NCBI RefSeq assembly: GCF_013394165.1
Contig: NZ_CP041330.1
Span: 992,001 to 1,056,000, forward strand
Direction: 5' to 3'
Origin: Pseudoalteromonas sp. Scap06
GTDB taxonomy: Bacteria > Pseudomonadota > Gammaproteobacteria > Enterobacterales > Alteromonadaceae
DNA length: 64,000 nucleotides
The translations under genes were made by a program, and so were the position numbers. This document shows positions 1 to 64,000 of the stretch, one piece after another. The notes under the pieces were generated by a model that was given only the letters and a program-made list of their open reading frames with translations, was not told the origin of the DNA and searched no databases. The stretch's first letter is position 1. Each line of letters starts with the position of its first letter.

Positions 1-620
1 TGATCAAAGAACATTTAGATGAGTTATTTAGTTATGAAGACGTACAAAAGCTAAATGAACGGCTAAAAGAAATCTCACCTAGCTTAGCCGAAACCTTCGA
101 AAAAGCATTACCGACTAATTTACAGCTAAAAGTGATTCGTTTACTACTAAAAGAACACATAAGTATTAAAGACATAGTCACTATTGCCGGCACATTAATA
201 GACAGCGTAGAGGTAACTAAAGATCCAATTTTGCTGGTTTCAGACGTACGCTGTGCACTGCAAAAAGTATTGGTAAAACAGGTGATGGGTAATCGTGATG
301 AACTCAGTGCTTACAGCCTAGATGAAAAGCTAGAAAGCACTTTACAAAGCTCACTTGATCAAGCCATGCAGGCGGGCAAAGTAGTACTAGATAGTTTTGC
401 GGTAGATCCTAATTTACTGGGGCAATTTCAACGCACCATGCCGATGATAGTCGAAGACATGAAATCAAGAGGTGTAACACCAACATTAATTGTGGTTCCA
501 CAGCTAAGACCGCTGCTGGCACGTTATGCTAAAACTTTTACTAAAGGCAGCTTAGTCGTTCTTTCTTATAATGAAATTCCAGATACTATCCGCGTAGATA
601 TACTCGGTTCGTTAGGATAA
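1..620 (+). CDS. flhA: Flagellar export protein FlhA (lateral type), C-terminal part
   Basis: This is the 3' end of a gene that starts before the window; the frame is open from the first bases to the stop at 618-620. FlhA is the large inner-membrane component of the flagellar export gate, and its C-terminal cytoplasmic domain docks chaperone-substrate complexes. The visible ~205 residues fit that domain: the region around EDVQKLNERLKEISPSLAE, the VIRLLLKEHISIKDIVTIAG helix pair, and the late PQLRPLLARY and LSYNEIP stretches are characteristic of the FlhA family. The TTG/GTG-like starts inside (e.g. 132) are not real starts. The MotY/LafK neighbours point to a lateral-type (secondary) system; in Vibrio parahaemolyticus flhA likewise ends one lateral operon. 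Identity is confident, lateral assignment is inferred from context. Confidence 0.9.
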   Translation, partial: IKEHLDELFSYEDVQKLNERLKEISPSLAETFEKALPTNLQLKVIRLLLKEHISIKDIVTIAGTLIDSVEVTKDPILLVSDVRCALQKVLVKQVMGNRDELSAYSLDEKLESTLQSSLDQAMQAGKVVLDSFAVDPNLLGQFQRTMPMIVEDMKSRGVTPTLIVVPQLRPLLARYAKTFTKGSLVVLSYNEIPDTIRVDILGSLG

Positions 621-763
621 ATAGTTGTAAATGTAGTGTAAAATGAATTGACTATGAATTTTATAGAGTAATGTTTGCATTTAGTGATATTTAGCTATAG
701 TCTACTGTTTTTATTGTACATAATTACTAGTTTTTATGTTGGTTTAAAATAATGCATAAGTAA

Positions 764-845
764 ATTAAACGGCAAACTATGCGAAAGCATAGGACGCAAA
801 GCTCCCAGTCTAAGGCAATCGCTACGATCGTGGGGTTACATTAAC
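764..845 (+). ncRNA. c-di-GMP-I riboswitch (GEMM-I) upstream of motY
   Basis: The sequence carries the hallmark GEMM-I pattern: ACGGCAAAC, a perfect six-pair stem CTATGC/GCATAG closed by a GAAA tetraloop (776-791), then GGACGCAAAGC, GTCTAAGG, a short second hairpin and the closing GGGGTTAC (833-840). These are the conserved blocks of the c-di-GMP-I aptamer, including the GNRA tetraloop that docks in its receptor and the unpaired G before CAAAC that contacts the ligand in the known structure. It lies in the 320-nt gap between flhA and motY, about 100 nt before the motY start, so it would sit in the leader of the motY-lafK-fliEFGHIJ operon. The expression platform is not obvious and the on/off sense cannot be read. 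Confidence 0.93.
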
Positions 846-940
846 TTAGTGATATTCATTAATACTGTGTTTGTATTTGTTGTATTTCGCTATTGATTTA
901 AAAAACTTAATTGTTCTATTTAACTTTATACGGAATATAC

Positions 941-1813
941 ATGAATAGATTAACTCAGCTTATTAAATTTGCATTGCCCTGTGTTGTGTTTGTGTTGCCG
1001 CAGGGGCACGCATCAGAGCAAAATCTGGTGCAAAGCTACGAAAACTCCACCTGGTCAGTCAGTAGCAACCCGTTTGCTTGCTCTCTCAAGCAGCGCTTTG
1101 ATAATTATGCGCTACTTGAAGTGAAATCAGTACCTGCACAACAGCAACAACTTGTATTTACTTGGCTTTTACAAGATAAACCGATAAAAAGTTTGCATGT
1201 TCTCTCTCGTAAAGCCGATTGGCAGCCAGCAAATACAGTTCTCACGCCGTTAAACTTTATGTCTAAAGATATTAAAGACAATGAAATACAATTTTCTGCA
1301 GATATGACCCCATTACTTCGCGTTATTAAGCAGGGCGGTTGGTTAGACAGCATTATAAACTTTGGTGATGAACAACTTCGCCTTACCTTTACTAATACCC
1401 ATAGCGATAAAATAGTTGCAGATTATCAGCAGTGTTTAGCTAGTTTATCTCCGCTTTCTTGGGAGCAAGCACGCGACCATCAATTACAGTTTGCTAGTGG
1501 GCAGCGCACAGTAACAACGGCTAAAGATCTTAAATTTTTAAAAGATTTAGTGCGTTACATCTCTTTAGACAGCCGTGTAAGTAAAGTACTGGTTGATGGC
1601 CACACGGATAATACGGGCTCGCCGCTATCAAATCGGCTGCTTTCAAAAGAAAGAGCAGATGACGTTGCTGCCAGACTCATTGAATTTGGTTTACCAAAAG
1701 ACATGTTAGAAGTAAGAGCGCATGGTCAACGTTATCCCATTATAAAAAATTCAGAGCAGGGCGCATCGTCTAATCGCCGTGTTTTAGTTCGTCTTTTCCG
1801 ACACTCAAGTTAA
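941..1813 (+). CDS. motY: MotY-type stator/T-ring protein (lateral flagellum)
   Basis: The product is 290 residues with a signal peptide (hydrophobic core ALPCVVFVLPQGHA, probable cleavage near residue 25) and a C-terminal OmpA-type peptidoglycan-binding domain (VDGHTDNTGSPLSN...RADDVAARL, roughly residues 205-285). MotY forms the T ring around the rod and anchors stators to the wall in Vibrio-type motors. Length and order match MotY better than generic OmpA lipoproteins, and no lipobox is present. I chose ATG 941, because the upstream TTG at 911 would place ten unrelated residues before the signal peptide. It is the first gene behind the c-di-GMP riboswitch and is followed 20 nt later by lafK, as in the lateral motY-lafK operon of V. 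parahaemolyticus. A polar MotY paralogue cannot be excluded from sequence alone. Confidence 0.85.
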   Translation: MNRLTQLIKFALPCVVFVLPQGHASEQNLVQSYENSTWSVSSNPFACSLKQRFDNYALLEVKSVPAQQQQLVFTWLLQDKPIKSLHVLSRKADWQPANTVLTPLNFMSKDIKDNEIQFSADMTPLLRVIKQGGWLDSIINFGDEQLRLTFTNTHSDKIVADYQQCLASLSPLSWEQARDHQLQFASGQRTVTTAKDLKFLKDLVRYISLDSRVSKVLVDGHTDNTGSPLSNRLLSKERADDVAARLIEFGLPKDMLEVRAHGQRYPIIKNSEQGASSNRRVLVRLFRHSS

Positions 1814-1833
1814 TTGCACCGCAAAGGAATAAT

Positions 1834-3147
1834 ATGAGTCAAAGATACCTTTTATGGATCAGTGAACAACAGCCAACGTCTGAAATTCAGCAGGTTGTAT
1901 TTGCCGAAAACTTTAAGTTTCTGCATACAAACTCCATCAGCGATGCGGTTAGTCACTGCCTTACCAGTAAGCCAGAGCTTGTGTTTGTTGATGCAGATAC
2001 TCAACAGCTCGAACTGGTTGAATTAGTAAAATTACTGCGTAAGACATGCCCCACTTCGCAAATTGTGACGTTAGTCGATTCTTCACAAAGTGAAATTGCT
2101 TCAAAAACAATTAATGCCGGTGGCGCAGTTGATTATTTATTAAAACCTTTCTTTGCAGAACAGCTTAAAAAAACAATCAGAAACACTGATTCAATGAAGC
2201 ATGGGTTTGAAGATTTAATCGCTGCTTCAACTAAGTCACAGCAAGTACTTCGTTTGGCTAATCGCGCAGCTCAAACCGCCGCAGGGGTGTTGATCACCGG
2301 CGAATCGGGAACAGGTAAAGAGAAGTTAGCGCACTTTATTCATAAAGCTTCAGAGCGTAGAGATAAGCCATTTATTGCGGTTAACTGTGCCGCTATTCCT
2401 GAAAATATGCTTGAAGCCATGTTATTTGGTTTTAATAAAGGCGCGTTTACCGGCGCGGTGAATGCTCAGCCAGGTAAATTTGAGCTGGCCAATGGCGGTA
2501 CTATTTTACTTGATGAAATTACTGAGCTGCCATTGGAACTTCAAGCTAAATTACTGCGCGTATTACAAGAGCGAGAAGTTGAAAGACTCGGCAGTCATCA
2601 AAAAATAAGTTTAGACATTCGCATTATTGCCGCCTCTAACCGCGTATTGCGTGAACAAGTTGAGCAAGGCGCTTTTCGTGAAGACTTATTTTATCGATTA
2701 GATGTATTACCGCTTAGTTGGCCTGCACTTCGGGATCGTATTGATGACATCATCCCATTGGCACATCACTTTATAAAAAAATACGGCAGCTCTGAATTCC
2801 ACATTAGCAAGCAAGCCGAAGATGTGATGCTTTGTTACAACTGGCCGGGCAATGTACGAGAAATTGAAAACGTAATCCAACGAGCTTTAGTGATGGCCAG
2901 AGGCGTTGAAATTCAGGTTGAAGATTTAAATTTACCAGCATGCTCACCAGTGGCAGTCGATTTCTGTGCTTCTCAGTTAAAAGAGAATAAAAAGCAGGCG
3001 GAGTTTGATTATATATACAGTTTATTGAGTCGATTTAAAGGGCATCGCACCCAAACTGCACAGGCGCTTGGCGTAACTACCCGAGCATTAAGATACAAAA
3101 TTGCCGCTATGCGTGAATGCGGTATTGATATTGATGCAATTGCATAA
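1834..3147 (+). CDS. lafK: LafK-like sigma-54-dependent flagellar activator
   Basis: The 437 residues hold a receiver-like domain (1-115), an AAA+ sigma-54 activator domain with Walker A GESGTGKE (156-163), the sigma-54 loop GAFTGA (203-208) and Walker B ILLDE (224-228), and a Fis-type HTH near the end (HRTQTAQALGVTTRALRYKI). The receiver keeps Asp53 and Lys104 but the usual N-terminal acidic pair is absent (LLWISEQQ), so phosphorylation is doubtful, as in the FlrA/FleQ/LafK group. LafK switches on lateral flagellar promoters with RpoN. The start is supported by AAAGGAA upstream. The gene sits between motY and fliE. The Leu-Phe-Arg-Ser motif that FleQ uses for c-di-GMP before its Walker A is not visible (GFEDLIA here). 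Confidence 0.88.
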   Translation: MSQRYLLWISEQQPTSEIQQVVFAENFKFLHTNSISDAVSHCLTSKPELVFVDADTQQLELVELVKLLRKTCPTSQIVTLVDSSQSEIASKTINAGGAVDYLLKPFFAEQLKKTIRNTDSMKHGFEDLIAASTKSQQVLRLANRAAQTAAGVLITGESGTGKEKLAHFIHKASERRDKPFIAVNCAAIPENMLEAMLFGFNKGAFTGAVNAQPGKFELANGGTILLDEITELPLELQAKLLRVLQEREVERLGSHQKISLDIRIIAASNRVLREQVEQGAFREDLFYRLDVLPLSWPALRDRIDDIIPLAHHFIKKYGSSEFHISKQAEDVMLCYNWPGNVREIENVIQRALVMARGVEIQVEDLNLPACSPVAVDFCASQLKENKKQAEFDYIYSLLSRFKGHRTQTAQALGVTTRALRYKIAAMRECGIDIDAIA

Positions 3148-3164
3148 TTTGAAGGAAAAAAAGA

Positions 3165-3488
3165 ATGTCGCCAATTGAAAGTCAACAAATGATGCTGGGC
3201 AAAATGATGGACATGCAAAAAATTGCAGGTCCAGAGAGTATAGAGCCGGCTGCTATCAGTAATCAAAATGTAAATATTAGTGAAGATTTTAAGCATGTTA
3301 TTCGCTCTATCAACGCCCAACAAAATATTGCCGGTGAGATGGTTAAAGCCGTTGATACTGGTGAAAGTGAAGATGTGGTAGGCGCAATGATCGCTAGTCA
3401 AAAAGCGGGGCTTAGTTTTTCTATGCTGATGGAAATGCGCAATAAAGTGCTCAATGGCATTGATGATGTCATGCGCATGTCACTGTAG
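3165..3488 (+). CDS. fliE: Flagellar hook-basal body protein FliE (lateral)
   Basis: A 107-residue protein of the FliE family, which joins the MS ring to the proximal rod. The family signature lies in the second half: an amphipathic helix around NISEDFKHVIRSINAQQNIA, then the C-terminal VVGAMIASQKAGLSFSMLMEMRNKVL, which resembles the rod-type helix of FliE/FlgB proteins. The start has AAGGAAAAAAAGA directly upstream. It lies 17 nt after lafK and 8 nt before fliF, so all are cotranscribed. Length is normal for the family. Confidence 0.92.
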   Translation: MSPIESQQMMLGKMMDMQKIAGPESIEPAAISNQNVNISEDFKHVIRSINAQQNIAGEMVKAVDTGESEDVVGAMIASQKAGLSFSMLMEMRNKVLNGIDDVMRMSL

Positions 3489-3496
3489 AGGCTGAT

Positions 3497-5224
3497 ATGA
3501 AAGGAGAATTAGCAAAAGTACCTGAGCAAAATGAGAGTAACCTAAAAGAAAGAGTGGTTAATCTCTCAAACAAATTAAACTTCGGCAACTCAGGTGACAG
3601 AAGTGTTGCAACTATTGCATTGTTAGCCACCTTAGTGGCGGCGACCATAGTCCTTATTTTATGGACCTCGGCTAAAAACTACGTACCGCTTTACGGTAAT
3701 CAAGAAAGCTATGATAAAGCCAATATTTTAGAAATTTTAGATAAAGAACAAATCACGTTCCGCATTGATACCGACAGCGGTAATATTTTAGTGCCACAAG
3801 AAAAACTGGCTGATGCGCGAATCACGCTTGCGGCTAGAGGAATAAAAGCCTCTATGCCTGAGGGTATTGAGAATATTAGCGACAAAGTGTCTATGGGCAC
3901 TAGTCAATTTATCGAATCTATGCAATACCAGCATGCCTTAGAAGGTGAGTTGGCACGCACCATTATTAACATGCAAGGCATACGTAATGCGCGCGTGCAC
4001 TTGGCAGTCCCCAAGCGTAGCTTGTTTGTTGGTCGTACAGAGCAAAAAACCGCAGCGTCTGTGATGGTTGATTTAGCGCCAGGGCATGAGCTTAAACCAG
4101 AGCAAGTGGAAGCCATTATTGCACTGATTATTGGCAGTGTGCCTGGGCTTGATTCTCGTTCTGTGTCGGTGGTGGATCAGCGTGGTAAATTACTCAGCGG
4201 CGACTTATTTGATACCACCCCAGTAGGCAAAGAAACCGATAAAAAGCTCGCCTTTATTGAAAAAGTTGAGCGCAATATAGAGCAACGCGCCTCTATAATG
4301 TTGTTGCCAATTTTGGGTGAAGGTAATTTTAGAATTCAGGTTTCCAGTGATGTTGATTTTAGCGTGGTAGAAGAAACACGTGAAATGGTTGATCCACAAA
4401 ATGTATTAACCCAAGAGTTTATTAAATCAGATAGCACCTTAGATCAACTGGCGGCGGGCATTCCTGGCTCTTTAGCTAATGAGCCACCTGTGCCTAATGA
4501 ACAAGCTGAAGATGAAAACAACGAGCGTACTTCACAACGAAGTGAGAGTAAGCGACAGTTTGAAAATGGTCGCTCAGTGACTCACACCCAATTTGAAGTA
4601 GGCCGTATTAAAAACATGAGCTTATCAGTACTTATTAATGAGCAAGTAGCTGGAACAGCTGATGGCTGGAGCGAAGCAAAGCTCGCTTCATTAGGTGAAA
4701 TGGTAAAAAAAGCCACGGGGTTTAACGACGCACGCGGCGACCAATTTAACATCACTAGCTTTGCCTTTGTAGAGCAAAAGATTTTAGCACCGGGTGAAGG
4801 CCTTGAGTGGTGGCAAATGCCCGAGCTTAAAGAGTATGCTCGTTATATTGTGGGTACTTTAATTAGTTTATTACTGATTTTATTTGGTGTGCGTCCTTTA
4901 GTTAATCACTTGATAAAAGGTAAAAGTAGCGAAGCAAACAACGCCATGGCAACCGCTGATAATGAAGTTAAATCAGCCTCTGCAACAGAAAGACAAAGCA
5001 GTCCGCTTGATGACGCCATTAATGCTAAATCGCAAATAGAAAACTTAACCGCCAAAGAAGGCGAAAGCGAACATCAAAATATGTCGTTACCGCAAATAGG
5101 CAATGACTTTGAAGAACAAATAGCGCACATGCAGTTACTTGCTAATAAAGAAACCGAGCGTGTCACGTCGGTAATAAAATATTGGGTAGAACAAGGAGTT
5201 GAAATTGAATCAAGAAAAGCTTGA
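3497..5224 (+). CDS. fliF: Flagellar MS-ring protein FliF (lateral)
   Basis: FliF assembles the MS ring, the membrane foundation of the motor. The 575 residues show an N-terminal TM helix (IALLATLVAATIVLILW), ring-building motifs (NYVPLYGNQESYDKANILEIL; FIESMQYQHALEGELARTI; RNARVHLAVPKRSLFV), a variable linker, and a second TM segment (YARYIVGTLISLLLILFGV) before a cytoplasmic tail whose last ~40 residues should bind FliG. GAGG precedes the ATG. The 3' end overlaps the fliG reading frame by about 20 nt, which suggests translational coupling of ring and rotor proteins. Confidence 0.95.
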   Translation: MKGELAKVPEQNESNLKERVVNLSNKLNFGNSGDRSVATIALLATLVAATIVLILWTSAKNYVPLYGNQESYDKANILEILDKEQITFRIDTDSGNILVPQEKLADARITLAARGIKASMPEGIENISDKVSMGTSQFIESMQYQHALEGELARTIINMQGIRNARVHLAVPKRSLFVGRTEQKTAASVMVDLAPGHELKPEQVEAIIALIIGSVPGLDSRSVSVVDQRGKLLSGDLFDTTPVGKETDKKLAFIEKVERNIEQRASIMLLPILGEGNFRIQVSSDVDFSVVEETREMVDPQNVLTQEFIKSDSTLDQLAAGIPGSLANEPPVPNEQAEDENNERTSQRSESKRQFENGRSVTHTQFEVGRIKNMSLSVLINEQVAGTADGWSEAKLASLGEMVKKATGFNDARGDQFNITSFAFVEQKILAPGEGLEWWQMPELKEYARYIVGTLISLLLILFGVRPLVNHLIKGKSSEANNAMATADNEVKSASATERQSSPLDDAINAKSQIENLTAKEGESEHQNMSLPQIGNDFEEQIAHMQLLANKETERVTSVIKYWVEQGVEIESRKA

Positions 5225-6224
5225 TAAAGGCTCACAATTACCGGCGTTAGATCGCGCCGCTATTTTATTGCTAAGCATGGGCGAAGAAAATGCCGCCAGT
5301 GTTATTCGTAAATTAGGCCGCCGTGAAGTACAGGCTATTTCTGAGCGCATGGCTAAAATTTCAAATGTTACTCAACAGGATGTTGCAGGCACCTTGAGTG
5401 AATTTTTTGATTGTTACCGCAATGAAAGTGGTGTCAATGGCGCGTCGCGTGTGTATTTAGAGCGAGCACTTGATAAAGCCGTCGGCCGTAAGCTTGCCAA
5501 AACTATGCTTGATGATATTTATGGTGGTGCAATGAATGACGATTTACGTCGTTTAGAGTGGATCCCGCCAGAGCTTATAGTACGCTTTTTAGATCAGGAA
5601 CATGTGCAAATGCAGGCGCTGTTTTTGGCCTTTTTACCCCCAGAGCAAGCCTCAGCCATTATTGTACTGTTTCCAGAATCGAAGCATGATGATTTACTGT
5701 ACCGTATTGCCAGCCTTCGTGAAGTGAGCGAACACGTTATTGATGATGTGCGTTTAACGCTTGAATCGTGTATTGAATTTGTTGGCCGCCAAGTAGGTGC
5801 ACAAGTGAATGGTGTCGATAAAGCGGTAGAAATTATGAATCGTTACAACGGTAATAAGAGCCAAATTATCGAACTCATGAAAAAACATAACACTAACGTA
5901 GCTGATGAAATACAAGAGAAAATGTACGACTTTGATGGCTTAATTAAGCAAACAGACGAGACACTAACCTTGTTGCTTAATGACATTCCAGATGAGTTAT
6001 GGACGATGTCGTTAAAGGGTGTAAACAGTGAGTTTTTAGCGCGTGTTTTAGGTGCATTACCTAAACGTTTAGCGCAGGTGTACCAACAACAAATTGATGG
6101 TTTAAGCGCGCAACCACTGAGCAAAGTGATTGCCGCCAGAAAAGAAATTATGTCGATAGTAAGAGACATGAGCAAACAAGGTGATATTGAATATCGCTTA
6201 TTTGAAGAAGAGACCGCAGGCTAA
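5205..6224 (+). CDS. fliG: Flagellar rotor switch protein FliG (lateral)
   Basis: FliG is the rotor protein that meets the stator and sets torque and switching. The ~339 residues match the FliG N, middle and C domains: AAILLLSMGEENAASVIRKL at the start, RLEWIPPELIVRFLDQEHVQ in the middle, and a C domain ending IMSIVRDMSKQGDIEYR. The start is likely TTG at 5205, six nt after AAGGAG (5193-5198); TTG 5199 is too close to that site. The gene overlaps fliF. By eye, the torque helix reads LPKRLAQVYQQQID, so the positions equivalent to Asp288/Asp289 of Escherichia coli FliG appear to be glutamines while the Arg281 equivalent is kept. Confidence 0.93.
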   Translation: MNQEKLDKGSQLPALDRAAILLLSMGEENAASVIRKLGRREVQAISERMAKISNVTQQDVAGTLSEFFDCYRNESGVNGASRVYLERALDKAVGRKLAKTMLDDIYGGAMNDDLRRLEWIPPELIVRFLDQEHVQMQALFLAFLPPEQASAIIVLFPESKHDDLLYRIASLREVSEHVIDDVRLTLESCIEFVGRQVGAQVNGVDKAVEIMNRYNGNKSQIIELMKKHNTNVADEIQEKMYDFDGLIKQTDETLTLLLNDIPDELWTMSLKGVNSEFLARVLGALPKRLAQVYQQQIDGLSAQPLSKVIAARKEIMSIVRDMSKQGDIEYRLFEEETAG

Positions 6225-6226
6225 CT

Positions 6227-6859
6227 ATGAGTCAAGCATTTAGGTTTCCCACTTTAAATAAAAATGAGCAACATCAAACGCTGCAAGAGCGTTTAGATGC
6301 TGCTCAGCGTGTTGGTTTACAGCAGGGCTTTGAAAAAGGTCTTGCGCAGGGGGCAACCGATAAGCAAAGTGAGTTAGAGCAACAAATGGAGCAACAAATA
6401 GAGCTACGGGTTGCTGAACGTCTTGAAGCGCAAAAAACACAGCTTATTGAACGTTTTAACACTTTATTTGATAAAGCTAATAATGAGCTACTTAACTTTA
6501 ATGATGAGTTTAAACAAGACCTTGCCTTAATGATAAGTACCTTGGCTGAGCACGTTATTGACTGCGAGCTAAAAGTACGCCCCGAAATACGCGCGCAGCT
6601 TATTGAAAAAGCCATTAACTTGCTTAGCAATCGCGATGTAGTAACAAAAATTATGTTCTCAGGGGCTGATCGTCACTTTTTCGATGATGCACGTTTAGCT
6701 GAGTTTTCGGTGCCGACTTACTTTGATGAGGCTCTGATCAGTGGAGACGTTGAACTGGTGGCAGAGCAACAAACACATCGATTTTCTTTTTCAGAGCGAT
6801 TACAAAGCCTTTTGGATGAAGTGATACCTGAAATTTTAAAAGCGCAACCGCATGACTAA
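6227..6859 (+). CDS. fliH: Flagellar assembly protein FliH (lateral)
   Basis: FliH is the stator-like regulator of the export ATPase FliI. The 210 residues show the FliH layout: a low-complexity N-terminal part with a glycine-spaced segment (GLQQGFEKGLAQGA), a long Gln/Glu-rich coiled-coil region (residues ~45-75), and a conserved C-terminal domain (DLALMISTLAEHVIDCELKV...IEKAI). It starts two nt after fliG and overlaps the start of fliI by eight nt, the usual fliG-H-I arrangement. Primary sequence in this family is weakly conserved, so the call rests on position as well as composition. Confidence 0.88.
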   Translation: MSQAFRFPTLNKNEQHQTLQERLDAAQRVGLQQGFEKGLAQGATDKQSELEQQMEQQIELRVAERLEAQKTQLIERFNTLFDKANNELLNFNDEFKQDLALMISTLAEHVIDCELKVRPEIRAQLIEKAINLLSNRDVVTKIMFSGADRHFFDDARLAEFSVPTYFDEALISGDVELVAEQQTHRFSFSERLQSLLDEVIPEILKAQPHD

Positions 6860-8201
6860 CCCACTTCATACTTGCTTAAAGTCTGCGCTGAAAGCGCTAA
6901 CCCCGCCTGAATTAGTTAAAAGTTATGGCCGCTTAACGCGAGTAAATGGTTTAACGCTTACCGCTACCGGTGGGCAATTTGCTATGGGTGAAAAATACCA
7001 AGTAGAAAGTGTTGATGGTCACTGGTATGACGCTGAAGTCGTAGGCTTTAATCAAGATGAAGCCTATTTAATGCCCCTGAAAAAAATACAAAATTTATAT
7101 TCAGGTGGACGCGTTAGGCCAGTTATAAAAAACACTCATGTGGCTATTTCTGAAAAGTTATTAGGGCGTGTGCTCGATGCGCAAATGCAGCCGATTGATA
7201 ACTTAGGCCCACTTGAACAAGACAGCACAAAAAACGCCAGTAAATTGGGTAACGATTATTCTTTAACGCCGCTGGAGCGCAAAGGCGTTATCGAGCCGTT
7301 AGATGTGGGTATTCGCGCCATTAATAGCTTATTTAGTGTGGGAAAAGGCCAGCGTTTAGGGCTATTTGCAGGTTCGGGTGTAGGTAAAAGTAAGTTGCTT
7401 GGCATGATGACCCGCTTTACCTCTGCCGATGTGGTTATTGTAAGCCTTGTCGGTGAGCGTGGTTGGGAGGTAAAAGATTTTATTGAGCAAAGCCTTGGTA
7501 AAGAAGGCTTAAAAAAAGCCATTGTAATAGCATCGCCAGCAGACGATTCTCCCTTATTGCGTATTAAAGCGGCCGAGCTTAGCCATAAATTGGCGGCCTA
7601 TTTTAGAGATAAAAATTCAAATGTATTGCTGTTGATGGACTCATTAACCCGTTATGCGCAAGCACAGCGAGAAATTGGTTTATCGGTAGGTGAGCTGCCT
7701 GCATCCAAAGGATACCCGCCATCGGTATTTAGTAAATTGACTCAACTGGTCGAGAGTTCGGGTAATAGTGAAAAAAGCAAAGGCAGCATGACCGCCATTT
7801 ATACAGTATTAGCTGAAGGCGATGATCAACAAGATCCAATAGCCGATAACGCCCGAGCAATTCTTGATGGCCATATAGTATTGGATCGCACCTTAGCAGA
7901 AAAGGGGCACTATCCGGCCATTAATATTGGTTCATCGATTAGCCGAGTAATGCCAAATATAGTAAGTGATGAGCAGCTAAGCTTTTGTTATAAATTGAAA
8001 AAGCTTTATAGCCGCTATATGCAAGTGCATGAGCTTATTCCTTTAGGGGCGTATCAAGCAGGTAAAGATCCGGAACTCGATAGTGCGGTAAATTTGTACC
8101 CACAAATCGAATCATTTCTATGCCAAGGGTTGAACGAACAAGTGGATTTTTCACAGTCAATAACTCAATTAAATGCAGTGATGGGTAAACTGAATGCTTA
8201 A
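6852..8201 (+). CDS. fliI: Flagellum-specific export ATPase FliI (lateral)
   Basis: FliI is a F1-beta-like ATPase that energises delivery of export substrates. The 449 residues carry Walker A GLFAGSGVGKS, the catalytic-loop region VSLVGERGWEVKDFIE, Walker B VLLLMDSLTRYAQAQREI, and the family block GELPASKGYPPSVFSKL. Length matches FliI (~440-460). The start overlaps fliH and the end overlaps fliJ, so translation is coupled. FliI versus a virulence-type III ATPase is settled by the flagellar neighbours. Confidence 0.96.
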   Translation: MTNPLHTCLKSALKALTPPELVKSYGRLTRVNGLTLTATGGQFAMGEKYQVESVDGHWYDAEVVGFNQDEAYLMPLKKIQNLYSGGRVRPVIKNTHVAISEKLLGRVLDAQMQPIDNLGPLEQDSTKNASKLGNDYSLTPLERKGVIEPLDVGIRAINSLFSVGKGQRLGLFAGSGVGKSKLLGMMTRFTSADVVIVSLVGERGWEVKDFIEQSLGKEGLKKAIVIASPADDSPLLRIKAAELSHKLAAYFRDKNSNVLLLMDSLTRYAQAQREIGLSVGELPASKGYPPSVFSKLTQLVESSGNSEKSKGSMTAIYTVLAEGDDQQDPIADNARAILDGHIVLDRTLAEKGHYPAINIGSSISRVMPNIVSDEQLSFCYKLKKLYSRYMQVHELIPLGAYQAGKDPELDSAVNLYPQIESFLCQGLNEQVDFSQSITQLNAVMGKLNA

Positions 8202-8610
8202 TAAATTTTTAGGATTACAACAACAAAAATTAGATAAAATGCTGGCCGAGCAAACTCAGTTGCAACAAAGAAGTAACCTAGAGCAGCAACGCTTATCGCA
8301 GCTTCAGCAGCACATAAACAGTATGGATAAAAACCAGCAAATGAGCTCGGCGCTGAGCTTACAAAATTTATCAGGGATGAAGCGTATTTTGTCTGGCTTA
8401 TCGACGCAGCAACAAGCGCGTATTGATGATTCACAGCAAGATGAATTACGTCAGCAGCAAGCTTGTTTTAAGCAAATGAGCTTCACCAAAGGCATAGAAG
8501 GGATTGTGAGTAATAGGCATCGTGCTGATCAAAATAAAGCGCAGCAGCAAGAGGCTAAAACGTTAGACGAAATGATCAGCCAAGCACATAGTCGTACTCT
8601 GCATAAATAA
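8194..8610 (+). CDS. fliJ: Flagellar FliJ-like coiled-coil protein (lateral)
   Basis: A 138-residue, Gln-rich, almost wholly helical protein with no hydrophobic segment, predicted as a two-stranded coiled coil. FliJ is the central-stalk analogue of the export ATPase and a chaperone-escort factor. Assignment rests on size, composition and position right after fliI (8-nt overlap). It is the last gene of the flagellar operon; no convincing terminator lies between it and hrpB 48 nt downstream, so some read-through is possible. Confidence 0.8.
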   Translation: MLNKFLGLQQQKLDKMLAEQTQLQQRSNLEQQRLSQLQQHINSMDKNQQMSSALSLQNLSGMKRILSGLSTQQQARIDDSQQDELRQQQACFKQMSFTKGIEGIVSNRHRADQNKAQQQEAKTLDEMISQAHSRTLHK

Positions 8611-8658
8611 CTACTAATTTTTGCTACAATGGCGGCAAAGTAATTTAGGGTAAATAGC

Positions 8659-11085
8659 GTGCTGCCGGTTCAAGAAATATATACTTCACTCATTGATGCT
8701 TTAAAAGCCAACCCAATCACCTTACTGCAAGCGCCGCCTGGTGCTGGTAAATCAACATGGTTGCCATTACAGCTTATGCGCGATGGGCATTATAAGCACA
8801 TCGTCATGTTAGAGCCGCGGCGCTTGGCAGCAAGAAATATTGCTAACTATTTAGCGCACTGCCAAAACGAAACGCTAGGGCAAAGTGTCGGTTTACGGGT
8901 GCGAGGTGAAAGTAAAGTCAGCACACAAACTCGCCTTGAAATAGTTACCGAAGGCATGCTTACGCGCATGTTACAAAATGATCCTGAGCTTAGTGATGTT
9001 GATTTACTTATTTTTGATGAGTTTCATGAGCGTTCCATCGCAGCAGATACCGCACTGGCTTTTGCTTTAGAATCGCAAGCGGCACTGCGTGAAGATTTAA
9101 CCATTATGTTGATGTCGGCCACCCTTGATAGCGAACGCTACACTGGGTTTTTTAATTGCCCAGTAATTCAATCAAACGGGCGAAGTTACCCCATTGACGA
9201 AATATATTGCCCAATAAAAGATGAAAGCCGCTGGCTTGATGCTATTCCACCAATAATAAAACAAGCACTCAATGAGCAAACAGGCAGTGCGCTGGTATTT
9301 TTACCTGGCCAGCGTGAAATACTGCGAGTGCAGCAAGCGTTGATCGACTTGCCCAGTAATTGTATTGTTGCCACATTATTTGGCGAACAAGATAAAGCCA
9401 ATCAACAAGCAGCAATTGCACCAGCGCCTCAAGGGATGAGAAAAGTAGTATTAACGACCAATGTTGCCGAAACAAGTTTAACCATTGAAGGTATTAGAAT
9501 TGTTGTTGATAGCGGCAAGCGCCGTGCAGCCAGCTTTAATTTAAAAACCGGTGTCACTGAGCTCACTACGCAAAGTATATCGCGTTCATCGGCAGTACAA
9601 CGCGCAGGGCGTGCAGGACGAATAGAACCAGGGGTTGTGTATCGGTTAGGTTCCAAACAAACTTTTGAAAGACGAAACAGCCACGATAACCCTGATATTC
9701 TTACCTCAGATATTAGCCAACTGATGCTTGAGGCGAAGCAGTGGGGCGCAAGTATTAGTGAACTCACCTTACTTGACCCGCCGAGTGAGCAACAATGCAG
9801 CCAAGCTACTAATTTATTATCTATGCTTGAAGCCATAGATAGTAACGGTAAGCTCACCACGCTGGGTAGTAAAATGTTGGGCTTTGGTGCCGATATTCGC
9901 TTAGCGCATATGTTATTAAAAGCGCAAATGTTAGAACCACAGTTAAGTGGGATTTATCGCTTAGCTATTTATTTAGTGGCCTTACTAGAAAGCCGAGTTA
10001 GCACTGCCAATGAGCTCAACCTAGCACTGCATAGTCAACAACAACGACCACATCCGGTGTTTAAGCAGCAATTAAATTATTGGTTAAAACGCTTAAAATT
10101 TACCGACAGTCGTACAGATTTAAACACTGAACATTTAAGCTTATTAGTGTCGCTTGCCTATCCAGATCGGATTGCTAAAAAACGCGGCAATGGCTACTTA
10201 TTAGCAAATGGTGCAGGGGCTGAACTAAACCCTGATTATTGGCATAAAGACGAATATATAGCTATTGCCAGTATGGGCGGGCATAAAGGCGGGCGAGTTT
10301 TTGCAGCCACGGCGCTAAATCCATTAGCACTTAAAGAGTATTTACCGCATTTATTCACTGAGTTGACTCGCTGCGAGTTTGATGAAAAAGCCGCTCGGTT
10401 TATTCATCAAGATGAAGTAAAACTTGGGGAAATTACCCTTAGTAGCCAACCAAGTAAACATAAGCTTGATAAAACAGAGCGGGCCAAGGCATGGCTTAGT
10501 TTGTTTGCCAAACAGGGCTTTTCACTGTTTAACGAGCAAAAAGAAAGTGAGCAACTACTTATTAGAATGTGCCTAGCCAGCAAATTGATGCCAGAACAGT
10601 TTCCTATTATTAATCAGCAGCAGCTCATTGAAACAGCAGGTGATTGGTTAGGGGTATACCTTGAAGATATTAAAACCCTTGAGCAACTTAAAAAGTTTAA
10701 TTATTTTGAGGCACTACAAAACAGTTTTAATTGGCAACAGCAAAGCGAGCTAAAATCTTTACTCCCACTGCGACTAACAGTACCAAGTGGCTCTAACATA
10801 AAAATTGAATACCAACTTGATGGCCCCGCCAAGCTCAGTGTGCGCATGCAAGAAGTATATGGTTTAACCAGTACACCTATGTTAGCTAACGGTAAATTAG
10901 CATTGCTAATGGAGTTGTTGTCTCCAGGCAAGCGTTCACTACAGTTAACCCAAGACTTAGCACATTTTTGGGATAGTAGTTACCGCGAGGTACAAAAAGA
11001 GATGAAAGGGCGCTACCCCAAGCACTTTTGGCCAGACGACCCTGCCAATAGCGTTGCCACCAATAGAGTAAAAAGCAGAATGTGA
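8659..11085 (+). CDS. hrpB: ATP-dependent RNA helicase HrpB
   Basis: An 808-residue DEAH-box-type helicase of the HrpB family. Motifs in order: Walker A APPGAGKST (residues ~25-33), LEPRRLAARN (Ia), TEGMLTRML, DEFHERS (motif II; HrpB proteins use DEFH), SATLD (III), TTNVAETSLTI (V) and QRAGRAGR (VI), followed by the HrpB C-terminal domain. Start is GTG at 8659 with AGGGT upstream. The cellular role of HrpB is poorly defined; it is a common single gene in gammaproteobacteria and marks the edge of the flagellar cluster here. Confidence 0.95.
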   Translation: MLPVQEIYTSLIDALKANPITLLQAPPGAGKSTWLPLQLMRDGHYKHIVMLEPRRLAARNIANYLAHCQNETLGQSVGLRVRGESKVSTQTRLEIVTEGMLTRMLQNDPELSDVDLLIFDEFHERSIAADTALAFALESQAALREDLTIMLMSATLDSERYTGFFNCPVIQSNGRSYPIDEIYCPIKDESRWLDAIPPIIKQALNEQTGSALVFLPGQREILRVQQALIDLPSNCIVATLFGEQDKANQQAAIAPAPQGMRKVVLTTNVAETSLTIEGIRIVVDSGKRRAASFNLKTGVTELTTQSISRSSAVQRAGRAGRIEPGVVYRLGSKQTFERRNSHDNPDILTSDISQLMLEAKQWGASISELTLLDPPSEQQCSQATNLLSMLEAIDSNGKLTTLGSKMLGFGADIRLAHMLLKAQMLEPQLSGIYRLAIYLVALLESRVSTANELNLALHSQQQRPHPVFKQQLNYWLKRLKFTDSRTDLNTEHLSLLVSLAYPDRIAKKRGNGYLLANGAGAELNPDYWHKDEYIAIASMGGHKGGRVFAATALNPLALKEYLPHLFTELTRCEFDEKAARFIHQDEVKLGEITLSSQPSKHKLDKTERAKAWLSLFAKQGFSLFNEQKESEQLLIRMCLASKLMPEQFPIINQQQLIETAGDWLGVYLEDIKTLEQLKKFNYFEALQNSFNWQQQSELKSLLPLRLTVPSGSNIKIEYQLDGPAKLSVRMQEVYGLTSTPMLANGKLALLMELLSPGKRSLQLTQDLAHFWDSSYREVQKEMKGRYPKHFWPDDPANSVATNRVKSRM

Positions 11086-11304
11086 TCACGCTTCCTTAAT
11101 GTCGCTTAATGTTAAACGTTGACCATACAAATAACGAACATTTTTGGGCGTTTTACAAGCACTAAACTATTATTACTTTAATGCTGATATTTTACTGGGT
11201 AAGACTTATTACCCTAGTGTACATATGAGCCGTAAGGTAGCGAGCGTTTGTAACTAATTGAAGATGCAGCTAACAATCTAAAAGTGATAATAGAGGGAAC
11301 ATGC

Positions 11305-11856
11305 ATGAAAGGCGTTATCTTTAGAGGGCTTGAGGCACTGGTTATTGAAAAATGTGGCATGGCAGCATGGGACGACTTACTTGAAAAAAATGCACCGGAG
11401 GGTCGTGTTTATATTTCTGCAGAAAGTTATCCAGATGAAGAAATAGTTGGTTTAGCACAAGATGTAGCAACTGCACTTTCTATGTCTATGCCAGAGGTAT
11501 TAAAGGCCTTTGGAGAGTATTTATTTTCTCACTTAAAGGCACGTCATCCAAGCATTGTTGCTAACTTTAATTGCTTTGCTGATCTCATTATTGGTATTGA
11601 TAAAGTAATTCATGTTGAAGTCGCTAAGCTTTATCATGAGCCTAATTTACCTGAAATTGACGCCCAAATTATTGAAGACGGGCTTATTTTAATGCGTTAC
11701 AACTCTAAGCGGCAGCTTTGTATGTGCGCCGAAGGGCTTATTTTTGGTGCTGCGTCTCATTATGGAGTTGATGTTAAACTTAACCATGCTCAGTGTATGC
11801 ATGATGGGTTTGATTCGTGTTTAATTGAAATAAAATATGAGACTCCCCATGGCTGA
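11305..11856 (+). CDS. H-NOX heme nitric oxide sensor
   Basis: A 183-residue stand-alone heme-NO/oxygen-binding protein. It has the proximal histidine in IDKVIHVEVAKLY (His103 from the ATG used) and the heme-propionate motif Tyr-x-Ser-x-Arg as YNSKR (Tyr132, Ser134, Arg136). Bacterial H-NOX proteins bind NO at ferrous heme and change the autophosphorylation of a partner kinase. I chose ATG 11305, six nt after GAGGGA; this gives the usual MKG start, while the upstream GTG 11284 adds seven unrelated residues. The downstream kinase overlaps the 3' end, which strongly supports a sensor-kinase pair such as that studied in Pseudoalteromonas atlantica, Shewanella and Vibrio. It probably feeds c-di-GMP or biofilm control, an inference from those systems. 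Confidence 0.93.
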   Translation: MKGVIFRGLEALVIEKCGMAAWDDLLEKNAPEGRVYISAESYPDEEIVGLAQDVATALSMSMPEVLKAFGEYLFSHLKARHPSIVANFNCFADLIIGIDKVIHVEVAKLYHEPNLPEIDAQIIEDGLILMRYNSKRQLCMCAEGLIFGAASHYGVDVKLNHAQCMHDGFDSCLIEIKYETPHG

Positions 11857-12799
11857 AGACGACTACAATTATAAAAAAGCGTATTTGCGCGAAAAATCAG
11901 CTAGAGATCAATTAGAAACCCTACTAGAAGACAAAACACGGGCATTGTTTATTGTTAATCAAGAGCTGGAAGAAAAGCTCGAAACGGTCAAAAACCAACA
12001 AATAACCTTAATGCAAAGTGAAAAAATGGCTACGCTAGGGACACTCTCTGCTGGCATGGCCCACGAAATAAATAACCCGCTTGCTTACATAACCAGTAAT
12101 GTAGAAAGTATAAAATTTATAAAGCCCGTGTTGGTTTCGCTAATGACGGCGGCTCAACAATTTGTAAATAAATCGATTTCAGTATCGCAGTTAGAGTCTA
12201 TTTTAGTTCAGCTCAATCAAGAGAACGATTTAAGCTTTATTGTGGATGATATTGATGACTTAGTTAATGATACCCAAGAGGGTTTAGAGCGTATCGCTCA
12301 TATTGTTAGTAACCTTGTCGACTTTGCAAGCCTAAAAGACAACGTAACTGCAATGGCAGATATTACAGAATCATTAAATGGCACGCTAAAGCTACTCGAA
12401 AACCAGCTGGGAACGTGTGCTATAGAGTTACACATTGAAAAGTTACCTCTAACACAGTGTAATATATCATCTATGAAACAAGTTTTTGTAAACTTATTAA
12501 TTAATGCCAAACACGCCTGCGACGACTTGCGCGATCAGCAAGGGAAAATAATAGTTAAGCTGTTTGCCGATAAAAACAATATTTACATAGAGGTGGCAGA
12601 TAACGGCTGTGGAATGGACGCTGATACACTTAAACAAATGTTCGATCCTTTCTTTACCACTAAACCCGTAGGCCAAGGCACTGGTATGGGAATGGCTATG
12701 GTTTATAACATACTCAAAGAGCACAATGGCACTATAGAGGTTGAAAGTGAAGTGGGTAAGGGGTCTTTAATACGTTGTGTAATAGCTATTACTACATAA
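11849..12799 (+). CDS. H-NOX-associated sensor histidine kinase
   Basis: A soluble histidine kinase without TM segments. An N-terminal coiled coil (residues ~10-55) leads to the H box [19 protein letters not shown] (His72 counted from ATG 11849), and the ATPase domain shows the N box [14 protein letters not shown]1 DNGCGMD, F box DPFFTTKP and G2 [11 protein letters not shown] 11837 is an equally possible start, twelve bases upstream; neither has a strong ribosome site, as expected for a gene coupled to H-NOX. Its activity should be set by the NO state of the H-NOX protein. No receiver domain or response regulator follows, so the phosphate acceptor is encoded elsewhere. Confidence 0.9.
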
Positions 12800-12875
12800 C
12801 TTTGTAAGCTTAAAGTTTACAATATAGGCATGGCTACAATGTGTGTTGTGGCTATTGAGCGTAGGTATAAGTATC

Positions 12876-13097
12876 TTAACTCGACACTTCTTGTCCGCCG
12901 TGTTGCTCGGCTAAATCATCAAGTTCGGCAACGGTATAATCAAATCCGCTTTCATCATATTCGTAGCTTACTTTAACGCTGTCGCCGCCATTAAAAAGAC
13001 GTGTTTTTACGTCATTGACTGGCCAATCTTTTAATTCGTGTAAAAAGCGGTTGGCTACTTGTGATGACTCAAACCGGTAACTAATCTCTGTTTTCAT
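12876..13097 (-). CDS. Conserved small hypothetical protein (73 aa)
   Basis: A 73-residue acidic protein with no signal or TM segment; the order looks like beta (EISYRF), helix (SSQVANRFLHELKDW), beta (KTRLFNG, SVKVSYEY) and a C-terminal helix (FDYTVAELDDLAEQHG). It lies alone on the minus strand between the NO kinase and a DUF1499 gene. No strong ribosome site precedes the ATG. I do not recognise the family; even codon use and a sensible fold suggest a real gene. Confidence 0.6.
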   Translation of the reverse strand: MKTEISYRFESSQVANRFLHELKDWPVNDVKTRLFNGGDSVKVSYEYDESGFDYTVAELDDLAEQHGGQEVSS

Positions 13098-13288
13098 AAA
13101 TAATAATACCCTGATAATTTTACCCCCGTAGTTTGTTGATTTTTACCAAGGAGTCAAGTTATCTACTTTAAAAGGGCAATAAATTATGACTTTATAGATA
13201 CTTATCGGTCATAGTAATCTAAATTGGAGTGTTAACAGTATAAAGCTGTTTAAAAAACAATAACCATATAACAATAACGGAGTAGGCA

Positions 13289-14002
13289 ATGAAACATTTA
13301 GTGACCTTAGTTGGGCTTATCGCTTTTTTAATGGTGGTACTACCGGGACCCCTTTATAAATTTAATATCGTTGAACTAGGCACTGCTTTTGCCGGTTTTA
13401 GATTAGGTGTTTATGTCGGTGGAGCAGCATTAGCCTTATTATTAGTTCAAGTGCTATTTATGCGTAAAACAGTGAGCTTAGCCAGTTCAGTGATCACTGT
13501 TATTTTTGCAGCAGTTGCTATTGCAATGCCGCTTAACATGATGAATACAGCAAAAAGTGTTCCGCCAATTCATGATATTTCTACCGATTTAATTAACCCT
13601 CCTGAGTTTGTTGCGGTTGTGCCTTTGCGTGCTGATGCACCTAATCCTGTTGCATACGCGGGAGAAGAAACGGCAGCGCAACAACGAAAAGCATACCCAG
13701 AACTAAAATCGCTCGAGTACAACCAAACGCAACTAGAATTAGTGGCAGCTACAACAAAAGCCATGGAAAACCTTGGTTGGGAACTGGTTAATAGCGATGT
13801 TAATAATGGCATTGTTGAAGCAACAGACACCACAACCTGGTTTGGCTTTAAAGATGATGTTGTCGTGCGTATTAACGACAAAGGCAGTAAGCGTGTGTTA
13901 GACATACGCAGTAAATCTCGCATTGGTAAAAGCGATTTAGGCAAAAATGCCCAGCGTATTAAAACCTTGATTGACGAGTTAAACGCCGTTGTGGTGCAGT
14001 AA
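13289..14002 (+). CDS. DUF1499 membrane protein
   Basis: A 237-residue protein with three N-terminal TM helices (about residues 5-22, 35-58, 64-85) and a C-terminal DUF1499 domain, seen in the TTKAMENLGWELVNSDVNNGIVEATDTT region and RIGKSDLGKNAQRIKTLIDEL. DUF1499 proteins are widespread, of unknown role, and thought to be envelope-linked. GGAG precedes the ATG. It is a single gene closed by a hairpin terminator at 14015-14039. Confidence 0.8.
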   Translation: MKHLVTLVGLIAFLMVVLPGPLYKFNIVELGTAFAGFRLGVYVGGAALALLLVQVLFMRKTVSLASSVITVIFAAVAIAMPLNMMNTAKSVPPIHDISTDLINPPEFVAVVPLRADAPNPVAYAGEETAAQQRKAYPELKSLEYNQTQLELVAATTKAMENLGWELVNSDVNNGIVEATDTTTWFGFKDDVVVRINDKGSKRVLDIRSKSRIGKSDLGKNAQRIKTLIDELNAVVVQ

Positions 14003-14014
14003 TTGATAAAAATA

Positions 14015-14039
14015 GCCCAGCATTATGCTGGGTTTTTTG
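14015..14039 (+). terminator. Rho-independent terminator after DUF1499 gene
   Basis: CCCAGCAT and ATGCTGGG form an eight-pair stem with a tiny loop, followed by six T residues. It stands 13 nt after the stop codon. Confidence 0.85.
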
Positions 14040-14119
14040 CAGTTGCTACGTCAGTTCATGTTCAGAGCTGATAATGCATACTGTGTGAGTTATAAATTTT
14101 AATAAACTATGGAGTTATT

Positions 14120-15166
14120 ATGAAAACAGTCGGATATGCAGCAAAAAGCCAAGGTTCTGAACTTACAGAGTTTTCTTTTGAGCGCCGCGATTTACGAAAT
14201 AACGATGTAGCAATAGAGATTTTATATTGTGGTGTCTGTCATTCAGACTTACATGCAGTGCGAAACGATTGGGGTGGCAGTAACTACCCATTAGTACCAG
14301 GGCACGAAATTGTTGGTAAAGTAATTTCGGTTGGTAGCGATGTTACTAAATATCAGCAAGGCGATACCGTTGCTGTAGGCTGTATGGTTGACTCGTGTCA
14401 AAGCTGCGACCAATGTCATAATCACGAAGAGCAATTTTGTCGTGAAGGCATGGTTGGCACTTACAGTGGCAAAGACAGAATAAATGGTGAAATGACTCAA
14501 GGTGGCTACTCTAAGCATGTAGTGGTGCGTGAAGAATTTGTGCTTTCAGTACCTAAAAATTTAGAGCTATCTCGCGTTGCGCCTTTATTGTGTGCTGGCA
14601 TTACTACTTACTCACCGCTGCATAAATGGGGTGTTAAAAAAGGCAGCCGTGTTGCAGTTGTCGGCCTTGGAGGGCTTGGCCATATGGCGGTTAAAAATGC
14701 CGTGGCAATGGGTGCAACGGTTACGGTTATTGGCCGCACTGAATCTAAAAAAGAAGATGCTATTGAGCTAGGTGCACAGCACTATTTAGTGTCGAACAAC
14801 GATGATGAAATGAAAGATGCGCAATCAGCGTTTGATGTGATCATTGATACTATACCGGTAAAGCACGACCTATCACTGTATACACCGCTACTTGATATTG
14901 ACGGCACGTTAGTGATTGTTGGCCAAGTAGGCCCTGTTGATGAGCTAAACACAGTGCCATTGTTAATGGGTCGTCGTCGAGTGGCAGGATCCTTAATTGG
15001 TGGCATTGCAGAAACACAGCAAATGCTCGATTTTTGTGGTGAGCACAATGTATTACCTGAGTGTGAAATGATCAATATAGATGAAATTAACACCGCTTAT
15101 GAGCGCATGGAACGCTCAGATGTGCGCTACCGTTTTGTTATTGATATGGCGTCGATTGACGTTTAA
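14120..15166 (+). CDS. NAD(P)-dependent zinc alcohol dehydrogenase (YahK/CAD type)
   Basis: A 348-residue zinc medium-chain dehydrogenase. The catalytic-zinc site is seen in CGVCHSDLHAVRNDWG (Cys, with His in PLVPGHEIVG), the structural zinc in CMVDSCQSCDQCHNHEEQFC, and the Rossmann fold in VGLGGLGHMAVK. This pattern and length fit the cinnamyl-alcohol/YahK group, which reduces a wide range of aldehydes with NADPH. Substrate cannot be read from sequence. A single gene with GGAG before the ATG and a terminator at 15192-15213. Confidence 0.88.
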   Translation: MKTVGYAAKSQGSELTEFSFERRDLRNNDVAIEILYCGVCHSDLHAVRNDWGGSNYPLVPGHEIVGKVISVGSDVTKYQQGDTVAVGCMVDSCQSCDQCHNHEEQFCREGMVGTYSGKDRINGEMTQGGYSKHVVVREEFVLSVPKNLELSRVAPLLCAGITTYSPLHKWGVKKGSRVAVVGLGGLGHMAVKNAVAMGATVTVIGRTESKKEDAIELGAQHYLVSNNDDEMKDAQSAFDVIIDTIPVKHDLSLYTPLLDIDGTLVIVGQVGPVDELNTVPLLMGRRRVAGSLIGGIAETQQMLDFCGEHNVLPECEMINIDEINTAYERMERSDVRYRFVIDMASIDV

Positions 15167-15191
15167 TGATCATATAAATTAACCTTAAAAA

Positions 15192-15213
15192 GAGCCGCAT
15201 AGCGGCTTTTTTT
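15192..15213 (+). terminator. Rho-independent terminator after alcohol dehydrogenase
   Basis: AGCCGC, loop ATA, GCGGCT, then seven T residues. Confidence 0.88.
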
Positions 15214-15308
15214 CGTTCTTAATAAATAATGGTCTGAGACTCTATAATTTATGTAAAAACAGCGGCGATAAAATTGAATTTAAAGTATAGCTTAATTAGT
15301 TTTTAGTA

Positions 15309-15731
15309 ATGAAAACAGAATTAAATTTAAAACAACGCCAAATTAAAAATACTAGCTACTTGGTTAAATGTACCTTGATTTGGTTACTCACCTTAGCGTT
15401 ATGTAGCTTTGGCCCGACATTAATTTGGGATCGCGCCGAGATAATTAGCGGCTTTTTTATAGTTGTAAATGTAATAGCCGGCATTGTAATGATTTTGGCT
15501 AACAAACGTTACTTACAGGGGATGGATGAGCTGATGCAAAAAATACATCTCAGTGCCATGGGGTTTACCCTAGGTGCAATATTGGTAGGTGGGCTTGCGT
15601 ACACTAATTTGCAATTGAGTGGCTTAATTGATTTTAAAGCACAAATATCCGATTTAATGTTTTTAATGGGGGCAGTGTATTTAATTAGCGTGTATGTGCT
15701 TAATAAACACTATTGCGCAGGTGATGAATGA
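15309..15731 (+). CDS. Small four-helix membrane protein paired with an XRE regulator
   Basis: A 140-residue integral membrane protein with about four TM helices (residues ~20-38, 45-63, 80-100, 112-130) and no other motif. No clear ribosome site precedes the ATG. It ends in an ATGA overlap with the next gene, a short XRE-type regulator, so the two are translated together. Membrane-protein/HTH pairs of this size occur in many Proteobacteria and Firmicutes, where the membrane partner may sense a signal or antagonise the regulator; function here is unknown. Confidence 0.78.
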   Translation: MKTELNLKQRQIKNTSYLVKCTLIWLLTLALCSFGPTLIWDRAEIISGFFIVVNVIAGIVMILANKRYLQGMDELMQKIHLSAMGFTLGAILVGGLAYTNLQLSGLIDFKAQISDLMFLMGAVYLISVYVLNKHYCAGDE

Positions 15732-15925
15732 AAAATCGATTAAAAGTATTAAGAGCCGAGCATAACTACACCCAAGCAAGGTTGGCCGAGCTGCTAGATG
15801 TTTCTCGCCAAACTATTAATGCGATTGAAAAAGGTAAGTTTGATCCCAGCTTGCCACTGGCCTTTAAGGCAGCAAGGTTGTTTGAGTTAAAAATAGAAGA
15901 TATTTTTGACGACGAACAGGGTTAA
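15728..15925 (+). CDS. XRE-family (YozG-like) transcriptional regulator
   Basis: A 65-residue protein that is just one Cro/C1-type HTH: MKNRLKVLRAEHNYTQARLA, then the recognition helix SRQTINAIEKGKFDPSLPLA and the typical tail KAARLFELKIEDIFDD. Such small XRE proteins commonly regulate their own operon with the linked membrane protein. It overlaps the preceding gene by four nt and is followed by a terminator at 15936-15962, 51 nt before a copper-receptor gene that it might control; that link is speculative. Confidence 0.9.
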   Translation: MKNRLKVLRAEHNYTQARLAELLDVSRQTINAIEKGKFDPSLPLAFKAARLFELKIEDIFDDEQG

Positions 15926-15935
15926 AAATTAACAA

Positions 15936-15962
15936 AGTGCGACAATATGTCGCGCTTTTTAG
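15936..15962 (+). terminator. Rho-independent terminator after XRE gene
   Basis: GCGACA, loop ATA, TGTCGC with flanking pairs (AGTGCGACA / TGTCGCGCT), then five T residues. It separates the XRE operon from the receptor gene downstream. Confidence 0.8.
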
Positions 15963-15976
15963 ATTGCTACAGCAAG

Positions 15977-16006
15977 TATAATTTACCCACAAAAATTTTG
16001 TGGTAA
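15977..16006 (+). promoter_or_regulatory. Putative promoter and operator of the copper receptor
   Basis: A TATAAT hexamer at 15977-15982 would place the transcription start near 15989. Across that start lies an inverted repeat, TTTACC(C)ACAAAA and TTTTGTGGTAAA (15983-16006), twelve pairs with one bulged C. The site ends only 8 nt before the receptor ATG. A dyad over +1 is where a repressor would act. No good -35 was found; the repeat could alternatively work as an RNA hairpin masking the GGTAA ribosome site. Confidence 0.45.
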
Positions 16007-16013
16007 ATCAATA

Positions 16014-18140
16014 ATGACTGATAAAAAAAATTCTTTAACCTCTTATTTATTATCCCCTTTAGCGCTTGTTATAAGTAGCGTATTATCGCCAGTTGCTTTT
16101 GCAGATGACACCTCAATTGAAGTGATTGAAGTGCACGGCCAAGCACAAAATAAACACCTATCATTAGGCTCATCTGAATCGCTATTAACCGATTTAGGAG
16201 TGGACTTTTCTGCTGCTGGTGGCATGGCCAATTTACCTGTTTTAAATGGTTTAATGGGCGATCGAGTGGCGGTACTGGTTGATGGGGCGCAAATCACCGC
16301 CGCCTGTGCTAACCAAATGAACCCGCCACTGTCTTATATTTCAGCCAATCAAATTAGTAGCTACAAAGTGGTTGCAGGTGTTTCTCCAGTAAGCGCGGGA
16401 GGCGATAATATTGCAGGTGTGATTGCTGTTAATTCTATTTCACCTCAGTACAGTGAAAACAGCGAACTTGCATGGCATTCAGGTTATGTGTCAGCCCAGT
16501 ACAACACCCTTGATAACGCCAAAAAGGTCGGCGCAGGTATGCGCATTGCCAGCAATGTACTTAGTTTTAATTATCAAGGTGCGTTCAGCGATGCTAACAG
16601 TTATGAAGATGGTAACGGCGATTTAGTGCTCGATACCCTATACCGCGCGCAAAACCATAGTTTAAGTGCTGCCATGCGCGATGATAAGCAACAATTAGTG
16701 GTTAAGCTAAGTCATCAAAAAATACCCTATCAAGGCTTTGCTAATCAATATATGGATATGACAGATAACACCAGCTATGGCGCTGTTGCCCAGTATCAGC
16801 GTGCTTTTACAAGCAGTGAGCTTGAAGCGCAGTTAAATTGGCATAACGTAAAGCATGAAATGGGGTTTTTTAGCGCAGAAAAAACCGGAAAAATGCCCAT
16901 GAAAACTGATGCTGAGGATATAAGCACCCAGTTAAAATGGCGACTAGCGCTTGATAACAACAGCCAGTTACTACTCGCGCAAGAGTATCACCACATGAAA
17001 TTAGATGACTGGTGGCCTGCAGTTGAAGGCTCAATGATGATGGGACCAAATGACTATAACAATATTAATAATGGCCGGCGTCAGCGTATTGCTTTGCTTG
17101 GAGAATATGAAAGCCAACTAAATACTCGCTGGTGGTTAAATGCAGGCATTCGATTTGAAAATGTAATGACCAACACTGATGATGTGCAAGCATATAATGC
17201 AGGCATGGCTGCAATGAATGCAATGGCCATGGCGATGCCAAGTGATGCAATGGCCGCTAAAAAGTTTAATAACCAAAGTAAAAAACAAACAGATAATTTA
17301 GTTGATGCAAACGTGCTGATTAATTATCAACTAAGCAATAACGACGAACTACAAATTGGCTTAGCCCGTAAAAATCGTGCGCCTAATTTATACGAACGCT
17401 ACAGCTGGGGCGTAGGTAATATGGCCACCACCATGATTGGATGGTACGGCGATGGCAACGGCTATATTGGTAATATAAACCTTAAACCAGAAACCGCACA
17501 CACGCTAAGCAGCACGTACACCCGCATGGCAAAAGATGACAGCTGGCGTATAAGTGCTAACGCGTGGGTGAGCGATGTAAATGATTATATTGATGCCAAC
17601 ATAGTAAGAAGCTTTAACCGCACAGCGTTTGCTGCCAATACCCGTAATGTACTTATGTTTAATAACGTAGATGCCAGGCTTTATGGTGTAAAGCTAGATG
17701 CGGTTTTAGCACTGCATGAGTCTAAGCAGTATGGTAACTGGTCATTAAAAGCGAATATTAGCAACACCCGTGGTAAGCGCGATGATACTAATCAGCCGCT
17801 TTATCAAATTAAGCCGCTGCAAACCCAATTTGCCATTAACCAGCAAGTTGGCCGTTTTGAAAACGCACTCACGTGGCAGTGGGTCGATAGTAAAACTCGC
17901 GTAGATAGTAACCGCCTAGAAAACCAAACTGAGCAGTATCATTTACTTAATTTAAGCTCAAAAGCCAGTTGGGATGCACTTACCGTGAGTGTTGATATTA
18001 CCAATCTGCTTGATGAGTATTATCAATTACCACTTGGTGGCGTAAGTATTGCTGAGTTTAAACAAGACATGTCGCAGGGCTTTAATCAATTAGCAGGGCA
18101 GGGGCGCTCTATAAATTTAGCCATGAGTTACGCGTTTTAA
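16014..18140 (+). CDS. TonB-dependent copper receptor, OprC/NosA type
   Basis: A 708-residue outer-membrane receptor: signal peptide (~1-30), a short N-terminal TonB-box region (IEVIEVHG), plug domain (to ~145) and a 22-strand barrel ending in Phe (LAMSYAF). It resembles OprC/NosA, whose plug and barrel hold copper with a Cys-x3-Met and His-x-Met pair; here CANQM (Cys98, Met102) within ACANQMNPPLSYI and HEM (His281, Met283) lie at the matching distance. A second HHM (326-328) is nearby, and a Met-rich loop (MAAMNAMAMAMPSDAM, ~401-416) is an added oddity. OprC imports copper; in denitrifiers NosA serves N2O reductase. Single gene ending in a strong terminator. Plain siderophore receptor is the less likely alternative. 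Confidence 0.88.
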   Translation: MTDKKNSLTSYLLSPLALVISSVLSPVAFADDTSIEVIEVHGQAQNKHLSLGSSESLLTDLGVDFSAAGGMANLPVLNGLMGDRVAVLVDGAQITAACANQMNPPLSYISANQISSYKVVAGVSPVSAGGDNIAGVIAVNSISPQYSENSELAWHSGYVSAQYNTLDNAKKVGAGMRIASNVLSFNYQGAFSDANSYEDGNGDLVLDTLYRAQNHSLSAAMRDDKQQLVVKLSHQKIPYQGFANQYMDMTDNTSYGAVAQYQRAFTSSELEAQLNWHNVKHEMGFFSAEKTGKMPMKTDAEDISTQLKWRLALDNNSQLLLAQEYHHMKLDDWWPAVEGSMMMGPNDYNNINNGRRQRIALLGEYESQLNTRWWLNAGIRFENVMTNTDDVQAYNAGMAAMNAMAMAMPSDAMAAKKFNNQSKKQTDNLVDANVLINYQLSNNDELQIGLARKNRAPNLYERYSWGVGNMATTMIGWYGDGNGYIGNINLKPETAHTLSSTYTRMAKDDSWRISANAWVSDVNDYIDANIVRSFNRTAFAANTRNVLMFNNVDARLYGVKLDAVLALHESKQYGNWSLKANISNTRGKRDDTNQPLYQIKPLQTQFAINQQVGRFENALTWQWVDSKTRVDSNRLENQTEQYHLLNLSSKASWDALTVSVDITNLLDEYYQLPLGGVSIAEFKQDMSQGFNQLAGQGRSINLAMSYAF

Positions 18141-18163
18141 GATGATAGAGTAAGTTAGTATAA

Positions 18164-18206
18164 GCCGTCAGATTCGATTTTAGGTTAATCGAGTCTGACG
18201 GTTTAT
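18164..18206 (+). terminator. Hairpin terminator after copper receptor
   Basis: CCGTCAGATTCGATT and AATCGAGTCTGACGG form a long stem with one mismatch and a short loop, followed by GTTTATT. The T tract is short, but the stem is strong. Confidence 0.7.
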
Positions 18207-18276
18207 TGCCATTTTTCTAAGAGCGTATATTGAATAATCAAGCTGTTTGAAGCTGGTTTGTATGATATTTAAACTA

Positions 18277-18861
18277 TTATTCACATTGCCAATTATTTAA
18301 ATGCTCAATAATAAAGTCATCAATCTTTTTATGGATTGAAATATTATCTTGATTAACTAAATAGCTAATGTTGATATTTTCGAACTCTATATCTCTAAAG
18401 CAGCTATAATTATCTACCGCGCTATATCCGCAGCTACCCCAATACAAAAAAGTATTTTCCGATTTAGTATATAAAGTGAAACTATATTTTTCATGTTCAA
18501 CAGGAATATACAGATCTTTAGCATCAGAGAATGTATTAAAAAAACTAGCATTAACATTACGCTCAAGCTTTCGATGAGGCAGCAGGTTAACCGATATAAA
18601 GTTATTCAATGGGCTTTCATCATTTTGATAGTCAACGGGCTGAAACTTCTTTATATGTTGAACAACATAATTAGCTGGAAAGAACAAAATAGGAGCCTTT
18701 GATAATTCCTTATCAAGTGCGTTGTCACCCTTATTTGAGTTAATAAAACTTGCTTCTGAAAGGTACTTATTAGGAAAACATCTACCTTGCCATTTTGTTT
18801 CAGAATTATTCTCATTACAGCCTGTCATGAGTAAAGTTAGGACTAAAACCATTTTTTTCAT
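18277..18861 (-). CDS. Orphan lipoprotein of unknown function
   Basis: A 194-residue predicted lipoprotein: signal MKKMVLVLTLLMTG with lipobox LMTGC (Cys15), then a soluble domain with several cysteines (GRCFPNKY, WGSCGYSAVDNYSCF, WQCE) that could form disulfides. No family recognised. It is noticeably AT-rich with many Asn/Lys codons compared with neighbours, which may mean recent acquisition. A perfect 19-bp palindrome lies just upstream (18883-18901). Confidence 0.7.
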   Translation of the reverse strand: MKKMVLVLTLLMTGCNENNSETKWQGRCFPNKYLSEASFINSNKGDNALDKELSKAPILFFPANYVVQHIKKFQPVDYQNDESPLNNFISVNLLPHRKLERNVNASFFNTFSDAKDLYIPVEHEKYSFTLYTKSENTFLYWGSCGYSAVDNYSCFRDIEFENINISYLVNQDNISIHKKIDDFIIEHLNNWQCE

Positions 18862-18882
18862 CGTCTTGATAACCTATGTTTG

Positions 18883-18901
18883 CATTACAATCATTGTAAT
18901 G
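18883..18901. promoter_or_regulatory. Perfect 19-bp palindrome upstream of lipoprotein gene
   Basis: CATTACAATCATTGTAATG is a perfect inverted repeat (nine pairs around one C), 21 nt before the lipoprotein ATG on the minus strand. It has the length of a Fur-type box but not the Fur sequence. It is best read as an operator for an unidentified dimeric regulator. Confidence 0.5.
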
Positions 18902-19082
18902 TGATTTTGGCTGTAATTTTTACGTACCAGTAGCATTTCAGTTAACTACCTTGCTGACGTAAATTAGTACTTGTTTGTAGCTTTAAGCTGTCCTCTGAAT
19001 TACTTTTCCATTAAAGCGAATTTAACTAATTAAAACAACAAGCCTATTAAATCGTTACTTATTTATACTTTAAATACATACA

Positions 19083-19961
19083 TTACTGCTTGTGACAAAA
19101 ATCTATAAACTGCTTTAACAGCGGGTTTTTGTACTTGTCTTTATGCATTACTAACCAAAACTGCCTTTGCATGGGGTGGTTTAAATTAAGCTGTGTAACA
19201 CGGCCATCTTTTAGGGCATATTGCGCAGCAAGTGATGATAAACATCCTAACCCTAAGCCATTTGCTACACAGTTTATAAGCGCTTCTGTGGTATTGAGCT
19301 CTACGCTTTGCGTCCAATTTTTAATTTGTGGCGCAAGGCTATGTAAAAAGAAGGAACGCGAGCCTGAACCAGGTTCTCTTAATACCCATTGGCTACGATT
19401 AAAGTCGTTAAAGCTAAGTTGCTTTTTTGCAGCCAATGGGTGGTTTATTGGGGCAATAATACACATGGCGTCATGGCTAAACACATTAGAGACTAAATCG
19501 CTTTGATGGGCTTGGCCCTCAATAAGTGCTATATCGAGCTCGTAATCTATAAGTTTTTGACAAATAAGCGTCGAATTGGAAATCAGTATTTGTTGTGAAT
19601 AATGCTGTCGCTGTGCTCTAAATTTGCTTAGTAAAGCAGGTAATACATGATTACCAATCGTGTCGCTGGCACCAATTTTTAAAGTTCCGCTGGCAGGGGC
19701 GTTGTCTAAAAACAAGGTGTCGATAGTGTTTGCCCGATTTAATAGTTCATCAGCAAGGGGCAGTAGTTTTTGCCCTTCTTGATTTAATAATAACCGATTA
19801 TTTACACGATCAAATAATGGATGGCCTAACTGCTTTTCAAGTTCGCTAAGCGCCATACTCACCGCCGCTTTAGATAGAAACAATGATTCAGACGCTGCTG
19901 TAAGGGTGCTGTGCTGGGTTATGCCGACAAATACTTTAAGTTGCTTAAGTGAAATATTCAT
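19083..19961 (-). CDS. LysR-type transcriptional regulator
   Basis: A 292-residue LysR protein: N-terminal winged HTH (LKQLKVFVGITQHSTLTAAS, then ESLFLSKAAVSMALSELEKQ) and a C-terminal periplasmic-binding-like effector domain (GTLKIGASDTIGNHVLPALL...). It resembles the CysB/CbbR/YeiE-like subgroup by its short length. It is divergent from a TDT-family transporter with ~108 nt between starts, the usual arrangement of a LysR regulator and its target. The effector is unknown. Confidence 0.88.
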   Translation of the reverse strand: MNISLKQLKVFVGITQHSTLTAASESLFLSKAAVSMALSELEKQLGHPLFDRVNNRLLLNQEGQKLLPLADELLNRANTIDTLFLDNAPASGTLKIGASDTIGNHVLPALLSKFRAQRQHYSQQILISNSTLICQKLIDYELDIALIEGQAHQSDLVSNVFSHDAMCIIAPINHPLAAKKQLSFNDFNRSQWVLREPGSGSRSFFLHSLAPQIKNWTQSVELNTTEALINCVANGLGLGCLSSLAAQYALKDGRVTQLNLNHPMQRQFWLVMHKDKYKNPLLKQFIDFCHKQ

Positions 19962-20069
19962 TATGCTATGTTTAGTTTGCCTGAACGTGTGTTCTATATA
20001 ATTAGATTTAACTTAACAAAATGCAAGCGTAAACTTCTCTGTAAGTTACAACCACAGGGTGGAATAGAG

Positions 20070-21050
20070 ATGTTTAAACATATAAAAACAAAAGTATCTG
20101 GTGCACCAACACCAATGGGCGGTTTGGCATTAGGTATTGCCAGCCTAGGTTGGGCTTGGGAGAGTATGGCTAACCTAAATGGCGTAGCACAATATACCGG
20201 TGCCGCTATTGCGAGCGTATTATTGCTATTGTTAACACTTAAGTTTTTATTACATCCTCAGCTGCTTAAAGCCGATTTAGCCCATCCGGTTGTGGGAAGT
20301 GTGGTGCCTACTTTTGCTATGGCTACTTTAGTGGTGTCTAATTCTTTAGGGCAGTTTTACTCCCTTGCGGGAGATGTGCTTTGGGTTGGTGCATTTTTAT
20401 TGCATTTGGTGTTTTTAATAAGCTTTATTGCTCATCGCGTGATTGAATTTAAAATTGAGCATATGGTGCCAAGCTGGTTTGTACCGCCGGTTGGGATCAT
20501 TGTTGCCGATGTCGCGTTTTCAGGGAATCCGGCTCTGCTATTTTTAGCACAAGGGGCGCTTTATTTTGGCATGCTGATGTATGCAGTTATGTTGCCTATG
20601 ATGATTTACCGGATCATTTTTGCTGCGCACATTCCTGATGCTGCACAACCTACATTGGCTATTTTAGCGGCGCCAGCAAGTTTATCGTTAGCTGGTTACT
20701 TTACAGTTATCAGCGAGCCGTCACCGGTTATTATTGGCTTGTTATTTGGAATTGCGGTACTGATGACCTTTATAATTTACGTCGCATTTTTTAAATTACT
20801 GCGCCGTCCATTTTGCCCAGGTTACGCTGCCTTTACTTTCCCTATGGTTATTGGTGCTACCGCGTTATTTAAACTCGCCGCATGGATGCATACAGTGGGA
20901 ATTGATTTGCAGTTTGTTAAGCAAATACAGTATTTAGCAACGTTTGAATTGATTGTGGCAAGTGGGGTAGTTTGCTATGTGGCGGTTCGTTATTTGGCTC
21001 ACTTTAAGCTTTTTAACACTCAATTTAAGCCTCTCACCCTATCGCAATAA
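20070..21050 (+). CDS. TDT-family (TehA/SLAC-like) anion channel or transporter
   Basis: A 326-residue membrane protein with about ten TM helices of the tellurite-resistance/dicarboxylate transporter family, recognised by the opening GAPTPMGGLALGIASLGWAWE and the repeated paired helices. Members move C4-dicarboxylates, sulfite or other anions. I chose ATG 20070, preceded by GGTGGAATAGAG, rather than the upstream in-frame ATG 19968, whose 34 extra residues are not membrane-like and would cover the promoter. The divergent LysR gene is its likely regulator. It is tail-to-tail with the DUF2986 gene, 3 nt apart. Confidence 0.85.
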   Translation: MFKHIKTKVSGAPTPMGGLALGIASLGWAWESMANLNGVAQYTGAAIASVLLLLLTLKFLLHPQLLKADLAHPVVGSVVPTFAMATLVVSNSLGQFYSLAGDVLWVGAFLLHLVFLISFIAHRVIEFKIEHMVPSWFVPPVGIIVADVAFSGNPALLFLAQGALYFGMLMYAVMLPMMIYRIIFAAHIPDAAQPTLAILAAPASLSLAGYFTVISEPSPVIIGLLFGIAVLMTFIIYVAFFKLLRRPFCPGYAAFTFPMVIGATALFKLAAWMHTVGIDLQFVKQIQYLATFELIVASGVVCYVAVRYLAHFKLFNTQFKPLTLSQ

Positions 21051-21053
21051 CGA

Positions 21054-21236
21054 TTAAGCGCTTGTTTGCACTACCTCGGTAGCACCGTGCTCAATTGCTT
21101 GTTCGGCATCTTGCTCAGCAAGCTTTGCGCGCTCTGCTTTTGAAACATAAGTCGGTTTGTTGCTTTTATGCAGCTTGGCATTAGCGCGCTTATCTTTCTT
21201 TTGAAACTTAGTAACGATTTTTTTTCTGCGATTCAT
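21054..21236 (-). CDS. DUF2986 small basic protein
   Basis: About 60 residues: a very basic N-terminal half (MNRRKKIVTKFQKKDKRANA) and an acidic/alanine-rich tail (AERAKLAEQDAEQAIEHG). This is the pattern of DUF2986, found across Alteromonadales and Vibrionales; its role is unknown, though charge suggests nucleic-acid binding. The start at 21236 is chosen because GGGGTT lies 5-6 nt before it; the upstream in-frame ATG 21248 lacks a site. Confidence 0.82.
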   Translation of the reverse strand: MNRRKKIVTKFQKKDKRANAKLHKSNKPTYVSKAERAKLAEQDAEQAIEHGATEVVQTSA

Positions 21237-21337
21237 GATTAACCCCATAATTTTGAGCTGCGCATTATACAGGCATCTTGTTCAAAGCTGTTAGATAAAT
21301 TATAAGCTTTGCTTGTGGGTCTGCCGCAAAGCGCTGT

Positions 21338-21389
21338 TTGTCACTTTACAAGGAGGTTATAATTAATGCTCTTTGTTGTTAATTAAATG
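21338..21389 (+). promoter_or_regulatory. Leader of the M20 peptidase: -10 box overlapping a strong ribosome site
   Basis: TTGTCA (21338) and TATAAT (21358-21363) look like promoter boxes but are only 14 bases apart. The near-perfect ribosome site AAGGAGGT (21350-21357) precedes a six-codon reading frame, ATG 21366 to TAA 21386, whose stop directly abuts the peptidase ATG at 21387. Either the transcript starts near 21370 and the gene is nearly leaderless, or a minute leader peptide drives coupled translation. Confidence 0.4.
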
Positions 21390-22886
21390 GAATCTGTTTT
21401 GAACAAGCTAGCTTTAGCAAGTATTGCCTTATGTGCATTTAGCGCTCATGCACAATTAAATAAACACAGTGAAAGCGTGGCCGATTACGCAGTTAATAAC
21501 TATCAAAATGCACAGGTGCATACGCTTACTAATTTAGTATCGTTTCCTACGGTTAATAAAAGTGAGATCAGCGCACCACAAAACCCCGACTTTATAGGCT
21601 TTAAAGCATTATTAAAAATGAAAGCCGCTGAACTGGGCTTTGACTACCAAGATTTAGGCTATACCGTACTCATAGGCATGGGTGAGCAAAAAGAAAAAGT
21701 AACCATAGTGACTCACGGCGATGTACAACCTGCAAACGCCAGTAAATGGAAACAAAGCCCATTTATTATTGATACCTCAGAGGCGGGTAAATTAGTTGGC
21801 CGAGGTACCGAAGACGATAAAGGCGCTATAGCTACCGCTTTATATGCGATGAAAGCCATAAAAGATAAAGGCATAACCCTTGATAACCGCATTGAGCTGA
21901 TGGTTTATTTGGCCGAGGAATCTGATTGGGGGCCTTTAACCGAATTTATGAAAACCTATGAGCAACCAAAGTATGCAGTCACAATTGACGCCTCATATCC
22001 CGTGGTGGTTGCTGAAAAAGGCTGGAGCTTAATTGCGCCAACATTTGATGCAACATCACCACAAACCGATGTGTATGTAAGCAATGTAACGGGTGGTGCC
22101 TTTGCTAGCCAAATCCCTGAAGATGCCAGCTTAACTTTGCATAATGCGAGTACTGAATTAGTAGCTCAATTAAAACAAACAGCTAAGGCACTTAAGAGAG
22201 TAGAGTTTACCTTTGATGATCAAACAGATGGAACTTTAATTAGTGTTAAAGGCATGTCGGCACATTCATCTGAGCCAGAGTCAGGTGTTAACGCCATTGC
22301 TTATTTGGCTGAACTATTTAAAGCCGTTGAGCTTGAAAACAACAGCGACGGTCAGCTCATTAAGTTTGTAAACCAGTTAATTGGCCTAGATATTCACGGT
22401 AAACAATTTGGTGATATTGCGTATAAGCATGACTTTATGGGGCCAATGACGGTAGCGCCCACAGTTATTGAACGAGACGGTAATAACCTAACGTTAGCGG
22501 TTAATGCTCGTCGTCCTATGGGTAAAGAGGCTGACTTACTAGATCAGCAAATTAATAGTGCGCTTACCCAATGGCAAGCTGATAATAAAGTAACATTAGC
22601 TAATGTTAAAACCACCATTGGCACACCTATGCTGCTTGATGACGCACCTCATGCACAAAAGTTACTTGATATTTTTAAACATTTTACTGGTGATCAAGGC
22701 GCAGATTTTGTCTCTATTGGAGGTGGTACTAACGCTAAATTATTTGATAATGCCGTATCGTTTGGCCCATCAATGCCGGGTAAACGCTATACAGGTCACT
22801 CAGAGCATGAATTTATTACGCTTGAGCAACTAGCACTTAATTTACGTATGTACACCGCAATGATGATAGAGCTGGGTAATATGTAA
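21387..22886 (+). CDS. Secreted M20-family dipeptidase/peptidase
   Basis: A 499-residue metallopeptidase with a signal peptide (LALASIALCAFSAHAQ) and the M20 zinc scaffold: VTHGDVQPA (first ligand), GRGTEDDKGA (bridging Asp), and YLAEESDWG (catalytic Glu and ligand). The PepV/carnosinase-like length and the SAHSSEPESGVNA lid region suggest a dipeptidase acting in the periplasm. Start ATG 21387 directly follows a six-codon frame; TTG 21399 would also keep the signal peptide. A terminator follows at 22911. Confidence 0.86.
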   Translation: MESVLNKLALASIALCAFSAHAQLNKHSESVADYAVNNYQNAQVHTLTNLVSFPTVNKSEISAPQNPDFIGFKALLKMKAAELGFDYQDLGYTVLIGMGEQKEKVTIVTHGDVQPANASKWKQSPFIIDTSEAGKLVGRGTEDDKGAIATALYAMKAIKDKGITLDNRIELMVYLAEESDWGPLTEFMKTYEQPKYAVTIDASYPVVVAEKGWSLIAPTFDATSPQTDVYVSNVTGGAFASQIPEDASLTLHNASTELVAQLKQTAKALKRVEFTFDDQTDGTLISVKGMSAHSSEPESGVNAIAYLAELFKAVELENNSDGQLIKFVNQLIGLDIHGKQFGDIAYKHDFMGPMTVAPTVIERDGNNLTLAVNARRPMGKEADLLDQQINSALTQWQADNKVTLANVKTTIGTPMLLDDAPHAQKLLDIFKHFTGDQGADFVSIGGGTNAKLFDNAVSFGPSMPGKRYTGHSEHEFITLEQLALNLRMYTAMMIELGNM

Positions 22887-22910
22887 TTAACCAATAGCAA
22901 AAACTAAAAA

Positions 22911-22933
22911 ACCGCCTTGATGGCGGTTTTTTT
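22911..22933. terminator. Terminator between M20 peptidase and EAL gene
   Basis: ACCGCC, loop TTGAT, GGCGGT and seven T residues on the plus strand; the A tract before it allows function on the minus strand too, for the convergent EAL gene. Confidence 0.85.
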
Positions 22934-22947
22934 ATAACAACTAAATG

Positions 22948-23709
22948 TTATTGAAAATTAACGTCTGGTAAGCACTCAAAGCCTGGTTTGGCAAACAAGT
23001 AGCCTTGCATTAATTCAATGCCGACACTTTTTAGCCAGTGATATTCTTCAACTGTTTCAATGCCCTCAGCCAGTGCCATTACGTTTAGCTCTTTGAACAT
23101 ATTTAAGCAGTTACGCACAATAGTTTGGCGTTTTGTGTCTTTGTCGATATCGCGTATAAGTGCCATATCGAGTTTAATAATATCTGTTTGAAAGTCAGCT
23201 AGTAAGTTTAATCCAGAATAGCCTGAGCCAAAATCATCGGTAGCTGTTTTAAAGCCTAATTCTTGGTAGTAGCTTACAACCCGCTCAACGTGGCTGCTGT
23301 CTTCTATTTTTTCAACTTCAGTAAATTCAAACATAATATTAGTTGTAGGGAAGTTGTACTTTTTAGCCGCTTCTAGGGTAGTGCGAATACAGCGCTCAGG
23401 CTTATAAATAGCGTTGGGTAAAAAGTTAATGCTTAGCATGGTGTTTATGCCTAGCTTAGAGGCAAGTGCAATAGCTTTAATTCTACATAATTGGTCAAAG
23501 GTGTAGCGGTTGTCGTCGTTTACTTGGGAAATAATAGAGAAAGCCGACTCGTTGTTTAAACCACGAACCAATGCTTCATAGCCATAAATAGTGTTGCTCT
23601 GGCAATTTATAATAGGCTGAAACGCCATGGTAAAGTCAAAGTCTAGTTCGCTAGAATCAGCGCAGTTGCTACAAGATACTTTTTCGCAACTTTGTGATTT
23701 TTCGTTCAT
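22948..23709 (-). CDS. Stand-alone EAL c-di-GMP phosphodiesterase with N-terminal cysteines
   Basis: About 253 residues, nearly all EAL domain. Catalytic motifs are intact: YEALVRG, the Asn of LSINFLP, the Glu of FEFTEVE, DDFGSG, Lys in IIKLD, EGIET and the Gln of MQGYLFAKP, so hydrolysis of c-di-GMP to pGpG is expected. Before the domain lies CEKVSCSNC (Cys8, Cys13, Cys16), a possible metal or redox site. ATG 23709 is preceded by AAAGGTGG; the upstream start at 23736 lacks a site. No TM or sensor domain. It may link the redox genes beside it, or the flagellar riboswitch at the window start, to c-di-GMP; that link is inferred. Confidence 0.9.
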   Translation of the reverse strand: MNEKSQSCEKVSCSNCADSSELDFDFTMAFQPIINCQSNTIYGYEALVRGLNNESAFSIISQVNDDNRYTFDQLCRIKAIALASKLGINTMLSINFLPNAIYKPERCIRTTLEAAKKYNFPTTNIMFEFTEVEKIEDSSHVERVVSYYQELGFKTATDDFGSGYSGLNLLADFQTDIIKLDMALIRDIDKDTKRQTIVRNCLNMFKELNVMALAEGIETVEEYHWLKSVGIELMQGYLFAKPGFECLPDVNFQ

Positions 23710-23850
23710 GCATCCACCTTTGTATTTAACCAACACTAAAAGATGGTTAAGTTTTTTATAATCCTAACAAAGTATTGAGATTTTACATAATTATATTAGT
23801 AAACATTAATATAACTCATAATAAAGTTTTTATTTAATTCATGAAAAATT

Positions 23851-23886
23851 AGCAGTAAGGTTATGCTAAAACATAATCTTACTGCT
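23851..23886 (-). terminator. Hairpin terminator after osmC
   Basis: AGCAGTAAGATTATG and CATAACCTTACTGCT (read on the minus strand) form fifteen pairs including one wobble, followed by AATTTTTC. It lies 28 nt after the osmC stop. Confidence 0.75.
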
Positions 23887-23914
23887 ACGCAAAAAGTATA
23901 ATTGGTTTACAAAA

Positions 23915-24343
23915 TTAGTTAAGTGTTGCCGTTAGCTTTATGCTGGTATTGAGTAGTTTTGAAATCGGGCAGCCTTTTTTGGTGTCTTCACACAGGGCTT
24001 GAAATTGCTCATTGGAAATATCAGTAATTTTTGCATTAACTACCAATTCAATTTCACTCACCGCAAAGCCATCGTCTACTTCATCTAAGCTTACTGTCGC
24101 TTTGGTGCTTATATCGTCAGCAGTAAAGCCTGCTTCTCCTAATGCCAATGATAACGCCATACTAAAGCAAGCACTGTGGGCTGCACCAACTAGCTCCTCT
24201 GGGTTAGAACCGGGCTTATCTTCAAAGCGAGTATTAAACCCATACGGCTGGTTATCGAGTGCACCACTTTGAGTTGATATAGTACCTTTACCACTTTTAA
24301 TATCGCCAGACCAATTTGAGCTTGCCGTTTTTTTAATTGTCAT
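23915..24343 (-). CDS. osmC: OsmC-family peroxiredoxin
   Basis: A 142-residue organic-hydroperoxide reductase of the OsmC/Ohr superfamily. The two reactive cysteines are seen in AAHSACFSMALS and KKGCPISK, and the N-terminal MTIKKTASSNWSGD resembles E. coli OsmC. It detoxifies organic peroxides with lipoyl-type reductants. AAGGAG lies six nt before the ATG at 24343, which is the second of two adjacent ATGs. The longer frame upstream (to 24436) is not coding. Confidence 0.92.
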   Translation of the reverse strand: MTIKKTASSNWSGDIKSGKGTISTQSGALDNQPYGFNTRFEDKPGSNPEELVGAAHSACFSMALSLALGEAGFTADDISTKATVSLDEVDDGFAVSEIELVVNAKITDISNEQFQALCEDTKKGCPISKLLNTSIKLTATLN

Positions 24344-24462
24344 CATGTTCTCCTTGTTTAATGTAAGTTTTTCAGCATTGATATCAGTTGTATGTAAAAT
24401 AATCCGATAATTGCTTAAAAATGTACGTAGTAACATGGAGGCTGCAAGATAAACGCCAATCT

Positions 24463-24597
24463 CTATTTGCTACGTTTACATCGCTCAGAACAATAAATAA
24501 CGTTATCCCAGTCTCGTTGCCATTTTTTACGCCACGCAAACGGTTTATTACACACAGGGCATATTTTTTCAGGTAGGGTTAGTTTTTTATGTGCCAT
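24463..24597 (-). CDS. DUF2256 zinc-ribbon-like small protein, coupled to cryptochrome
   Basis: A 44-residue protein reading [20 protein letters not shown] and onward to [16 protein letters not shown]. Two cysteine pairs (CPVC and CSERC) with the [11 protein letters not shown] block between them match DUF2256, a family often found beside photolyase/cryptochrome genes. The pairs should bind one zinc or iron. Its ATG lies only two nt after the stop of the cryptochrome gene, so translation is coupled. The role is not known; the persistent pairing suggests help with the flavoprotein. Confidence 0.85.
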
Positions 24598-24599
24598 AG

Positions 24600-26108
24600 T
24601 TATTTGTCTGACTGCTTTTTGGATTTACGTACCGAGGGAGTGATGGCTACATGTTTTTTTAGTATGGCATGAATAGCACGTTTAACATCGCTACGCTCTC
24701 GGTATTGCCACAATCGCTCGCGTGCCTCTTTAGATGCTCGAGTTAAATCAAGCATCGGCTCTGGGTAATCTTCACCAAGTTTAAAGTCGTTAAATAACGC
24801 TTCCATTGGCGTTTGTTGCCAGGGTTGATGTAAATATTCAATGGGGAGCTTTTCAAGTTCGGGGCACCATTTTTTTATAAATGCGCCGGTTGGGTCTTGA
24901 TCTTCAGATTGTTTAATGGGGTTGTAATGGCGAATAGTATTAATGCCAGTAACCGATGCCTGCATTTGTATTTGCGGATAATGAATACCTGGCTCAAAGT
25001 CTAAAAAGTAATTAGCCAGCGGAAAACTTGCCTGTTGCCAGCTGATGTTTAAATGATGGGTTACAAAGCTCACCAGCATAGCGCGCATTCTAAAGTTAAT
25101 ATAACCGGTGGCTTTTAAACAGCGCATGCAGGCATCAATAATAGGAATACCGGTTTGCCCCTGTGCCCAGCGTTCAATATCGCTAGTAACCTTAGCGTCA
25201 TCACGATACGGAAATGCATGGTAACCCGGATTTAAGGCTTTAAATTCCATGCTGCATTCGCTTTCAAACTTTTGCATAAAATGGCAATGCCAATGCAGGC
25301 GAGATACAAACGCAGCAAGCGGACGCTTCCAGCCTTTTTTATCGGGATGGGTTGAATGGTATGCGTCTATCGCCATTTGATACACCTGCCTAAGACTAAT
25401 ATTGCCCCAGGCTAAATAGGGCGAAAGCCTAGAGCAATGCGTGCGGCTCAAGCTCGGGCTAGAGATCCCTTTTTGATAGCCTTTACCGCGCTCGGCAAAA
25501 AAACTGTGCATAACATCGCGGGCAAGTCGCGGCCCTCCATATTGAAAGTTGTCATCGTCAGCTGTGTAACTGTCTGGTAATTCTGGCGATTGGTAGTGTG
25601 TGAGTGTCACTGTTTTAATGTGTTTCCAATCTGGGATGGCAATTGGCGCTTGCATTGTTTGTTGCCAGCATTCATTCCAATTATTGCGATTTTTTTTACC
25701 CCGAATGACAGCCCCCGTTGGTGACTCTAACCAGTTAATCTGATTATGTTGGCACCATGCTTTAATCGCTTTATCGCGTTCAAATGTATTATTTAAGCCG
25801 ATTTCTTGGTGACTAAAGAGATTAATTATTTCAAACTGGGTGTGTAGCTCTTCAAGCAACGACTGCATATTTTGTTTAAATATGTACACGCAGCTATTAA
25901 AGCGATCAAGTTGTTGGTTTAAATCACATAGCGACTGATACACAAAGCGCCAATGTCGCTCGTTATAATGAGCATCTTCGAGTAACAGCGGCTCAAAGTT
26001 GTACAGCAATAATGTTGGAAGCCCATTGCTAAACGCATGTTTAAGCGGTTGATGATCGCTTAAGCGTAAATCGCGTTTAAACCAGACAATGTTTATTTTT
26101 TGGCGCAT
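24600..26108 (-). CDS. Cryptochrome/photolyase-family flavoprotein
   Basis: A 502-residue member of the photolyase/cryptochrome family: N-terminal Rossmann antenna domain ([16 protein letters not shown], residues ~5-150), and a helical FAD domain ([78 protein letters not shown]). The Asp in the [13 protein letters not shown] region near the flavin is in place. It may repair UV dimers or act as a blue-light receptor; four C-terminal cysteines of the iron-sulfur bacterial type are not evident. DUF2256 follows two nt after, osmC further on. A flavin-reductase gene is divergent. Confidence 0.88.
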
Positions 26109-26212
26109 GAAATTAAACTATTTGCTAACGGTGTAGTATTAATGAAGATCCAATCTATAAGTACGTATTGCCTAGTACTAGGGTTTAGTTTTTAACTTAA
26201 AAGTGAGAAATA

Positions 26213-26821
26213 ATGTTTTTAGATTTAATGCAAAACAGCAACCGCTCTGTTTATAGCTACTTAGTTGGCGGTATTAGTCCACGACCGATTGCATGGATAA
26301 GCACGCTAAGTAGTGAGGGGGTAAGCAATATTGCACCTTACTCTTTTTTTACCGTAGCAAGTTGTCAGCCTGCAGTGTTAAGTGTTACTCAAGTTAACCC
26401 CAGCGATAAAGCCAATAAAGATACACTGACAAATTTACTAGCCACCAAAGAATGTGTGGTTAATATTGTTAGTCATGCCTTAGTAGAGCAAATGAACCAA
26501 AGCTGCGCTAATTACCCTAATAATGTCAGTGAGTTTGATGAGGCCAGCATAGAGAGAGTCACAAGCCAGTTAGTTAATCCGCCGAGTGTTGCAGCTTCAA
26601 AAGTACGCTATGAATGTAAGCTTCGAGAAGTGATCACTATTTCAGATGAACCAAGCGGTGGCAAAATGATGCTCTTAGATGTAGTGGGAATTTTTATAGA
26701 TGACGCCACGTTGGTAAATGGCTACATAGATCCGACACGTTTAGATGCAGTAGGTAAAATGGGCGGCGATTACTTTAGCACCACCAAAGATAAGTTTGTA
26801 TTAAAACGCCCACAACTTTAA
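26213..26821 (+). CDS. Flavin reductase-like FMN-binding protein
   Basis: A 202-residue protein of the flavin-reductase/split-barrel (DIM6/NTAB) family: GGISPRPIAWISTLSSEG, IAPYSFFTVASCQPAVLSV and the KDTLTNLLATKECVVNI helix-strand block are typical. It binds FMN and probably reduces it or supplies it to partners. It lies divergent from the cryptochrome, 104 nt apart, which could mean shared control of flavin-dependent functions. Confidence 0.85.
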   Translation: MFLDLMQNSNRSVYSYLVGGISPRPIAWISTLSSEGVSNIAPYSFFTVASCQPAVLSVTQVNPSDKANKDTLTNLLATKECVVNIVSHALVEQMNQSCANYPNNVSEFDEASIERVTSQLVNPPSVAASKVRYECKLREVITISDEPSGGKMMLLDVVGIFIDDATLVNGYIDPTRLDAVGKMGGDYFSTTKDKFVLKRPQL

Positions 26822-26862
26822 AGGTGAGCGCTTTAATTACATTAGGTTAAACAGCACGCTAT

Positions 26863-28164
26863 TTACTCTGTTTTTGGTAAAAACAGTGCACTCATTGCAC
26901 CCAAAAACCCTAATCCGCTGTAAAGCAAAATAAGCTCTGCGGTTGATAAAAACGATTCTAATAAGCCTATGCTGCCCAACATCAGTAATAAAACCCCAAT
27001 AACGGTATTACTAACCGACACATAATCGGTGCGTTTGTTACCCTCTGCCATATCGACGAGGTACGTTTTTCGCCCTAAGCGTACTCCTTGGTGCGCAACT
27101 GAGAGTAAAAAGTACAAAATAGGCATAGCCCACCAATTTAGTAGCAACTCGTTATACCAAGTTGCAATAACAAATACAGCCAGCCCATTAATGGTAACCA
27201 AAGTGGCACTGAGTACTAGCACTCGCTGGCTAGATAAGTCGCTTAAGCGTCCCCAAATCGGCGCTGAGACTAAGCTTGCAAAGCCGGAAACGGCAATAAA
27301 GGTGGCAAGTAAAGAAAATTCAAACGACTGTTTACTGGCTAAAATAATATAAAATGGAGCGCTCAATGCTGAACAAAGCAGTAGGGCACGTGTAATAACA
27401 AAATGCGCAAATTGCTTATCTTGGTACAAAATTTTTAACTTTGAAAACGCATGCAATAGACCATTATTTGCCCCTTCGGTAGCGCCACTATATTCATTAA
27501 TTTGTGCGTAAAAAAACGCGGCAATCAGCCACATCAAGGCACCCAGTAGTAAAGCGATGATCACAATATCTTGATCTTTTTGCTGTGAAAAAAACCACAT
27601 CATGAGACCAAACGTTAAGGTAGCAAAACCGGCAATACTTGCAGCAAGCCCGCTAATATTACCGCGTTGCTGTTTAGGAATAACTTTGCCCAGCACATCT
27701 TTTGCAGCGACAGAGTTAAACCCTCTAGCAAGGCTAAATAAAATTAATAAGCCAATAATGGCGTAGCCTGCTTGTGCGCCTTTGAGGGTAAACGCCACCG
27801 CAACCATGGCTAAAATGCATCCTGCTTGCATCACTGCACCTATTACCCATACCCATTTACGAACGGGGAGTTTGCGAATAACGTTAGCAATAGCAAGTTG
27901 GGGCAGTAATGAACCCGATTCTCTGATTGGTACTAACCAAGTAATAAAACTCGCTGGTACATTTAAGCTTTGCATTAACCATGGCAGCGTTATTTTGGGG
28001 TTGAGTAGCGCATCAGCAAACTTACTAAACAGCTGGCTAATGAGTAAAATAATAAAATTACCGGGTACTTCCTGACAGGCATTGTCGTCGATGGCTTTGC
28101 AAGCTCGGGCGTCTTCTTCATTGTTTAAACGTTTATAAATTTGCTCTTTTGTTAGTTTTTTCAC
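26863..28164 (-). CDS. MFS transporter
   Basis: A 433-residue major-facilitator carrier with about twelve TM helices and a 35-residue cytoplasmic N-terminal extension before the first helix. The loop after helix 2 reads RKLPVRKWVW, a poor form of the usual MFS motif A. The substrate cannot be inferred. It appears to start at GTG 28164 with no strong ribosome site. Confidence 0.8.
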   Translation of the reverse strand: MKKLTKEQIYKRLNNEEDARACKAIDDNACQEVPGNFIILLISQLFSKFADALLNPKITLPWLMQSLNVPASFITWLVPIRESGSLLPQLAIANVIRKLPVRKWVWVIGAVMQAGCILAMVAVAFTLKGAQAGYAIIGLLILFSLARGFNSVAAKDVLGKVIPKQQRGNISGLAASIAGFATLTFGLMMWFFSQQKDQDIVIIALLLGALMWLIAAFFYAQINEYSGATEGANNGLLHAFSKLKILYQDKQFAHFVITRALLLCSALSAPFYIILASKQSFEFSLLATFIAVSGFASLVSAPIWGRLSDLSSQRVLVLSATLVTINGLAVFVIATWYNELLLNWWAMPILYFLLSVAHQGVRLGRKTYLVDMAEGNKRTDYVSVSNTVIGVLLLMLGSIGLLESFLSTAELILLYSGLGFLGAMSALFLPKTE

Positions 28165-28287
28165 AATTAATAACTACGCTATCAGTGTAAATATTTAGAT
28201 ATATTAAGATGGTATGCTTAACTTTTCTACTTTTAGGGTTAAAAAGTCATGTTACCTGCTAAGAATGAAGGAGCCCCTAATAAACAC

Positions 28288-28315
28288 AAAAAATCAGCTA
28301 AGCGCTGATTTTTTA
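28288..28315 (-). terminator. Terminator after yghU
   Basis: AAAAATCAGC, a short loop and GCTGATTTTTT form a stem with a T tract in both orientations; it stands 20 nt after the yghU stop and before the MFS gene promoter. Confidence 0.85.
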
Positions 28316-28334
28316 TTTTTACTAAACTGGAGCC

Positions 28335-29177
28335 TTATTCAAAATCACGAGCACTGTGGCGCTCTGCGAGTTGTTCATCTTCTGCTCCCCAAGTACGGTT
28401 AACGCGACGGCCTCGTTTTACACCTGGGCGCGCTGCTATTTGCTTAGCCCAACGAACCACATGGGTATAAGATGCAACATCTAAAAATTCAGCGGCATCA
28501 TATAAGTCGCCTAATACCAGTGAGCCATACCATGGCCATATGGCAATGTCGGCAATTGAATATTCGCTGCCTGCCATGTATTCGTTGTCACTTAAATGGC
28601 GGTTTAGTACATCTAGCTGACGCTTAGTTTCCATGGTGAAACGGTCAATCGGGTATTGCATTTTGGTTGGCGCATAGCTGTAAAAGTGACCAAAGCCGCC
28701 ACCTAAATAAGGCGCCGATCCCATTTGCCAAAACAGCCAATTACGACATTGTGTTTTAGCTTGAAAATTATTAGGAATAAGCGCATCAAACTTTTCGCCA
28801 AGGTATTGTAAAATAGCGCCTGATTCGAATACAGGGGTTGCTGGTGTTGTAGAGTGATCCATCAACGCAGGTATTTTTGAGTTTGGGTTTATATCAACAA
28901 AATCAGAGCCAAACTGGTCGCCTTCACCAATATTAATTAAATAAGCATCGTACTCAGCCTCAGTAATACCAAGCTCTAATAGCTCTTCAAACATAATACT
29001 GACTTTTTGCCCGTTGGGGGTCGCTAATGAGTAAAGCTGAAATGAATGTTTGCCAATAGGCAGTGTTTTATCGTGAGTTGCACCTGCAATTGGGCGGTTA
29101 ATGTTTGCAAATTTACCGCCACTTTCATTGTCCCATGTCCATACTTTTGCTGGGGTGTAGTCGTTGTTATCACTCAT
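28335..29177 (-). CDS. yghU: YghU-type glutathione transferase / disulfide-bond oxidoreductase
   Basis: A 280-residue GST-fold protein that matches YghU over its whole length: VWTWDNESGGKFANINRPIA, LPIGKHSFQLYSLATPNGQK, GEGDQFGSDFVDINPNSKIP, FGHFYSYAP and VKRGRRVNRT. YghU binds two glutathiones and reduces disulfides such as 2-hydroxyethyl disulfide. AGAGG precedes the ATG. A rhomboid protease gene lies 17 nt past its end of start, transcribed in the same direction upstream... that is, rhomboid ends after it on the same strand. Confidence 0.94.
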   Translation of the reverse strand: MSDNNDYTPAKVWTWDNESGGKFANINRPIAGATHDKTLPIGKHSFQLYSLATPNGQKVSIMFEELLELGITEAEYDAYLINIGEGDQFGSDFVDINPNSKIPALMDHSTTPATPVFESGAILQYLGEKFDALIPNNFQAKTQCRNWLFWQMGSAPYLGGGFGHFYSYAPTKMQYPIDRFTMETKRQLDVLNRHLSDNEYMAGSEYSIADIAIWPWYGSLVLGDLYDAAEFLDVASYTHVVRWAKQIAARPGVKRGRRVNRTWGAEDEQLAERHSARDFE

Positions 29178-29194
29178 AAATAGCCTCTAATAGT

Positions 29195-29800
29195 TTAAAC
29201 GTGCGTATTTGCTTTGCCCGTTGTTGCTTTTAATTTATCTGCTTTTGCTAATTTATACCCTAAAAAGAATCCACTAAGTGCGCCAAACAGATGGCTTTCA
29301 AACGAGATATGCAACCGCTGTGGAAACACGCCCCAAATAAAGCCACTGTATAAAAAGGCCACCACCACGGCTATAAAAATAGATTTAAAAGAACGTCTTA
29401 CAATGCCATAGCATAAAATAAATCCCCATAACCCATAAATAACGCCACTTAAGCCGACATGAATATTGCCACGAGCAAACATCCATACCAGTAATCCACC
29501 GACTAATGCGGTGAATATAAATACACTATAAAAACGCTTTACGCTGTATTGGCAAATTAACCAGCTTAAAACAATGAAGGGCAGCATATTACTAGCAAAA
29601 TGCCACCAGCTACCGTGTAAAAAGGGAGCGCAAAGAATACCAATCAGCCCTTGAATGCTGCGTGGGTAAATACCTAAACCATTTAAACTAATGCCTGGCA
29701 GGCTGTTAATTAGTTGCAACACAAAACAAATAGTCACAATGCTTATAATGGCAAAACGGGTGCTGCTAAGTAACGACAAGGTGGATGGTTTATTTTGCAT
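29195..29800 (-). CDS. Rhomboid-family intramembrane serine protease
   Basis: A 201-residue membrane protein with six TM helices. The catalytic dyad is visible: Ser118 in HVGLSGVIYGL (Gly-x-Ser-Gly motif) and His170 in ESHLFGALSG. The WWHFASNM segment is the usual rhomboid structural element. It cleaves TM substrates within the membrane; the substrate is unknown. It lies upstream of yghU on the same strand with an 17-nt gap, so the two may be cotranscribed. Confidence 0.9.
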   Translation of the reverse strand: MQNKPSTLSLLSSTRFAIISIVTICFVLQLINSLPGISLNGLGIYPRSIQGLIGILCAPFLHGSWWHFASNMLPFIVLSWLICQYSVKRFYSVFIFTALVGGLLVWMFARGNIHVGLSGVIYGLWGFILCYGIVRRSFKSIFIAVVVAFLYSGFIWGVFPQRLHISFESHLFGALSGFFLGYKLAKADKLKATTGKANTHV

Positions 29801-29867
29801 ACGGTGCCCTTATTTATAGTAAGAGTGGCCAGTATAGGAATAGTGGTGAGTAATGAAAAGCAAATTA

Positions 29868-29896
29868 AAAAGCACAGCGATTAAACTGTGCTTTTT
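29868..29896 (-). terminator. Terminator after DJ-1/PfpI-family gene
   Basis: AAAAAGCACAG, loop, CTGTGCTTTTT: a seven-pair core with A and T tracts on both sides, 18 nt after the stop on the minus strand. Confidence 0.85.
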
Positions 29897-29913
29897 ATAC
29901 TGATTAATTGTAA

Positions 29914-30597
29914 TTAACCAAGCTTGGTAAGTAATTTTTTAGCTGCTAGCTCAGAGCTTGCAGGGTTTTGACCGGTGATCACTAAACCGTCTTCAAGCGC
30001 AAGAACGCCCCAGTCGTCGGTTTTTTGATAGTCACCACCTTTTTTAATCAGCTCGTCTTCGACTAAAAATGGCACTACATCTGTTAATTGAACAGCGGCT
30101 TCTTCAGTGTTACTAAAGCCGGTAACTTTTTTACCCGCAACCAATGCATTGCCATCAGCATCTTTTGTATTTAAAAATGCGGCGCTCGCATGACACACTG
30201 CTGCCACTGGCTTTTGTAATTTTACAAAATCTTCGATGAGCGAGATTGAATCTGTGTTATCTACTAAATCCCATAATGGGCCATGGCCGCCTGGATAAAA
30301 TACCGCATCAAAATCTGAAGCATTCAGTTCACTTAGTACTTTTGTGTTTGCCATTAATGCTTGCGCTGCACTGTCGTTGTCGTATCGCTTGGTTGCATCA
30401 GTCTGGAAGTCGGCTAGTGTACTGGTTGGGTCGATTGGTGGTTGACCACCGTTTGGTGAAGCTAGAGTGATTTCTGCGCCAGCATCTACAAATGCATAAT
30501 AAGGGGCGGCGAATTCTTCTACCCAAAAACCTGTTTTTTCACCGGTATTGCCTAAATCAGCGTGTGAAGTAAGTACCATTAGTATTTTCTTAGCCAT
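29914..30597 (-). CDS. DJ-1/PfpI (Hsp31-like) family protein
   Basis: A 227-residue type-1 glutamine-amidotransferase-fold protein. The nucleophile elbow is AAVCHASAA (Cys135, His136) with an upstream acidic residue in GFWVEEFAAPYY (Glu27/28). This Hsp31-like layout is linked to glyoxalase III, chaperone or deglycase activity; the exact activity is debated in the family. AAGGA precedes the ATG. A LysR regulator is divergent, 154 nt away, and likely controls it. Confidence 0.9.
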   Translation of the reverse strand: MAKKILMVLTSHADLGNTGEKTGFWVEEFAAPYYAFVDAGAEITLASPNGGQPPIDPTSTLADFQTDATKRYDNDSAAQALMANTKVLSELNASDFDAVFYPGGHGPLWDLVDNTDSISLIEDFVKLQKPVAAVCHASAAFLNTKDADGNALVAGKKVTGFSNTEEAAVQLTDVVPFLVEDELIKKGGDYQKTDDWGVLALEDGLVITGQNPASSELAAKKLLTKLG

Positions 30598-30751
30598 TAT
30601 TTTTTCCTTCTGATGATTTAAAATTGTAATCTTTGCTTAGCAATTACTATATGCACTAACCCAACCTTAAACAACGATGATAAATTTAACTTTATTGATT
30701 TAATAATTGATACAATTGAAGGGTTGAAGTTAAAACCGCACTGGAGCGTCC

Positions 30752-31672
30752 ATGAAAGTCTCGTTTGAACAATTAAAAAGTATGGTGGTATTTGCACAAA
30801 TAGTTGAGCAGGGCAGTTTAACGGCAGCGGCAAAGCAACTAGGGTTAACGCGGGCAGTAGCCAGTTATCATTTAAAAAAGCTAGAAACGCAACTTGAAGT
30901 AACCTTGCTTAATCGTTCAACACGAACTATGGCGCTTACTGAAGCCGGTATAGCTTACTATGAGCGTTGCCGAGTTATTACCGAGCAGGCTAATGCTGCC
31001 AATCAACAAATAGAAAATATAAAAAGTGAACCCCAAGGATTATTAAAAATTAGTTGTCCAGTTAATGTGGGGATGCAATTAATAGTGCCTGCAATTAATA
31101 CCTTTAAGCGCCAATACCCCAAAATTGATATAGATTTACAGTTAACCGATGACGTGGTGGATATTATTAAACACGGGTTTGATTTTGCAATTAGAGGAGT
31201 TGCGCTGCGCGATTCAAACCTACAGGCAACGAAGTTAACCACAATGAGTACCTGTATTTGTGGCGCGCCTGATTATTTTTCGCATTATGGCAAGCCTACT
31301 ACGCCCGATGAATTAGCACAGCACCAGTGGGTGGTTTATCAGCTAGGGAGCAAAACCTTGACCTTGCAAAAAGACGGTAAAAAAGTCGACATTACCATGC
31401 AAGGATCGCTCAGTACTAATAACGCCGCTGCACGGACTGCATTTGTAGAGGCAGGACTTGGCATAGGGCGTATACCGCTATACGATGCATGGCCAAAAGT
31501 ACAAGCGGGTTTACTGCAAATTATAATGGACGACTACAAAAGCAAAGACATTGAGTTGTATGGAGTTTTCCCGCCGGGGGCGACGGGATCTAAAAAGTTA
31601 CGCTTGTTTATTGATTATTTAAAAGCGTACTTTGTAAAACAGCATACTGCATTAGGTATGCGTAAGGGCTAG
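30752..31672 (+). CDS. LysR-type transcriptional regulator (CrgA-like)
   Basis: A 306-residue LysR protein of the large CrgA/YhjC-like group: HTH QGSLTAAAKQLGLTRAVASY followed by LETQLEVTLLNRSTRTMALT, then the effector domain (GLLKISCPVNVGMQLIVPAI). GGAG precedes the ATG. It is divergent from the DJ-1/PfpI gene; the shared spacer contains three ATTGA(T/A) copies near 30696-30720 that could be binding half-sites. Its last 21 bases overlap the convergent dienelactone-hydrolase gene. Confidence 0.9.
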   Translation: MKVSFEQLKSMVVFAQIVEQGSLTAAAKQLGLTRAVASYHLKKLETQLEVTLLNRSTRTMALTEAGIAYYERCRVITEQANAANQQIENIKSEPQGLLKISCPVNVGMQLIVPAINTFKRQYPKIDIDLQLTDDVVDIIKHGFDFAIRGVALRDSNLQATKLTTMSTCICGAPDYFSHYGKPTTPDELAQHQWVVYQLGSKTLTLQKDGKKVDITMQGSLSTNNAAARTAFVEAGLGIGRIPLYDAWPKVQAGLLQIIMDDYKSKDIELYGVFPPGATGSKKLRLFIDYLKAYFVKQHTALGMRKG

Positions 31673-32401
31673 CGCTCGGTTAAATAAGGCAACAGCCTGT
31701 TGATACATAACTATGGCGAGAGCTGCATCGTATCGCTCGCCTTCATCACGCATAAAGGCATGTTGCGCGTTAACTTCTTGCCATTGGTAATTTATACCAG
31801 TACGAACAGCTTGCTGGTATATTTTGTCTCGGCCATCTTGTGGTACATGAGGGTCTTGTTTACCCCAAATAAAATGAATTTCACCGAGTATGTCGGCCAT
31901 GCGTTCAAATGAGTTATTACCGGGTTGTGCGGGCAGTGTATTACTGTGTATATCGGTGGCGTATAAACAAAACGCGGCTTTTATAAGTGGGTTTAAAGCG
32001 GCTCTGTAAGCTAAATGCCCACCAATACATACACCCATAGCTCCCACGTTTCCTGAACAATAACTTTGGCGTTTTACAAACTCGATAAGGCTTTGTGTGT
32101 CGCTATCATGATGCTCTAAAGGTTTAGACCATTTATCGTTATTACCTTTATCTTTACCTTCGTCATCATAAGTCAGCACAGTTCCGATAGGGTTAAGCTC
32201 ATGAAACACTTCTGGCACAAGTACCACAAAACCATGACTGGCTAAAATAGCTGCACTGCGGGCAATAGGTGCCGTTTGCTGGAAAATTTCAGAATAAAAA
32301 ATAATGGCAGGGTATTGCCCCGATGTTTGTGGGCGGTAAATAGTGGTTCGCATTAACCCTGTAGGCGTTGGTAAGTCAGCGTTATGGTGTTGAATGATCA
32401 T
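31652..32401 (-). CDS. Dienelactone hydrolase-family protein
   Basis: A 249-residue alpha/beta hydrolase with the cysteine nucleophile GVCIGGHL (Cys125), Asp183 in WGKQDPHVP and His214 in NAQHAFMRDEG, the Cys-Asp-His triad of dienelactone hydrolases. The natural substrate of such chromosomal copies is usually unknown. It converges with and overlaps the end of the LysR gene by 21 bases. Confidence 0.9.
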   Translation of the reverse strand: MIIQHHNADLPTPTGLMRTTIYRPQTSGQYPAIIFYSEIFQQTAPIARSAAILASHGFVVLVPEVFHELNPIGTVLTYDDEGKDKGNNDKWSKPLEHHDSDTQSLIEFVKRQSYCSGNVGAMGVCIGGHLAYRAALNPLIKAAFCLYATDIHSNTLPAQPGNNSFERMADILGEIHFIWGKQDPHVPQDGRDKIYQQAVRTGINYQWQEVNAQHAFMRDEGERYDAALAIVMYQQAVALFNRALALTHT

Positions 32402-32402
32402 A

Positions 32403-32440
32403 AAAGCGCTCAGTAAAATAAATATAATAGCTGAGCGCGG
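32403..32440 (-). terminator. Hairpin after glycerophosphodiesterase gene
   Basis: GCGCTCAG and CTGAGCGC form an eight-pair stem with a 17-nt AT-rich loop, then CTTTTA on the minus strand. It lies between the phosphodiesterase stop and the hydrolase ATG, and may also act as a leader hairpin for the latter. Confidence 0.55.
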
Positions 32441-32462
32441 TCAAATAAACACGCCCTAAAGT

Positions 32463-33788
32463 TTAAATACTTGCAGGCATTTTATTGCAACTGGCGTAAT
32501 AGCTAACCGTAGCTGGCCAATCAGAAAATATACCGATTACACCAACCTCTTTTGCAAGTACATCAACCACGGCCATCATGTCACCATCGTTATCTATAAC
32601 ATCACTAATTGACTGGTAATAGTATCCGCCTCCATTATTCAGCGGCCCTGAACGTTCAAGACTCCATGCAATAATATTAAGGCCTGCGGCTTTAGCATCA
32701 ATAGCGTACTGTGATGGCACGATATTACTTTCATTATCTATGGTTAATAGCATCCAAATGGGTGGAGCAATAATTTTAACACCGTCATTAAAAAGCGAAG
32801 CCATACTAGGTTGCCATGTGTCGGGGTTGTTAGGATCAAACCCTGCATCGCTATCTCGGCCATCTAAATAAACGCTTTGCGCTGCAAATTCAGGGTTAGT
32901 ATTAATCCAATATTGTACGTCAGCTAAATTAAATGATTGCGGAAAAACACGCGAAGCGGGTACCTCCATTTGCGTATATTCATCTAGCATTTTTTGTGCG
33001 TATTGCGTTTGGGTCATACCGTTAAAGGGCATACTCACTTGAGGTGATTTAAGCTCTGGGGTCATTTTTACTCCGAGCTGTTTAAATAGTGCAATACTTT
33101 GTTTGTGGGTCATGAGTGTACCTGAGGTGGCGTATAAGTCAGTGCGCCAACTTGCTGTACCTTTCATGTAATCGCTAACATTAGTGGCACTGGTGTTTGC
33201 GCCATCCATTTTACCCTCAAGGGTTAAAAACTCTGCCAAGCTAATATCACTGGTACAACATTTAGCTGAAGCAGGCGTGCCACTGCTAGAGTTTGCTGGA
33301 GTAAATGGCTCACTGCATTTAGCCGCAAGTTCTGGAATAGCTAAAATGTTAGTGGTGGTGTGCAAGTCGCACTGAGAATGGCGGCATACTAGCTCTTTAT
33401 CATTGGTAAAGGTTACATCGCATTCGACAATACCGGCGCCCATACGAGCAGCCGCTATGTAAGACTCTTTTGTGTGCTCTGGGTATTGCATGGGGGCACC
33501 ACGGTGACCAATTGAAAAATCAGTACGATAAAAAGGGCCTTCTTTACACGATTCTAATTGTGTTTTTAGTGCGCTGTCAGCCATATCGTCAATTAAGTAG
33601 TCGGGGCGAGTACCTAGTTGCGTATTGGTGCCTTGTGCCACTTCAACAATAACCGGGGTAGGTACTTCAACAATTTCAACGTCAGTGTTGGTAACAACCA
33701 CTTCTTTTTCGACTATTTTTACATCGTCATCACAGCCAGCGAGTGAGCTTAATAATAAAAAAGTTGTTAGAAAAGGTATGCGCTTCAT
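32463..33788 (-). CDS. Glycerophosphodiester phosphodiesterase lipoprotein
   Basis: A 441-residue predicted lipoprotein (signal to LAGC, Cys19) followed by a Val/Glu-rich linker and a GDPD TIM barrel. Catalytic features: [19 protein letters not shown] (His-Arg general acid pair), [20 protein letters not shown] (metal-binding Glu and Asp) and CRHSQC (second His). It cleaves glycerophosphodiesters to glycerol 3-phosphate and alcohol at the cell surface or periplasm. An inserted segment around 135-165 carries several cysteines (CSEPF, KCCTSD), unusual for the bacterial enzyme. AGGAC precedes the ATG. Confidence 0.9.
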
Positions 33789-33857
33789 TATTTGTCCTTA
33801 AAAATAAAAGTGGACGCTACCTTACTAATTATTAATGACAATTTCACTACAGAGTGA

Positions 33858-34712
33858 TTAATTTGCTGATTTAACCATTATTTGGTTTACCACCAAGGCA
33901 AACAGCATCACTCCCGCGCCAATAGTTAATCTAAGTAGGTCTGCGTCTCTATTCCAAATAAGCACATTAACAATTATACCGGCAGGAATAAGCAAGTTGT
34001 TCATCACCGCCAGCGCGCCAACATTAACAAGCGTCGCGCCTTTATTCCACATAAAGTAGCCTAAACCGGAGGCCACAATGCCTAAATAAATCAGTATGCC
34101 CCATTGAGTTGAGGTACTTGGTAATTTGTTAAGATCACCAAATAAGGCGTAACAGGCGCTTGCAACAATTAGTGCGCCAATAAAAAACCAACCAAATACG
34201 GTTTTATCATCGAGTTGTTTATTAAGCATTAATCGTTTGTAGGTTACTTGGCCGATAGCAAAACTAATATTAGCGCCTTGAACCAGTAGTAATCCGACTA
34301 AAAAGTTACTGTCTAAGTTTTCATAACGAATGGTAATAGCCCCTAACACGGCAATAAACGCGACGATAAAAAACTGCGGATTAAACTGTTTATTTAGCGC
34401 ATCGTTTAAAAGCGTAATGTAAAGCGGGGTCATTACAGTAAATAACAGCACTTCTGGCACACTTAAAAACAAAAATGAGTGGTAATAAAAGCCATACATA
34501 ACCCCCAGTTGCAGTGCTCCTATCAGCATGAGTTTAAACGCAAGTGGGGTAGGGATTTTCTTTAAAAAAGGCAAAAATACTAACGCTGCTAAAGCCACAC
34601 GAATTAGCACACTAAACCACGCATCAACTTGGCCTGCTAAATACACACCAATTAAACTAAACGAAAACGCCCAAAGAAGGGTAACTGCAAATAAATAGCC
34701 CATAACACTCAT
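33858..34712 (-). CDS. EamA/DMT-family permease
   Basis: A 284-residue protein with ten TM helices in two EamA repeats (first ~1-125, second ~135-280), of the carboxylate/amino acid/amine type. Substrate unknown. Either ATG 34712 or the in-frame ATG nine bases downstream could be used; neither has a strong ribosome site. It lies after the M3 peptidase terminator, so it has its own promoter. Confidence 0.86.
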   Translation of the reverse strand: MSVMGYLFAVTLLWAFSFSLIGVYLAGQVDAWFSVLIRVALAALVFLPFLKKIPTPLAFKLMLIGALQLGVMYGFYYHSFLFLSVPEVLLFTVMTPLYITLLNDALNKQFNPQFFIVAFIAVLGAITIRYENLDSNFLVGLLLVQGANISFAIGQVTYKRLMLNKQLDDKTVFGWFFIGALIVASACYALFGDLNKLPSTSTQWGILIYLGIVASGLGYFMWNKGATLVNVGALAVMNNLLIPAGIIVNVLIWNRDADLLRLTIGAGVMLFALVVNQIMVKSAN

Positions 34713-34766
34713 CTTGTTTTAAGTAATGGTGTCAGTTTATCTGTTATATATTGTTCTATAAACAAT

Positions 34767-34788
34767 AAAAGCCCGCAAGCGGGCTTTT
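34767..34788 (-). terminator. Terminator after M3 peptidase
   Basis: AAAAGCCCGC, loop AA, GCGGGCTTTT; strong in both directions, 25 nt past the peptidase stop. Confidence 0.88.
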
Positions 34789-34812
34789 GTATCAGTTGCT
34801 TAAAAATATTAA

Positions 34813-36948
34813 TTAATCAACTAAACCACGGCGCTTAAGCAATGCATCAGTCGTTGGTTTTTGACCTCTAAACTCAATGTAGCTTTGCATTAAGTCACGG
34901 CTGTTACCTTTTGATAGGATCTCTTTACGGAACTTATCGCCATTTTCGCGCGTTAAGCCACCGTTGTTTTCCATATGAGCAAAGGCATCAGCGGCAAATA
35001 CTTCAGTCCATAGGTAAGCGTAGTAACCTGCTGAGTAACCACCTGCAAACGTATGGCTAAAGTAGTTTGATTTGTAACGAGGTGGTACAGGGTAGTAATC
35101 GATACCGTGTGCCTTTAGTGCTTCGCTTTCAAACTGTTGTACATCAGTTACTTTTTTATCAGAACCAAATGAGTGCCATTCCATATCCAGTAATGCTGCA
35201 GCTAAATATTCAGTGGTACCAAAACCTTGGTTGAACTTTTGCGACTCAAGTACTTTATCAAGTAGTGCTTGAGGAATTGGCTCACCTGTTTTGTAATGCT
35301 TAGCGTAGTTAGCTAATACACTTGGCTCAATCATCCAGTCTTCATGTGCTTGTGATGGAAATTCAACAAAATCACGCGCTGTAGCAGTACCTGCTAGGCT
35401 TGGGTATTTAACGTCAGAGAATAAACCGTGTGCTGCATGACCAAACTCATGGAACATAGTCGACACTTCGTCAAACGTCATTAGCGTTGGCTCGCCTTCT
35501 GCTGGCTTTGGAATATTTTGTGCGTTATAAATAACCGGTTTTGTGCCTTTTAAGCCGCTTTGGCTTACGTATGCACTCATCCATGCACCGCCACGCTTAC
35601 CTTCACGTGCATATGGGTCCATGTAAAATAAGCCTATTGCGCTGCCATCAGCATTAAATACTTCAAACGCCATGACGTCTTCGTGATAAAGCGGTAGGTC
35701 TTTACGCTCTTTAAATGTAATGCCGTAAAGTTTTTCCATTGCAAAGAATAAACCGTTATGAATAACCGATTGCATTTCAAAGTAAGGCTTAACTAAGGCT
35801 GGATCTAGGTCGTATTTTTCAGCACGAACTTTTTCTGCATAGAAAGACCAATCCCATGGTTTTAGTTCAAAACTTTCACCAGAATCGTTAATTACTTTTT
35901 GAATCGCTTTTGCTTCTGCTTGCGCTTTTTCAACTGCTTTTGGCGCGAGGTCATCTAAAATACCGTACACGTTATCAGTGGTTTGAGCCATGCGTGAAGT
36001 CATTACATACGAAGCCCAATCTTTAAAGCCTAACAGTTCTGCTTTTTGTGCACGTAGGTTAGTTTCTTTAATAATGATAGGGCCGTTGGTTTTAGCTGCA
36101 CGGTTGGTTGATGCTTTAAAAATCTGCTCACGCAGTTCACGGTTTTCAAGGCTAGATAAAATAGGCTGTTGTGTGGTGTTCACTAGGGTGATCATGTAGC
36201 CGTCTTTGCCTGCTTTTTTAGCAGCTGCTGCAAGACCTGCAATTTCACCTTCAGATAAACCAGCTAGTTTGCTTTTATCTGTTACTAAAATAACGTCTTC
36301 TTTAAACGATTTTAATACGTTTTGAGAAAACTCCGTTGATAGTTTTGCAAGCTCAGCGTTAATTTCACGCATTTTTGCTTTTTCAGCATCATTTAGTTTA
36401 GCACCCGCTTTAACAAATTGTTTGTAGTAAAAATCAACAAGACGTTGATCTTCAGCGCTTAACTTATCTTTGTTGTCGTATACTGTTTGTACACGTTCGA
36501 ACAATGCACCATTTAGATAAATGTCATCAGAGTGTGCTGAGAACACAGGCGCCATTTTTTTATCAATGCGCTGGTACTCATCGTTAGAAATAAGACCTGA
36601 TAAGTTGTAGAAAGCAGCTGATGCGCGGTTTAATAGCTCACCTGCAAGTTCCATTTCTACCAAGGTATTTTCAAAAGTAGCTGGTTCTGGATTATTAGCA
36701 ATTGCCATAATTTCTGCATTATGTTGTGCAATACCTGCATCAAATGCAGCTTCGTATTCAGTGGTACCAAACTTATCAAACTCAGGAGCCATGTATTGCA
36801 ATGGGCTTGGTTTAAATAATACATTGCTTGCGTTGATATCTTGCACTTGTGCTGTGCTTTGTTGTTTTGTTTCTTGGGTGCTTTCAGAAGAACAGGCAGA
36901 TAATAAAAGTGCACTAGCAATCGTAGTGGCGATCAGTGTTTTACGCAT
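34813..36948 (-). CDS. M3-family zinc oligopeptidase (Dcp-like) lipoprotein
   Basis: A 711-residue M3 metallopeptidase with a lipoprotein signal (SALLLSACSS, lipobox Cys19). The zinc motif HEFGH lies near residue 500 in MFHEFGHAAHGLFSD, and the substrate-binding C-terminal part has the usual HTFAGGYSAGYYAYLWTEV. Peptidyl-dipeptidase Dcp and oligopeptidase A belong here; the lipid anchor implies periplasmic peptide degradation. GGAG precedes the ATG. Single gene with its own terminator. Confidence 0.93.
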   Translation of the reverse strand: MRKTLIATTIASALLLSACSSESTQETKQQSTAQVQDINASNVLFKPSPLQYMAPEFDKFGTTEYEAAFDAGIAQHNAEIMAIANNPEPATFENTLVEMELAGELLNRASAAFYNLSGLISNDEYQRIDKKMAPVFSAHSDDIYLNGALFERVQTVYDNKDKLSAEDQRLVDFYYKQFVKAGAKLNDAEKAKMREINAELAKLSTEFSQNVLKSFKEDVILVTDKSKLAGLSEGEIAGLAAAAKKAGKDGYMITLVNTTQQPILSSLENRELREQIFKASTNRAAKTNGPIIIKETNLRAQKAELLGFKDWASYVMTSRMAQTTDNVYGILDDLAPKAVEKAQAEAKAIQKVINDSGESFELKPWDWSFYAEKVRAEKYDLDPALVKPYFEMQSVIHNGLFFAMEKLYGITFKERKDLPLYHEDVMAFEVFNADGSAIGLFYMDPYAREGKRGGAWMSAYVSQSGLKGTKPVIYNAQNIPKPAEGEPTLMTFDEVSTMFHEFGHAAHGLFSDVKYPSLAGTATARDFVEFPSQAHEDWMIEPSVLANYAKHYKTGEPIPQALLDKVLESQKFNQGFGTTEYLAAALLDMEWHSFGSDKKVTDVQQFESEALKAHGIDYYPVPPRYKSNYFSHTFAGGYSAGYYAYLWTEVFAADAFAHMENNGGLTRENGDKFRKEILSKGNSRDLMQSYIEFRGQKPTTDALLKRRGLVD

Positions 36949-37237
36949 AATAACTCCATAAAAAATAGTAGCCGAAATAGGCTTTTCGAGTCGAAAACCC
37001 AGTTAACTTACCAAATTTTGACTTATATACAACAAAGTTTATCGATTTAAAGCGGGATTTAAACGCAAATTAGGTGATAAAAACTCGGTATGTAAATAAA
37101 AAAGTAGAAAAATACAGCAATTATGCAATTAGCTTTAAGTTTGTTGCTGCGTATTTAAGCTAACCGCATGCTAAACTTGGGGTATTATTAGCGCATAAAA
37201 ATAATCGTTTGTGTGCGACCTTACACATGGAAAATCA

Positions 37238-38110
37238 ATGAACTTAGAACAAATTAATCACATTCTCGCCTTCGTATTGTTTAGCTACAACGACATTCAC
37301 ATTACCGTGGCAAAAGTAATTCAAGTGCCGCTAATTTTGTTTACTATGTGGGTTGTGGTGACTCAGATTGGCAAGTTAATTAAAAAGTCATTACTTGCAC
37401 GAAAAATGAGCCCAGATGCAGTGCATTTATTCACGCGTTTTTATTTCATTTTAAGTATTGCGATTTTACTTTTTACCTCCCTTGAGGTGCTCAACATTCC
37501 ATTAACCGCATTTGCCTTTGTATCGGGTGCCATTGCCATCGGTGTGGGGTTCGGTGCACAAAATATTATTAATAACTTTATTAGTGGCTGGATATTAATG
37601 TGGGAGCGGCCAATCCGTATTGGCGACTTTTTAGAGGTTGGCACTGCTAAGGGGGTGGTTGAAACCATTAATACTCGCTCTACTCGTATTCGCAGGAACG
37701 ACGGTGTTCATATGCTGATACCCAATAGCCAGTTATTAGAAAACACAGTTACCAACTGGACGCTTATTGATGGTAATGCGCGCTCATCTGTGAGCGTAGG
37801 CGTAGCTTATGGCTCTGATGTGTTATTAGTTAAAAAGTTAATTCAGCAAGTATTAGATGAGCATGAGGCAATATTGGCAACGCCTCAATCAACCGTATTG
37901 TTTGATGATTTTGCAGATAGCTCGCTAGTTTTTAATGCTATTTTTTGGGTGTGCGCTGAATCAGAAACTCGATTAAGACAAGTCCGCAGTGATATTCGTT
38001 TTAGGATTTATGAAGTGTTTGACCAACATGATGTGGTGATTGCATTTCCACAGCGAGATCTTCATATTGATGGTGAAATTGTTCTTAAACGCTCATTAGT
38101 GAAAAAGTAG
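37238..38110 (+). CDS. Small-conductance mechanosensitive channel (MscS family)
   Basis: A 290-residue MscS homologue with three TM helices. TM3 is the Gly/Ala-rich pore helix AFAFVSGAIAIGVGFGAQNI, followed by the beta domain (IRIGDFLEVGTAKGVVETIN, TRIRRNDGVHMLIPNSQLLE, NTVTNWT). It gates at high membrane tension on hypo-osmotic shock. ATG 37238 is chosen since GGAAA precedes it; the GTG at 37211 adds nine residues with no support. Confidence 0.92.
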   Translation: MNLEQINHILAFVLFSYNDIHITVAKVIQVPLILFTMWVVVTQIGKLIKKSLLARKMSPDAVHLFTRFYFILSIAILLFTSLEVLNIPLTAFAFVSGAIAIGVGFGAQNIINNFISGWILMWERPIRIGDFLEVGTAKGVVETINTRSTRIRRNDGVHMLIPNSQLLENTVTNWTLIDGNARSSVSVGVAYGSDVLLVKKLIQQVLDEHEAILATPQSTVLFDDFADSSLVFNAIFWVCAESETRLRQVRSDIRFRIYEVFDQHDVVIAFPQRDLHIDGEIVLKRSLVKK

Positions 38111-38163
38111 TATTTAAAAAAGTGTCGCGTTATTCCGCTATATTTTTTAACAACTCAACGTAA

Positions 38164-38175
38164 GGACATATGTCC
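38164..38175. repeat. 12-bp perfect palindrome after mscS
   Basis: GGACATATGTCC is a perfect palindrome followed by GCTTTTT, 53 nt after the mscS stop. With the flanking AACAAC / GTTGTT arms it might form a terminator hairpin, or be a protein site for the downstream receptor gene. Confidence 0.35.
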
Positions 38176-38287
38176 GCTTTTTGGTTGTTTAGTTGCTAAA
38201 AGTACACTAAATGTCGGGATAGTGCGGTTAAGTGTTAAAAATAAGTTTAATTTTTAGTGTTCAGTATGCAGTAAATAAATTACACCA

Positions 38288-38296
38288 TGATATAAT
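38288..38296 (+). promoter_or_regulatory. Extended -10 promoter of TonB receptor gene
   Basis: TGATATAAT is an extended -10 (TGN plus TATAAT, 38291-38296), placing the transcription start near 38303. The -35 region (around 38268) is weak, as is normal for extended -10 promoters. Confidence 0.55.
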
Positions 38297-38302
38297 CTTG
38301 CG

Positions 38303-38391
38303 CATTCAGTCAGCCTTATTTATGCCGTTTTTGTACTCTCGGTAATAAGGTCCGCGCCGCATAGAGCAAGTCGCGAAAAATTGACTGAATC
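38303..38391 (+). ncRNA. Candidate structured leader RNA of TonB receptor gene
   Basis: Starting at the predicted transcription start, ATTCAGTCA (38304-38312) pairs with TGACTGAAT (38382-38390), enclosing a second helix CCTTATT (38314-38320)/AATAAGG (38344-38350) and a short third CGCG (38353-38356)/CGCG (38372-38375). This is a three-way-junction shape. It ends about 68 nt before the receptor ATG. It matches no riboswitch class I know (no B12 box, not GEMM). A cis-regulatory role is inferred; no covariation can be tested here. Confidence 0.4.
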
Positions 38392-38458
38392 CGTAATTAT
38401 TTAATTGCGCAACACATCAACCGTTGAACAAGAGTGCACTAAAAAGGTTAACCCCGAC

Positions 38459-40747
38459 ATGAAAGCAATGAAAAGATCTACGTTAGCAACCCTTATCAAT
38501 GCAACGTTGTTCTCTGCCGTAGCAGGTACGTCAATTTCAGCCGTAGCTGCTGAGCAAGAAACTACTGCTAAGAAGAACCAACTAGAAGTTATTCAAGTTA
38601 CTGCTCGTAAACGAGTAGAAAACGCTCAAGAAGTGCCTGTTGCTGTTTCAGCCTTGCAAGGCGATAGCTTAGATGCTTACAGCTCAGCTGGTATGGATAT
38701 TCGTTTTATGAATGCGAAAATCCCAAGTTTATCTATTGAATCTTCATTTGGCCGTTCATTCCCACGCTTTTATGTACGTGGCCTTGGTAACACTGATTTC
38801 GATTTGAATGCTTCGCAACCAGTGTCGCTTGTGGTTGATGAAATTGTACAAGAAAACGCAATCTTAAAAGGTTTCCCTGTATTTGACGTAGCACGTGTTG
38901 AAGTGCTTCGTGGTCCTCAAGGTACATTATTTGGTCGTAATACACCGGCTGGCCTAGTTAAATTTGATACCGTAAAACCAAGTCAAGAATTTGAAGGCTA
39001 TGGCTCTGTATCTTACGGTAGTCGTGGTGCTGTTGACTTTGAAGGCGCTGTTGGTGGTTCATTAACAGATCGTTTATCAACACGTGTTTCAGTACTTTGG
39101 CAAGATAAAGACGATTACATTGATAATCGTGCACCAGGTTTTGAGCAAAAAGATGCCTTAGGTGGTTACACTGAACAAGCAGCCCGTATTCAATTTTTAT
39201 ATGAAGGTGACGATTTCACTGGATTATTTAATTACCATGTTCGTGATTTAGATGGCTCTCCAATTGCCTTTCGTGCTAACACTATCAAACCTGGTACTAA
39301 CGATTTAGTTGATGGTTTTGAAAATGACGTGGTGTATCACGATGCCGCATCTCGTGCGACGCAGCAAGTGGAATCGCAAGGTGCAAGCCTTAAGCTTGAG
39401 TGGGACTTAGCTAACCATACAGTAACGTCAATCTCTGGTTGGGAAAGTGCAGAAATTTACTCTCGTGCTGACATCGATGGTGGCTACGGTGGGTTCTCCA
39501 TCAATGATGTTCCAGTTGCAATGGGCCCTGGTTTTATTCCTTTCTCTTCAGAAAGTGCTGATGGTATTCCAGACCAAGACCAATACACGCAAGAACTTCG
39601 CTTATCAAGCAACTTTGCTGGTGACGTAAATTACCAAGTGGGTGTTTTTTACTTCGACGAAGCATTAACAATTGAAAACTTTAGCTATGATACAGCCAAT
39701 AATGGCGTATTAAACGGTTTTGTTAGTCAGCAGCAAGACACTAAAGCATGGGCTGTATTCGGCTCAGTTGATTACACTATTACTGATGATTTAAAAGTAA
39801 CCGCGGGTCTTCGTTATTCAGATGATGAGAAAGAATTCTCAGCTAACCGCACGCTTAGCCCAATTGGTGGTGCAGCGACTTATATCGAAAAAAATGTTAG
39901 CGATGATCACGTAAGCTGGGATTTATCAGCTAACTACAAAATCAACGATGACGTAAACTGGTATGGCCGTATTGCTAACAGTTTCCGCGCACCAAGTCTT
40001 CAAGGTCGTATCTTATTTGGTGATGAAGTAACCGTTGCTGATTCAGAAACTGTTACCTCGTTTGAAACAGGTATTAAATCTGATGTGTTAGATGGCCAAG
40101 GCCGTGTAAATGCAACAGTATTTTATTACACTATGGATGACCAGCAGCTAACGGCAGTGGGTGGTGGTGCTAACTTTAACCGTCTATTAAATGCTGATAA
40201 AACAACCGGCTATGGTTTCGAAATTGATTCTGAGTGGGTGTTAACTGACGAATTAAATGCAACCTTCAACTTAAGCTACAACAAAACTGAGCTTAAAGAT
40301 AAAGATTTAGCCGTTGCAGTGTGTGCACAGTGTACTGTTACTGATCCTACGTTCCAAGTACCAGGTGCATTTGGTCCTGAAGATCGTGCTATTTTAGATG
40401 GCAATAGCTTACCGCATGCACCAGAGTGGATCTCTAACATCACACTTCGTTACACTAAAGAACTCGCTGAAGGTGATTTCTTTGCTTACGCTGATGTGTC
40501 GTACCGCAGTGAGATTGACTTTTTCTTATATGAATCAGTTGAGTTTGAGGGTAAGCCACTGACAGAAGTAGGTTTACGTGCAGGCTATGCATGGGCGCAA
40601 GGCGATTACGAATATGAAGTATCAGCATTTGTGCGTAACATGTTTGACGAGCAGCAGACGATTGGTGGTGTTGATTTCAACAACAATACAGCCATGGTTA
40701 ATGAAGAGCGTTACATTGGCGCTGAGTTTAAAGTTAACTTTTTCTAA
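38459..40747 (+). CDS. TonB-dependent receptor, substrate unknown
   Basis: A 762-residue TonB-dependent receptor: signal peptide (LATLINATLFSAVAGTSISAVAA), TonB box region (LEVIQVTARKR), plug (VPVAVSALQGDSL ... RVEVLRGPQGTLFGRNTPAG) and barrel ending EFKVNFF. This IQVTARKR/EVPVAVSAL class is common in Alteromonadales and often takes up carbohydrates, peptides or iron chelates; the substrate cannot be told. ATG 38459 is taken because it begins a clean signal peptide; the TTG at 38405 is unlikely. A structured leader precedes it and a terminator follows. Confidence 0.9.
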   Translation: MKAMKRSTLATLINATLFSAVAGTSISAVAAEQETTAKKNQLEVIQVTARKRVENAQEVPVAVSALQGDSLDAYSSAGMDIRFMNAKIPSLSIESSFGRSFPRFYVRGLGNTDFDLNASQPVSLVVDEIVQENAILKGFPVFDVARVEVLRGPQGTLFGRNTPAGLVKFDTVKPSQEFEGYGSVSYGSRGAVDFEGAVGGSLTDRLSTRVSVLWQDKDDYIDNRAPGFEQKDALGGYTEQAARIQFLYEGDDFTGLFNYHVRDLDGSPIAFRANTIKPGTNDLVDGFENDVVYHDAASRATQQVESQGASLKLEWDLANHTVTSISGWESAEIYSRADIDGGYGGFSINDVPVAMGPGFIPFSSESADGIPDQDQYTQELRLSSNFAGDVNYQVGVFYFDEALTIENFSYDTANNGVLNGFVSQQQDTKAWAVFGSVDYTITDDLKVTAGLRYSDDEKEFSANRTLSPIGGAATYIEKNVSDDHVSWDLSANYKINDDVNWYGRIANSFRAPSLQGRILFGDEVTVADSETVTSFETGIKSDVLDGQGRVNATVFYYTMDDQQLTAVGGGANFNRLLNADKTTGYGFEIDSEWVLTDELNATFNLSYNKTELKDKDLAVAVCAQCTVTDPTFQVPGAFGPEDRAILDGNSLPHAPEWISNITLRYTKELAEGDFFAYADVSYRSEIDFFLYESVEFEGKPLTEVGLRAGYAWAQGDYEYEVSAFVRNMFDEQQTIGGVDFNNNTAMVNEERYIGAEFKVNFF

Positions 40748-40781
40748 TCGATAAATTTAACGTTAAATTGTAATTATTGAT

Positions 40782-40809
40782 AAAAGCCTGCCTAGTGCAG
40801 GCTTTTTTA
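40782..40809 (+). terminator. Terminator after TonB receptor
   Basis: AAAAGCCTGC, loop CTAGT, GCAGGCTTTTTT. Confidence 0.9.
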
Positions 40810-40862
40810 TTTTGGTAGAGCTGCTAAAGTAGCGCCCATATGTTTATTAAAGAGAAAAAGTA

Positions 40863-41162
40863 ATGGCTGGATTTTGGAATTACCGTGTAATTTATTGTGA
40901 AGCAACCAAAGATGAAGCTGCGCAATATCAAATACACGAAGTGGAATATAACCTAAATGGTAAAGTAACTAACTGGTCAGAAACTGGTGCAGCACCATTT
41001 GGAACCACATTAGATGCGTTAAAAGATGATGCTGAGCGCTTAAAAACCGCCTTCGAAAAGCCGATACTTAAAGTAATGCGCAAAGCCCGAGGTTATGAGT
41101 TAGTTGATGTAGATACCGGCGAAGACGCTTATGCTGAGCCGCCAGCAGGTTTGGCTGAGTAA
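40863..41162 (+). CDS. Conserved hypothetical protein (99 aa)
   Basis: A 99-residue soluble acidic protein beginning MAGFWNYRVIY, with IHEVEYNLNGKVTNWSE and a helix DALKDDAERLKTAFEKPIL. This order resembles a widespread small family of unknown function, seen also in cyanobacteria and other Proteobacteria (strand WNYRVI, strand IHEVYY, W, helix, KP). It stands between two terminators, so it is its own unit. Confidence 0.75.
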   Translation: MAGFWNYRVIYCEATKDEAAQYQIHEVEYNLNGKVTNWSETGAAPFGTTLDALKDDAERLKTAFEKPILKVMRKARGYELVDVDTGEDAYAEPPAGLAE

Positions 41163-41173
41163 CACAAATTATT

Positions 41174-41198
41174 AAAAGGTGCCTTGGCACCTTTTTTA
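41174..41198 (+). terminator. Terminator after 99-aa gene
   Basis: AAAAGGTGCC, loop TT, GGCACCTTTTTT. Confidence 0.9.
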
Positions 41199-41235
41199 TT
41201 ACCTAAAGTTTAGGTTAAATAACCAGGAGAAAAGA

Positions 41236-41892
41236 ATGTCAATTGAAGCGGTATTATTTGATATGGATGGCACTTTGGTTGACTCGGAAAGTGTGCACTA
41301 TAACTGCTGGAGCCAATTACTTGCGCCTTTTGGTGTGTGTTATAAAGAAGATGATTTTTGTAGGCGCTTTTCGGGACGTCCCACTATTGACGCTGCAAAG
41401 GAAATAAAACAAGTTCATAACTTGTCTGTAAGTAGCCGCTATTTAGCGGATGAAAAATATCGCTTATTTAGTGAGTACGTTAAAATCAATTTACCGCCTT
41501 TAATGCCTTATGCTGAAAATGTTCTGTTAGCGGTTAAAGAGCAAGGTTTAAAAATGGCGTTAGTAACAGGCAGCGCAAGGCATGAAGCTGAGCCAATACT
41601 AAAAGGATTAGGGTTTTATAATTTATTCGATACCGTTGTTACTAAAGATGATGTAATTAATCCAAAGCCTGCCGGTGATCCCTACTTATTAGCACTTAAA
41701 AATATGCAGGTTGCTGCACAAAATGCGATTGCCGTTGAAGATACTTTCACCGGTGTAACCGCAGCGAATAATGCTGCTTTAGCTGTGATAGCTATCGCTA
41801 ATAAACATACACAGGAGCACGACTTTAGTAAAGCAACACAGCAAATGCAAAGCTTTGAAGAATTTTGGCACTGGCTTCAATCTCAACTATAG
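41236..41892 (+). CDS. HAD-superfamily phosphatase (beta-phosphoglucomutase-like)
   Basis: A 218-residue HAD hydrolase: motif I DMDGTLVDSE (Asp nucleophile and general acid), motif II TGS, motif III Lys in KDDVINPKPAGDPYLL, and motif IV VEDTFTGVTAA. The helical cap between motifs I and II is of the beta-PGM/GS-like type 1. Probable substrates are small sugar phosphates. ATG 41236 is preceded by AGGAG; the upstream frame from 41179 is within a terminator. ligE follows 34 nt later. Confidence 0.88.
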   Translation: MSIEAVLFDMDGTLVDSESVHYNCWSQLLAPFGVCYKEDDFCRRFSGRPTIDAAKEIKQVHNLSVSSRYLADEKYRLFSEYVKINLPPLMPYAENVLLAVKEQGLKMALVTGSARHEAEPILKGLGFYNLFDTVVTKDDVINPKPAGDPYLLALKNMQVAAQNAIAVEDTFTGVTAANNAALAVIAIANKHTQEHDFSKATQQMQSFEEFWHWLQSQL

Positions 41893-41926
41893 TTTAAGCC
41901 ATATTTAAATTTGCAAGGATGCAGCA

Positions 41927-42763
41927 ATGATTAAAGCAACGCTGTTTACTTTTTTAACCCTCATTAGTTCGGGCTTATTGGCGCAATTGCCTCCAGTGCA
42001 ACTTGCTAATGTTTACGATGAAACTAAGCATGAAGATATTCGTCAATATTTGGTGAGTGAAAAGTATGACGGAGTAAGAGCAATCTGGACGGGAAAGCAG
42101 TTTGTAACCCGTCAAGGCAACTCCATAAACCCGCCTAAGTGGTTTACCGCTCCTCTGCCAGACGTTTGGCTAGATGGTGAGTTATGGACCAAGCGGGGTC
42201 AATTTTCTGTACTCGGTGGTATTGTCAGAACAAAAATACCCAACGATTTGCAGTGGCAAAGTATTACTTATCAGGTATTTGATATGCCAGATGCCGGTAC
42301 GCCTTTTCACCGTCGTTATCAAAATTATCTGTCACTCATTACTAAGCTAAATAGCCCCCATATTAAAGCGGTTAAGCAATATCAATTTAGCGACAACCAG
42401 CAACTCAGTGATTATTTTAATCAGGTTACTAAACAAGGCGGCGAGGGCGTTATGCTTCATTTAGCAGAGGCTAAGCATACAACTGGTCGCTCTAGTGCAT
42501 TGTTAAAACTCAAGCCATATTTAGATGCCGAAGCGTTAGTAATTGAACATTTACCGGGTAAAGGTAAATACACAGGAATGCTTGGCGCATTGAAAGTACA
42601 GACAAAACAGGGGCTGATATTTTCTATTGGCACGGGTTTTAGTGATAAAGAGCGAAAGTATCCGCCAGCTATAGGCTCAACAATTACTTATCGGTACCAC
42701 GGGTACACTAAAAATGGCTTGCCGCGTTTTGCCAGCTTCTTACGGGAAAGACCCGAAAAATAA
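41927..42763 (+). CDS. ligE: ATP-dependent DNA ligase, LigE type, exported
   Basis: A 278-residue minimal ATP-dependent DNA ligase with a signal peptide (TLFTFLTLISSGLLAQ). Motif I KYDGVR (Lys46) forms the AMP adduct; motif III-like VWLDGELW, motif IV GGEGVML and motif V LLKLKPY follow, then an OB fold. LigE enzymes of Neisseria, Vibrio, Haemophilus and others are predicted to act in the periplasm and are linked to extracellular DNA in uptake or biofilms. It lies after a HAD phosphatase gene and before yegD; no competence genes are adjacent. Confidence 0.9.
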   Translation: MIKATLFTFLTLISSGLLAQLPPVQLANVYDETKHEDIRQYLVSEKYDGVRAIWTGKQFVTRQGNSINPPKWFTAPLPDVWLDGELWTKRGQFSVLGGIVRTKIPNDLQWQSITYQVFDMPDAGTPFHRRYQNYLSLITKLNSPHIKAVKQYQFSDNQQLSDYFNQVTKQGGEGVMLHLAEAKHTTGRSSALLKLKPYLDAEALVIEHLPGKGKYTGMLGALKVQTKQGLIFSIGTGFSDKERKYPPAIGSTITYRYHGYTKNGLPRFASFLRERPEK

Positions 42764-42842
42764 AGAGTGTAGGCCAATTCAGTATATATTTTTTAGCAAT
42801 TATGCTAAATTGCGCGGCCTTTTTAGTGATGTTTGGTGATCT

Positions 42843-44207
42843 ATGTTTGTTGGTTTTGATTATGGTAGTTCTAATTGTGCTATGGGTGTTTTAAACGAAG
42901 AGCGTGTTCAGCTCATTCCTTTAGAGCAAGGCAAACATTATCTTCCATCAACTCTATACACACATCATAGTGCTTTAGTCGTTGATTTTGTAGCGCAGCA
43001 TTTAAACGGCTCAGATCATGAGCATGGCTATAAAACCGCGCGCCAACCCTTGCTTAATACACTCCCGCGAATTAAATCAGACCTAGATCTACAAGCCGGC
43101 GATGAGACTCTATTTATCGGCCGTGAGGCGATTAGTGAATATGTGCAATTTCCTGAGGAAGGTTATTTTGTAAAATCCCCTAAATCATTTTTTGGCGCTA
43201 CTGGTTTAAAGCAAGGACAAATTAATTTTTTTGAAGATATTGCCACAGCAATGATTTTAAAAATAAAACAACGTGCTGAATTATCGTTAGGGTATACGCT
43301 GAGCCAAACTGTTATTGGTCGCCCAGTGAATTTTCAAGCGGTTGGTGGTGAGCAGTCAAACCAACAAGCCGTGGGTATTTTAACACGCGCAGCAAACCGA
43401 GCCGGCTTTAAAGATGTTGAGTTTTTATATGAGCCACTTGCCGCGGGGATCGATTATGAAAGTGATTTAACGCAAGACCAAAAAGTGCTAGTAATAGATA
43501 TTGGTGGTGGTACAAGTGACTGTTCATTTGTACAAATGGGGCCAAGTTTTAGGAATAAACAACAACGAGACGCAGACTTTTTGGCACATAGCGGAAAGCG
43601 AGTAGGCGGTAATGATTTAGATATTGCTCTGAGCTACCATGGTTTGATGCCGTTACTTGGCTTAGGCAGTACTTTTAAATCGGGTTTACCATTACCTAAC
43701 CAGGCATTTTGGCAAGCATGTAAAATTAACGATGTGAATTTACAAAGTCAGTTTTATAGTGCTCAGCATTATCGTGAACTGAGTGCACAGCTACGCGATG
43801 TGAGTGCGCCCGATTTATATAAACGGCTAATACATTTACAGCAAAATAAACAAGGACATCAATTAGTTCAACAAGCTGAAGCGGCAAAAATTGCATTGAG
43901 CTCGTCTGAAAACTTTAATTGTGATTTAACATTTCTAGATTCATCACTTGATAAAGATATTTCTATTAATGAATTAGCATTAGCCGTTGACGATAGTATT
44001 AGCCAAATAGTGACATTAGCAAAACAGGCCATTGCAGATGCAAACACTACCCCAGATGTAATTTATTTAACGGGTGGTAGTGCGCAATCACCACTGATCA
44101 AAGCGGCTTTAAAAACCCACTTAGGCGACATTAAAATGGTTAACGGTGATCACTTTGGCAGTGTCACCGCTGGTCTGACTAAATGGGCGAGTATGCTTTA
44201 TAAATAA
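42843..44207 (+). CDS. yegD: Hsp70-like chaperone YegD
   Basis: A 454-residue actin-like ATPase, the truncated Hsp70 homologue YegD. Phosphate 1 DYGSSNCAMGV and phosphate 2 VLVIDIGGGTSDCSFVQM are clear, with the adenosine motif YLTGGSAQSPLI near the end. There is no substrate-binding domain. Function is unknown beyond its similarity. Tail-to-tail with mgsA, four nt apart. Confidence 0.9.
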   Translation: MFVGFDYGSSNCAMGVLNEERVQLIPLEQGKHYLPSTLYTHHSALVVDFVAQHLNGSDHEHGYKTARQPLLNTLPRIKSDLDLQAGDETLFIGREAISEYVQFPEEGYFVKSPKSFFGATGLKQGQINFFEDIATAMILKIKQRAELSLGYTLSQTVIGRPVNFQAVGGEQSNQQAVGILTRAANRAGFKDVEFLYEPLAAGIDYESDLTQDQKVLVIDIGGGTSDCSFVQMGPSFRNKQQRDADFLAHSGKRVGGNDLDIALSYHGLMPLLGLGSTFKSGLPLPNQAFWQACKINDVNLQSQFYSAQHYRELSAQLRDVSAPDLYKRLIHLQQNKQGHQLVQQAEAAKIALSSSENFNCDLTFLDSSLDKDISINELALAVDDSISQIVTLAKQAIADANTTPDVIYLTGGSAQSPLIKAALKTHLGDIKMVNGDHFGSVTAGLTKWASMLYK

Positions 44208-44211
44208 GCTG

Positions 44212-44676
44212 TTATAAAGAGATTTGTCGGGTTGCGAGGTACTTTTCGTAATCTGGCAAAGAACGCTCAAATTCGCTGTCCATAAGGGGAGAACTTAGTA
44301 ACATATCAGCGCTTACTTCATTACAAGCAACAGGAATGTTCCACACCGCGGCTAAACGAAGCAATGCTTTTACATCGGGGTCGTGCGGCTGAGATGCCAG
44401 AGGGTCCCAAAAAAAGATTAATACATGAATTTCATGTTCCGCTATTTTAGCACCAAGCTGCTGATCACCCCCCATAGGTCCACTGAGTAATTGTACGACA
44501 TTCAAACCGGTGGTTTTTTCTATTAAATGTCCGGTTGTACCAGTGCCGTATAGCTTATGTTTACTTAGCATTGGAGTGTGTTTTTCACACCATAATTTTA
44601 ACGCGGCTTTTTTTCCATCATGTGCAACAAGGGCTATGTTTTTCTTAGCTGGAAGAGATTGTATTTTTTGGTCCAT
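44212..44676 (-). CDS. mgsA: Methylglyoxal synthase
   Basis: A 154-residue enzyme converting dihydroxyacetone phosphate to methylglyoxal and phosphate, a bypass of lower glycolysis under phosphate shortage. [55 protein letters not shown] and the C-terminal ACN segment are diagnostic; catalytic Asp residues lie in AHDGKK and PHDPDV. Length is normal. Confidence 0.96.
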
Positions 44677-44691
44677 GCTGATTCTTATTAG

Positions 44692-45324
44692 TTAGAGTAA
44701 TAAATTGATAGCCAATGCAATAAATACAATGCCTGTGAACCTATCTATCCAGAGCTGGCTATTTGGGTGGTTTCTAAAAAACTGGGCTATTTTATCGCCG
44801 AAATAAATATACGTGCAGTCGATAGGAAAAGCAAAGATTGGATAAAGCAGGCCAAAAAAAGCCAGCTGAAAAGTTGCAGATGACAAGCTAGGGTCTACAA
44901 ATTGTGGGATAAAAGCAATAAAAAACAAAGCTACCTTAGGGTTGAGTACTTCGGTCATCATCGCTTGAAACATCACGTTTTTGTTTTTACTAGTTGTAAC
45001 ATGAGGCTTATCGTCTTGCTCGCAAATGGGGGGCACAAAGGTGCCTTTAAGCATCATAAACCCTAAATAACATAAATAGGCTGCACCTGCATACTGTACG
45101 CTGGCATACGCTGTTTCAGAGGCTTTTAAAATAGCGCTTAAGCCGACAACCGCAAAAAATGTATGTACTACGCCACCTAAGGCAAAGCCAAAAGCACTTT
45201 GCATACCTGCTTTTCGTCCATTAGCAAATGTTTGTGCCATTAAAAACGCGTTTGATGGTCCAGGCGCAACGGCCATTAAGAAGCTGGCGAGTAAAAATGA
45301 GAGTAAAAAGTCAGGATTGATCAT
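44692..45324 (-). CDS. LysE-family amino-acid exporter
   Basis: A 210-residue membrane protein with six TM helices of the LysE/RhtB family: FLMAVAPGPSNAFLMAQTFANGRKAG with the conserved PGP motif, and GVVHTFFAVVGLSAIL. Members export lysine, homoserine, threonine or related metabolites. It runs in the same direction as mgsA, 15 nt upstream of it, and could be cotranscribed. Confidence 0.88.
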   Translation of the reverse strand: MINPDFLLSFLLASFLMAVAPGPSNAFLMAQTFANGRKAGMQSAFGFALGGVVHTFFAVVGLSAILKASETAYASVQYAGAAYLCYLGFMMLKGTFVPPICEQDDKPHVTTSKNKNVMFQAMMTEVLNPKVALFFIAFIPQFVDPSLSSATFQLAFFGLLYPIFAFPIDCTYIYFGDKIAQFFRNHPNSQLWIDRFTGIVFIALAINLLL

Positions 45325-45377
45325 TGCACTTGATTCAAAAGAGGTTGGTAGTTAATGTTATCAAGCATATAGAAAAA

Positions 45378-45403
45378 TAAAAAGCGGGCATATTGCCCGC
45401 TTG
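45378..45403 (-). terminator. Terminator after Bcr/CflA gene
   Basis: On the minus strand, AAGCGGGC, loop AATAT, GCCCGCTTTTTA. It lies beyond a second small hairpin (GCCTGTG/CACAGGC at 45432-45457) that also follows the Bcr/CflA stop. Confidence 0.8.
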
Positions 45404-45474
45404 GTAAAGAGTTTTAACTACAGTGCTAATTGCCTGTGGTGATTACTATTCACAGGCTCAGCAAACGTATTTTA

Positions 45475-46650
45475 TTAGGCATATTTAGTATAACGAAACA
45501 GTAAGTAAGAAAAGGGAATTAATAATAAAAAGTGTGTGCCTATAAGCTCGGGTGTAGATAAGTTTAAATATTGAGTAATAAACACCAATAAACTTGCCCC
45601 ACTCATTTGCATCGCTCCTAAAAGAGCTGAGGCGGTGCCAGCTTGCTTAGGGAACAGACTTAAAGCTCGTCCAGCGGCAGAGCCAAGTGTTAAAGCAAAA
45701 CCAAAGGCAGCAATAAACATAGGGATCATTAATGCTAATGGGGTTTTATATTGGCTTAATACTAGCATCAGTAAGCCTGCACTCACTAACAACACAAGAC
45801 CTGCTTTTAGTGCTCTTTTTGGTTGGCGTTTAATGTAAATAGGCATGATAAAGCTAGCAAGAATACTAAGCACTGCATTAAGCGAGAACCAAAAGGTAAA
45901 GTCGGCTACGCTGCCCCCTAATTCAGTAATAAGCCAACCAGGAGCCAATGTTACAAATACTAATATAGCTGACATAGTGACCATACATAGCAAGCTATTA
46001 AATAAAAATAACGGAGTTGAAATAATTGGGATAAAGCGCCTTAGATCTAAGATATGCCCCTGGTAATGGCTGTCTACTGGGCGTGTTTCTCTAAACAATA
46101 ATAAGGTGACAATAAATCCTAATAATGCAAAACCAGTTAGAAATAGAAAGTTCATTTGCCAACCAAACTGCACGGTTAACCACGCACCTAAAATGGGTGC
46201 TAACGCTGGAATAAAGCACACGATCCCGTTTAGGTAGGTAATTATTTGGCCACTGCGTTCACTACCAAACTTATCTCTTACTATTGCAAAAGCAACAACA
46301 AAGGTGGCGCATGCGCCTAACCCTTGAATTGCACGAGCAAACATCAGTATTAAAAAGCTAGGAGCATAGTATGCACCTAATGCCGCCAGTCCATATAAAG
46401 TTACACCGGTTAAGGCTACCGGCTTACGTCCAAAACGATCAGCAAGAGGGCCTGCAATTAATTGCCCCAAACCAACAGTAAGCATAAAAATAGCCACCGT
46501 TTGCTGTACTTGTTTTTCGCTCACTGAAAATTGCTCTGCAATAGTAGGAAAGGCAGGTAAATAAATATCAATGCCCATAGGACAAAAAATGACGAGTAAC
46601 GCTAAGATCAGTAATAAAATTAAGTTTGGTTTAGCGGGCTGTGTTTGCAT
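45475..46650 (-). CDS. Bcr/CflA-family multidrug efflux transporter
   Basis: A 391-residue, twelve-TM MFS drug exporter. Family signatures are MGIDIYLPAFPTIAEQF after helix 1, GPLADRFGRKPV (MFS motif A), ARAIQGLGACATFVVAFAIVRD, and ALAPILGAWL (antiporter motif C). AAGGAG precedes the ATG. Related pumps export chloramphenicol-type and bicyclomycin drugs. Confidence 0.93.
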   Translation of the reverse strand: MQTQPAKPNLILLLILALLVIFCPMGIDIYLPAFPTIAEQFSVSEKQVQQTVAIFMLTVGLGQLIAGPLADRFGRKPVALTGVTLYGLAALGAYYAPSFLILMFARAIQGLGACATFVVAFAIVRDKFGSERSGQIITYLNGIVCFIPALAPILGAWLTVQFGWQMNFLFLTGFALLGFIVTLLLFRETRPVDSHYQGHILDLRRFIPIISTPLFLFNSLLCMVTMSAILVFVTLAPGWLITELGGSVADFTFWFSLNAVLSILASFIMPIYIKRQPKRALKAGLVLLVSAGLLMLVLSQYKTPLALMIPMFIAAFGFALTLGSAAGRALSLFPKQAGTASALLGAMQMSGASLLVFITQYLNLSTPELIGTHFLLLIPFSYLLFRYTKYA

Positions 46651-46834
46651 CAGGTCTCCTTTTGTCGGTATTTTAAGTGGCGACTGATGAAAAAGAAAGG
46701 GCTTATGACCGATGCATCAGACATGTTACCTACTTTTAACTTTATTATGATTATTTTTGTTTAAGTATCACACTTCTTTAAACTGATCCGATGTGTTAAT
46801 TTGCTTTTTAAGCAAAGACAATGGAAAAACAATA

Positions 46835-47308
46835 ATGAGTAATGAGTCTGCATTAATAAAAACGTGGCATAAATTTAAAAAGCTGCCGTTTGGTAACTGG
46901 CTGTTTAGTAAAGCCGTATGTTTTAAAGCGCCTTACTTTGGCTCTATGAAACCTACTATTTTAGATTTAAAAGCAGGGCACTGTAGTGCTGTGGTTAAAA
47001 ACACACGCCGTGTACACAATCACATTGGCACTATTCACGCTATCGCACAATGTAATTTGGCTGAGCTGTGTGCGGGGGTGATGGTTGATGCAACGGTACC
47101 TTATAAAACCCATCGTTGGATCCCTAAGGGAATGACAGTACAGTACCTGGCTAAGGTAGACACAGACGTTACTGCTATCGCTGAGATTGACTTGCCTCAT
47201 CAATGGATTGATAAAGAAGATTTAGTCGTACCGGTAAAGCTTTACAATACGCGTAACGAACTGGTTTTTACCGCAGACATAACCATGTATATAACACAGA
47301 AAAAGTAA
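46835..47308 (+). CDS. DUF4442 hot-dog-fold protein
   Basis: A 157-residue protein of the DUF4442/acyl-CoA thioesterase-like group: PYFGSMKPTILDLKAGHCSA, VHNHIGTIHAIAQCNLAELC and KGMTVQYLAKVDTDVTAIAE show the hot-dog helix and strands. It probably binds or hydrolyses acyl-CoA. ATG 46835 begins the conserved part; upstream codons in frame to 46793 lack a site. Confidence 0.82.
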   Translation: MSNESALIKTWHKFKKLPFGNWLFSKAVCFKAPYFGSMKPTILDLKAGHCSAVVKNTRRVHNHIGTIHAIAQCNLAELCAGVMVDATVPYKTHRWIPKGMTVQYLAKVDTDVTAIAEIDLPHQWIDKEDLVVPVKLYNTRNELVFTADITMYITQKK

Positions 47309-47343
47309 GTGTATAAGCCGCTAACGGGATTTTAAAGAGGTGA

Positions 47344-47380
47344 TTAATGGTTTAGCCAAACAGGCAGGCTAAACCATTAT
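47344..47380. terminator. Hairpin between DUF4442 and bactofilin genes
   Basis: AATGGTTTAGCC and GGCTAAACCATT are perfect twelve-base arms with a nine-base loop between two convergent genes. There is no long T tract, so its terminator strength is uncertain. Confidence 0.6.
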
Positions 47381-47392
47381 AAACTAATGTAG

Positions 47393-47875
47393 CTAGCTTT
47401 TAGCAGCAGGCTGCTTATTTACAAACGAAAGCCCACTGTCTTCATTATCAACAATGGCTTTTACATCGTGAACCGGTTTTGGCTTATCTTTAGTATGTTC
47501 AATGACTTCTTTTTCAAAGCGCTGCTTTAAACTACCTTCAATAATAGCACCTGCTTCTATGCTCAGGGTGTCGTGAAAAATATCGCCAAGTACATGAGCA
47601 TTATTTTCAATTTTTACTTCACTTGCATTTAAAGAGCCTATAATTTTACCTTTAACAACAACACTACTTGCCTCAACAACGCCTTCAACAACACCTGAGG
47701 TGCCTATTACTAAATGTTCGGCTTTAATGTCACCGTCGATTCTTCCGTCGAGCTGCACTTCGCCTTGGCTTACTAAAGAGCCCGTTATACGCACATCGTT
47801 AGAAATGATTGAGGGAGTGTGACTCACTCGCTTAATGGATGAGTCTGTTTTTACTTGTTTATTTTTACCAAACAC
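47393..47875 (-). CDS. Bactofilin (polymer-forming cytoskeletal protein)
   Basis: A 160-residue bactofilin: flexible ends around a right-handed beta-helix core (SQGEVQLDGRIDGDIKAEHL, VIGTSGVVEGVVEASSVVVK, GKIIGSLNASEVKIENNAHV, GDI). Bactofilins form non-polar filaments without nucleotide and localise wall enzymes or shape determinants. GTG start. It overlaps by eleven nt the end of an M23 peptidase gene upstream, the same pairing seen for shape-determining bactofilin systems in other bacteria. Confidence 0.92.
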   Translation of the reverse strand: MFGKNKQVKTDSSIKRVSHTPSIISNDVRITGSLVSQGEVQLDGRIDGDIKAEHLVIGTSGVVEGVVEASSVVVKGKIIGSLNASEVKIENNAHVLGDIFHDTLSIEAGAIIEGSLKQRFEKEVIEHTKDKPKPVHDVKAIVDNEDSGLSFVNKQPAAKS

Positions 47876-49028
47876 GAGAAAGCGCCTTTGTTATTTTTAG
47901 TGGATTGACATGCTTGTCGTCTATTAATACTTCATAGTGTAAATGAGTACTTGTACTTCTTCCGGTACTGCCCATTAAACCAATTATATCGTGCTTTGCA
48001 ACAACCTGGCCTTTTTTTACTTTAATTTTGTTTAAGTGACCAAAGCGAGTCACAATACCGTTTTTATGCTCTAATTCGATAAAGTTACCATAACCGCCAT
48101 TACGCCCTGCACGAAGAACAATGCCATCGGCAGGGGCAAAAATTTCTGTTTTATGCCACCCAGCTAAATCAATACCTTTATGAAAAGCGCGTCTTTTATT
48201 CATTGGGTCTTTTCTAAGCCCAAAATTACTAGAAATGTAATACTTAGCAGCAGGCAAAGGCAGAGTGTTTGGCAATGCCGTTAAAAAGCTCTCAAGCTGG
48301 TTTAACAGCAATAGCTTATCGGCAATAGCAAGAAAAGTACTTGGTATTTTACTTTCATCGAGTATATCTAGCGGGCCACCTTGCGCCGTTGTTTGTGTGC
48401 TTAATGTTAGATGTTGCGCCAGTACGTTCTCAAGAACCGTGCCTTGAAGCATTTCTATAATCGCATTGTGCCGTTGATTAATCAGCGCAGCCAATAACGT
48501 GAAATTAGTATCGTACTGCAGATTTAGCATGATATAGCGCTGCTCAAAACTGGTTAAACTGTTTTGTGCATGCTTATTTTGTGTTTTATCTTCTTCGAGC
48601 GGCTCATGAAATTCGCTTTCGTTCTCATTAATAGGAGAAGATTCAAGCTCACCCTCTAATTTTATTGCATCTTTACTTATAGAAGCTGGGAGTGATTCAA
48701 TCATACCTTGTAATAAAGCTTGTTTTTGTTCTAGTTCAGCTAACTGCTCTTGTTGCAATGCGTAGCGTTGTTGCTGTTGCTTTACTTTTTGTTGCCATTG
48801 TACTTGCTTATCAAGCTGAGTTTGCTCGATATGAGAAATTTGGTGTGTTTGCATGTAAACACGGATACTCGAAATACTGATCCATGCAATAGCAATGAAA
48901 ATAATAGCAAGCACAGAAACCTGTAACCAAGGCGCCAAAACAACATGCTTTACTTCACCATTTTGGCGAATAAGCAGCTGACGAGCTGGAAAATGCTTAT
49001 GAAAGAAAGATTTTATAAATACAGGCAT
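47865..49028 (-). CDS. M23-family peptidoglycan endopeptidase, membrane-anchored
   Basis: A 387-residue protein: short cytoplasmic N-terminus, one TM helix (LQVSVLAIIFIAIAWISISS, ~33-52), a long Gln/Glu-rich periplasmic coiled coil (~55-110), and a C-terminal LytM/M23 domain with HKGIDLAGW (first zinc ligands), GYGNFIELEHKNG and THLHYEV (HxH motif). It should cut peptide cross-links. The overlapping bactofilin gene suggests the filament recruits it; this is inferred from other bactofilin-M23 pairs. Confidence 0.9.
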   Translation of the reverse strand: MPVFIKSFFHKHFPARQLLIRQNGEVKHVVLAPWLQVSVLAIIFIAIAWISISSIRVYMQTHQISHIEQTQLDKQVQWQQKVKQQQQRYALQQEQLAELEQKQALLQGMIESLPASISKDAIKLEGELESSPINENESEFHEPLEEDKTQNKHAQNSLTSFEQRYIMLNLQYDTNFTLLAALINQRHNAIIEMLQGTVLENVLAQHLTLSTQTTAQGGPLDILDESKIPSTFLAIADKLLLLNQLESFLTALPNTLPLPAAKYYISSNFGLRKDPMNKRRAFHKGIDLAGWHKTEIFAPADGIVLRAGRNGGYGNFIELEHKNGIVTRFGHLNKIKVKKGQVVAKHDIIGLMGSTGRSTSTHLHYEVLIDDKHVNPLKITKALSRVW

Positions 49029-49171
49029 GTTACATATACACTGGCTATTAACGGATTTAAGATAGCAATTTGAACTAAAAAAGCCAGAAAAAAATTGTAA
49101 CTTCGGCTTAATTAATAAAAAAGGGCGGCTTATTCAGCAACCCTTTCTTATTAGTTTATTGATTTTATGTA

Positions 49172-50485
49172 TTAATTTGCTGGTAGTATGGTGCTCTCCA
49201 CTGAGCCAAAGCCAATTCGTGCAAAGCCTTCTTTTTCACACCAGCCACGCATTATAACGTTGTCGCCGTCTTCCAAGAAGCTACGCTGTTCGCCGTTGCT
49301 TAAAGTTATTTTTTCTTTGCCACCACGAGAAAGCTCAAGTAATGAACCCGCTTCTTCGTGAGTAGGTCCTGATTGCGTGCCAGAGCCCAGCATATCGCCT
49401 GGCATAAAGTTACAACCGTTTACGGTATGGTGAGTTACCATTTGCGCTACAGTCCAGTATGAGTGCTTAAAGCTAGACTTAGACACTTGAGTTGGGTTGT
49501 AGCCTTCATCACGCATTTTTTGCGTTAGAATTTTAACATCCATTTGAATATCAAATGCGCCTTGATCACGGTTAGCCGTTGATTCTAAGTACTCTAGTGG
49601 CTGCGGATCGCTTTCATCACGCGTCCAACTTGTTCTGTATGGTGCAAGTGCTTCGGTGGTTACAATCCACGGAGACACGGTTGATGCGAAGTTTTTAGCT
49701 AAGAATGGACCCAGTGGTTGGTATTCCCATGCTTGTAAGTCACGTGCTGACCAATCGTTGAAAACACAAAAGCCGAATACATGCTTTTCAGCATTTTCAA
49801 TTGCAATAGCATCGCCAAGCTCATTACCCTTACCTAGATAAATACCTAGTTCCAGTTCGTAGTCAAGGCGTTTACATGGGCCAAATGAAGGAACTTCTGC
49901 ATCTGGCGCTTTAGTTTGTCCTTTAGGGCGATGAAACTGCTGTCCAGACACGCCAATAGACGATGAGCGACCATGATAACCAATCGGCACCCATTTGTAG
50001 TTTGGTAGTAAGGGGTTATCGGGACGGAATAAACTTCCTACGGCAGTCGCATGATAAATTGATGTATAAAAGTCAGTGTAATCGCCAATGCGACACGGTA
50101 GAGCAAATTCAATTTCGGTTTGTGGTATAAGCGCTTGTGCTAGTTGATCTTGATGAGCAGAGCCTTCACGTAATGCTTTAGACAGTGCTAAACGAAGCGC
50201 TGACCAATATTGCTCACCTAATCCCATAAACTCGTTCAAAGTCGGGTTACTTGCAGATGCAACGGCTGTTTGGGCGTCACCTGAAAAAATACCGAGTTCA
50301 TTTACTTTTGCTAAATCAATAACCTGATCGCCAATGGCAACAGCACCACGAAAAGCTTCATTGCTATTTTTGCGACGTACTTCTGCAAAAGGTAGGTTTT
50401 GAATAGGGAAGTCACATTGTGCATCATTTGCTGATGCTACCCAGCTAGTTAAATTTATATCATGGGTTTCGTTAATTAAACTCAT
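49172..50485 (-). CDS. fahA: Fumarylacetoacetase
   Basis: A 437-residue enzyme of the last step of tyrosine breakdown (fumarylacetoacetate to fumarate and acetoacetate). The calcium/active-site region is seen in DYTDFYTSIYHATAVGSLFR, YKWVPIGYHGRSSSIGVSGQ, LDYELELGIYLGKGN and FGFCVFNDWSARDLQAWEYQ. Length is like the eukaryote-type enzyme. AAAGGAAA precedes the ATG. It lies after hppD but behind a terminator, so it has a separate promoter. The intervening enzymes HmgA and MaiA are not in this window. Confidence 0.96.
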   Translation of the reverse strand: MSLINETHDINLTSWVASANDAQCDFPIQNLPFAEVRRKNSNEAFRGAVAIGDQVIDLAKVNELGIFSGDAQTAVASASNPTLNEFMGLGEQYWSALRLALSKALREGSAHQDQLAQALIPQTEIEFALPCRIGDYTDFYTSIYHATAVGSLFRPDNPLLPNYKWVPIGYHGRSSSIGVSGQQFHRPKGQTKAPDAEVPSFGPCKRLDYELELGIYLGKGNELGDAIAIENAEKHVFGFCVFNDWSARDLQAWEYQPLGPFLAKNFASTVSPWIVTTEALAPYRTSWTRDESDPQPLEYLESTANRDQGAFDIQMDVKILTQKMRDEGYNPTQVSKSSFKHSYWTVAQMVTHHTVNGCNFMPGDMLGSGTQSGPTHEEAGSLLELSRGGKEKITLSNGEQRSFLEDGDNVIMRGWCEKEGFARIGFGSVESTILPAN

Positions 50486-50652
50486 TACATTTCCTTTGGT
50501 TTAGTTGGTCGCGCTTATCAGTATAAATATCAATTTATTAAATAAGAATATAGCACCCGTTAATTTCATCTATTACTTAGCTATATGGTGATGAAAAGCG
50601 CGATTTAAACACACAGAGAGATAGTTTTACCTCTCAATTACGATTAAACGAC

Positions 50653-50680
50653 AAAAAGCAGCGAAATACGCTGCTTTTTA
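50653..50680 (-). terminator. Terminator after hppD
   Basis: AAAAAGCAGCG, loop AAATA, CGCTGCTTTTT; symmetrical and strong, 17 nt after the hppD stop. Confidence 0.88.
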
Positions 50681-50696
50681 AAGTTACTTTATTTGC

Positions 50697-51743
50697 TTAT
50701 AAAACGCCGCGGCGTTCTTGATCTCGCTCGATTGATTCGAATAGCGCTTGGAAGTTACCTTCACCAAAGCCGCCATCATCAACTCGTTGAATCATTTCAA
50801 TGAAGATAGGACCAAATAAGTTTTTAGAGAAAATTTGCAGTAAATAGCAATCTTCGCTTTGGCTATCAACAAGGATTTGATGTTCACGGATTTTTTCTTT
50901 GTCTTCTTTAACCCATGGAACACGGTCAAAAATAGTATCGTAGTACTCTGGAATAATATCTAAAGTAGCGATAGTCGATTTATCAAGTTTATCTAGTGAG
51001 CTTACTAAGTCGTCAGTTAAGAACGCTAAATGCTGCACACCTGGGCCATTGTATTCACCTAGGTATTCATCAATTTGGTTATTGTCGTTGCCTTTACCTT
51101 CATTGATTGGAATAGAGAAGGTGCCACATGGTGATTTTAATGCATATGAAAGCAGGGCTGTTTTTTGGCCCTTAATATCAAAGTAACGCACTTCGGTAAA
51201 ACCAAACACGTCTTTGTAAAAGTTAGCCCATGTTTCCATAGTACCTTTATATACGTTGTTGGTTAGGTGGTCGATACGTAAGAAGCCTTTACTCTCTACT
51301 TTGTTTGGCTCGCTCAGATCTTCGAAATCATTATCGTAAATAGAGCCTTTATCTCCAAATTGTTCAATAAAGTAAATTAAGCTATCGCCAATGCCGTAAA
51401 TAGCAGGGTACGGTAAGTCTTTATTAGCTGCATCAGTAGCTGGCTTAGCGCCGCGCTCAACCGCTGCTTCAAACGCTGCTTGAGCGTTCTCTACACGCCA
51501 GCCCATAGAACAAATTGCTGGGCCGTGGTTTTTAGCAAACTCAGCTGAAAAGCCGTCGCGTTCATTATTTAGTAAAAAATGAATATCGTTTTGGTTGTAA
51601 TAAACAATGTCTTTACCTTTGAATTTTTTTAATTTTGAAAAACCAAAATCGGTAAACACTTTGTCCATGTAATCGGCATCGGGTGTTGCGTATTCAGTAA
51701 ACTCAATACCAACCAAACCTAAAGGATTATTTACTTCACTCAT
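50697..51743 (-). CDS. hppD: 4-hydroxyphenylpyruvate dioxygenase
   Basis: A 348-residue Fe(II) dioxygenase converting 4-hydroxyphenylpyruvate to homogentisate. Metal ligands sit in RIDHLTNNV (His), GVQHLAFLT (His) and the C-terminal Glu of FIEMIQRVDDGG; GEGNFQALFESIERDQ closes the protein as in other HPPDs. GGGAG precedes the ATG. A TyrR-like site lies about 300 bp upstream and tyrR itself is 2.8 kb away. Confidence 0.96.
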   Translation of the reverse strand: MSEVNNPLGLVGIEFTEYATPDADYMDKVFTDFGFSKLKKFKGKDIVYYNQNDIHFLLNNERDGFSAEFAKNHGPAICSMGWRVENAQAAFEAAVERGAKPATDAANKDLPYPAIYGIGDSLIYFIEQFGDKGSIYDNDFEDLSEPNKVESKGFLRIDHLTNNVYKGTMETWANFYKDVFGFTEVRYFDIKGQKTALLSYALKSPCGTFSIPINEGKGNDNNQIDEYLGEYNGPGVQHLAFLTDDLVSSLDKLDKSTIATLDIIPEYYDTIFDRVPWVKEDKEKIREHQILVDSQSEDCYLLQIFSKNLFGPIFIEMIQRVDDGGFGEGNFQALFESIERDQERRGVL

Positions 51744-52172
51744 TATAATTACTCCCGCAATTAAGCACTGCGATTATTAGTTATCGTATTGCCTGCATGA
51801 TTAACTAGATTACTGCTTTGGGGAAGAGGGTGTTGTGATTTAGTAAATAGCGCGTGTGTAAATTTTACGGGACGGTTAGCAAAGCATGACATTTATTTAC
51901 ATACGAGCCTAGGTAAGTAAAAATTAGCTAGCTCGGATAATGTACGTGTTTTTTATGTATGTTACTGAATTTATTTGTTTTAAATTTAATTGCCCATCTG
52001 TTTTTTTAGTTCTTTCACACTAAAAAAAGAGTGGTTTTTGTATTCTATTGTTTACACTCAACCTGAGCGTAGCTGCTCACAACATTAACAAAGCAATAGA
52101 TACTGAGGGTTTGATTCACTAACTTCATTTACTGTGTAGTATTACATTGTAACAATTAGGTTAGTTAGCCAT
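51744..52172. other. Intergenic region upstream of hppD
   Basis: About 430 nt between hppD and the transporter terminator with no coding frame I would accept. It holds the hppD ribosome site, a small inverted repeat GTAAA-T-TTTAC near 51858-51868, and the TyrR-like box at 52039-52056. Nothing else stands out. Confidence 0.6.
52039..52056. promoter_or_regulatory. Possible TyrR box upstream of hppD
   Basis: TGTATT-N6-TTTACA (TGTATTCTATTGTTTACA) fits the outer TGT...ACA and G/C spacing of the TyrR box consensus TGTAAA-N6-TTTACA, with two mismatches in one half. It is about 296 bp before the hppD start, rather far for direct control. Confidence 0.3.
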
Positions 52173-52210
52173 AAAAATACCCCCTGCAGTTAGCTGCAGG
52201 GGGTATTTAA
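52173..52210 (-). terminator. Strong terminator after POT transporter
   Basis: AAATACCCCCTGCAG, a four-base loop and CTGCAGGGGGTATTT form about fifteen perfect pairs, flanked by A and T runs in both directions, 45 nt past the transporter stop. Confidence 0.88.
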
Positions 52211-52255
52211 TATCATTAGTCAAAGCGCATAATTACGCACTGTGATAAACCTAAA

Positions 52256-53755
52256 TTATTGTGCTGGTGCGGTTTGTTCTAAACCTTGTTTTTCCCATAC
52301 CTTAGCTTTGAAGCTCATCAGCACTAAGATGATACCTACACCGATACTAAATAATGCAATTTGTAAGTAAAGGTTAGGAATTTCTGCAACATTGTTAGGA
52401 TCAAAGTTACCAGCAAGTAAGCCTGAAATTACGTTACCAATTGAGTATGTCAGTACAAATACACCCATCATTTGACCCGTATAGCGACGAGGAGATAATT
52501 TACTTACCGCACTCAATGCAACTGGGCTTAAACAAAGCTCACCCACTGTATGTAAGAAATACGTAGTAACCAGCCAGTAAGGAGCTACTTTTAAGCCTTC
52601 AGCTGCGTAATGCGCTGCCATAAACATAACTAAAAAGCCTGAAGCCATAATAACTAAGCCCAACGCACATTTTACGCTGTAAGTAGGCGAAACCATTTTC
52701 TTAGATAAATTAATCCAAAGAGCGGCAAAAAATGGTGATAGGGCAATAATAAATAGCGAGTTTAAAGATTGGAACCAAGTCGTTGGAATTTCAAATGTGC
52801 CAATAAGACGGTCTGTGTAGTCACGAGCAAATAGGTTTAATGAAGAACCCGCTTGTTCAAAGCCAGACCAAAAACACGCAGAAGCGACACAGACTAAAAA
52901 TAGCGCCCACATTCTTTGCTTTTCAGCGTCGGTTAGTTTGCCTTTGAAATAAACAAGGCCAAAGTAAATGAAAAAGATAACAGTAAATACAACTGCTGTG
53001 TAACCTGCAACAATAGTCGGGTTAATAACTATAGCGCCTGTCATCGCAGCAGCAGTCACACTGGCAACAACAATTACAAACGCAGCAATACCGCCCCATG
53101 CGCGTGAAGCACCTTTAGGGCTTAATGGATTCGCAGGTAACGAGCTATGTTCTGGTAAGTTATTAAGTGTACGTTTGTATTGTATTAAACCAATAGCCAT
53201 ACCTACAGCAGCTGCACCAAATGCCCAGTGCCAGCCTACGTTTTCCATAAAGTAACCACAAACGTAGTAACCAATTAAAGAACCTAAGTTAATACCCATG
53301 TAGTAAATAGCGTAACCACCGTCACGGCGTTCATCTTCGTCAGTATAAAGCTGACCAACCATGGCACTGATATTAGGTTTAAGTAAACCAGTACCCGTTG
53401 CGACAAAGATTAAACCAATGAAAAAAGAATATTCATGCGGAACGGCTAAAATAATGTGGCCACACATGATGATGATACCGCCGTACCATACTGCTTTTTG
53501 ACCACCAAATAATCTATCTGCTAACCAGCCACCAGGTAAACCTAAAAAGTATACTGAACCTGTGTATAAGCCATAAATTGCAGCAGCAGAAGCAACGGTA
53601 AATCCTAAGCCTTCTTGTTGTAAACTTGCTGTCATAAATAATACGAGCATAGCTCGCATACCGTAGTAACTCATTCGTTCCCACATTTCTGTGAAAAACA
53701 GGGTTGAAAGTCCTTTAGGGTGACCAAACCAGCCACTGTCAGAATTTGAACTCAT
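52256..53755 (-). CDS. POT/PTR-family proton-dependent oligopeptide transporter
   Basis: A 499-residue, fourteen-TM carrier for di- and tripeptides. The opening HPKGLSTLFFTEMWERMSYY contains the ExxERF-like proton-coupling motif (E-x-x-E-R), followed by GGWLADRLFGGQKAV, GTGLLKPNISAMVGQLY and FWSGFEQAGSSLN. AGGAAG precedes the ATG. Its neighbours handle tyrosine, so imported peptides may feed that route; this is inferred from position only. Confidence 0.93.
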   Translation of the reverse strand: MSSNSDSGWFGHPKGLSTLFFTEMWERMSYYGMRAMLVLFMTASLQQEGLGFTVASAAAIYGLYTGSVYFLGLPGGWLADRLFGGQKAVWYGGIIIMCGHIILAVPHEYSFFIGLIFVATGTGLLKPNISAMVGQLYTDEDERRDGGYAIYYMGINLGSLIGYYVCGYFMENVGWHWAFGAAAVGMAIGLIQYKRTLNNLPEHSSLPANPLSPKGASRAWGGIAAFVIVVASVTAAAMTGAIVINPTIVAGYTAVVFTVIFFIYFGLVYFKGKLTDAEKQRMWALFLVCVASACFWSGFEQAGSSLNLFARDYTDRLIGTFEIPTTWFQSLNSLFIIALSPFFAALWINLSKKMVSPTYSVKCALGLVIMASGFLVMFMAAHYAAEGLKVAPYWLVTTYFLHTVGELCLSPVALSAVSKLSPRRYTGQMMGVFVLTYSIGNVISGLLAGNFDPNNVAEIPNLYLQIALFSIGVGIILVLMSFKAKVWEKQGLEQTAPAQ

Positions 53756-54499
53756 ATTTACTTCCTAATTCATTATTGTTTTGATGACCTTGTGGTTTTT
53801 TATTTAGCTAAATTGTTACTTCTAAAAAGTATAATAAATGCTCGATCATCAGTGTTTTTATGCAGCTAAGGTAATGGTTTGCTAAACGCAGCTATACGTT
53901 TAGGTAAGAGTCACACCCTTATCCTAGTTACAATTGCGCTTAAGTATACATAGACCTTTGTACGAGGGGAAGCGTTGAGCGCGCTATCACACATCCGTTA
54001 TGTAATTGTTAAATACCAACACCTAAAGTTCTAGTTGTTGCACTAAACACCTAAACTTATCAAAAAAGATATTTAACAACACAGGTAACATTGTCTTTGC
54101 AAAGCTATCTTTTATCCGGTTTTAAGTTCTATTGAAAAAATATAAAACCGCTTTATTTACGGGGGGTTACAAGCATCAAGTTATTCAACAATCGTTAACC
54201 TTTACTACTTTATTTTAATAATCACCGTTTAGATTAAACATGAGCAAATATTAGCGCATGCACAGCAGTGATTAGCCCATTGCAGAATATAATTTATACA
54301 AAGTTAGTTTGGCTATATTTACATGTAATGACCCCCGACTTTTAGTGAGCAGCCAAGATTAAATATTTTAAGTGCTTGAAAAAGCGCTCTAGGGAGTAAA
54401 AAAACATTTTTCGTCCAAATTTCTTTACAATAAACTATGCTGATAATCATAGTTAGCGTATTATTCACGCCAATTAGTTTTTTCCTTACCTGAGGGTGT
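53756..54499. other. Intergenic region between POT gene and tyrR
   Basis: About 744 nt between divergent genes without a convincing coding frame. It contains an inverted repeat CGGTTTT/AAAACCG (54117-54150), a palindrome TTACATGTAA near 54320, a weak hairpin AGTGCTT/AAGCGCT near 54371, and GAGGGTG as the tyrR ribosome site (54491-54497). No TyrR box of good quality was found. Confidence 0.55.
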
Positions 54500-56056
54500 A
54501 TGCGTTTAGATATTCACTGTGCAGACCGAGTTGGTATTGCTCAAGAGATTCTTAATATTTTAGTTAGCTACAATGTTGACTTGAAAGGAATTGAAGTCGA
54601 CTCAGTTAATTGCCGTATGTATGTGAGTTTTCCTGAAATTGAATTTGAACAATTTCAAAAAATTATGCCTTCAATTCGATTGATCGATGGTGTACATGAT
54701 GTACGTACCACCGCGTTTTTACCTTCTGAACGTGAGCACAATGAATTAAACACCTTATTAAGAGCACTGCCAGATGGTGTTATATCTATTGATGCTAAAG
54801 GCTGGGTGCGTTTGTGTAACGACGCGGCGTGTAAAGACTTACAGCTAACAGAAAAAGAAGTCATTGGCGCCAATATCAATAATTTACTTAAAGGTTTTAA
54901 TTTTACCCGTTGGTTAGAAGGCAAAGAAGTACTTGGGCAAACTACCCGTGTAGAAGTGGCAGGTGAAGACTTTATTGCCGATATTTTACCTATTGCTGTA
55001 CCACAAGGCAGTGAGGGGGATGTATTAGCGGGTGCGGTAATTAATATAAAATCGCAAAGCCGCCTAGGTCAGCAAGTGAGTGCGTTTAGACGCTATGGCC
55101 AAGAAAGCTTTGCGACAATTCACAATTTTAGTACGGCGATGCGTCGTGTTGTACGCGAAGCGCGTAAAATGGCGCAACTTGAAGCCCCTATTCTTATCAC
55201 CGGTGAAACCGGCACAGGTAAAGAGTTATTAGCGCGAGCTTGTCACTATGCATCTAACCGCTCAGTAAAACCGTTTATTGCTTTATCGTGTGCCTCGTTA
55301 CCAGATGATGTTGCCGAGTCAGAACTTTTTGGTTACGCCGGATATGAAGAAAATGCAGCGCCTAAACGCGGTGTACTTGAACAAGCGGATGGTGGAACAG
55401 TATTTTTAGATGAAGTGGGTGAAATGTCGACTCAGCTCCAAACTAAATTACTGCGCTTTTTACAAGACGGTACGTTTCGAAAAGTAGGCGACGAAAACGA
55501 AGTTAAAGTAAATGTTCGCATAGTTGCTGCTACCCAAAAAGATTTACCTGCAATGGTGCAAGAGGGCGTATTTAGAGAAGACTTATACTATCGCATTAAT
55601 GTACTAACGTTAGAAATTGCACCACTGAGAGATCGTAAAGCCGATGTTGGCCCACTTGCCGAGCACTTTATTCAAAAATATGCGCAGCAAAATGGCCATA
55701 CTGTGCCTGAGCTATCTGAAGAATGTTTAACGTTTTTACAAGATTACCCATGGCCAGGTAATGTGCGCCAATTAGAAAATGCTATTTACCGTGCGGTATC
55801 GTTGTTAGAAGACAGTGAATTGCGAGTTGAGCATTTACAACTGCCGACCTTTACTCATGATTTAGGCTATTTAGAGTCTGATTTTGAGGGCTCGCTTGAT
55901 CAAGCGGTTAAGCGTTTTGAAGCTACCTTATTGCGTAAGCTTTATCCAGCTTATCCAAGTTCACGTCAGTTAGCTAAGCGCTTAGGGCTGAGTCATACAG
56001 CGGTAGCTAATAAACTACGTGATTACGGTATTAATCGTAAAACGGTTAAAGTTTAA
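54500..56056 (+). CDS. tyrR: TyrR aromatic amino acid regulator
   Basis: A 518-residue TyrR: N-terminal ACT domain (MRLDIHCADRVGIAQEILNI, 1-72), PAS domain (~78-180), AAA+ domain with Walker A GETGTGKE and Walker B FLDEVGEM, and a C-terminal Fis-like HTH (SSRQLAKRLGLSHTAVANKL). The sigma-54 loop GAFTGA is replaced by GYAGYEENAAP, as in E. coli TyrR, which works with sigma-70. It senses tyrosine, phenylalanine and tryptophan and controls aromatic transport and metabolism. The ribosome site is GAGGGTG. hppD and fahA nearby are likely targets. Confidence 0.95.
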   Translation: MRLDIHCADRVGIAQEILNILVSYNVDLKGIEVDSVNCRMYVSFPEIEFEQFQKIMPSIRLIDGVHDVRTTAFLPSEREHNELNTLLRALPDGVISIDAKGWVRLCNDAACKDLQLTEKEVIGANINNLLKGFNFTRWLEGKEVLGQTTRVEVAGEDFIADILPIAVPQGSEGDVLAGAVINIKSQSRLGQQVSAFRRYGQESFATIHNFSTAMRRVVREARKMAQLEAPILITGETGTGKELLARACHYASNRSVKPFIALSCASLPDDVAESELFGYAGYEENAAPKRGVLEQADGGTVFLDEVGEMSTQLQTKLLRFLQDGTFRKVGDENEVKVNVRIVAATQKDLPAMVQEGVFREDLYYRINVLTLEIAPLRDRKADVGPLAEHFIQKYAQQNGHTVPELSEECLTFLQDYPWPGNVRQLENAIYRAVSLLEDSELRVEHLQLPTFTHDLGYLESDFEGSLDQAVKRFEATLLRKLYPAYPSSRQLAKRLGLSHTAVANKLRDYGINRKTVKV

Positions 56057-56168
56057 AGATAGATATTAAAACAACCTTTCTTAGTGATTGACCCCTTGGT
56101 GTAAAAATACCCTAGGGGATCAATTGCTATGATACACTCACAAAAAACAAACTGGTAAGACCTCTACT

Positions 56169-56705
56169 GTGAACTTATATTTTAGACTGCTGCTATTATT
56201 TTTCAAAATTAAACGTAATCGTGATTATCAATCATTGTTAGACACGGTTGATATAGACTACAAAGCACTGCCAAGTGACTGTGATATTAATTTGCACTTA
56301 ACTAATTCACGCTATTTAGCAATGATGGATTTATCGCGCACATGGATGACCGAGCGAGTTGGTTTACTAAAGCAAATAATGAAGCGTCGTTGGTTTCCTA
56401 TTGTTAATGCAACCGCCATTACTTATATCCGTGATATTAAGCCTATGCAGCGCTTTACCATTAGTACCCGTTTAGTCGGCTGGGATCATAAATACTTTTA
56501 TATTGAACAAAAATTTCATTCAGAGCGTGGCTTACATGCAATTGCCTATGTACGTGGCGTATTTAAAAGTAAAAAAGGGGTGGTAAGCGTTGAGCATATG
56601 CTGGAGGTTGCTGGTTTTGAAGGCGTAGCACCTATTTTACCGGCAGAAATAATTCATTGGAAAGAAATGCTTGAGCAAAAAAAAGTAAATAACTTACCTC
56701 GTTAA
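56169..56705 (+). CDS. Hot-dog acyl-CoA thioesterase-like protein
   Basis: A 178-residue thioesterase of the 4-hydroxybenzoyl-CoA/THEM6-like group: VDIDYKALPSDCDINLHLTN with the catalytic-type Asp in D-x-N-x-H, then SRYLAMMDLSRTWMTERVGL and a C-terminal strand set. It starts at GTG 56169 with a weak GGTAAG. A short hydrophobic N-terminus (LYFRLLLLFFKIK) may associate with membranes. Substrate unknown. Confidence 0.85.
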   Translation: MNLYFRLLLLFFKIKRNRDYQSLLDTVDIDYKALPSDCDINLHLTNSRYLAMMDLSRTWMTERVGLLKQIMKRRWFPIVNATAITYIRDIKPMQRFTISTRLVGWDHKYFYIEQKFHSERGLHAIAYVRGVFKSKKGVVSVEHMLEVAGFEGVAPILPAEIIHWKEMLEQKKVNNLPR

Positions 56706-56715
56706 TTACACGCAA

Positions 56716-56740
56716 AAAAAAAAGGCCTTACGGCCTTTTT
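56716..56740. terminator. Bidirectional terminator between thioesterase and ompW
   Basis: A long A run, AAAAAGGCC, loop, GGCCTTTTT; serves both convergent genes. Confidence 0.85.
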
Positions 56741-56759
56741 AACACACACATAATCGTTA

Positions 56760-57413
56760 TTAAAACGAGTATTTAAGACCAAACATAGCTACAACAGGGT
56801 CAAGTGACACGGTTGAAGTTAATGCTTTTGCGCCATTAGCATATACAGTCGCATCAGTATCAATATCCATGATAGATACCATAGCGTGTAGGCCCCATTT
56901 CTCATCAATCTTGTAGTTAGCACCTACTTGAGCAACAAAACCAAATGAATCATCTAGTTTTACTTCCACGTCGTCAGTATTTAAAGTTGCTTTAAGTGCT
57001 GCAGAAGGCTGCTCGTCAAAGAACGTCGTGTAGTTAATACCTACACCAACAAATGGACGAAGTGCGTAGCTGCTGTCTAAAAAGTGGTATTGTGCAACCA
57101 GTGATGGTGGTAAATGTTTAATGTCGGCAATTTTATTACCAGCTAAACCGCCTGTACCTTCTACATCATGAGAGAATGGCGTTGCTGCAATAAGCTCTAA
57201 CACCCATTGGTCGTTAAATGCATAATCTACAGTAATACCTAACTGAGTATTTGAATCACCTTTTAAACCAAGAGTAGGTGCTTCGTTAATCTTTGAGCCA
57301 TCGTTATCAGGGTTAACATTAATTGCGCCAACATTAACGCTAAAGTTAGCGTGTGCTGCAGGAGAAAGAGCTAGTAAAGAAGTAAGTATTGCAATGCTTA
57401 GTTTAGTTTTCAT
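56760..57413 (-). CDS. ompW: OmpW-family outer membrane protein
   Basis: A 217-residue eight-stranded barrel of the OmpW family with signal peptide (LTSLLALSPAAHA). GAINVNPDNDG, TVDYAFNDQWVLELIAATPF, LPPSLVAQYHF, LRPFVGVGINYTTFF and the C-terminal MFGLKYSF are typical. OmpW forms a narrow hydrophobic channel and responds to oxygen and stress. CGGAGAAC precedes the ATG. Two FNR-like dyads lie upstream at 57487 and 57537. Confidence 0.95.
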   Translation of the reverse strand: MKTKLSIAILTSLLALSPAAHANFSVNVGAINVNPDNDGSKINEAPTLGLKGDSNTQLGITVDYAFNDQWVLELIAATPFSHDVEGTGGLAGNKIADIKHLPPSLVAQYHFLDSSYALRPFVGVGINYTTFFDEQPSAALKATLNTDDVEVKLDDSFGFVAQVGANYKIDEKWGLHAMVSIMDIDTDATVYANGAKALTSTVSLDPVVAMFGLKYSF

Positions 57414-57486
57414 GTTGTTCTCCGTGAACTACTGTGTGACTATTTGTTGATTGAGGCTATTATCGCTCGAGTTTAAAAATAAAAAC

Positions 57487-57500
57487 CTGTTCTAGATCAA
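57487..57500. promoter_or_regulatory. FNR-like dyad upstream of ompW (proximal)
   Basis: CTGTT-CTAG-ATCAA: one half matches TTGAT-N4-ATCAA fully, the other three of five. It lies 74 bp from the ompW start, exactly 50 bp from a second site. Confidence 0.35.
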
Positions 57501-57536
57501 AGTTTCAAAAGCGTATAAGTAAAGAGCCTCTATTTA

Positions 57537-57550
57537 TTGATTTAGATTAA
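57537..57550. promoter_or_regulatory. FNR-like box upstream of ompW (distal)
   Basis: TTGAT-TTAG-ATTAA matches nine of ten positions of the FNR/EtrA consensus TTGAT-N4-ATCAA. E. coli FNR is known to act on ompW. It is 124 bp before the ompW start and 137 bp before the divergent MATE gene. Confidence 0.5.
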
Positions 57551-57686
57551 ACTTTTACTTACTTAGTGCTCAAAAATTATTGACTGATCACTTAAATACC
57601 GGCCGTAAACGAAGTATTCAGAATATAATCAGCTAGTTTTGTTAAACTAAGTCTATGTTCACGGTTTAATAAAAGTAAGCGGCCTC

Positions 57687-59105
57687 ATGACTCCCTCTGG
57701 TCAACTATTTCTTCAAGGCTCTATTGCCAAAGCGCTATTAAAATTAGGCATTCCTATTGTCCTCATTAATATTTTGCAGTCTGCTTATCAGCTTACAGAT
57801 GCTTTTTGGGTTGGCCGGTTAGGGGCTGCGCAAGTGGCTGCTGTATCTATTAGTATGCCTGTCACATTTTTAGTTATTGCGATAGGTTCAGGATTTGCTA
57901 TGGCTGGGGCGATTTTATCAGCCCAATACATGGGGGCAGGACAACAAGATAAGGTTAACCATGTTGCCGCGCAAACGGTGTTAATGGTGACATTAGTTGC
58001 ACTATTACTTGGGTTACTAGGCTATGCATTATCACCTTATTTTTTAACCTTACTGGGGGTTGAAGCGGCCGTATATAGTGATGCGCTTAAGTTTATGCAT
58101 GTATCTTTTATTGGCGTTATTTTTGTATTTATTTATGCCATGTTTCAATCGCTGATGCGGGGTATTGGGCAAACTAAGGTGCCGTTAATTATAGTCAGCA
58201 CAACCGTGTTACTTAACTTTATACTCGATCCGTTATTCATATTTGGCTATGGTCGTTTTGAGGGGCTTGGTGTGATGGGCGCTGCGCTAGCAACATTGGT
58301 TACACAGAGCTTAGCGGCGCTTGCGGGCATCATTATATTTTTACGTGGTCGCCATGGTATTCAATTACAGCTAAAAAGCTTTTACCCCGACTGGCACTAT
58401 ATTAAGCGCGCTTTTTTCTTGGGAGCGCCAGGCTCTATTGAATTATCGACACGTGCATTTGGTTTGATCATCATGTCATTTCTAGTTGCCAGCTTTGGTA
58501 CTACGACAATTGCTGCTTATGGTGTTGGCTCTAATATTTTGCAAATGGTGATGATCCCCGCTATGGGCTTATCAATGGCGGTATCAACCTTGGTTGGGCA
58601 AAATATGGGGGCTGGTAATATCAAGCGGGCTGAGCAGATCACTAAACTTGCTAGTGTGTGGGGCTTGTTAGGGCTCTCATGTGTTGGCGCCATTGCATAT
58701 TTATATGCAGATTCATTAGTTGCATTTTTTATTCCTGACGATAATGACGTTATTACTAATGGGGCGCAGTTTATTCAAGTAATGTGCTTAAGTTGGGGTG
58801 GAATAGGGGTGCAACTTTGTATTGTTGCTGCTTTTCGTGCCTCAGGTAATATGCTCAATGCAATGGTTATCGCGTTATTATCACAATGTGTAGTGCAGTT
58901 CCCTGCCGCTTATATTCTTTCTAATCATACTGAGCTTGGCGATCAAGGCATTTGGTATTCTTTTGCAATTACTAACATAACCATCGCATTGATAGCATTT
59001 GCATGGTTTATGCGTGGCTCTTGGAAAAAAACCAAGTTAACTAAAGAAGATAAGCACATAGTGCAGGTTACACGAGAAACATTAATAGAAGAGGGCGCAC
59101 GTTAG
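57687..59105 (+). CDS. MATE-family multidrug efflux transporter
   Basis: A 472-residue, twelve-TM MATE exporter. Typical blocks are GIPIVLINILQSAYQLTDAFWVGRLG near the start, SIGVIFVFIYAMFQSLMRGIGQTK-like MRGIGQTKVPLI, NFILDPLFIFGYGRFEGLGV MGAA in the first half, and GLSMAVSTLVGQNMGAGN in the second. It exports cationic drugs using sodium or protons. It is followed 71 nt later by a dapE-like gene in the same direction. Confidence 0.93.
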   Translation: MTPSGQLFLQGSIAKALLKLGIPIVLINILQSAYQLTDAFWVGRLGAAQVAAVSISMPVTFLVIAIGSGFAMAGAILSAQYMGAGQQDKVNHVAAQTVLMVTLVALLLGLLGYALSPYFLTLLGVEAAVYSDALKFMHVSFIGVIFVFIYAMFQSLMRGIGQTKVPLIIVSTTVLLNFILDPLFIFGYGRFEGLGVMGAALATLVTQSLAALAGIIIFLRGRHGIQLQLKSFYPDWHYIKRAFFLGAPGSIELSTRAFGLIIMSFLVASFGTTTIAAYGVGSNILQMVMIPAMGLSMAVSTLVGQNMGAGNIKRAEQITKLASVWGLLGLSCVGAIAYLYADSLVAFFIPDDNDVITNGAQFIQVMCLSWGGIGVQLCIVAAFRASGNMLNAMVIALLSQCVVQFPAAYILSNHTELGDQGIWYSFAITNITIALIAFAWFMRGSWKKTKLTKEDKHIVQVTRETLIEEGAR

Positions 59106-59176
59106 CTAGTAAATTCATAATGCGGTCATAAAAAGTCGTTGTAATAAATACACTGCTAAAACGAGGTGTGTTTATT

Positions 59177-60367
59177 ATGACAAAAGCTATCAATACAAAA
59201 GCACAAGCGCCGTACTTAACTATTGCACAGTTAAAAACAGTGAGTCACTTACAAACTCTGATCCGATTTAAATCGATTACTCCTAATCCAGCTGGTGGCA
59301 TTGAGTGGCTTGCGAACCACCTTACTGAGTTAGGCTTTAGTACAGAGCAATTTAGTTCTAATAATGTGACAAACTTAATTGCAAAAATAACCTTTGGGGC
59401 AGGCCCCGTGGTGGCATTTTCTGGCCATATTGATGTGGTACCCGCAACGCAAGGTGGCTGGTTAGCCGATCCGTTTGGTGGACACATAATTAACGATGCA
59501 ATTTATGGGCGTGGTGCCGCCGATATGAAAGGAGGCATTGCCGCGATGCTTAGTGCAACGCAGACGTTAATAAACAGCGCGCAGCAAAAGCAGGGAACAT
59601 TATTTTGGCTGATCACCTCAGATGAAGAAGGTGAGGCGGAGCATGGCTCTGTGTTGATTGCCAAGCGATTAGCACAACAGGGCGTTGTGCTTGATGGCTG
59701 TATTGTTGGAGAGCCAACCAGCCACCTGCAGGTAGGTGACACTATAAAAAATGGTCGACGTGGAGCCTTATCTGCGCGATTAGCTATTCAAGGAAAGGCT
59801 GGGCATGTAGCCTATCCTGAGAATACCATTAATGCTGCGCACATCAGTGCTGAAGTGGTTAATAGACTCACACAAATAGACTGGCCTTTAGATGAACTTA
59901 GTTCAAAAACAACGCTGCAAGTCACCGGTATTAATATTGATAATGTGCTAGATAACCTCGTGCCAGCTCAGTGTGATATTACTTTTAATATTCGCTATAG
60001 CCATGGGTATAAAAGTAAACATGTTAAGCAACGTGTGTTTGCTGCACTGAAGGATTTCAGCGAGCATTTGGTTATACAGTGGGAGCGTCCATGTGAACCC
60101 TATTATACAAGCCATAAGATTGAGAGTTGCTTACTCGCTCAGTTAGAGCAGGCAATTTTTAAAGTGACGGGGAATTATCCTTTATTAAGCACCAGTGGTG
60201 GGACGTCGGACGGACGATTTTTTGCACAGCAAAAAACACAAGTCATAGAGTGTGGGGTACGAAACCATAGCATTCATCAGGTTAATGAACATGTACCGAT
60301 TTGCGACTTGTTAGAAATAGAAAAGATTTATACGCAATTACTCGATGGTATTTTTACTCAGCCTTGA
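59177..60367 (+). CDS. dapE: Succinyl-diaminopimelate desuccinylase (DapE-type M20 enzyme)
   Basis: A 396-residue M20 amidohydrolase matching DapE. Zinc ligands and catalytic groups: FSGHIDVVPA (His), YGRGAADMKGG (bridging Asp), SDEEGEAEHGS (catalytic Glu and ligand), GEPTSH, and the lid STSGGTSDGRF and final His in HSIHQVNEHVP. DapE makes L,L-diaminopimelate for lysine and wall synthesis. An N-terminal extension of about 20 residues is unusual. ATG 59177 lies 8 nt after CGAGGTG. It may be a second DapE-like paralogue, since it is not beside other dap genes. Confidence 0.88.
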   Translation: MTKAINTKAQAPYLTIAQLKTVSHLQTLIRFKSITPNPAGGIEWLANHLTELGFSTEQFSSNNVTNLIAKITFGAGPVVAFSGHIDVVPATQGGWLADPFGGHIINDAIYGRGAADMKGGIAAMLSATQTLINSAQQKQGTLFWLITSDEEGEAEHGSVLIAKRLAQQGVVLDGCIVGEPTSHLQVGDTIKNGRRGALSARLAIQGKAGHVAYPENTINAAHISAEVVNRLTQIDWPLDELSSKTTLQVTGINIDNVLDNLVPAQCDITFNIRYSHGYKSKHVKQRVFAALKDFSEHLVIQWERPCEPYYTSHKIESCLLAQLEQAIFKVTGNYPLLSTSGGTSDGRFFAQQKTQVIECGVRNHSIHQVNEHVPICDLLEIEKIYTQLLDGIFTQP

Positions 60368-60373
60368 AGTATT

Positions 60374-60416
60374 AATAACTATTAAAGCGCCGCTTAATGC
60401 CGCTTTAATAGTTATT
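60374..60416. terminator. Long perfect hairpin between dapE and OlsF-like gene
   Basis: AATAACTATTAAAGCG (60374-60389) and CGCTTTAATAGTTATT (60401-60416) are sixteen perfectly complementary bases with an eleven-base loop, between two convergent genes. No T tract follows, so it is not a standard terminator although it may still stop or protect both transcripts. Confidence 0.55.
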
Positions 60417-60434
60417 CGATTAAGGGTTAACGCT

Positions 60435-62165
60435 TTAACTTGCTGATGCTGATTTATCAGTACCCAAGTAGCGCTTTGCTTTGCTTGGTTTTACTTTTTC
60501 AAGATCAACCAATACTAGGCCATCAATACAATTATTGAATTGTGGATCAATACTAAAGCTTAAAAATTTAACACCATTTGGTTCGCATAGCTCTGTATAT
60601 TGTTTAAATAGTGTGGGTACATGCGTGCCCATGTTAGCGAGTATGTGTTTAAGCTCTACAAAATCTTCTTTTATATTATTACCCTCGAACAAGTTAGTGC
60701 ACTGAGTTTGCTGATCAGGTGTGTGACGAAAAGCATTGTTAGGCGTTGCGAGTGATTTTTCACAGCCATAATAGTGCTGATAATAATGCACTAATAAAGA
60801 CTTTGCCTGCTCAGGTAGTGCGTTTGACACACTCACCGCACCAAATAAGTAACGGTATTGAGGGTAGCGATTTATAAAAGCGCCAATACCATACCATAAG
60901 TAGTCGAGACTTTTTCTGCCCCAATATTTAGGTTGTACAAAGCTTCGGCCTAGCTCTATGCCTTGTTTAAAATAAGGATTCATATCTTGGGTATAATTAA
61001 ATAGGCTATCGGTATAAAGCCCACTTTGTGAGTGTTGTTCAATCACATCCTGTGCACAAGCTAATCGGTAAGCACCCACCAACTCTAGTGCATGTTCATC
61101 CCACAATACTAAGTGCTGATAGTGCATATCGTATTTATCTATGTCTCGGCGGTTTCCACTACCTTCACCTACAGCCCGAAAAGCGATTTCTCGTAAGCGG
61201 CCCAGTTCACGAAATAAGGGAGAGCTTCCTTGGTATTGGTACAAATAAATCACCATGCCATCACTGGTTTTACCTAAATGTTCGCAGCATTCTATGGCTT
61301 TTTTTAATTCTTTTTTACATTCAGGAGAGGCGATCGGAGCATGAGTTTTTAATGGTAGCGTTTTTTTTGTGGTTAAACGGTATAGTTGCTTACGGATTAG
61401 CTCAACCACTTCTTTGTCTTTTAAGTCTGGGATTAAATAAGACTCAGGGGCAATAGAAGCGCCAATTTCAAACTCGAGTGATTTTTGACGTTGCTTAAAC
61501 ATTTCTTTTACCAGTAACAAGCTAGCCAGTGGTTTATAAAGCATTGATGCGCCGTAAAACAGCGGGCTATTTCTGGCTTTAATATAAATAGGCAAAATAG
61601 GGCTGTTAGCCTTTTTTGCAATGCGTAAAAAGCCACTGTTCCATTTGCAGTCTTTTATACCCGTAGGACGAAGTCGAGAAACTTCACCGGCAGGGAAAAT
61701 AAGTAACGCTCCTTCATTTTTTAAGTGCTGGTGGATATTACTCAGCTCTTGTTTTTTACTTTGCCCTGATAGGTTATCAACGGGTAGTAATAACGAATGC
61801 ATGGCGTCAACGGTCATTAACATACGGTTAGCCACCACTTTTAAATCGGAACGCACTGTTGATAACACATTAATTAATGCAAGTGCATCTAAGGATCCGA
61901 TAGGGTGGTTTGCAATAATGACAATTTTCCCTTCACTGGGAATGTTTTCTATTTGCTTAGCTTTGTAGCGAGTTTCAAAGTCAAGTTCATCAAGCACTTG
62001 CTCTACAAATTCTATTCCTTGAAGGTGGGGATAGGCAGTTGCAAAGTTTGTAAATTCTTGTTCATGTAATAAGTAGCTAAGACTTTTCTTTACCATTTTT
62101 TTTATTTTAAATGAGTTAGTTAACTGTGGTAAATTGGTTGCTATTACTTTATCTACACTGATCAT
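60435..62165 (-). CDS. olsF: Bifunctional acyltransferase, OlsF-like (PlsC plus GNAT/OlsB domains)
   Basis: A 576-residue two-domain protein. The N-terminal half is a PlsC-type O-acyltransferase: IIANHPIGSLDAL (His87 to Asp93, HX5D, instead of the usual NHX4D), and FPAGEVSRLRP (FPEGTR-like motif). The C-terminal half (~310-560) is a GNAT-like OlsB N-acyltransferase domain (FRELGRLREIAFRAVGEGSG, LVGAYRLA, ELGRSFVQPKYWG). This architecture is that of OlsF, which makes ornithine lipids from ornithine and acyl donors, mostly under phosphate limitation. ATG 62165 follows GAGGTG; the GTG at 62171 is too close to it. The ornithine-lipid role is inferred from architecture. Confidence 0.8.
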   Translation of the reverse strand: MISVDKVIATNLPQLTNSFKIKKMVKKSLSYLLHEQEFTNFATAYPHLQGIEFVEQVLDELDFETRYKAKQIENIPSEGKIVIIANHPIGSLDALALINVLSTVRSDLKVVANRMLMTVDAMHSLLLPVDNLSGQSKKQELSNIHQHLKNEGALLIFPAGEVSRLRPTGIKDCKWNSGFLRIAKKANSPILPIYIKARNSPLFYGASMLYKPLASLLLVKEMFKQRQKSLEFEIGASIAPESYLIPDLKDKEVVELIRKQLYRLTTKKTLPLKTHAPIASPECKKELKKAIECCEHLGKTSDGMVIYLYQYQGSSPLFRELGRLREIAFRAVGEGSGNRRDIDKYDMHYQHLVLWDEHALELVGAYRLACAQDVIEQHSQSGLYTDSLFNYTQDMNPYFKQGIELGRSFVQPKYWGRKSLDYLWYGIGAFINRYPQYRYLFGAVSVSNALPEQAKSLLVHYYQHYYGCEKSLATPNNAFRHTPDQQTQCTNLFEGNNIKEDFVELKHILANMGTHVPTLFKQYTELCEPNGVKFLSFSIDPQFNNCIDGLVLVDLEKVKPSKAKRYLGTDKSASAS

Positions 62166-62326
62166 ACGCACCTCTTTTTTTATACTAGGCTAAGGCCAAT
62201 ATGTTTAGCTTAGAGTGCGGATATGACAATACGCGGTCAGTTGTGTGACTTTTTAAAACCGTTTACCTACTATTGAATTGAACCGTACCAGTACTACTAT
62301 TTAGGGTTACTTTTTAAGGAATCATC

Positions 62327-63247
62327 ATGTCAGTTTTAGTCGCGATTACCGGTCGAGATAACACAAAATTAATTGCAAAAATGCAATCACAATTACCCAA
62401 CATTCAAATTGAGCAGCTTGATGACTGCAAAGATTTTGCAGGTGTGGAATTTGTACTGGCTTGGAATGCGCCCGCGTCTTTATGGCCAAAGTTATTAAAT
62501 TTGAAAGCGGTGTCATCGTTTGGTGCTGGGGTTGATAGTATCGATTTAAGTTTACTACCTGCACATGTTGAAGTGGTGCGGATTGTCGATAAACAGTTAG
62601 CCAACGACATGGCTGAATATGTACTTACTCATGTATTAGCGCAAAAATTGCGATTAAAAGAATATTTCTTAAAACAACAGCAAAGTGAATGGAAGCCCAA
62701 AAGAGCGTATAGGCACGATCGAGTCAGTATTTTAGGGTTTGGCGAATTAGGCCAAGCATGCGCCCAAAGGTTGGCTAATAATGGCTTTAAAGTTAATGCT
62801 TGGAGCCGAAGCCCTAAAACATCAACGATAGCAGCACTCTACCATGGTGATCAGGGACTAAATGATATGTTAGTGAATACAGATTATTTAATCTGTCTAT
62901 TGCCACTTACTAGCAATACCAAAGGTATTATTAATCAACAGTTGCTTAAGCAACTTCCTGAGCACGCCGTGTTAATTAATGTGGCCCGAGGTGAGCATGT
63001 CGTTGAAGCTGATTTGCTCGATGCGCTCAATAACGCACGTTTACTAGCAGCAACGCTTGATGTATTTGCCAGTGAGCCACAACCAAGCAAACACCCTTAT
63101 TGGCAACACCCAAATATTACTTTAACGCCGCACTGTGCTGCGTTGTCAGATCTAGATAGTGTTATTGAGCAAATAGCAGAAAACATTTTGCGTTTGAAAG
63201 CGAGACAACCATTAATAAATTGTATTAATAAGCAGCAAGGTTATTAA
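62327..63247 (+). CDS. ghrA: GhrA-type glyoxylate/hydroxypyruvate reductase
   Basis: A 306-residue D-2-hydroxyacid dehydrogenase. NAD(P)-binding ILGFGELGQACAQRL, catalytic Arg in NVARGEHVVEADLL, Glu in FASEPQPSKHPYW and His in LTPHCAALSDLDS are all present. The short form and N-terminal layout fit GhrA rather than SerA or GhrB. AAGGA precedes the ATG. It is divergent from the OlsF-like gene. Confidence 0.9.
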   Translation: MSVLVAITGRDNTKLIAKMQSQLPNIQIEQLDDCKDFAGVEFVLAWNAPASLWPKLLNLKAVSSFGAGVDSIDLSLLPAHVEVVRIVDKQLANDMAEYVLTHVLAQKLRLKEYFLKQQQSEWKPKRAYRHDRVSILGFGELGQACAQRLANNGFKVNAWSRSPKTSTIAALYHGDQGLNDMLVNTDYLICLLPLTSNTKGIINQQLLKQLPEHAVLINVARGEHVVEADLLDALNNARLLAATLDVFASEPQPSKHPYWQHPNITLTPHCAALSDLDSVIEQIAENILRLKARQPLINCINKQQGY

Positions 63248-63297
63248 TTTAGAGTTATTGGCCTTCAAGGATTAAAATTTGTTTAATTTTTAACAGA

Positions 63298-63343
63298 AAC
63301 AGCTTGTTAACATTTGTAATTTTTACTATTGTTAAAAGCTGTT
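63298..63343. repeat. Imperfect inverted repeat upstream of small membrane protein
   Basis: AACAGCTT(G)TTAACA and TGTTAAAAGCTGTT pair over fourteen positions with one bulge and a 17-base AT loop. It lies between ghrA and the small gene at 63372, could end ghrA transcription, or act as an operator or mRNA hairpin for the small gene. No T tract follows. Confidence 0.45.
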
Positions 63344-63371
63344 CTAACAAAAATAATAAATAGGATGAATT

Positions 63372-63485
63372 ATGAAACCCAATCAAGGGGGCGCAAAAAT
63401 TAGCATTGTGGTTGTATCTATCATTATTTTAGGAATATCTGCGTGGTTTAATCAAGCTAATGCAGCAGCGTTGATGCTTAACTAA
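63372..63485 (+). CDS. Small single-span membrane protein (37 aa)
   Basis: A short frame reading MKPNQGGAKISIVVVSIIIL then GISAWFNQANAAALMLN. It has a charged/Gly N-terminus, a ~17-residue hydrophobic helix and a short tail, with AGGATG six nt before the ATG. Its hydrophobic pattern and ribosome site support a real membrane microprotein; the NQANAAA end could alternatively be a signal-peptide cleavage site. No family recognised. It is convergent with smrA, 21 nt apart. Confidence 0.6.
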   Translation: MKPNQGGAKISIVVVSIIILGISAWFNQANAAALMLN

Positions 63486-63506
63486 CCCTTATTAGCACAG
63501 CAAGAT

Positions 63507-64000
63507 TTAACTGCGCTTGCTGTGAATTTCTCTGTTTTGATGCTTTTTATCATCACTCTTCTTTAGTAAGACATATGTTGCCCCACTTCCTCCATGCTGC
63601 CTGAGTGCAGTATGAAATGCTAAAACACAAGGAATTGTTTGCAGCCACTGATTTACGTAACTTTTTAAAATCCCCGGTTTGGCTTTATTTTTAATACCTA
63701 TTCCATGACGAACAAGAACCATTCTTATATTGCGCTGGTGGCAATCTTTAATAAAGGCAAGCAACGAAGCATGGGCATTTTTCAAAAGTTGCCCGTGTAA
63801 ATCTAATGTCGCATCGAGCTGATATTTAGCTAATCTTACGTTTTTAAAAACCGGGCTTTGCACGCCATCCCGTTTAAAACTTAATATGGCGAGTGGGTCG
63901 AGCAATTCTAGTGGTTCATCTAACGAATTAAATTGTTCACTGCTTAAATTTAATTGTGCCGCTTTGTTTTTTTCTTGCTGAGCGATAACTGTTTTATGGT
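63507..64000 (-). CDS. smrA: Smr-domain endonuclease SmrA, 5' part beyond the window
   Basis: The frame is open to the right edge, so about 164 C-terminal residues are seen. The C-terminal Smr domain carries the LDLHGQLLKNAHASLLAFIKD and RMVLVRHGIGIKNK (HG-I-G nucleotide loop) motifs, and HGGSGATYVLL at the end. The upstream part (HKTVIAQQEK...) is charged and helical. SmrA/YdaL nicks DNA in vitro; its role in vivo is unclear. Internal TTG starts such as that at 63905 are not real. Confidence 0.88.
   Translation of the reverse strand, partial: HKTVIAQQEKNKAAQLNLSSEQFNSLDEPLELLDPLAILSFKRDGVQSPVFKNVRLAKYQLDATLDLHGQLLKNAHASLLAFIKDCHQRNIRMVLVRHGIGIKNKAKPGILKSYVNQWLQTIPCVLAFHTALRQHGGSGATYVLLKKSDDKKHQNREIHSKRS

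Follow-up and report, generated by a model that had tools for sequence, protein, structure and literature searches.

A c-di-GMP-I riboswitch aptamer lies in the probable 5′ leader of the lateral flagellar operon motY-lafK-fliEFGHIJ of Pseudoalteromonas sp. Scap06. We propose, with moderate confidence, that this leader is a translational OFF switch. The aptamer and its target operon are established by sequence, within a window of 64,000 nucleotides whose numbering is used below. The direction and the level of control are likely but unproven. Through this leader, c-di-GMP can probably shut off the lateral flagellar genes together with their master regulator, directly at the RNA level.

The window carries a full-length c-di-GMP-I aptamer

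Searched with Rfam cmscan at gathering thresholds, the window gave a single match: the c-di-GMP-I (GEMM-I) family, RF01051, at 761–843 on the forward strand (score 71.2 bits, the gathering cut-off being 35; E 5.8e-12). The aptamer is full length, with model positions 1–87 of 87 covered, and the RNA belongs to a riboswitch class that is well known. The related family c-di-GMP-I-GGC (RF03167) is not the better fit, since only the RF01051 match was retained. In the host genome (4,132,063 bases in 2 contigs) no other c-di-GMP-I copy was found among the 150 of 297 first-look candidates that were scored.

A first-pass annotation of this DNA, made by eye from the letters, had placed a c-di-GMP-I riboswitch at 764–845. 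The aptamer itself stands, while its borders do not, the Rfam match being shifted by 2–3 bases. That annotation had proposed an Rfam covariance search as a check, and the search returned a strong c-di-GMP-I match rather than the lack of a significant GEMM-I match. The elements that it quoted from a nearly complete GEMM-I consensus are there: the aptamer contains the GNRA-capped P2 hairpin CTATGC-GAAA-GCATAG, a GGACGCAAAGC core at 792–802, and CTAAGG together with GGGGTTAC (832–839).

The aptamer precedes a lateral flagellar operon

From the end of the aptamer to the ATG of motY there are 97 nt on the same strand, where the first-pass annotation had noted 100 nt. The run of eight flagellar genes with a LafK-type activator that had been described after the aptamer is likewise confirmed by reading frames and family matches, all on the forward strand. 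It opens with a motY-type gene at 941–1813 (NF047620, E 3.6e-19, under the cut-off) and a lafK-type sigma-54 activator gene at 1834–3147, assigned by family match, gene order and the LafK tree described below. These are followed by fliE at 3165–3488 (TIGR00205), fliF at 3497–5224 (TIGR00206), fliG at 5199–6224 (TIGR00207, under the cut-off), fliH at 6227–6859 (family match under the cut-off), fliI at 6852–8201 (TIGR01026, above its cut-off) and fliJ at 8194–8610 (PF02050, E 6.9e-4, 20.3 bits, under the 28.4 cut-off). Farther downstream, an H-NOX gene (haem-NO-binding, PF07700) overlaps a histidine kinase gene at 11284–12799, and a single long frame at 8659–11085 separates this pair from fliJ. 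H-NOX/histidine kinase pairs are tied to c-di-GMP control in other bacteria.

No LafK model is among the 25 families listed for the activator, where the best match is FlbD at 347.6 bits, below its cut-off of 750. We use the name LafK because of the gene order, the LafK tree and the existence of a functional LafK homologue in Pseudoalteromonas sp. SM9913; this protein, A0915, is reported to be required both for swarming and for the majority of the lateral genes (PMC10304486).

Upstream of the aptamer, the 3′ end of flhA occupies 3–620 on the forward strand (TIGR01398, partial), with the remainder of the gene upstream of the window. The 20 kb 5′ of the window encode a flgJ-like rod-binding protein, flgK, a flgL-like flagellin-domain protein, three flagellins, fliD, fliS, fliK and fliL. 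They also encode a sigma-70-family factor, motA, motB, a PilZ-domain protein, fliM, fliN, fliR, flhB and flhA. The family search covered the frames of this stretch other than fliQ and the one expected for fliP, and two of those frames matched no family. The PilZ-domain gene sits directly 3′ of the lateral motAB (L210:13875-14324, equal to host C1:985875-986324), which is the place described for FilZ (PMC10304486). Another fliF is found elsewhere in the host genome, at C1:2440942-2442288, so the lateral cluster is one of two flagellar systems. With this second flagellar gene set and the order motY-lafK-fliEFGHIJ, the cluster has the features by which a lateral (LafK-type) system is recognized.

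We infer that the operon has its promoter in the gap that separates flhA from the aptamer. A candidate sigma-70 promoter at 674–701 on the forward strand, picked by a consensus scan and by its conserved −10, consists of a −35 TTTGCA (674–679), a spacer of 16 nt and a −10 TATAGT (696–701). The motif TATA[AG]T occurs 59–77 nt 5′ of the aptamer in all ten leaders of the genus, with TTTGCA or TTGCTT at −35 distance from it. Unlike this −10, the sequence that separates it from the aptamer varies among the genus leaders. The scan itself found 2 sites where 2.5 are expected in shuffles, which puts the promoter match, taken by itself, at chance level. A transcription start downstream of 845 had been named beforehand as a result that would speak against a leader riboswitch; the best promoter candidate lies 5′ of the aptamer, with the same reservation that the candidate alone is no better than chance. 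The claim that the riboswitch belongs to the motY leader is supported by the Rfam score, by the −10 of the upstream candidate promoter being kept in 10/10 leaders, and by the conservation of the aptamer next to lafK across five groups of the family level (f1, f2, f6, f15 and f25).

The aptamer accompanies lafK in many relatives

To survey the association, the same 108 genomes of the genus were searched for RF01051 and for LafK. LafK orthologues are present in ten of them, with at least 72% identity along almost the full protein; the matches that come next have about 50% or less. In each of these ten loci an Rfam-confirmed aptamer lies about 1 kb 5′ of lafK, before motY. RF01051 is present in 81 of the 108 genomes, as against ten with LafK, and the majority of its copies in the genus must therefore go with other genes. 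Fifteen of 20 non-laf c-di-GMP-I loci inspected in the genus (L002–L031) precede frames that look secreted, as judged by eye.

The linkage holds in a family sample of 395 genomes, where a LafK threshold of E < 1e-110 selected 29 genomes, the host among them, and the aptamer was present in 29/29. Two of these aptamers, in L127 and L128, do not reach the RF03167 cut-off, yet they obtain 68 bits from R1, a search model built from 25 laf-linked aptamers. An order sample of 394 genomes contained 42 with LafK above 400 bits, the host included. Beyond the host, the aptamer was found in 28 of 41 LafK genomes, 27 of them at Rfam thresholds. The remaining one, at L071, is weak (37.6 bits, E 7e-8) and was seen with R1 only, there being nothing at Rfam thresholds nor in an Rfam search at E 0.1. 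Twelve of the 41 lafK loci (L090 and L096–L106) gave no aptamer at Rfam gathering scores or with R1 at E ≤ 1, and five of the twelve also had no Rfam match up to E 0.1. One further locus (L095) runs into the end of its contig and is uninformative. In part of one family (e.g. L069, L078, L082) the aptamer stands directly before lafK, and motY does not lie between them. For L069 and its relatives, which form one genus of the order sample, the leader beside the start codon appears well conserved by eye.

A contig scan for named loci returned 80, of which eight have at least 52% identity. These come from Bowmanella, Aestuariibacter, Rheinheimera, Aeromonas, two Shewanella, one Alteromonadaceae strain and one metagenome bin, and the aptamer is present in 8/8. 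Three of the eight are new; the other five, L130, L131, L132, L133 and L135, repeat loci already counted (L109, L117, L120, L065 and L064, respectively, with equal coordinates). As a control we used more distant relatives, which we take for paralogues: 72 loci at 40–51% identity and 20 genus loci at 44–49%, with flanks of up to 3 kb / 1.5 kb that are shorter at contig ends. None of these 92 loci had an aptamer with R1 at E ≤ 1.

We then asked how the aptamer is distributed on a LafK tree of 83 rows (82 different), with L071 counted as aptamer-bearing. All 65 aptamer-bearing rows form one clade, set apart by a branch supported at 96/95, while the 12 aptamer-less rows form a group of their own (support 91/17) as do the 6 outgroup rows, in a tree for which the program warned of long branches meeting. 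A single gain at the base of the aptamer-bearing clade, or a single loss outside it, is enough to explain the distribution. With the association fixed across a large LafK clade, a single reporter assay would be informative for many bacteria, and the aptamer-less LafK group offers a natural comparison.

Mutually exclusive helices suggest a translational OFF switch

The leader between the aptamer and motY could fold into alternative helices, all of them read on the forward strand. The 5′ strand of P1 (757–768; UAAG at 757–760 and UUAA at 765–768) is complementary to 841–848, within the P1 3′ strand UUAACUUAG (841–849) identified by leader comparison. The sequence UAGUGA at 847–852 may form the 5′ half of an anti-P1 helix with 887–892, which excludes P1. 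A putative switch element, GUAUUUCGCUA (882–892), with a UUYCGCU core, could pair either with 847–852 in this anti-P1 helix or with 931–938 in an anti-Shine-Dalgarno helix. The latter interval is the motY Shine-Dalgarno region, CGGAAUAU, which is complementary to the switch element. Since 847–848 are common to P1 and anti-P1, and 887–889 to anti-P1 and anti-Shine-Dalgarno, the outer two helices exclude the middle one. A transcription terminator was also considered as the platform and was set aside, there being no intrinsic terminator-like site at 560–1000 of the window.

We counted pairs in 13 leaders, drawn from the genus and from its neighbours, omitting L039, which is near-identical to L038. 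Anchored blocks were used because the MAFFT alignment misplaces the 3′ part of four leaders. In these counts, in which related sequences and anchors chosen on motifs favour the in-register state, P1 (UAAG:CUUA plus one pair) has 63 of 65 cells paired in register and fewer when slid; anti-P1 (847–852 with 887–892, seven pairs counted) has 80/91 in register against 28–60 when slid by 1–3; and anti-Shine-Dalgarno (882–889 with 931–938, seven pairs counted) has 83/91 against 27–50 when slid. The UAAG:CUUA core of P1 is invariant in all 13 leaders. Anti-P1 includes one double change from A-U to G-C, and the pair 884:936 is A-U, G-U, G-C or U-A depending on the leader, with one mismatch.

The UUYCGCU core occurs within 80 nt 3′ of the aptamer in 16 of 63 leaders, including 10/10 of the genus; as it was not found in the other 47, other lineages must use another platform. 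The best anti-Shine-Dalgarno duplex uses UUYCGCU in six of the ten leaders of the genus and neighbours where this is expected. In single sequences, helix strength was compared with dinucleotide shuffles. For anti-Shine-Dalgarno, p ≤ 0.05 was reached in 3 of 19 leaders (0.29 for the window); the same level was reached in 1 of 63 leaders for anti-P1 (window 0.24) and in 7 of 63 for P1 (window 0.45). Because these strengths are mostly not above shuffles, the mechanism rests on position and on limited covariation. When states were constrained without ligand, anti-P1 was the more stable in seven of nine leaders, by 0.1–9.3 kcal/mol. The window leader is one of the two exceptions, with P1 plus anti-Shine-Dalgarno more stable than anti-P1 by 1.5 kcal/mol.

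The mutually exclusive helices supply the logic of a translational OFF switch. We infer a two-state device in which ligand binding would turn the operon off, acting on translation rather than on transcription of a message begun at the candidate promoter. At high c-di-GMP, the aptamer would close P1 (757–768 with 841–848). Closed P1 would free the switch element (882–889) to pair with the motY Shine-Dalgarno region (931–938). With the Shine-Dalgarno sequence sequestered, the operon would go untranslated, less LafK would be made and the lateral flagellar genes would be off. At low c-di-GMP, 847–852 would pair with 887–892, releasing the Shine-Dalgarno region so that translation could start. If the element does control the operon, the first-pass annotation reasoned, it would switch directly between surface motility and attachment, with a putative feedback through LafK.

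The same riboswitch might instead be an ON switch, in which c-di-GMP opens the Shine-Dalgarno region and a rise of the signal leads to expression of the operon, for instance in the first phase of life on a surface. The unconstrained ligand-free ensemble does bury this region in the window (mean unpaired probability 0.01), and the corresponding mean is below 0.25 in 11 of the 13 leaders, so ligand could be needed for opening; closely related GEMM aptamers, moreover, are described as serving both ON and OFF switches (PMC9262584). However, with the conserved anti-P1 pairing, the Shine-Dalgarno region would be accessible in the ligand-free state, when P1 is open, and in SM9913 c-di-GMP is reported to oppose swarming via FilZ (PMC10304486). 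We therefore regard an ON switch as unlikely. Control might also fall on transcription, the AU-rich leader being a site of termination that is Rho-dependent or weakly intrinsic, and a short GC hairpin followed by GUUU can be seen by eye before the Shine-Dalgarno sequence in four genus leaders (L038–L041). The lack of a terminator-like site in the interval of the window scanned above, and the conserved complementarity to the Shine-Dalgarno region, lead us to consider this quite improbable. That the aptamer is a relic or bystander no longer controlling the operon is hard to reconcile with its occurrence at the same place in 36/36 family loci examined while the flanking leader diverges, and we give this idea very little credence. 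The translational OFF switch is thus the reading that we prefer.

A position that may set ligand specificity

The base of the window that we take as equivalent to G20 of the Vc2 aptamer, by our own count along the Vc2 sequence, is G771. Among 63 laf-linked aptamers, the position is G in 59 and A in four: L065 (3784–3873, reverse strand), L107 (426–523), L108 (428–518) and L134 (1922–2008). The same G-to-A change is seen in three non-laf aptamers of the genus (L007, L010 and L012). Position 20 is described as a selectivity factor (PMC9262584), and a class I GEMM RNA with G20A is reported to bind 3′,3′-cGAMP (PMC6274999). An A at this position may therefore point to sensing of 3′,3′-cGAMP, or to dual sensing, which we consider possible.

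A broader scenario would join these observations to the tree. In it, one ancestral RNA brake was gained once, became fixed on the lateral master operon through a LafK clade that includes Pseudoalteromonas-, Rheinheimera-, Bowmanella-, Aeromonas- and some Shewanella-type genomes, and was retuned towards 3′,3′-cGAMP in the few lineages with A (L065, L107, L108 and L134). We offer this tentatively and consider it doubtful as a whole. If it were true, different cyclic dinucleotides would gate swarming via the same leader.

Comparison with known systems

Earlier work attributes the control of lateral flagella and swarming by c-di-GMP to proteins, FilZ and MotL among them (PMC10304486). If the leader works as we propose, c-di-GMP would act directly on the mRNA of the lateral master regulator and of the first structural genes, ahead of these protein effectors. 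Our search of open-access full texts found no report of a c-di-GMP riboswitch on lateral flagella; an earlier listing in supplements or in Rfam is possible. The word "riboswitch" is absent from the main text of the SM9913 paper (PMC10304486). For Aeromonas hydrophila, the relevant passage of a review names fimbrial and chitinase genes, not lateral flagella (PMC6366702). A Vibrio parahaemolyticus paper lists c-di-GMP-II and purine riboswitches with genes other than lafK, and the relevant passage of an A. salmonicida genome paper counts 11 riboswitches with their targets unnamed. In passages of several other open-access texts, riboswitches appear as reporters, in general mention or in cited titles. 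Apparently, then, this is a known kind of RNA with a new target.

Within its own clan, the window aptamer can be set beside RF03167, c-di-GMP-I-GGC. Six laf-linked aptamers are closer to that family than to RF01051: it is the best family upstream of motY-lafK in L081, L084, L115 and L129, and the best but under its cut-off in L127 and L128, whereas the window aptamer belongs to RF01051. The Vc1 and Vc2 riboswitches of Vibrio cholerae, described for gbpA and tfoX, are of the same class as the window element but have other target genes (PMC6366702).

The FilZ and PilZ proteins of lateral clusters resemble the window riboswitch in attaching c-di-GMP control to the lateral cluster. They are protein effectors that act after translation, whereas the window element is RNA (PMC10304486). 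In SM9913, the reported route from c-di-GMP to swarming runs via FilZ, a PilZ protein whose gene lies next to motAB (PMC10304486). Because a PilZ gene occupies the same place in the cluster of the window, c-di-GMP may act on this lateral system twice, once through RNA and once through protein.

A close parallel is Cd1 of Clostridioides difficile, a class I c-di-GMP aptamer that, like the one described here, leads an early flagellar operon, that of flgB (PMC6366702, PMC9262584). Control by Cd1 is described as OFF, the same direction that we propose for the window (PMC6366702, PMC9262584). Cd1 is described as stopping transcription, whereas no terminator was seen at 560–1000 of the window and we propose an action on translation. 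The two also differ in target, which in the window is a second, lateral-type system with its own sigma-54 activator.
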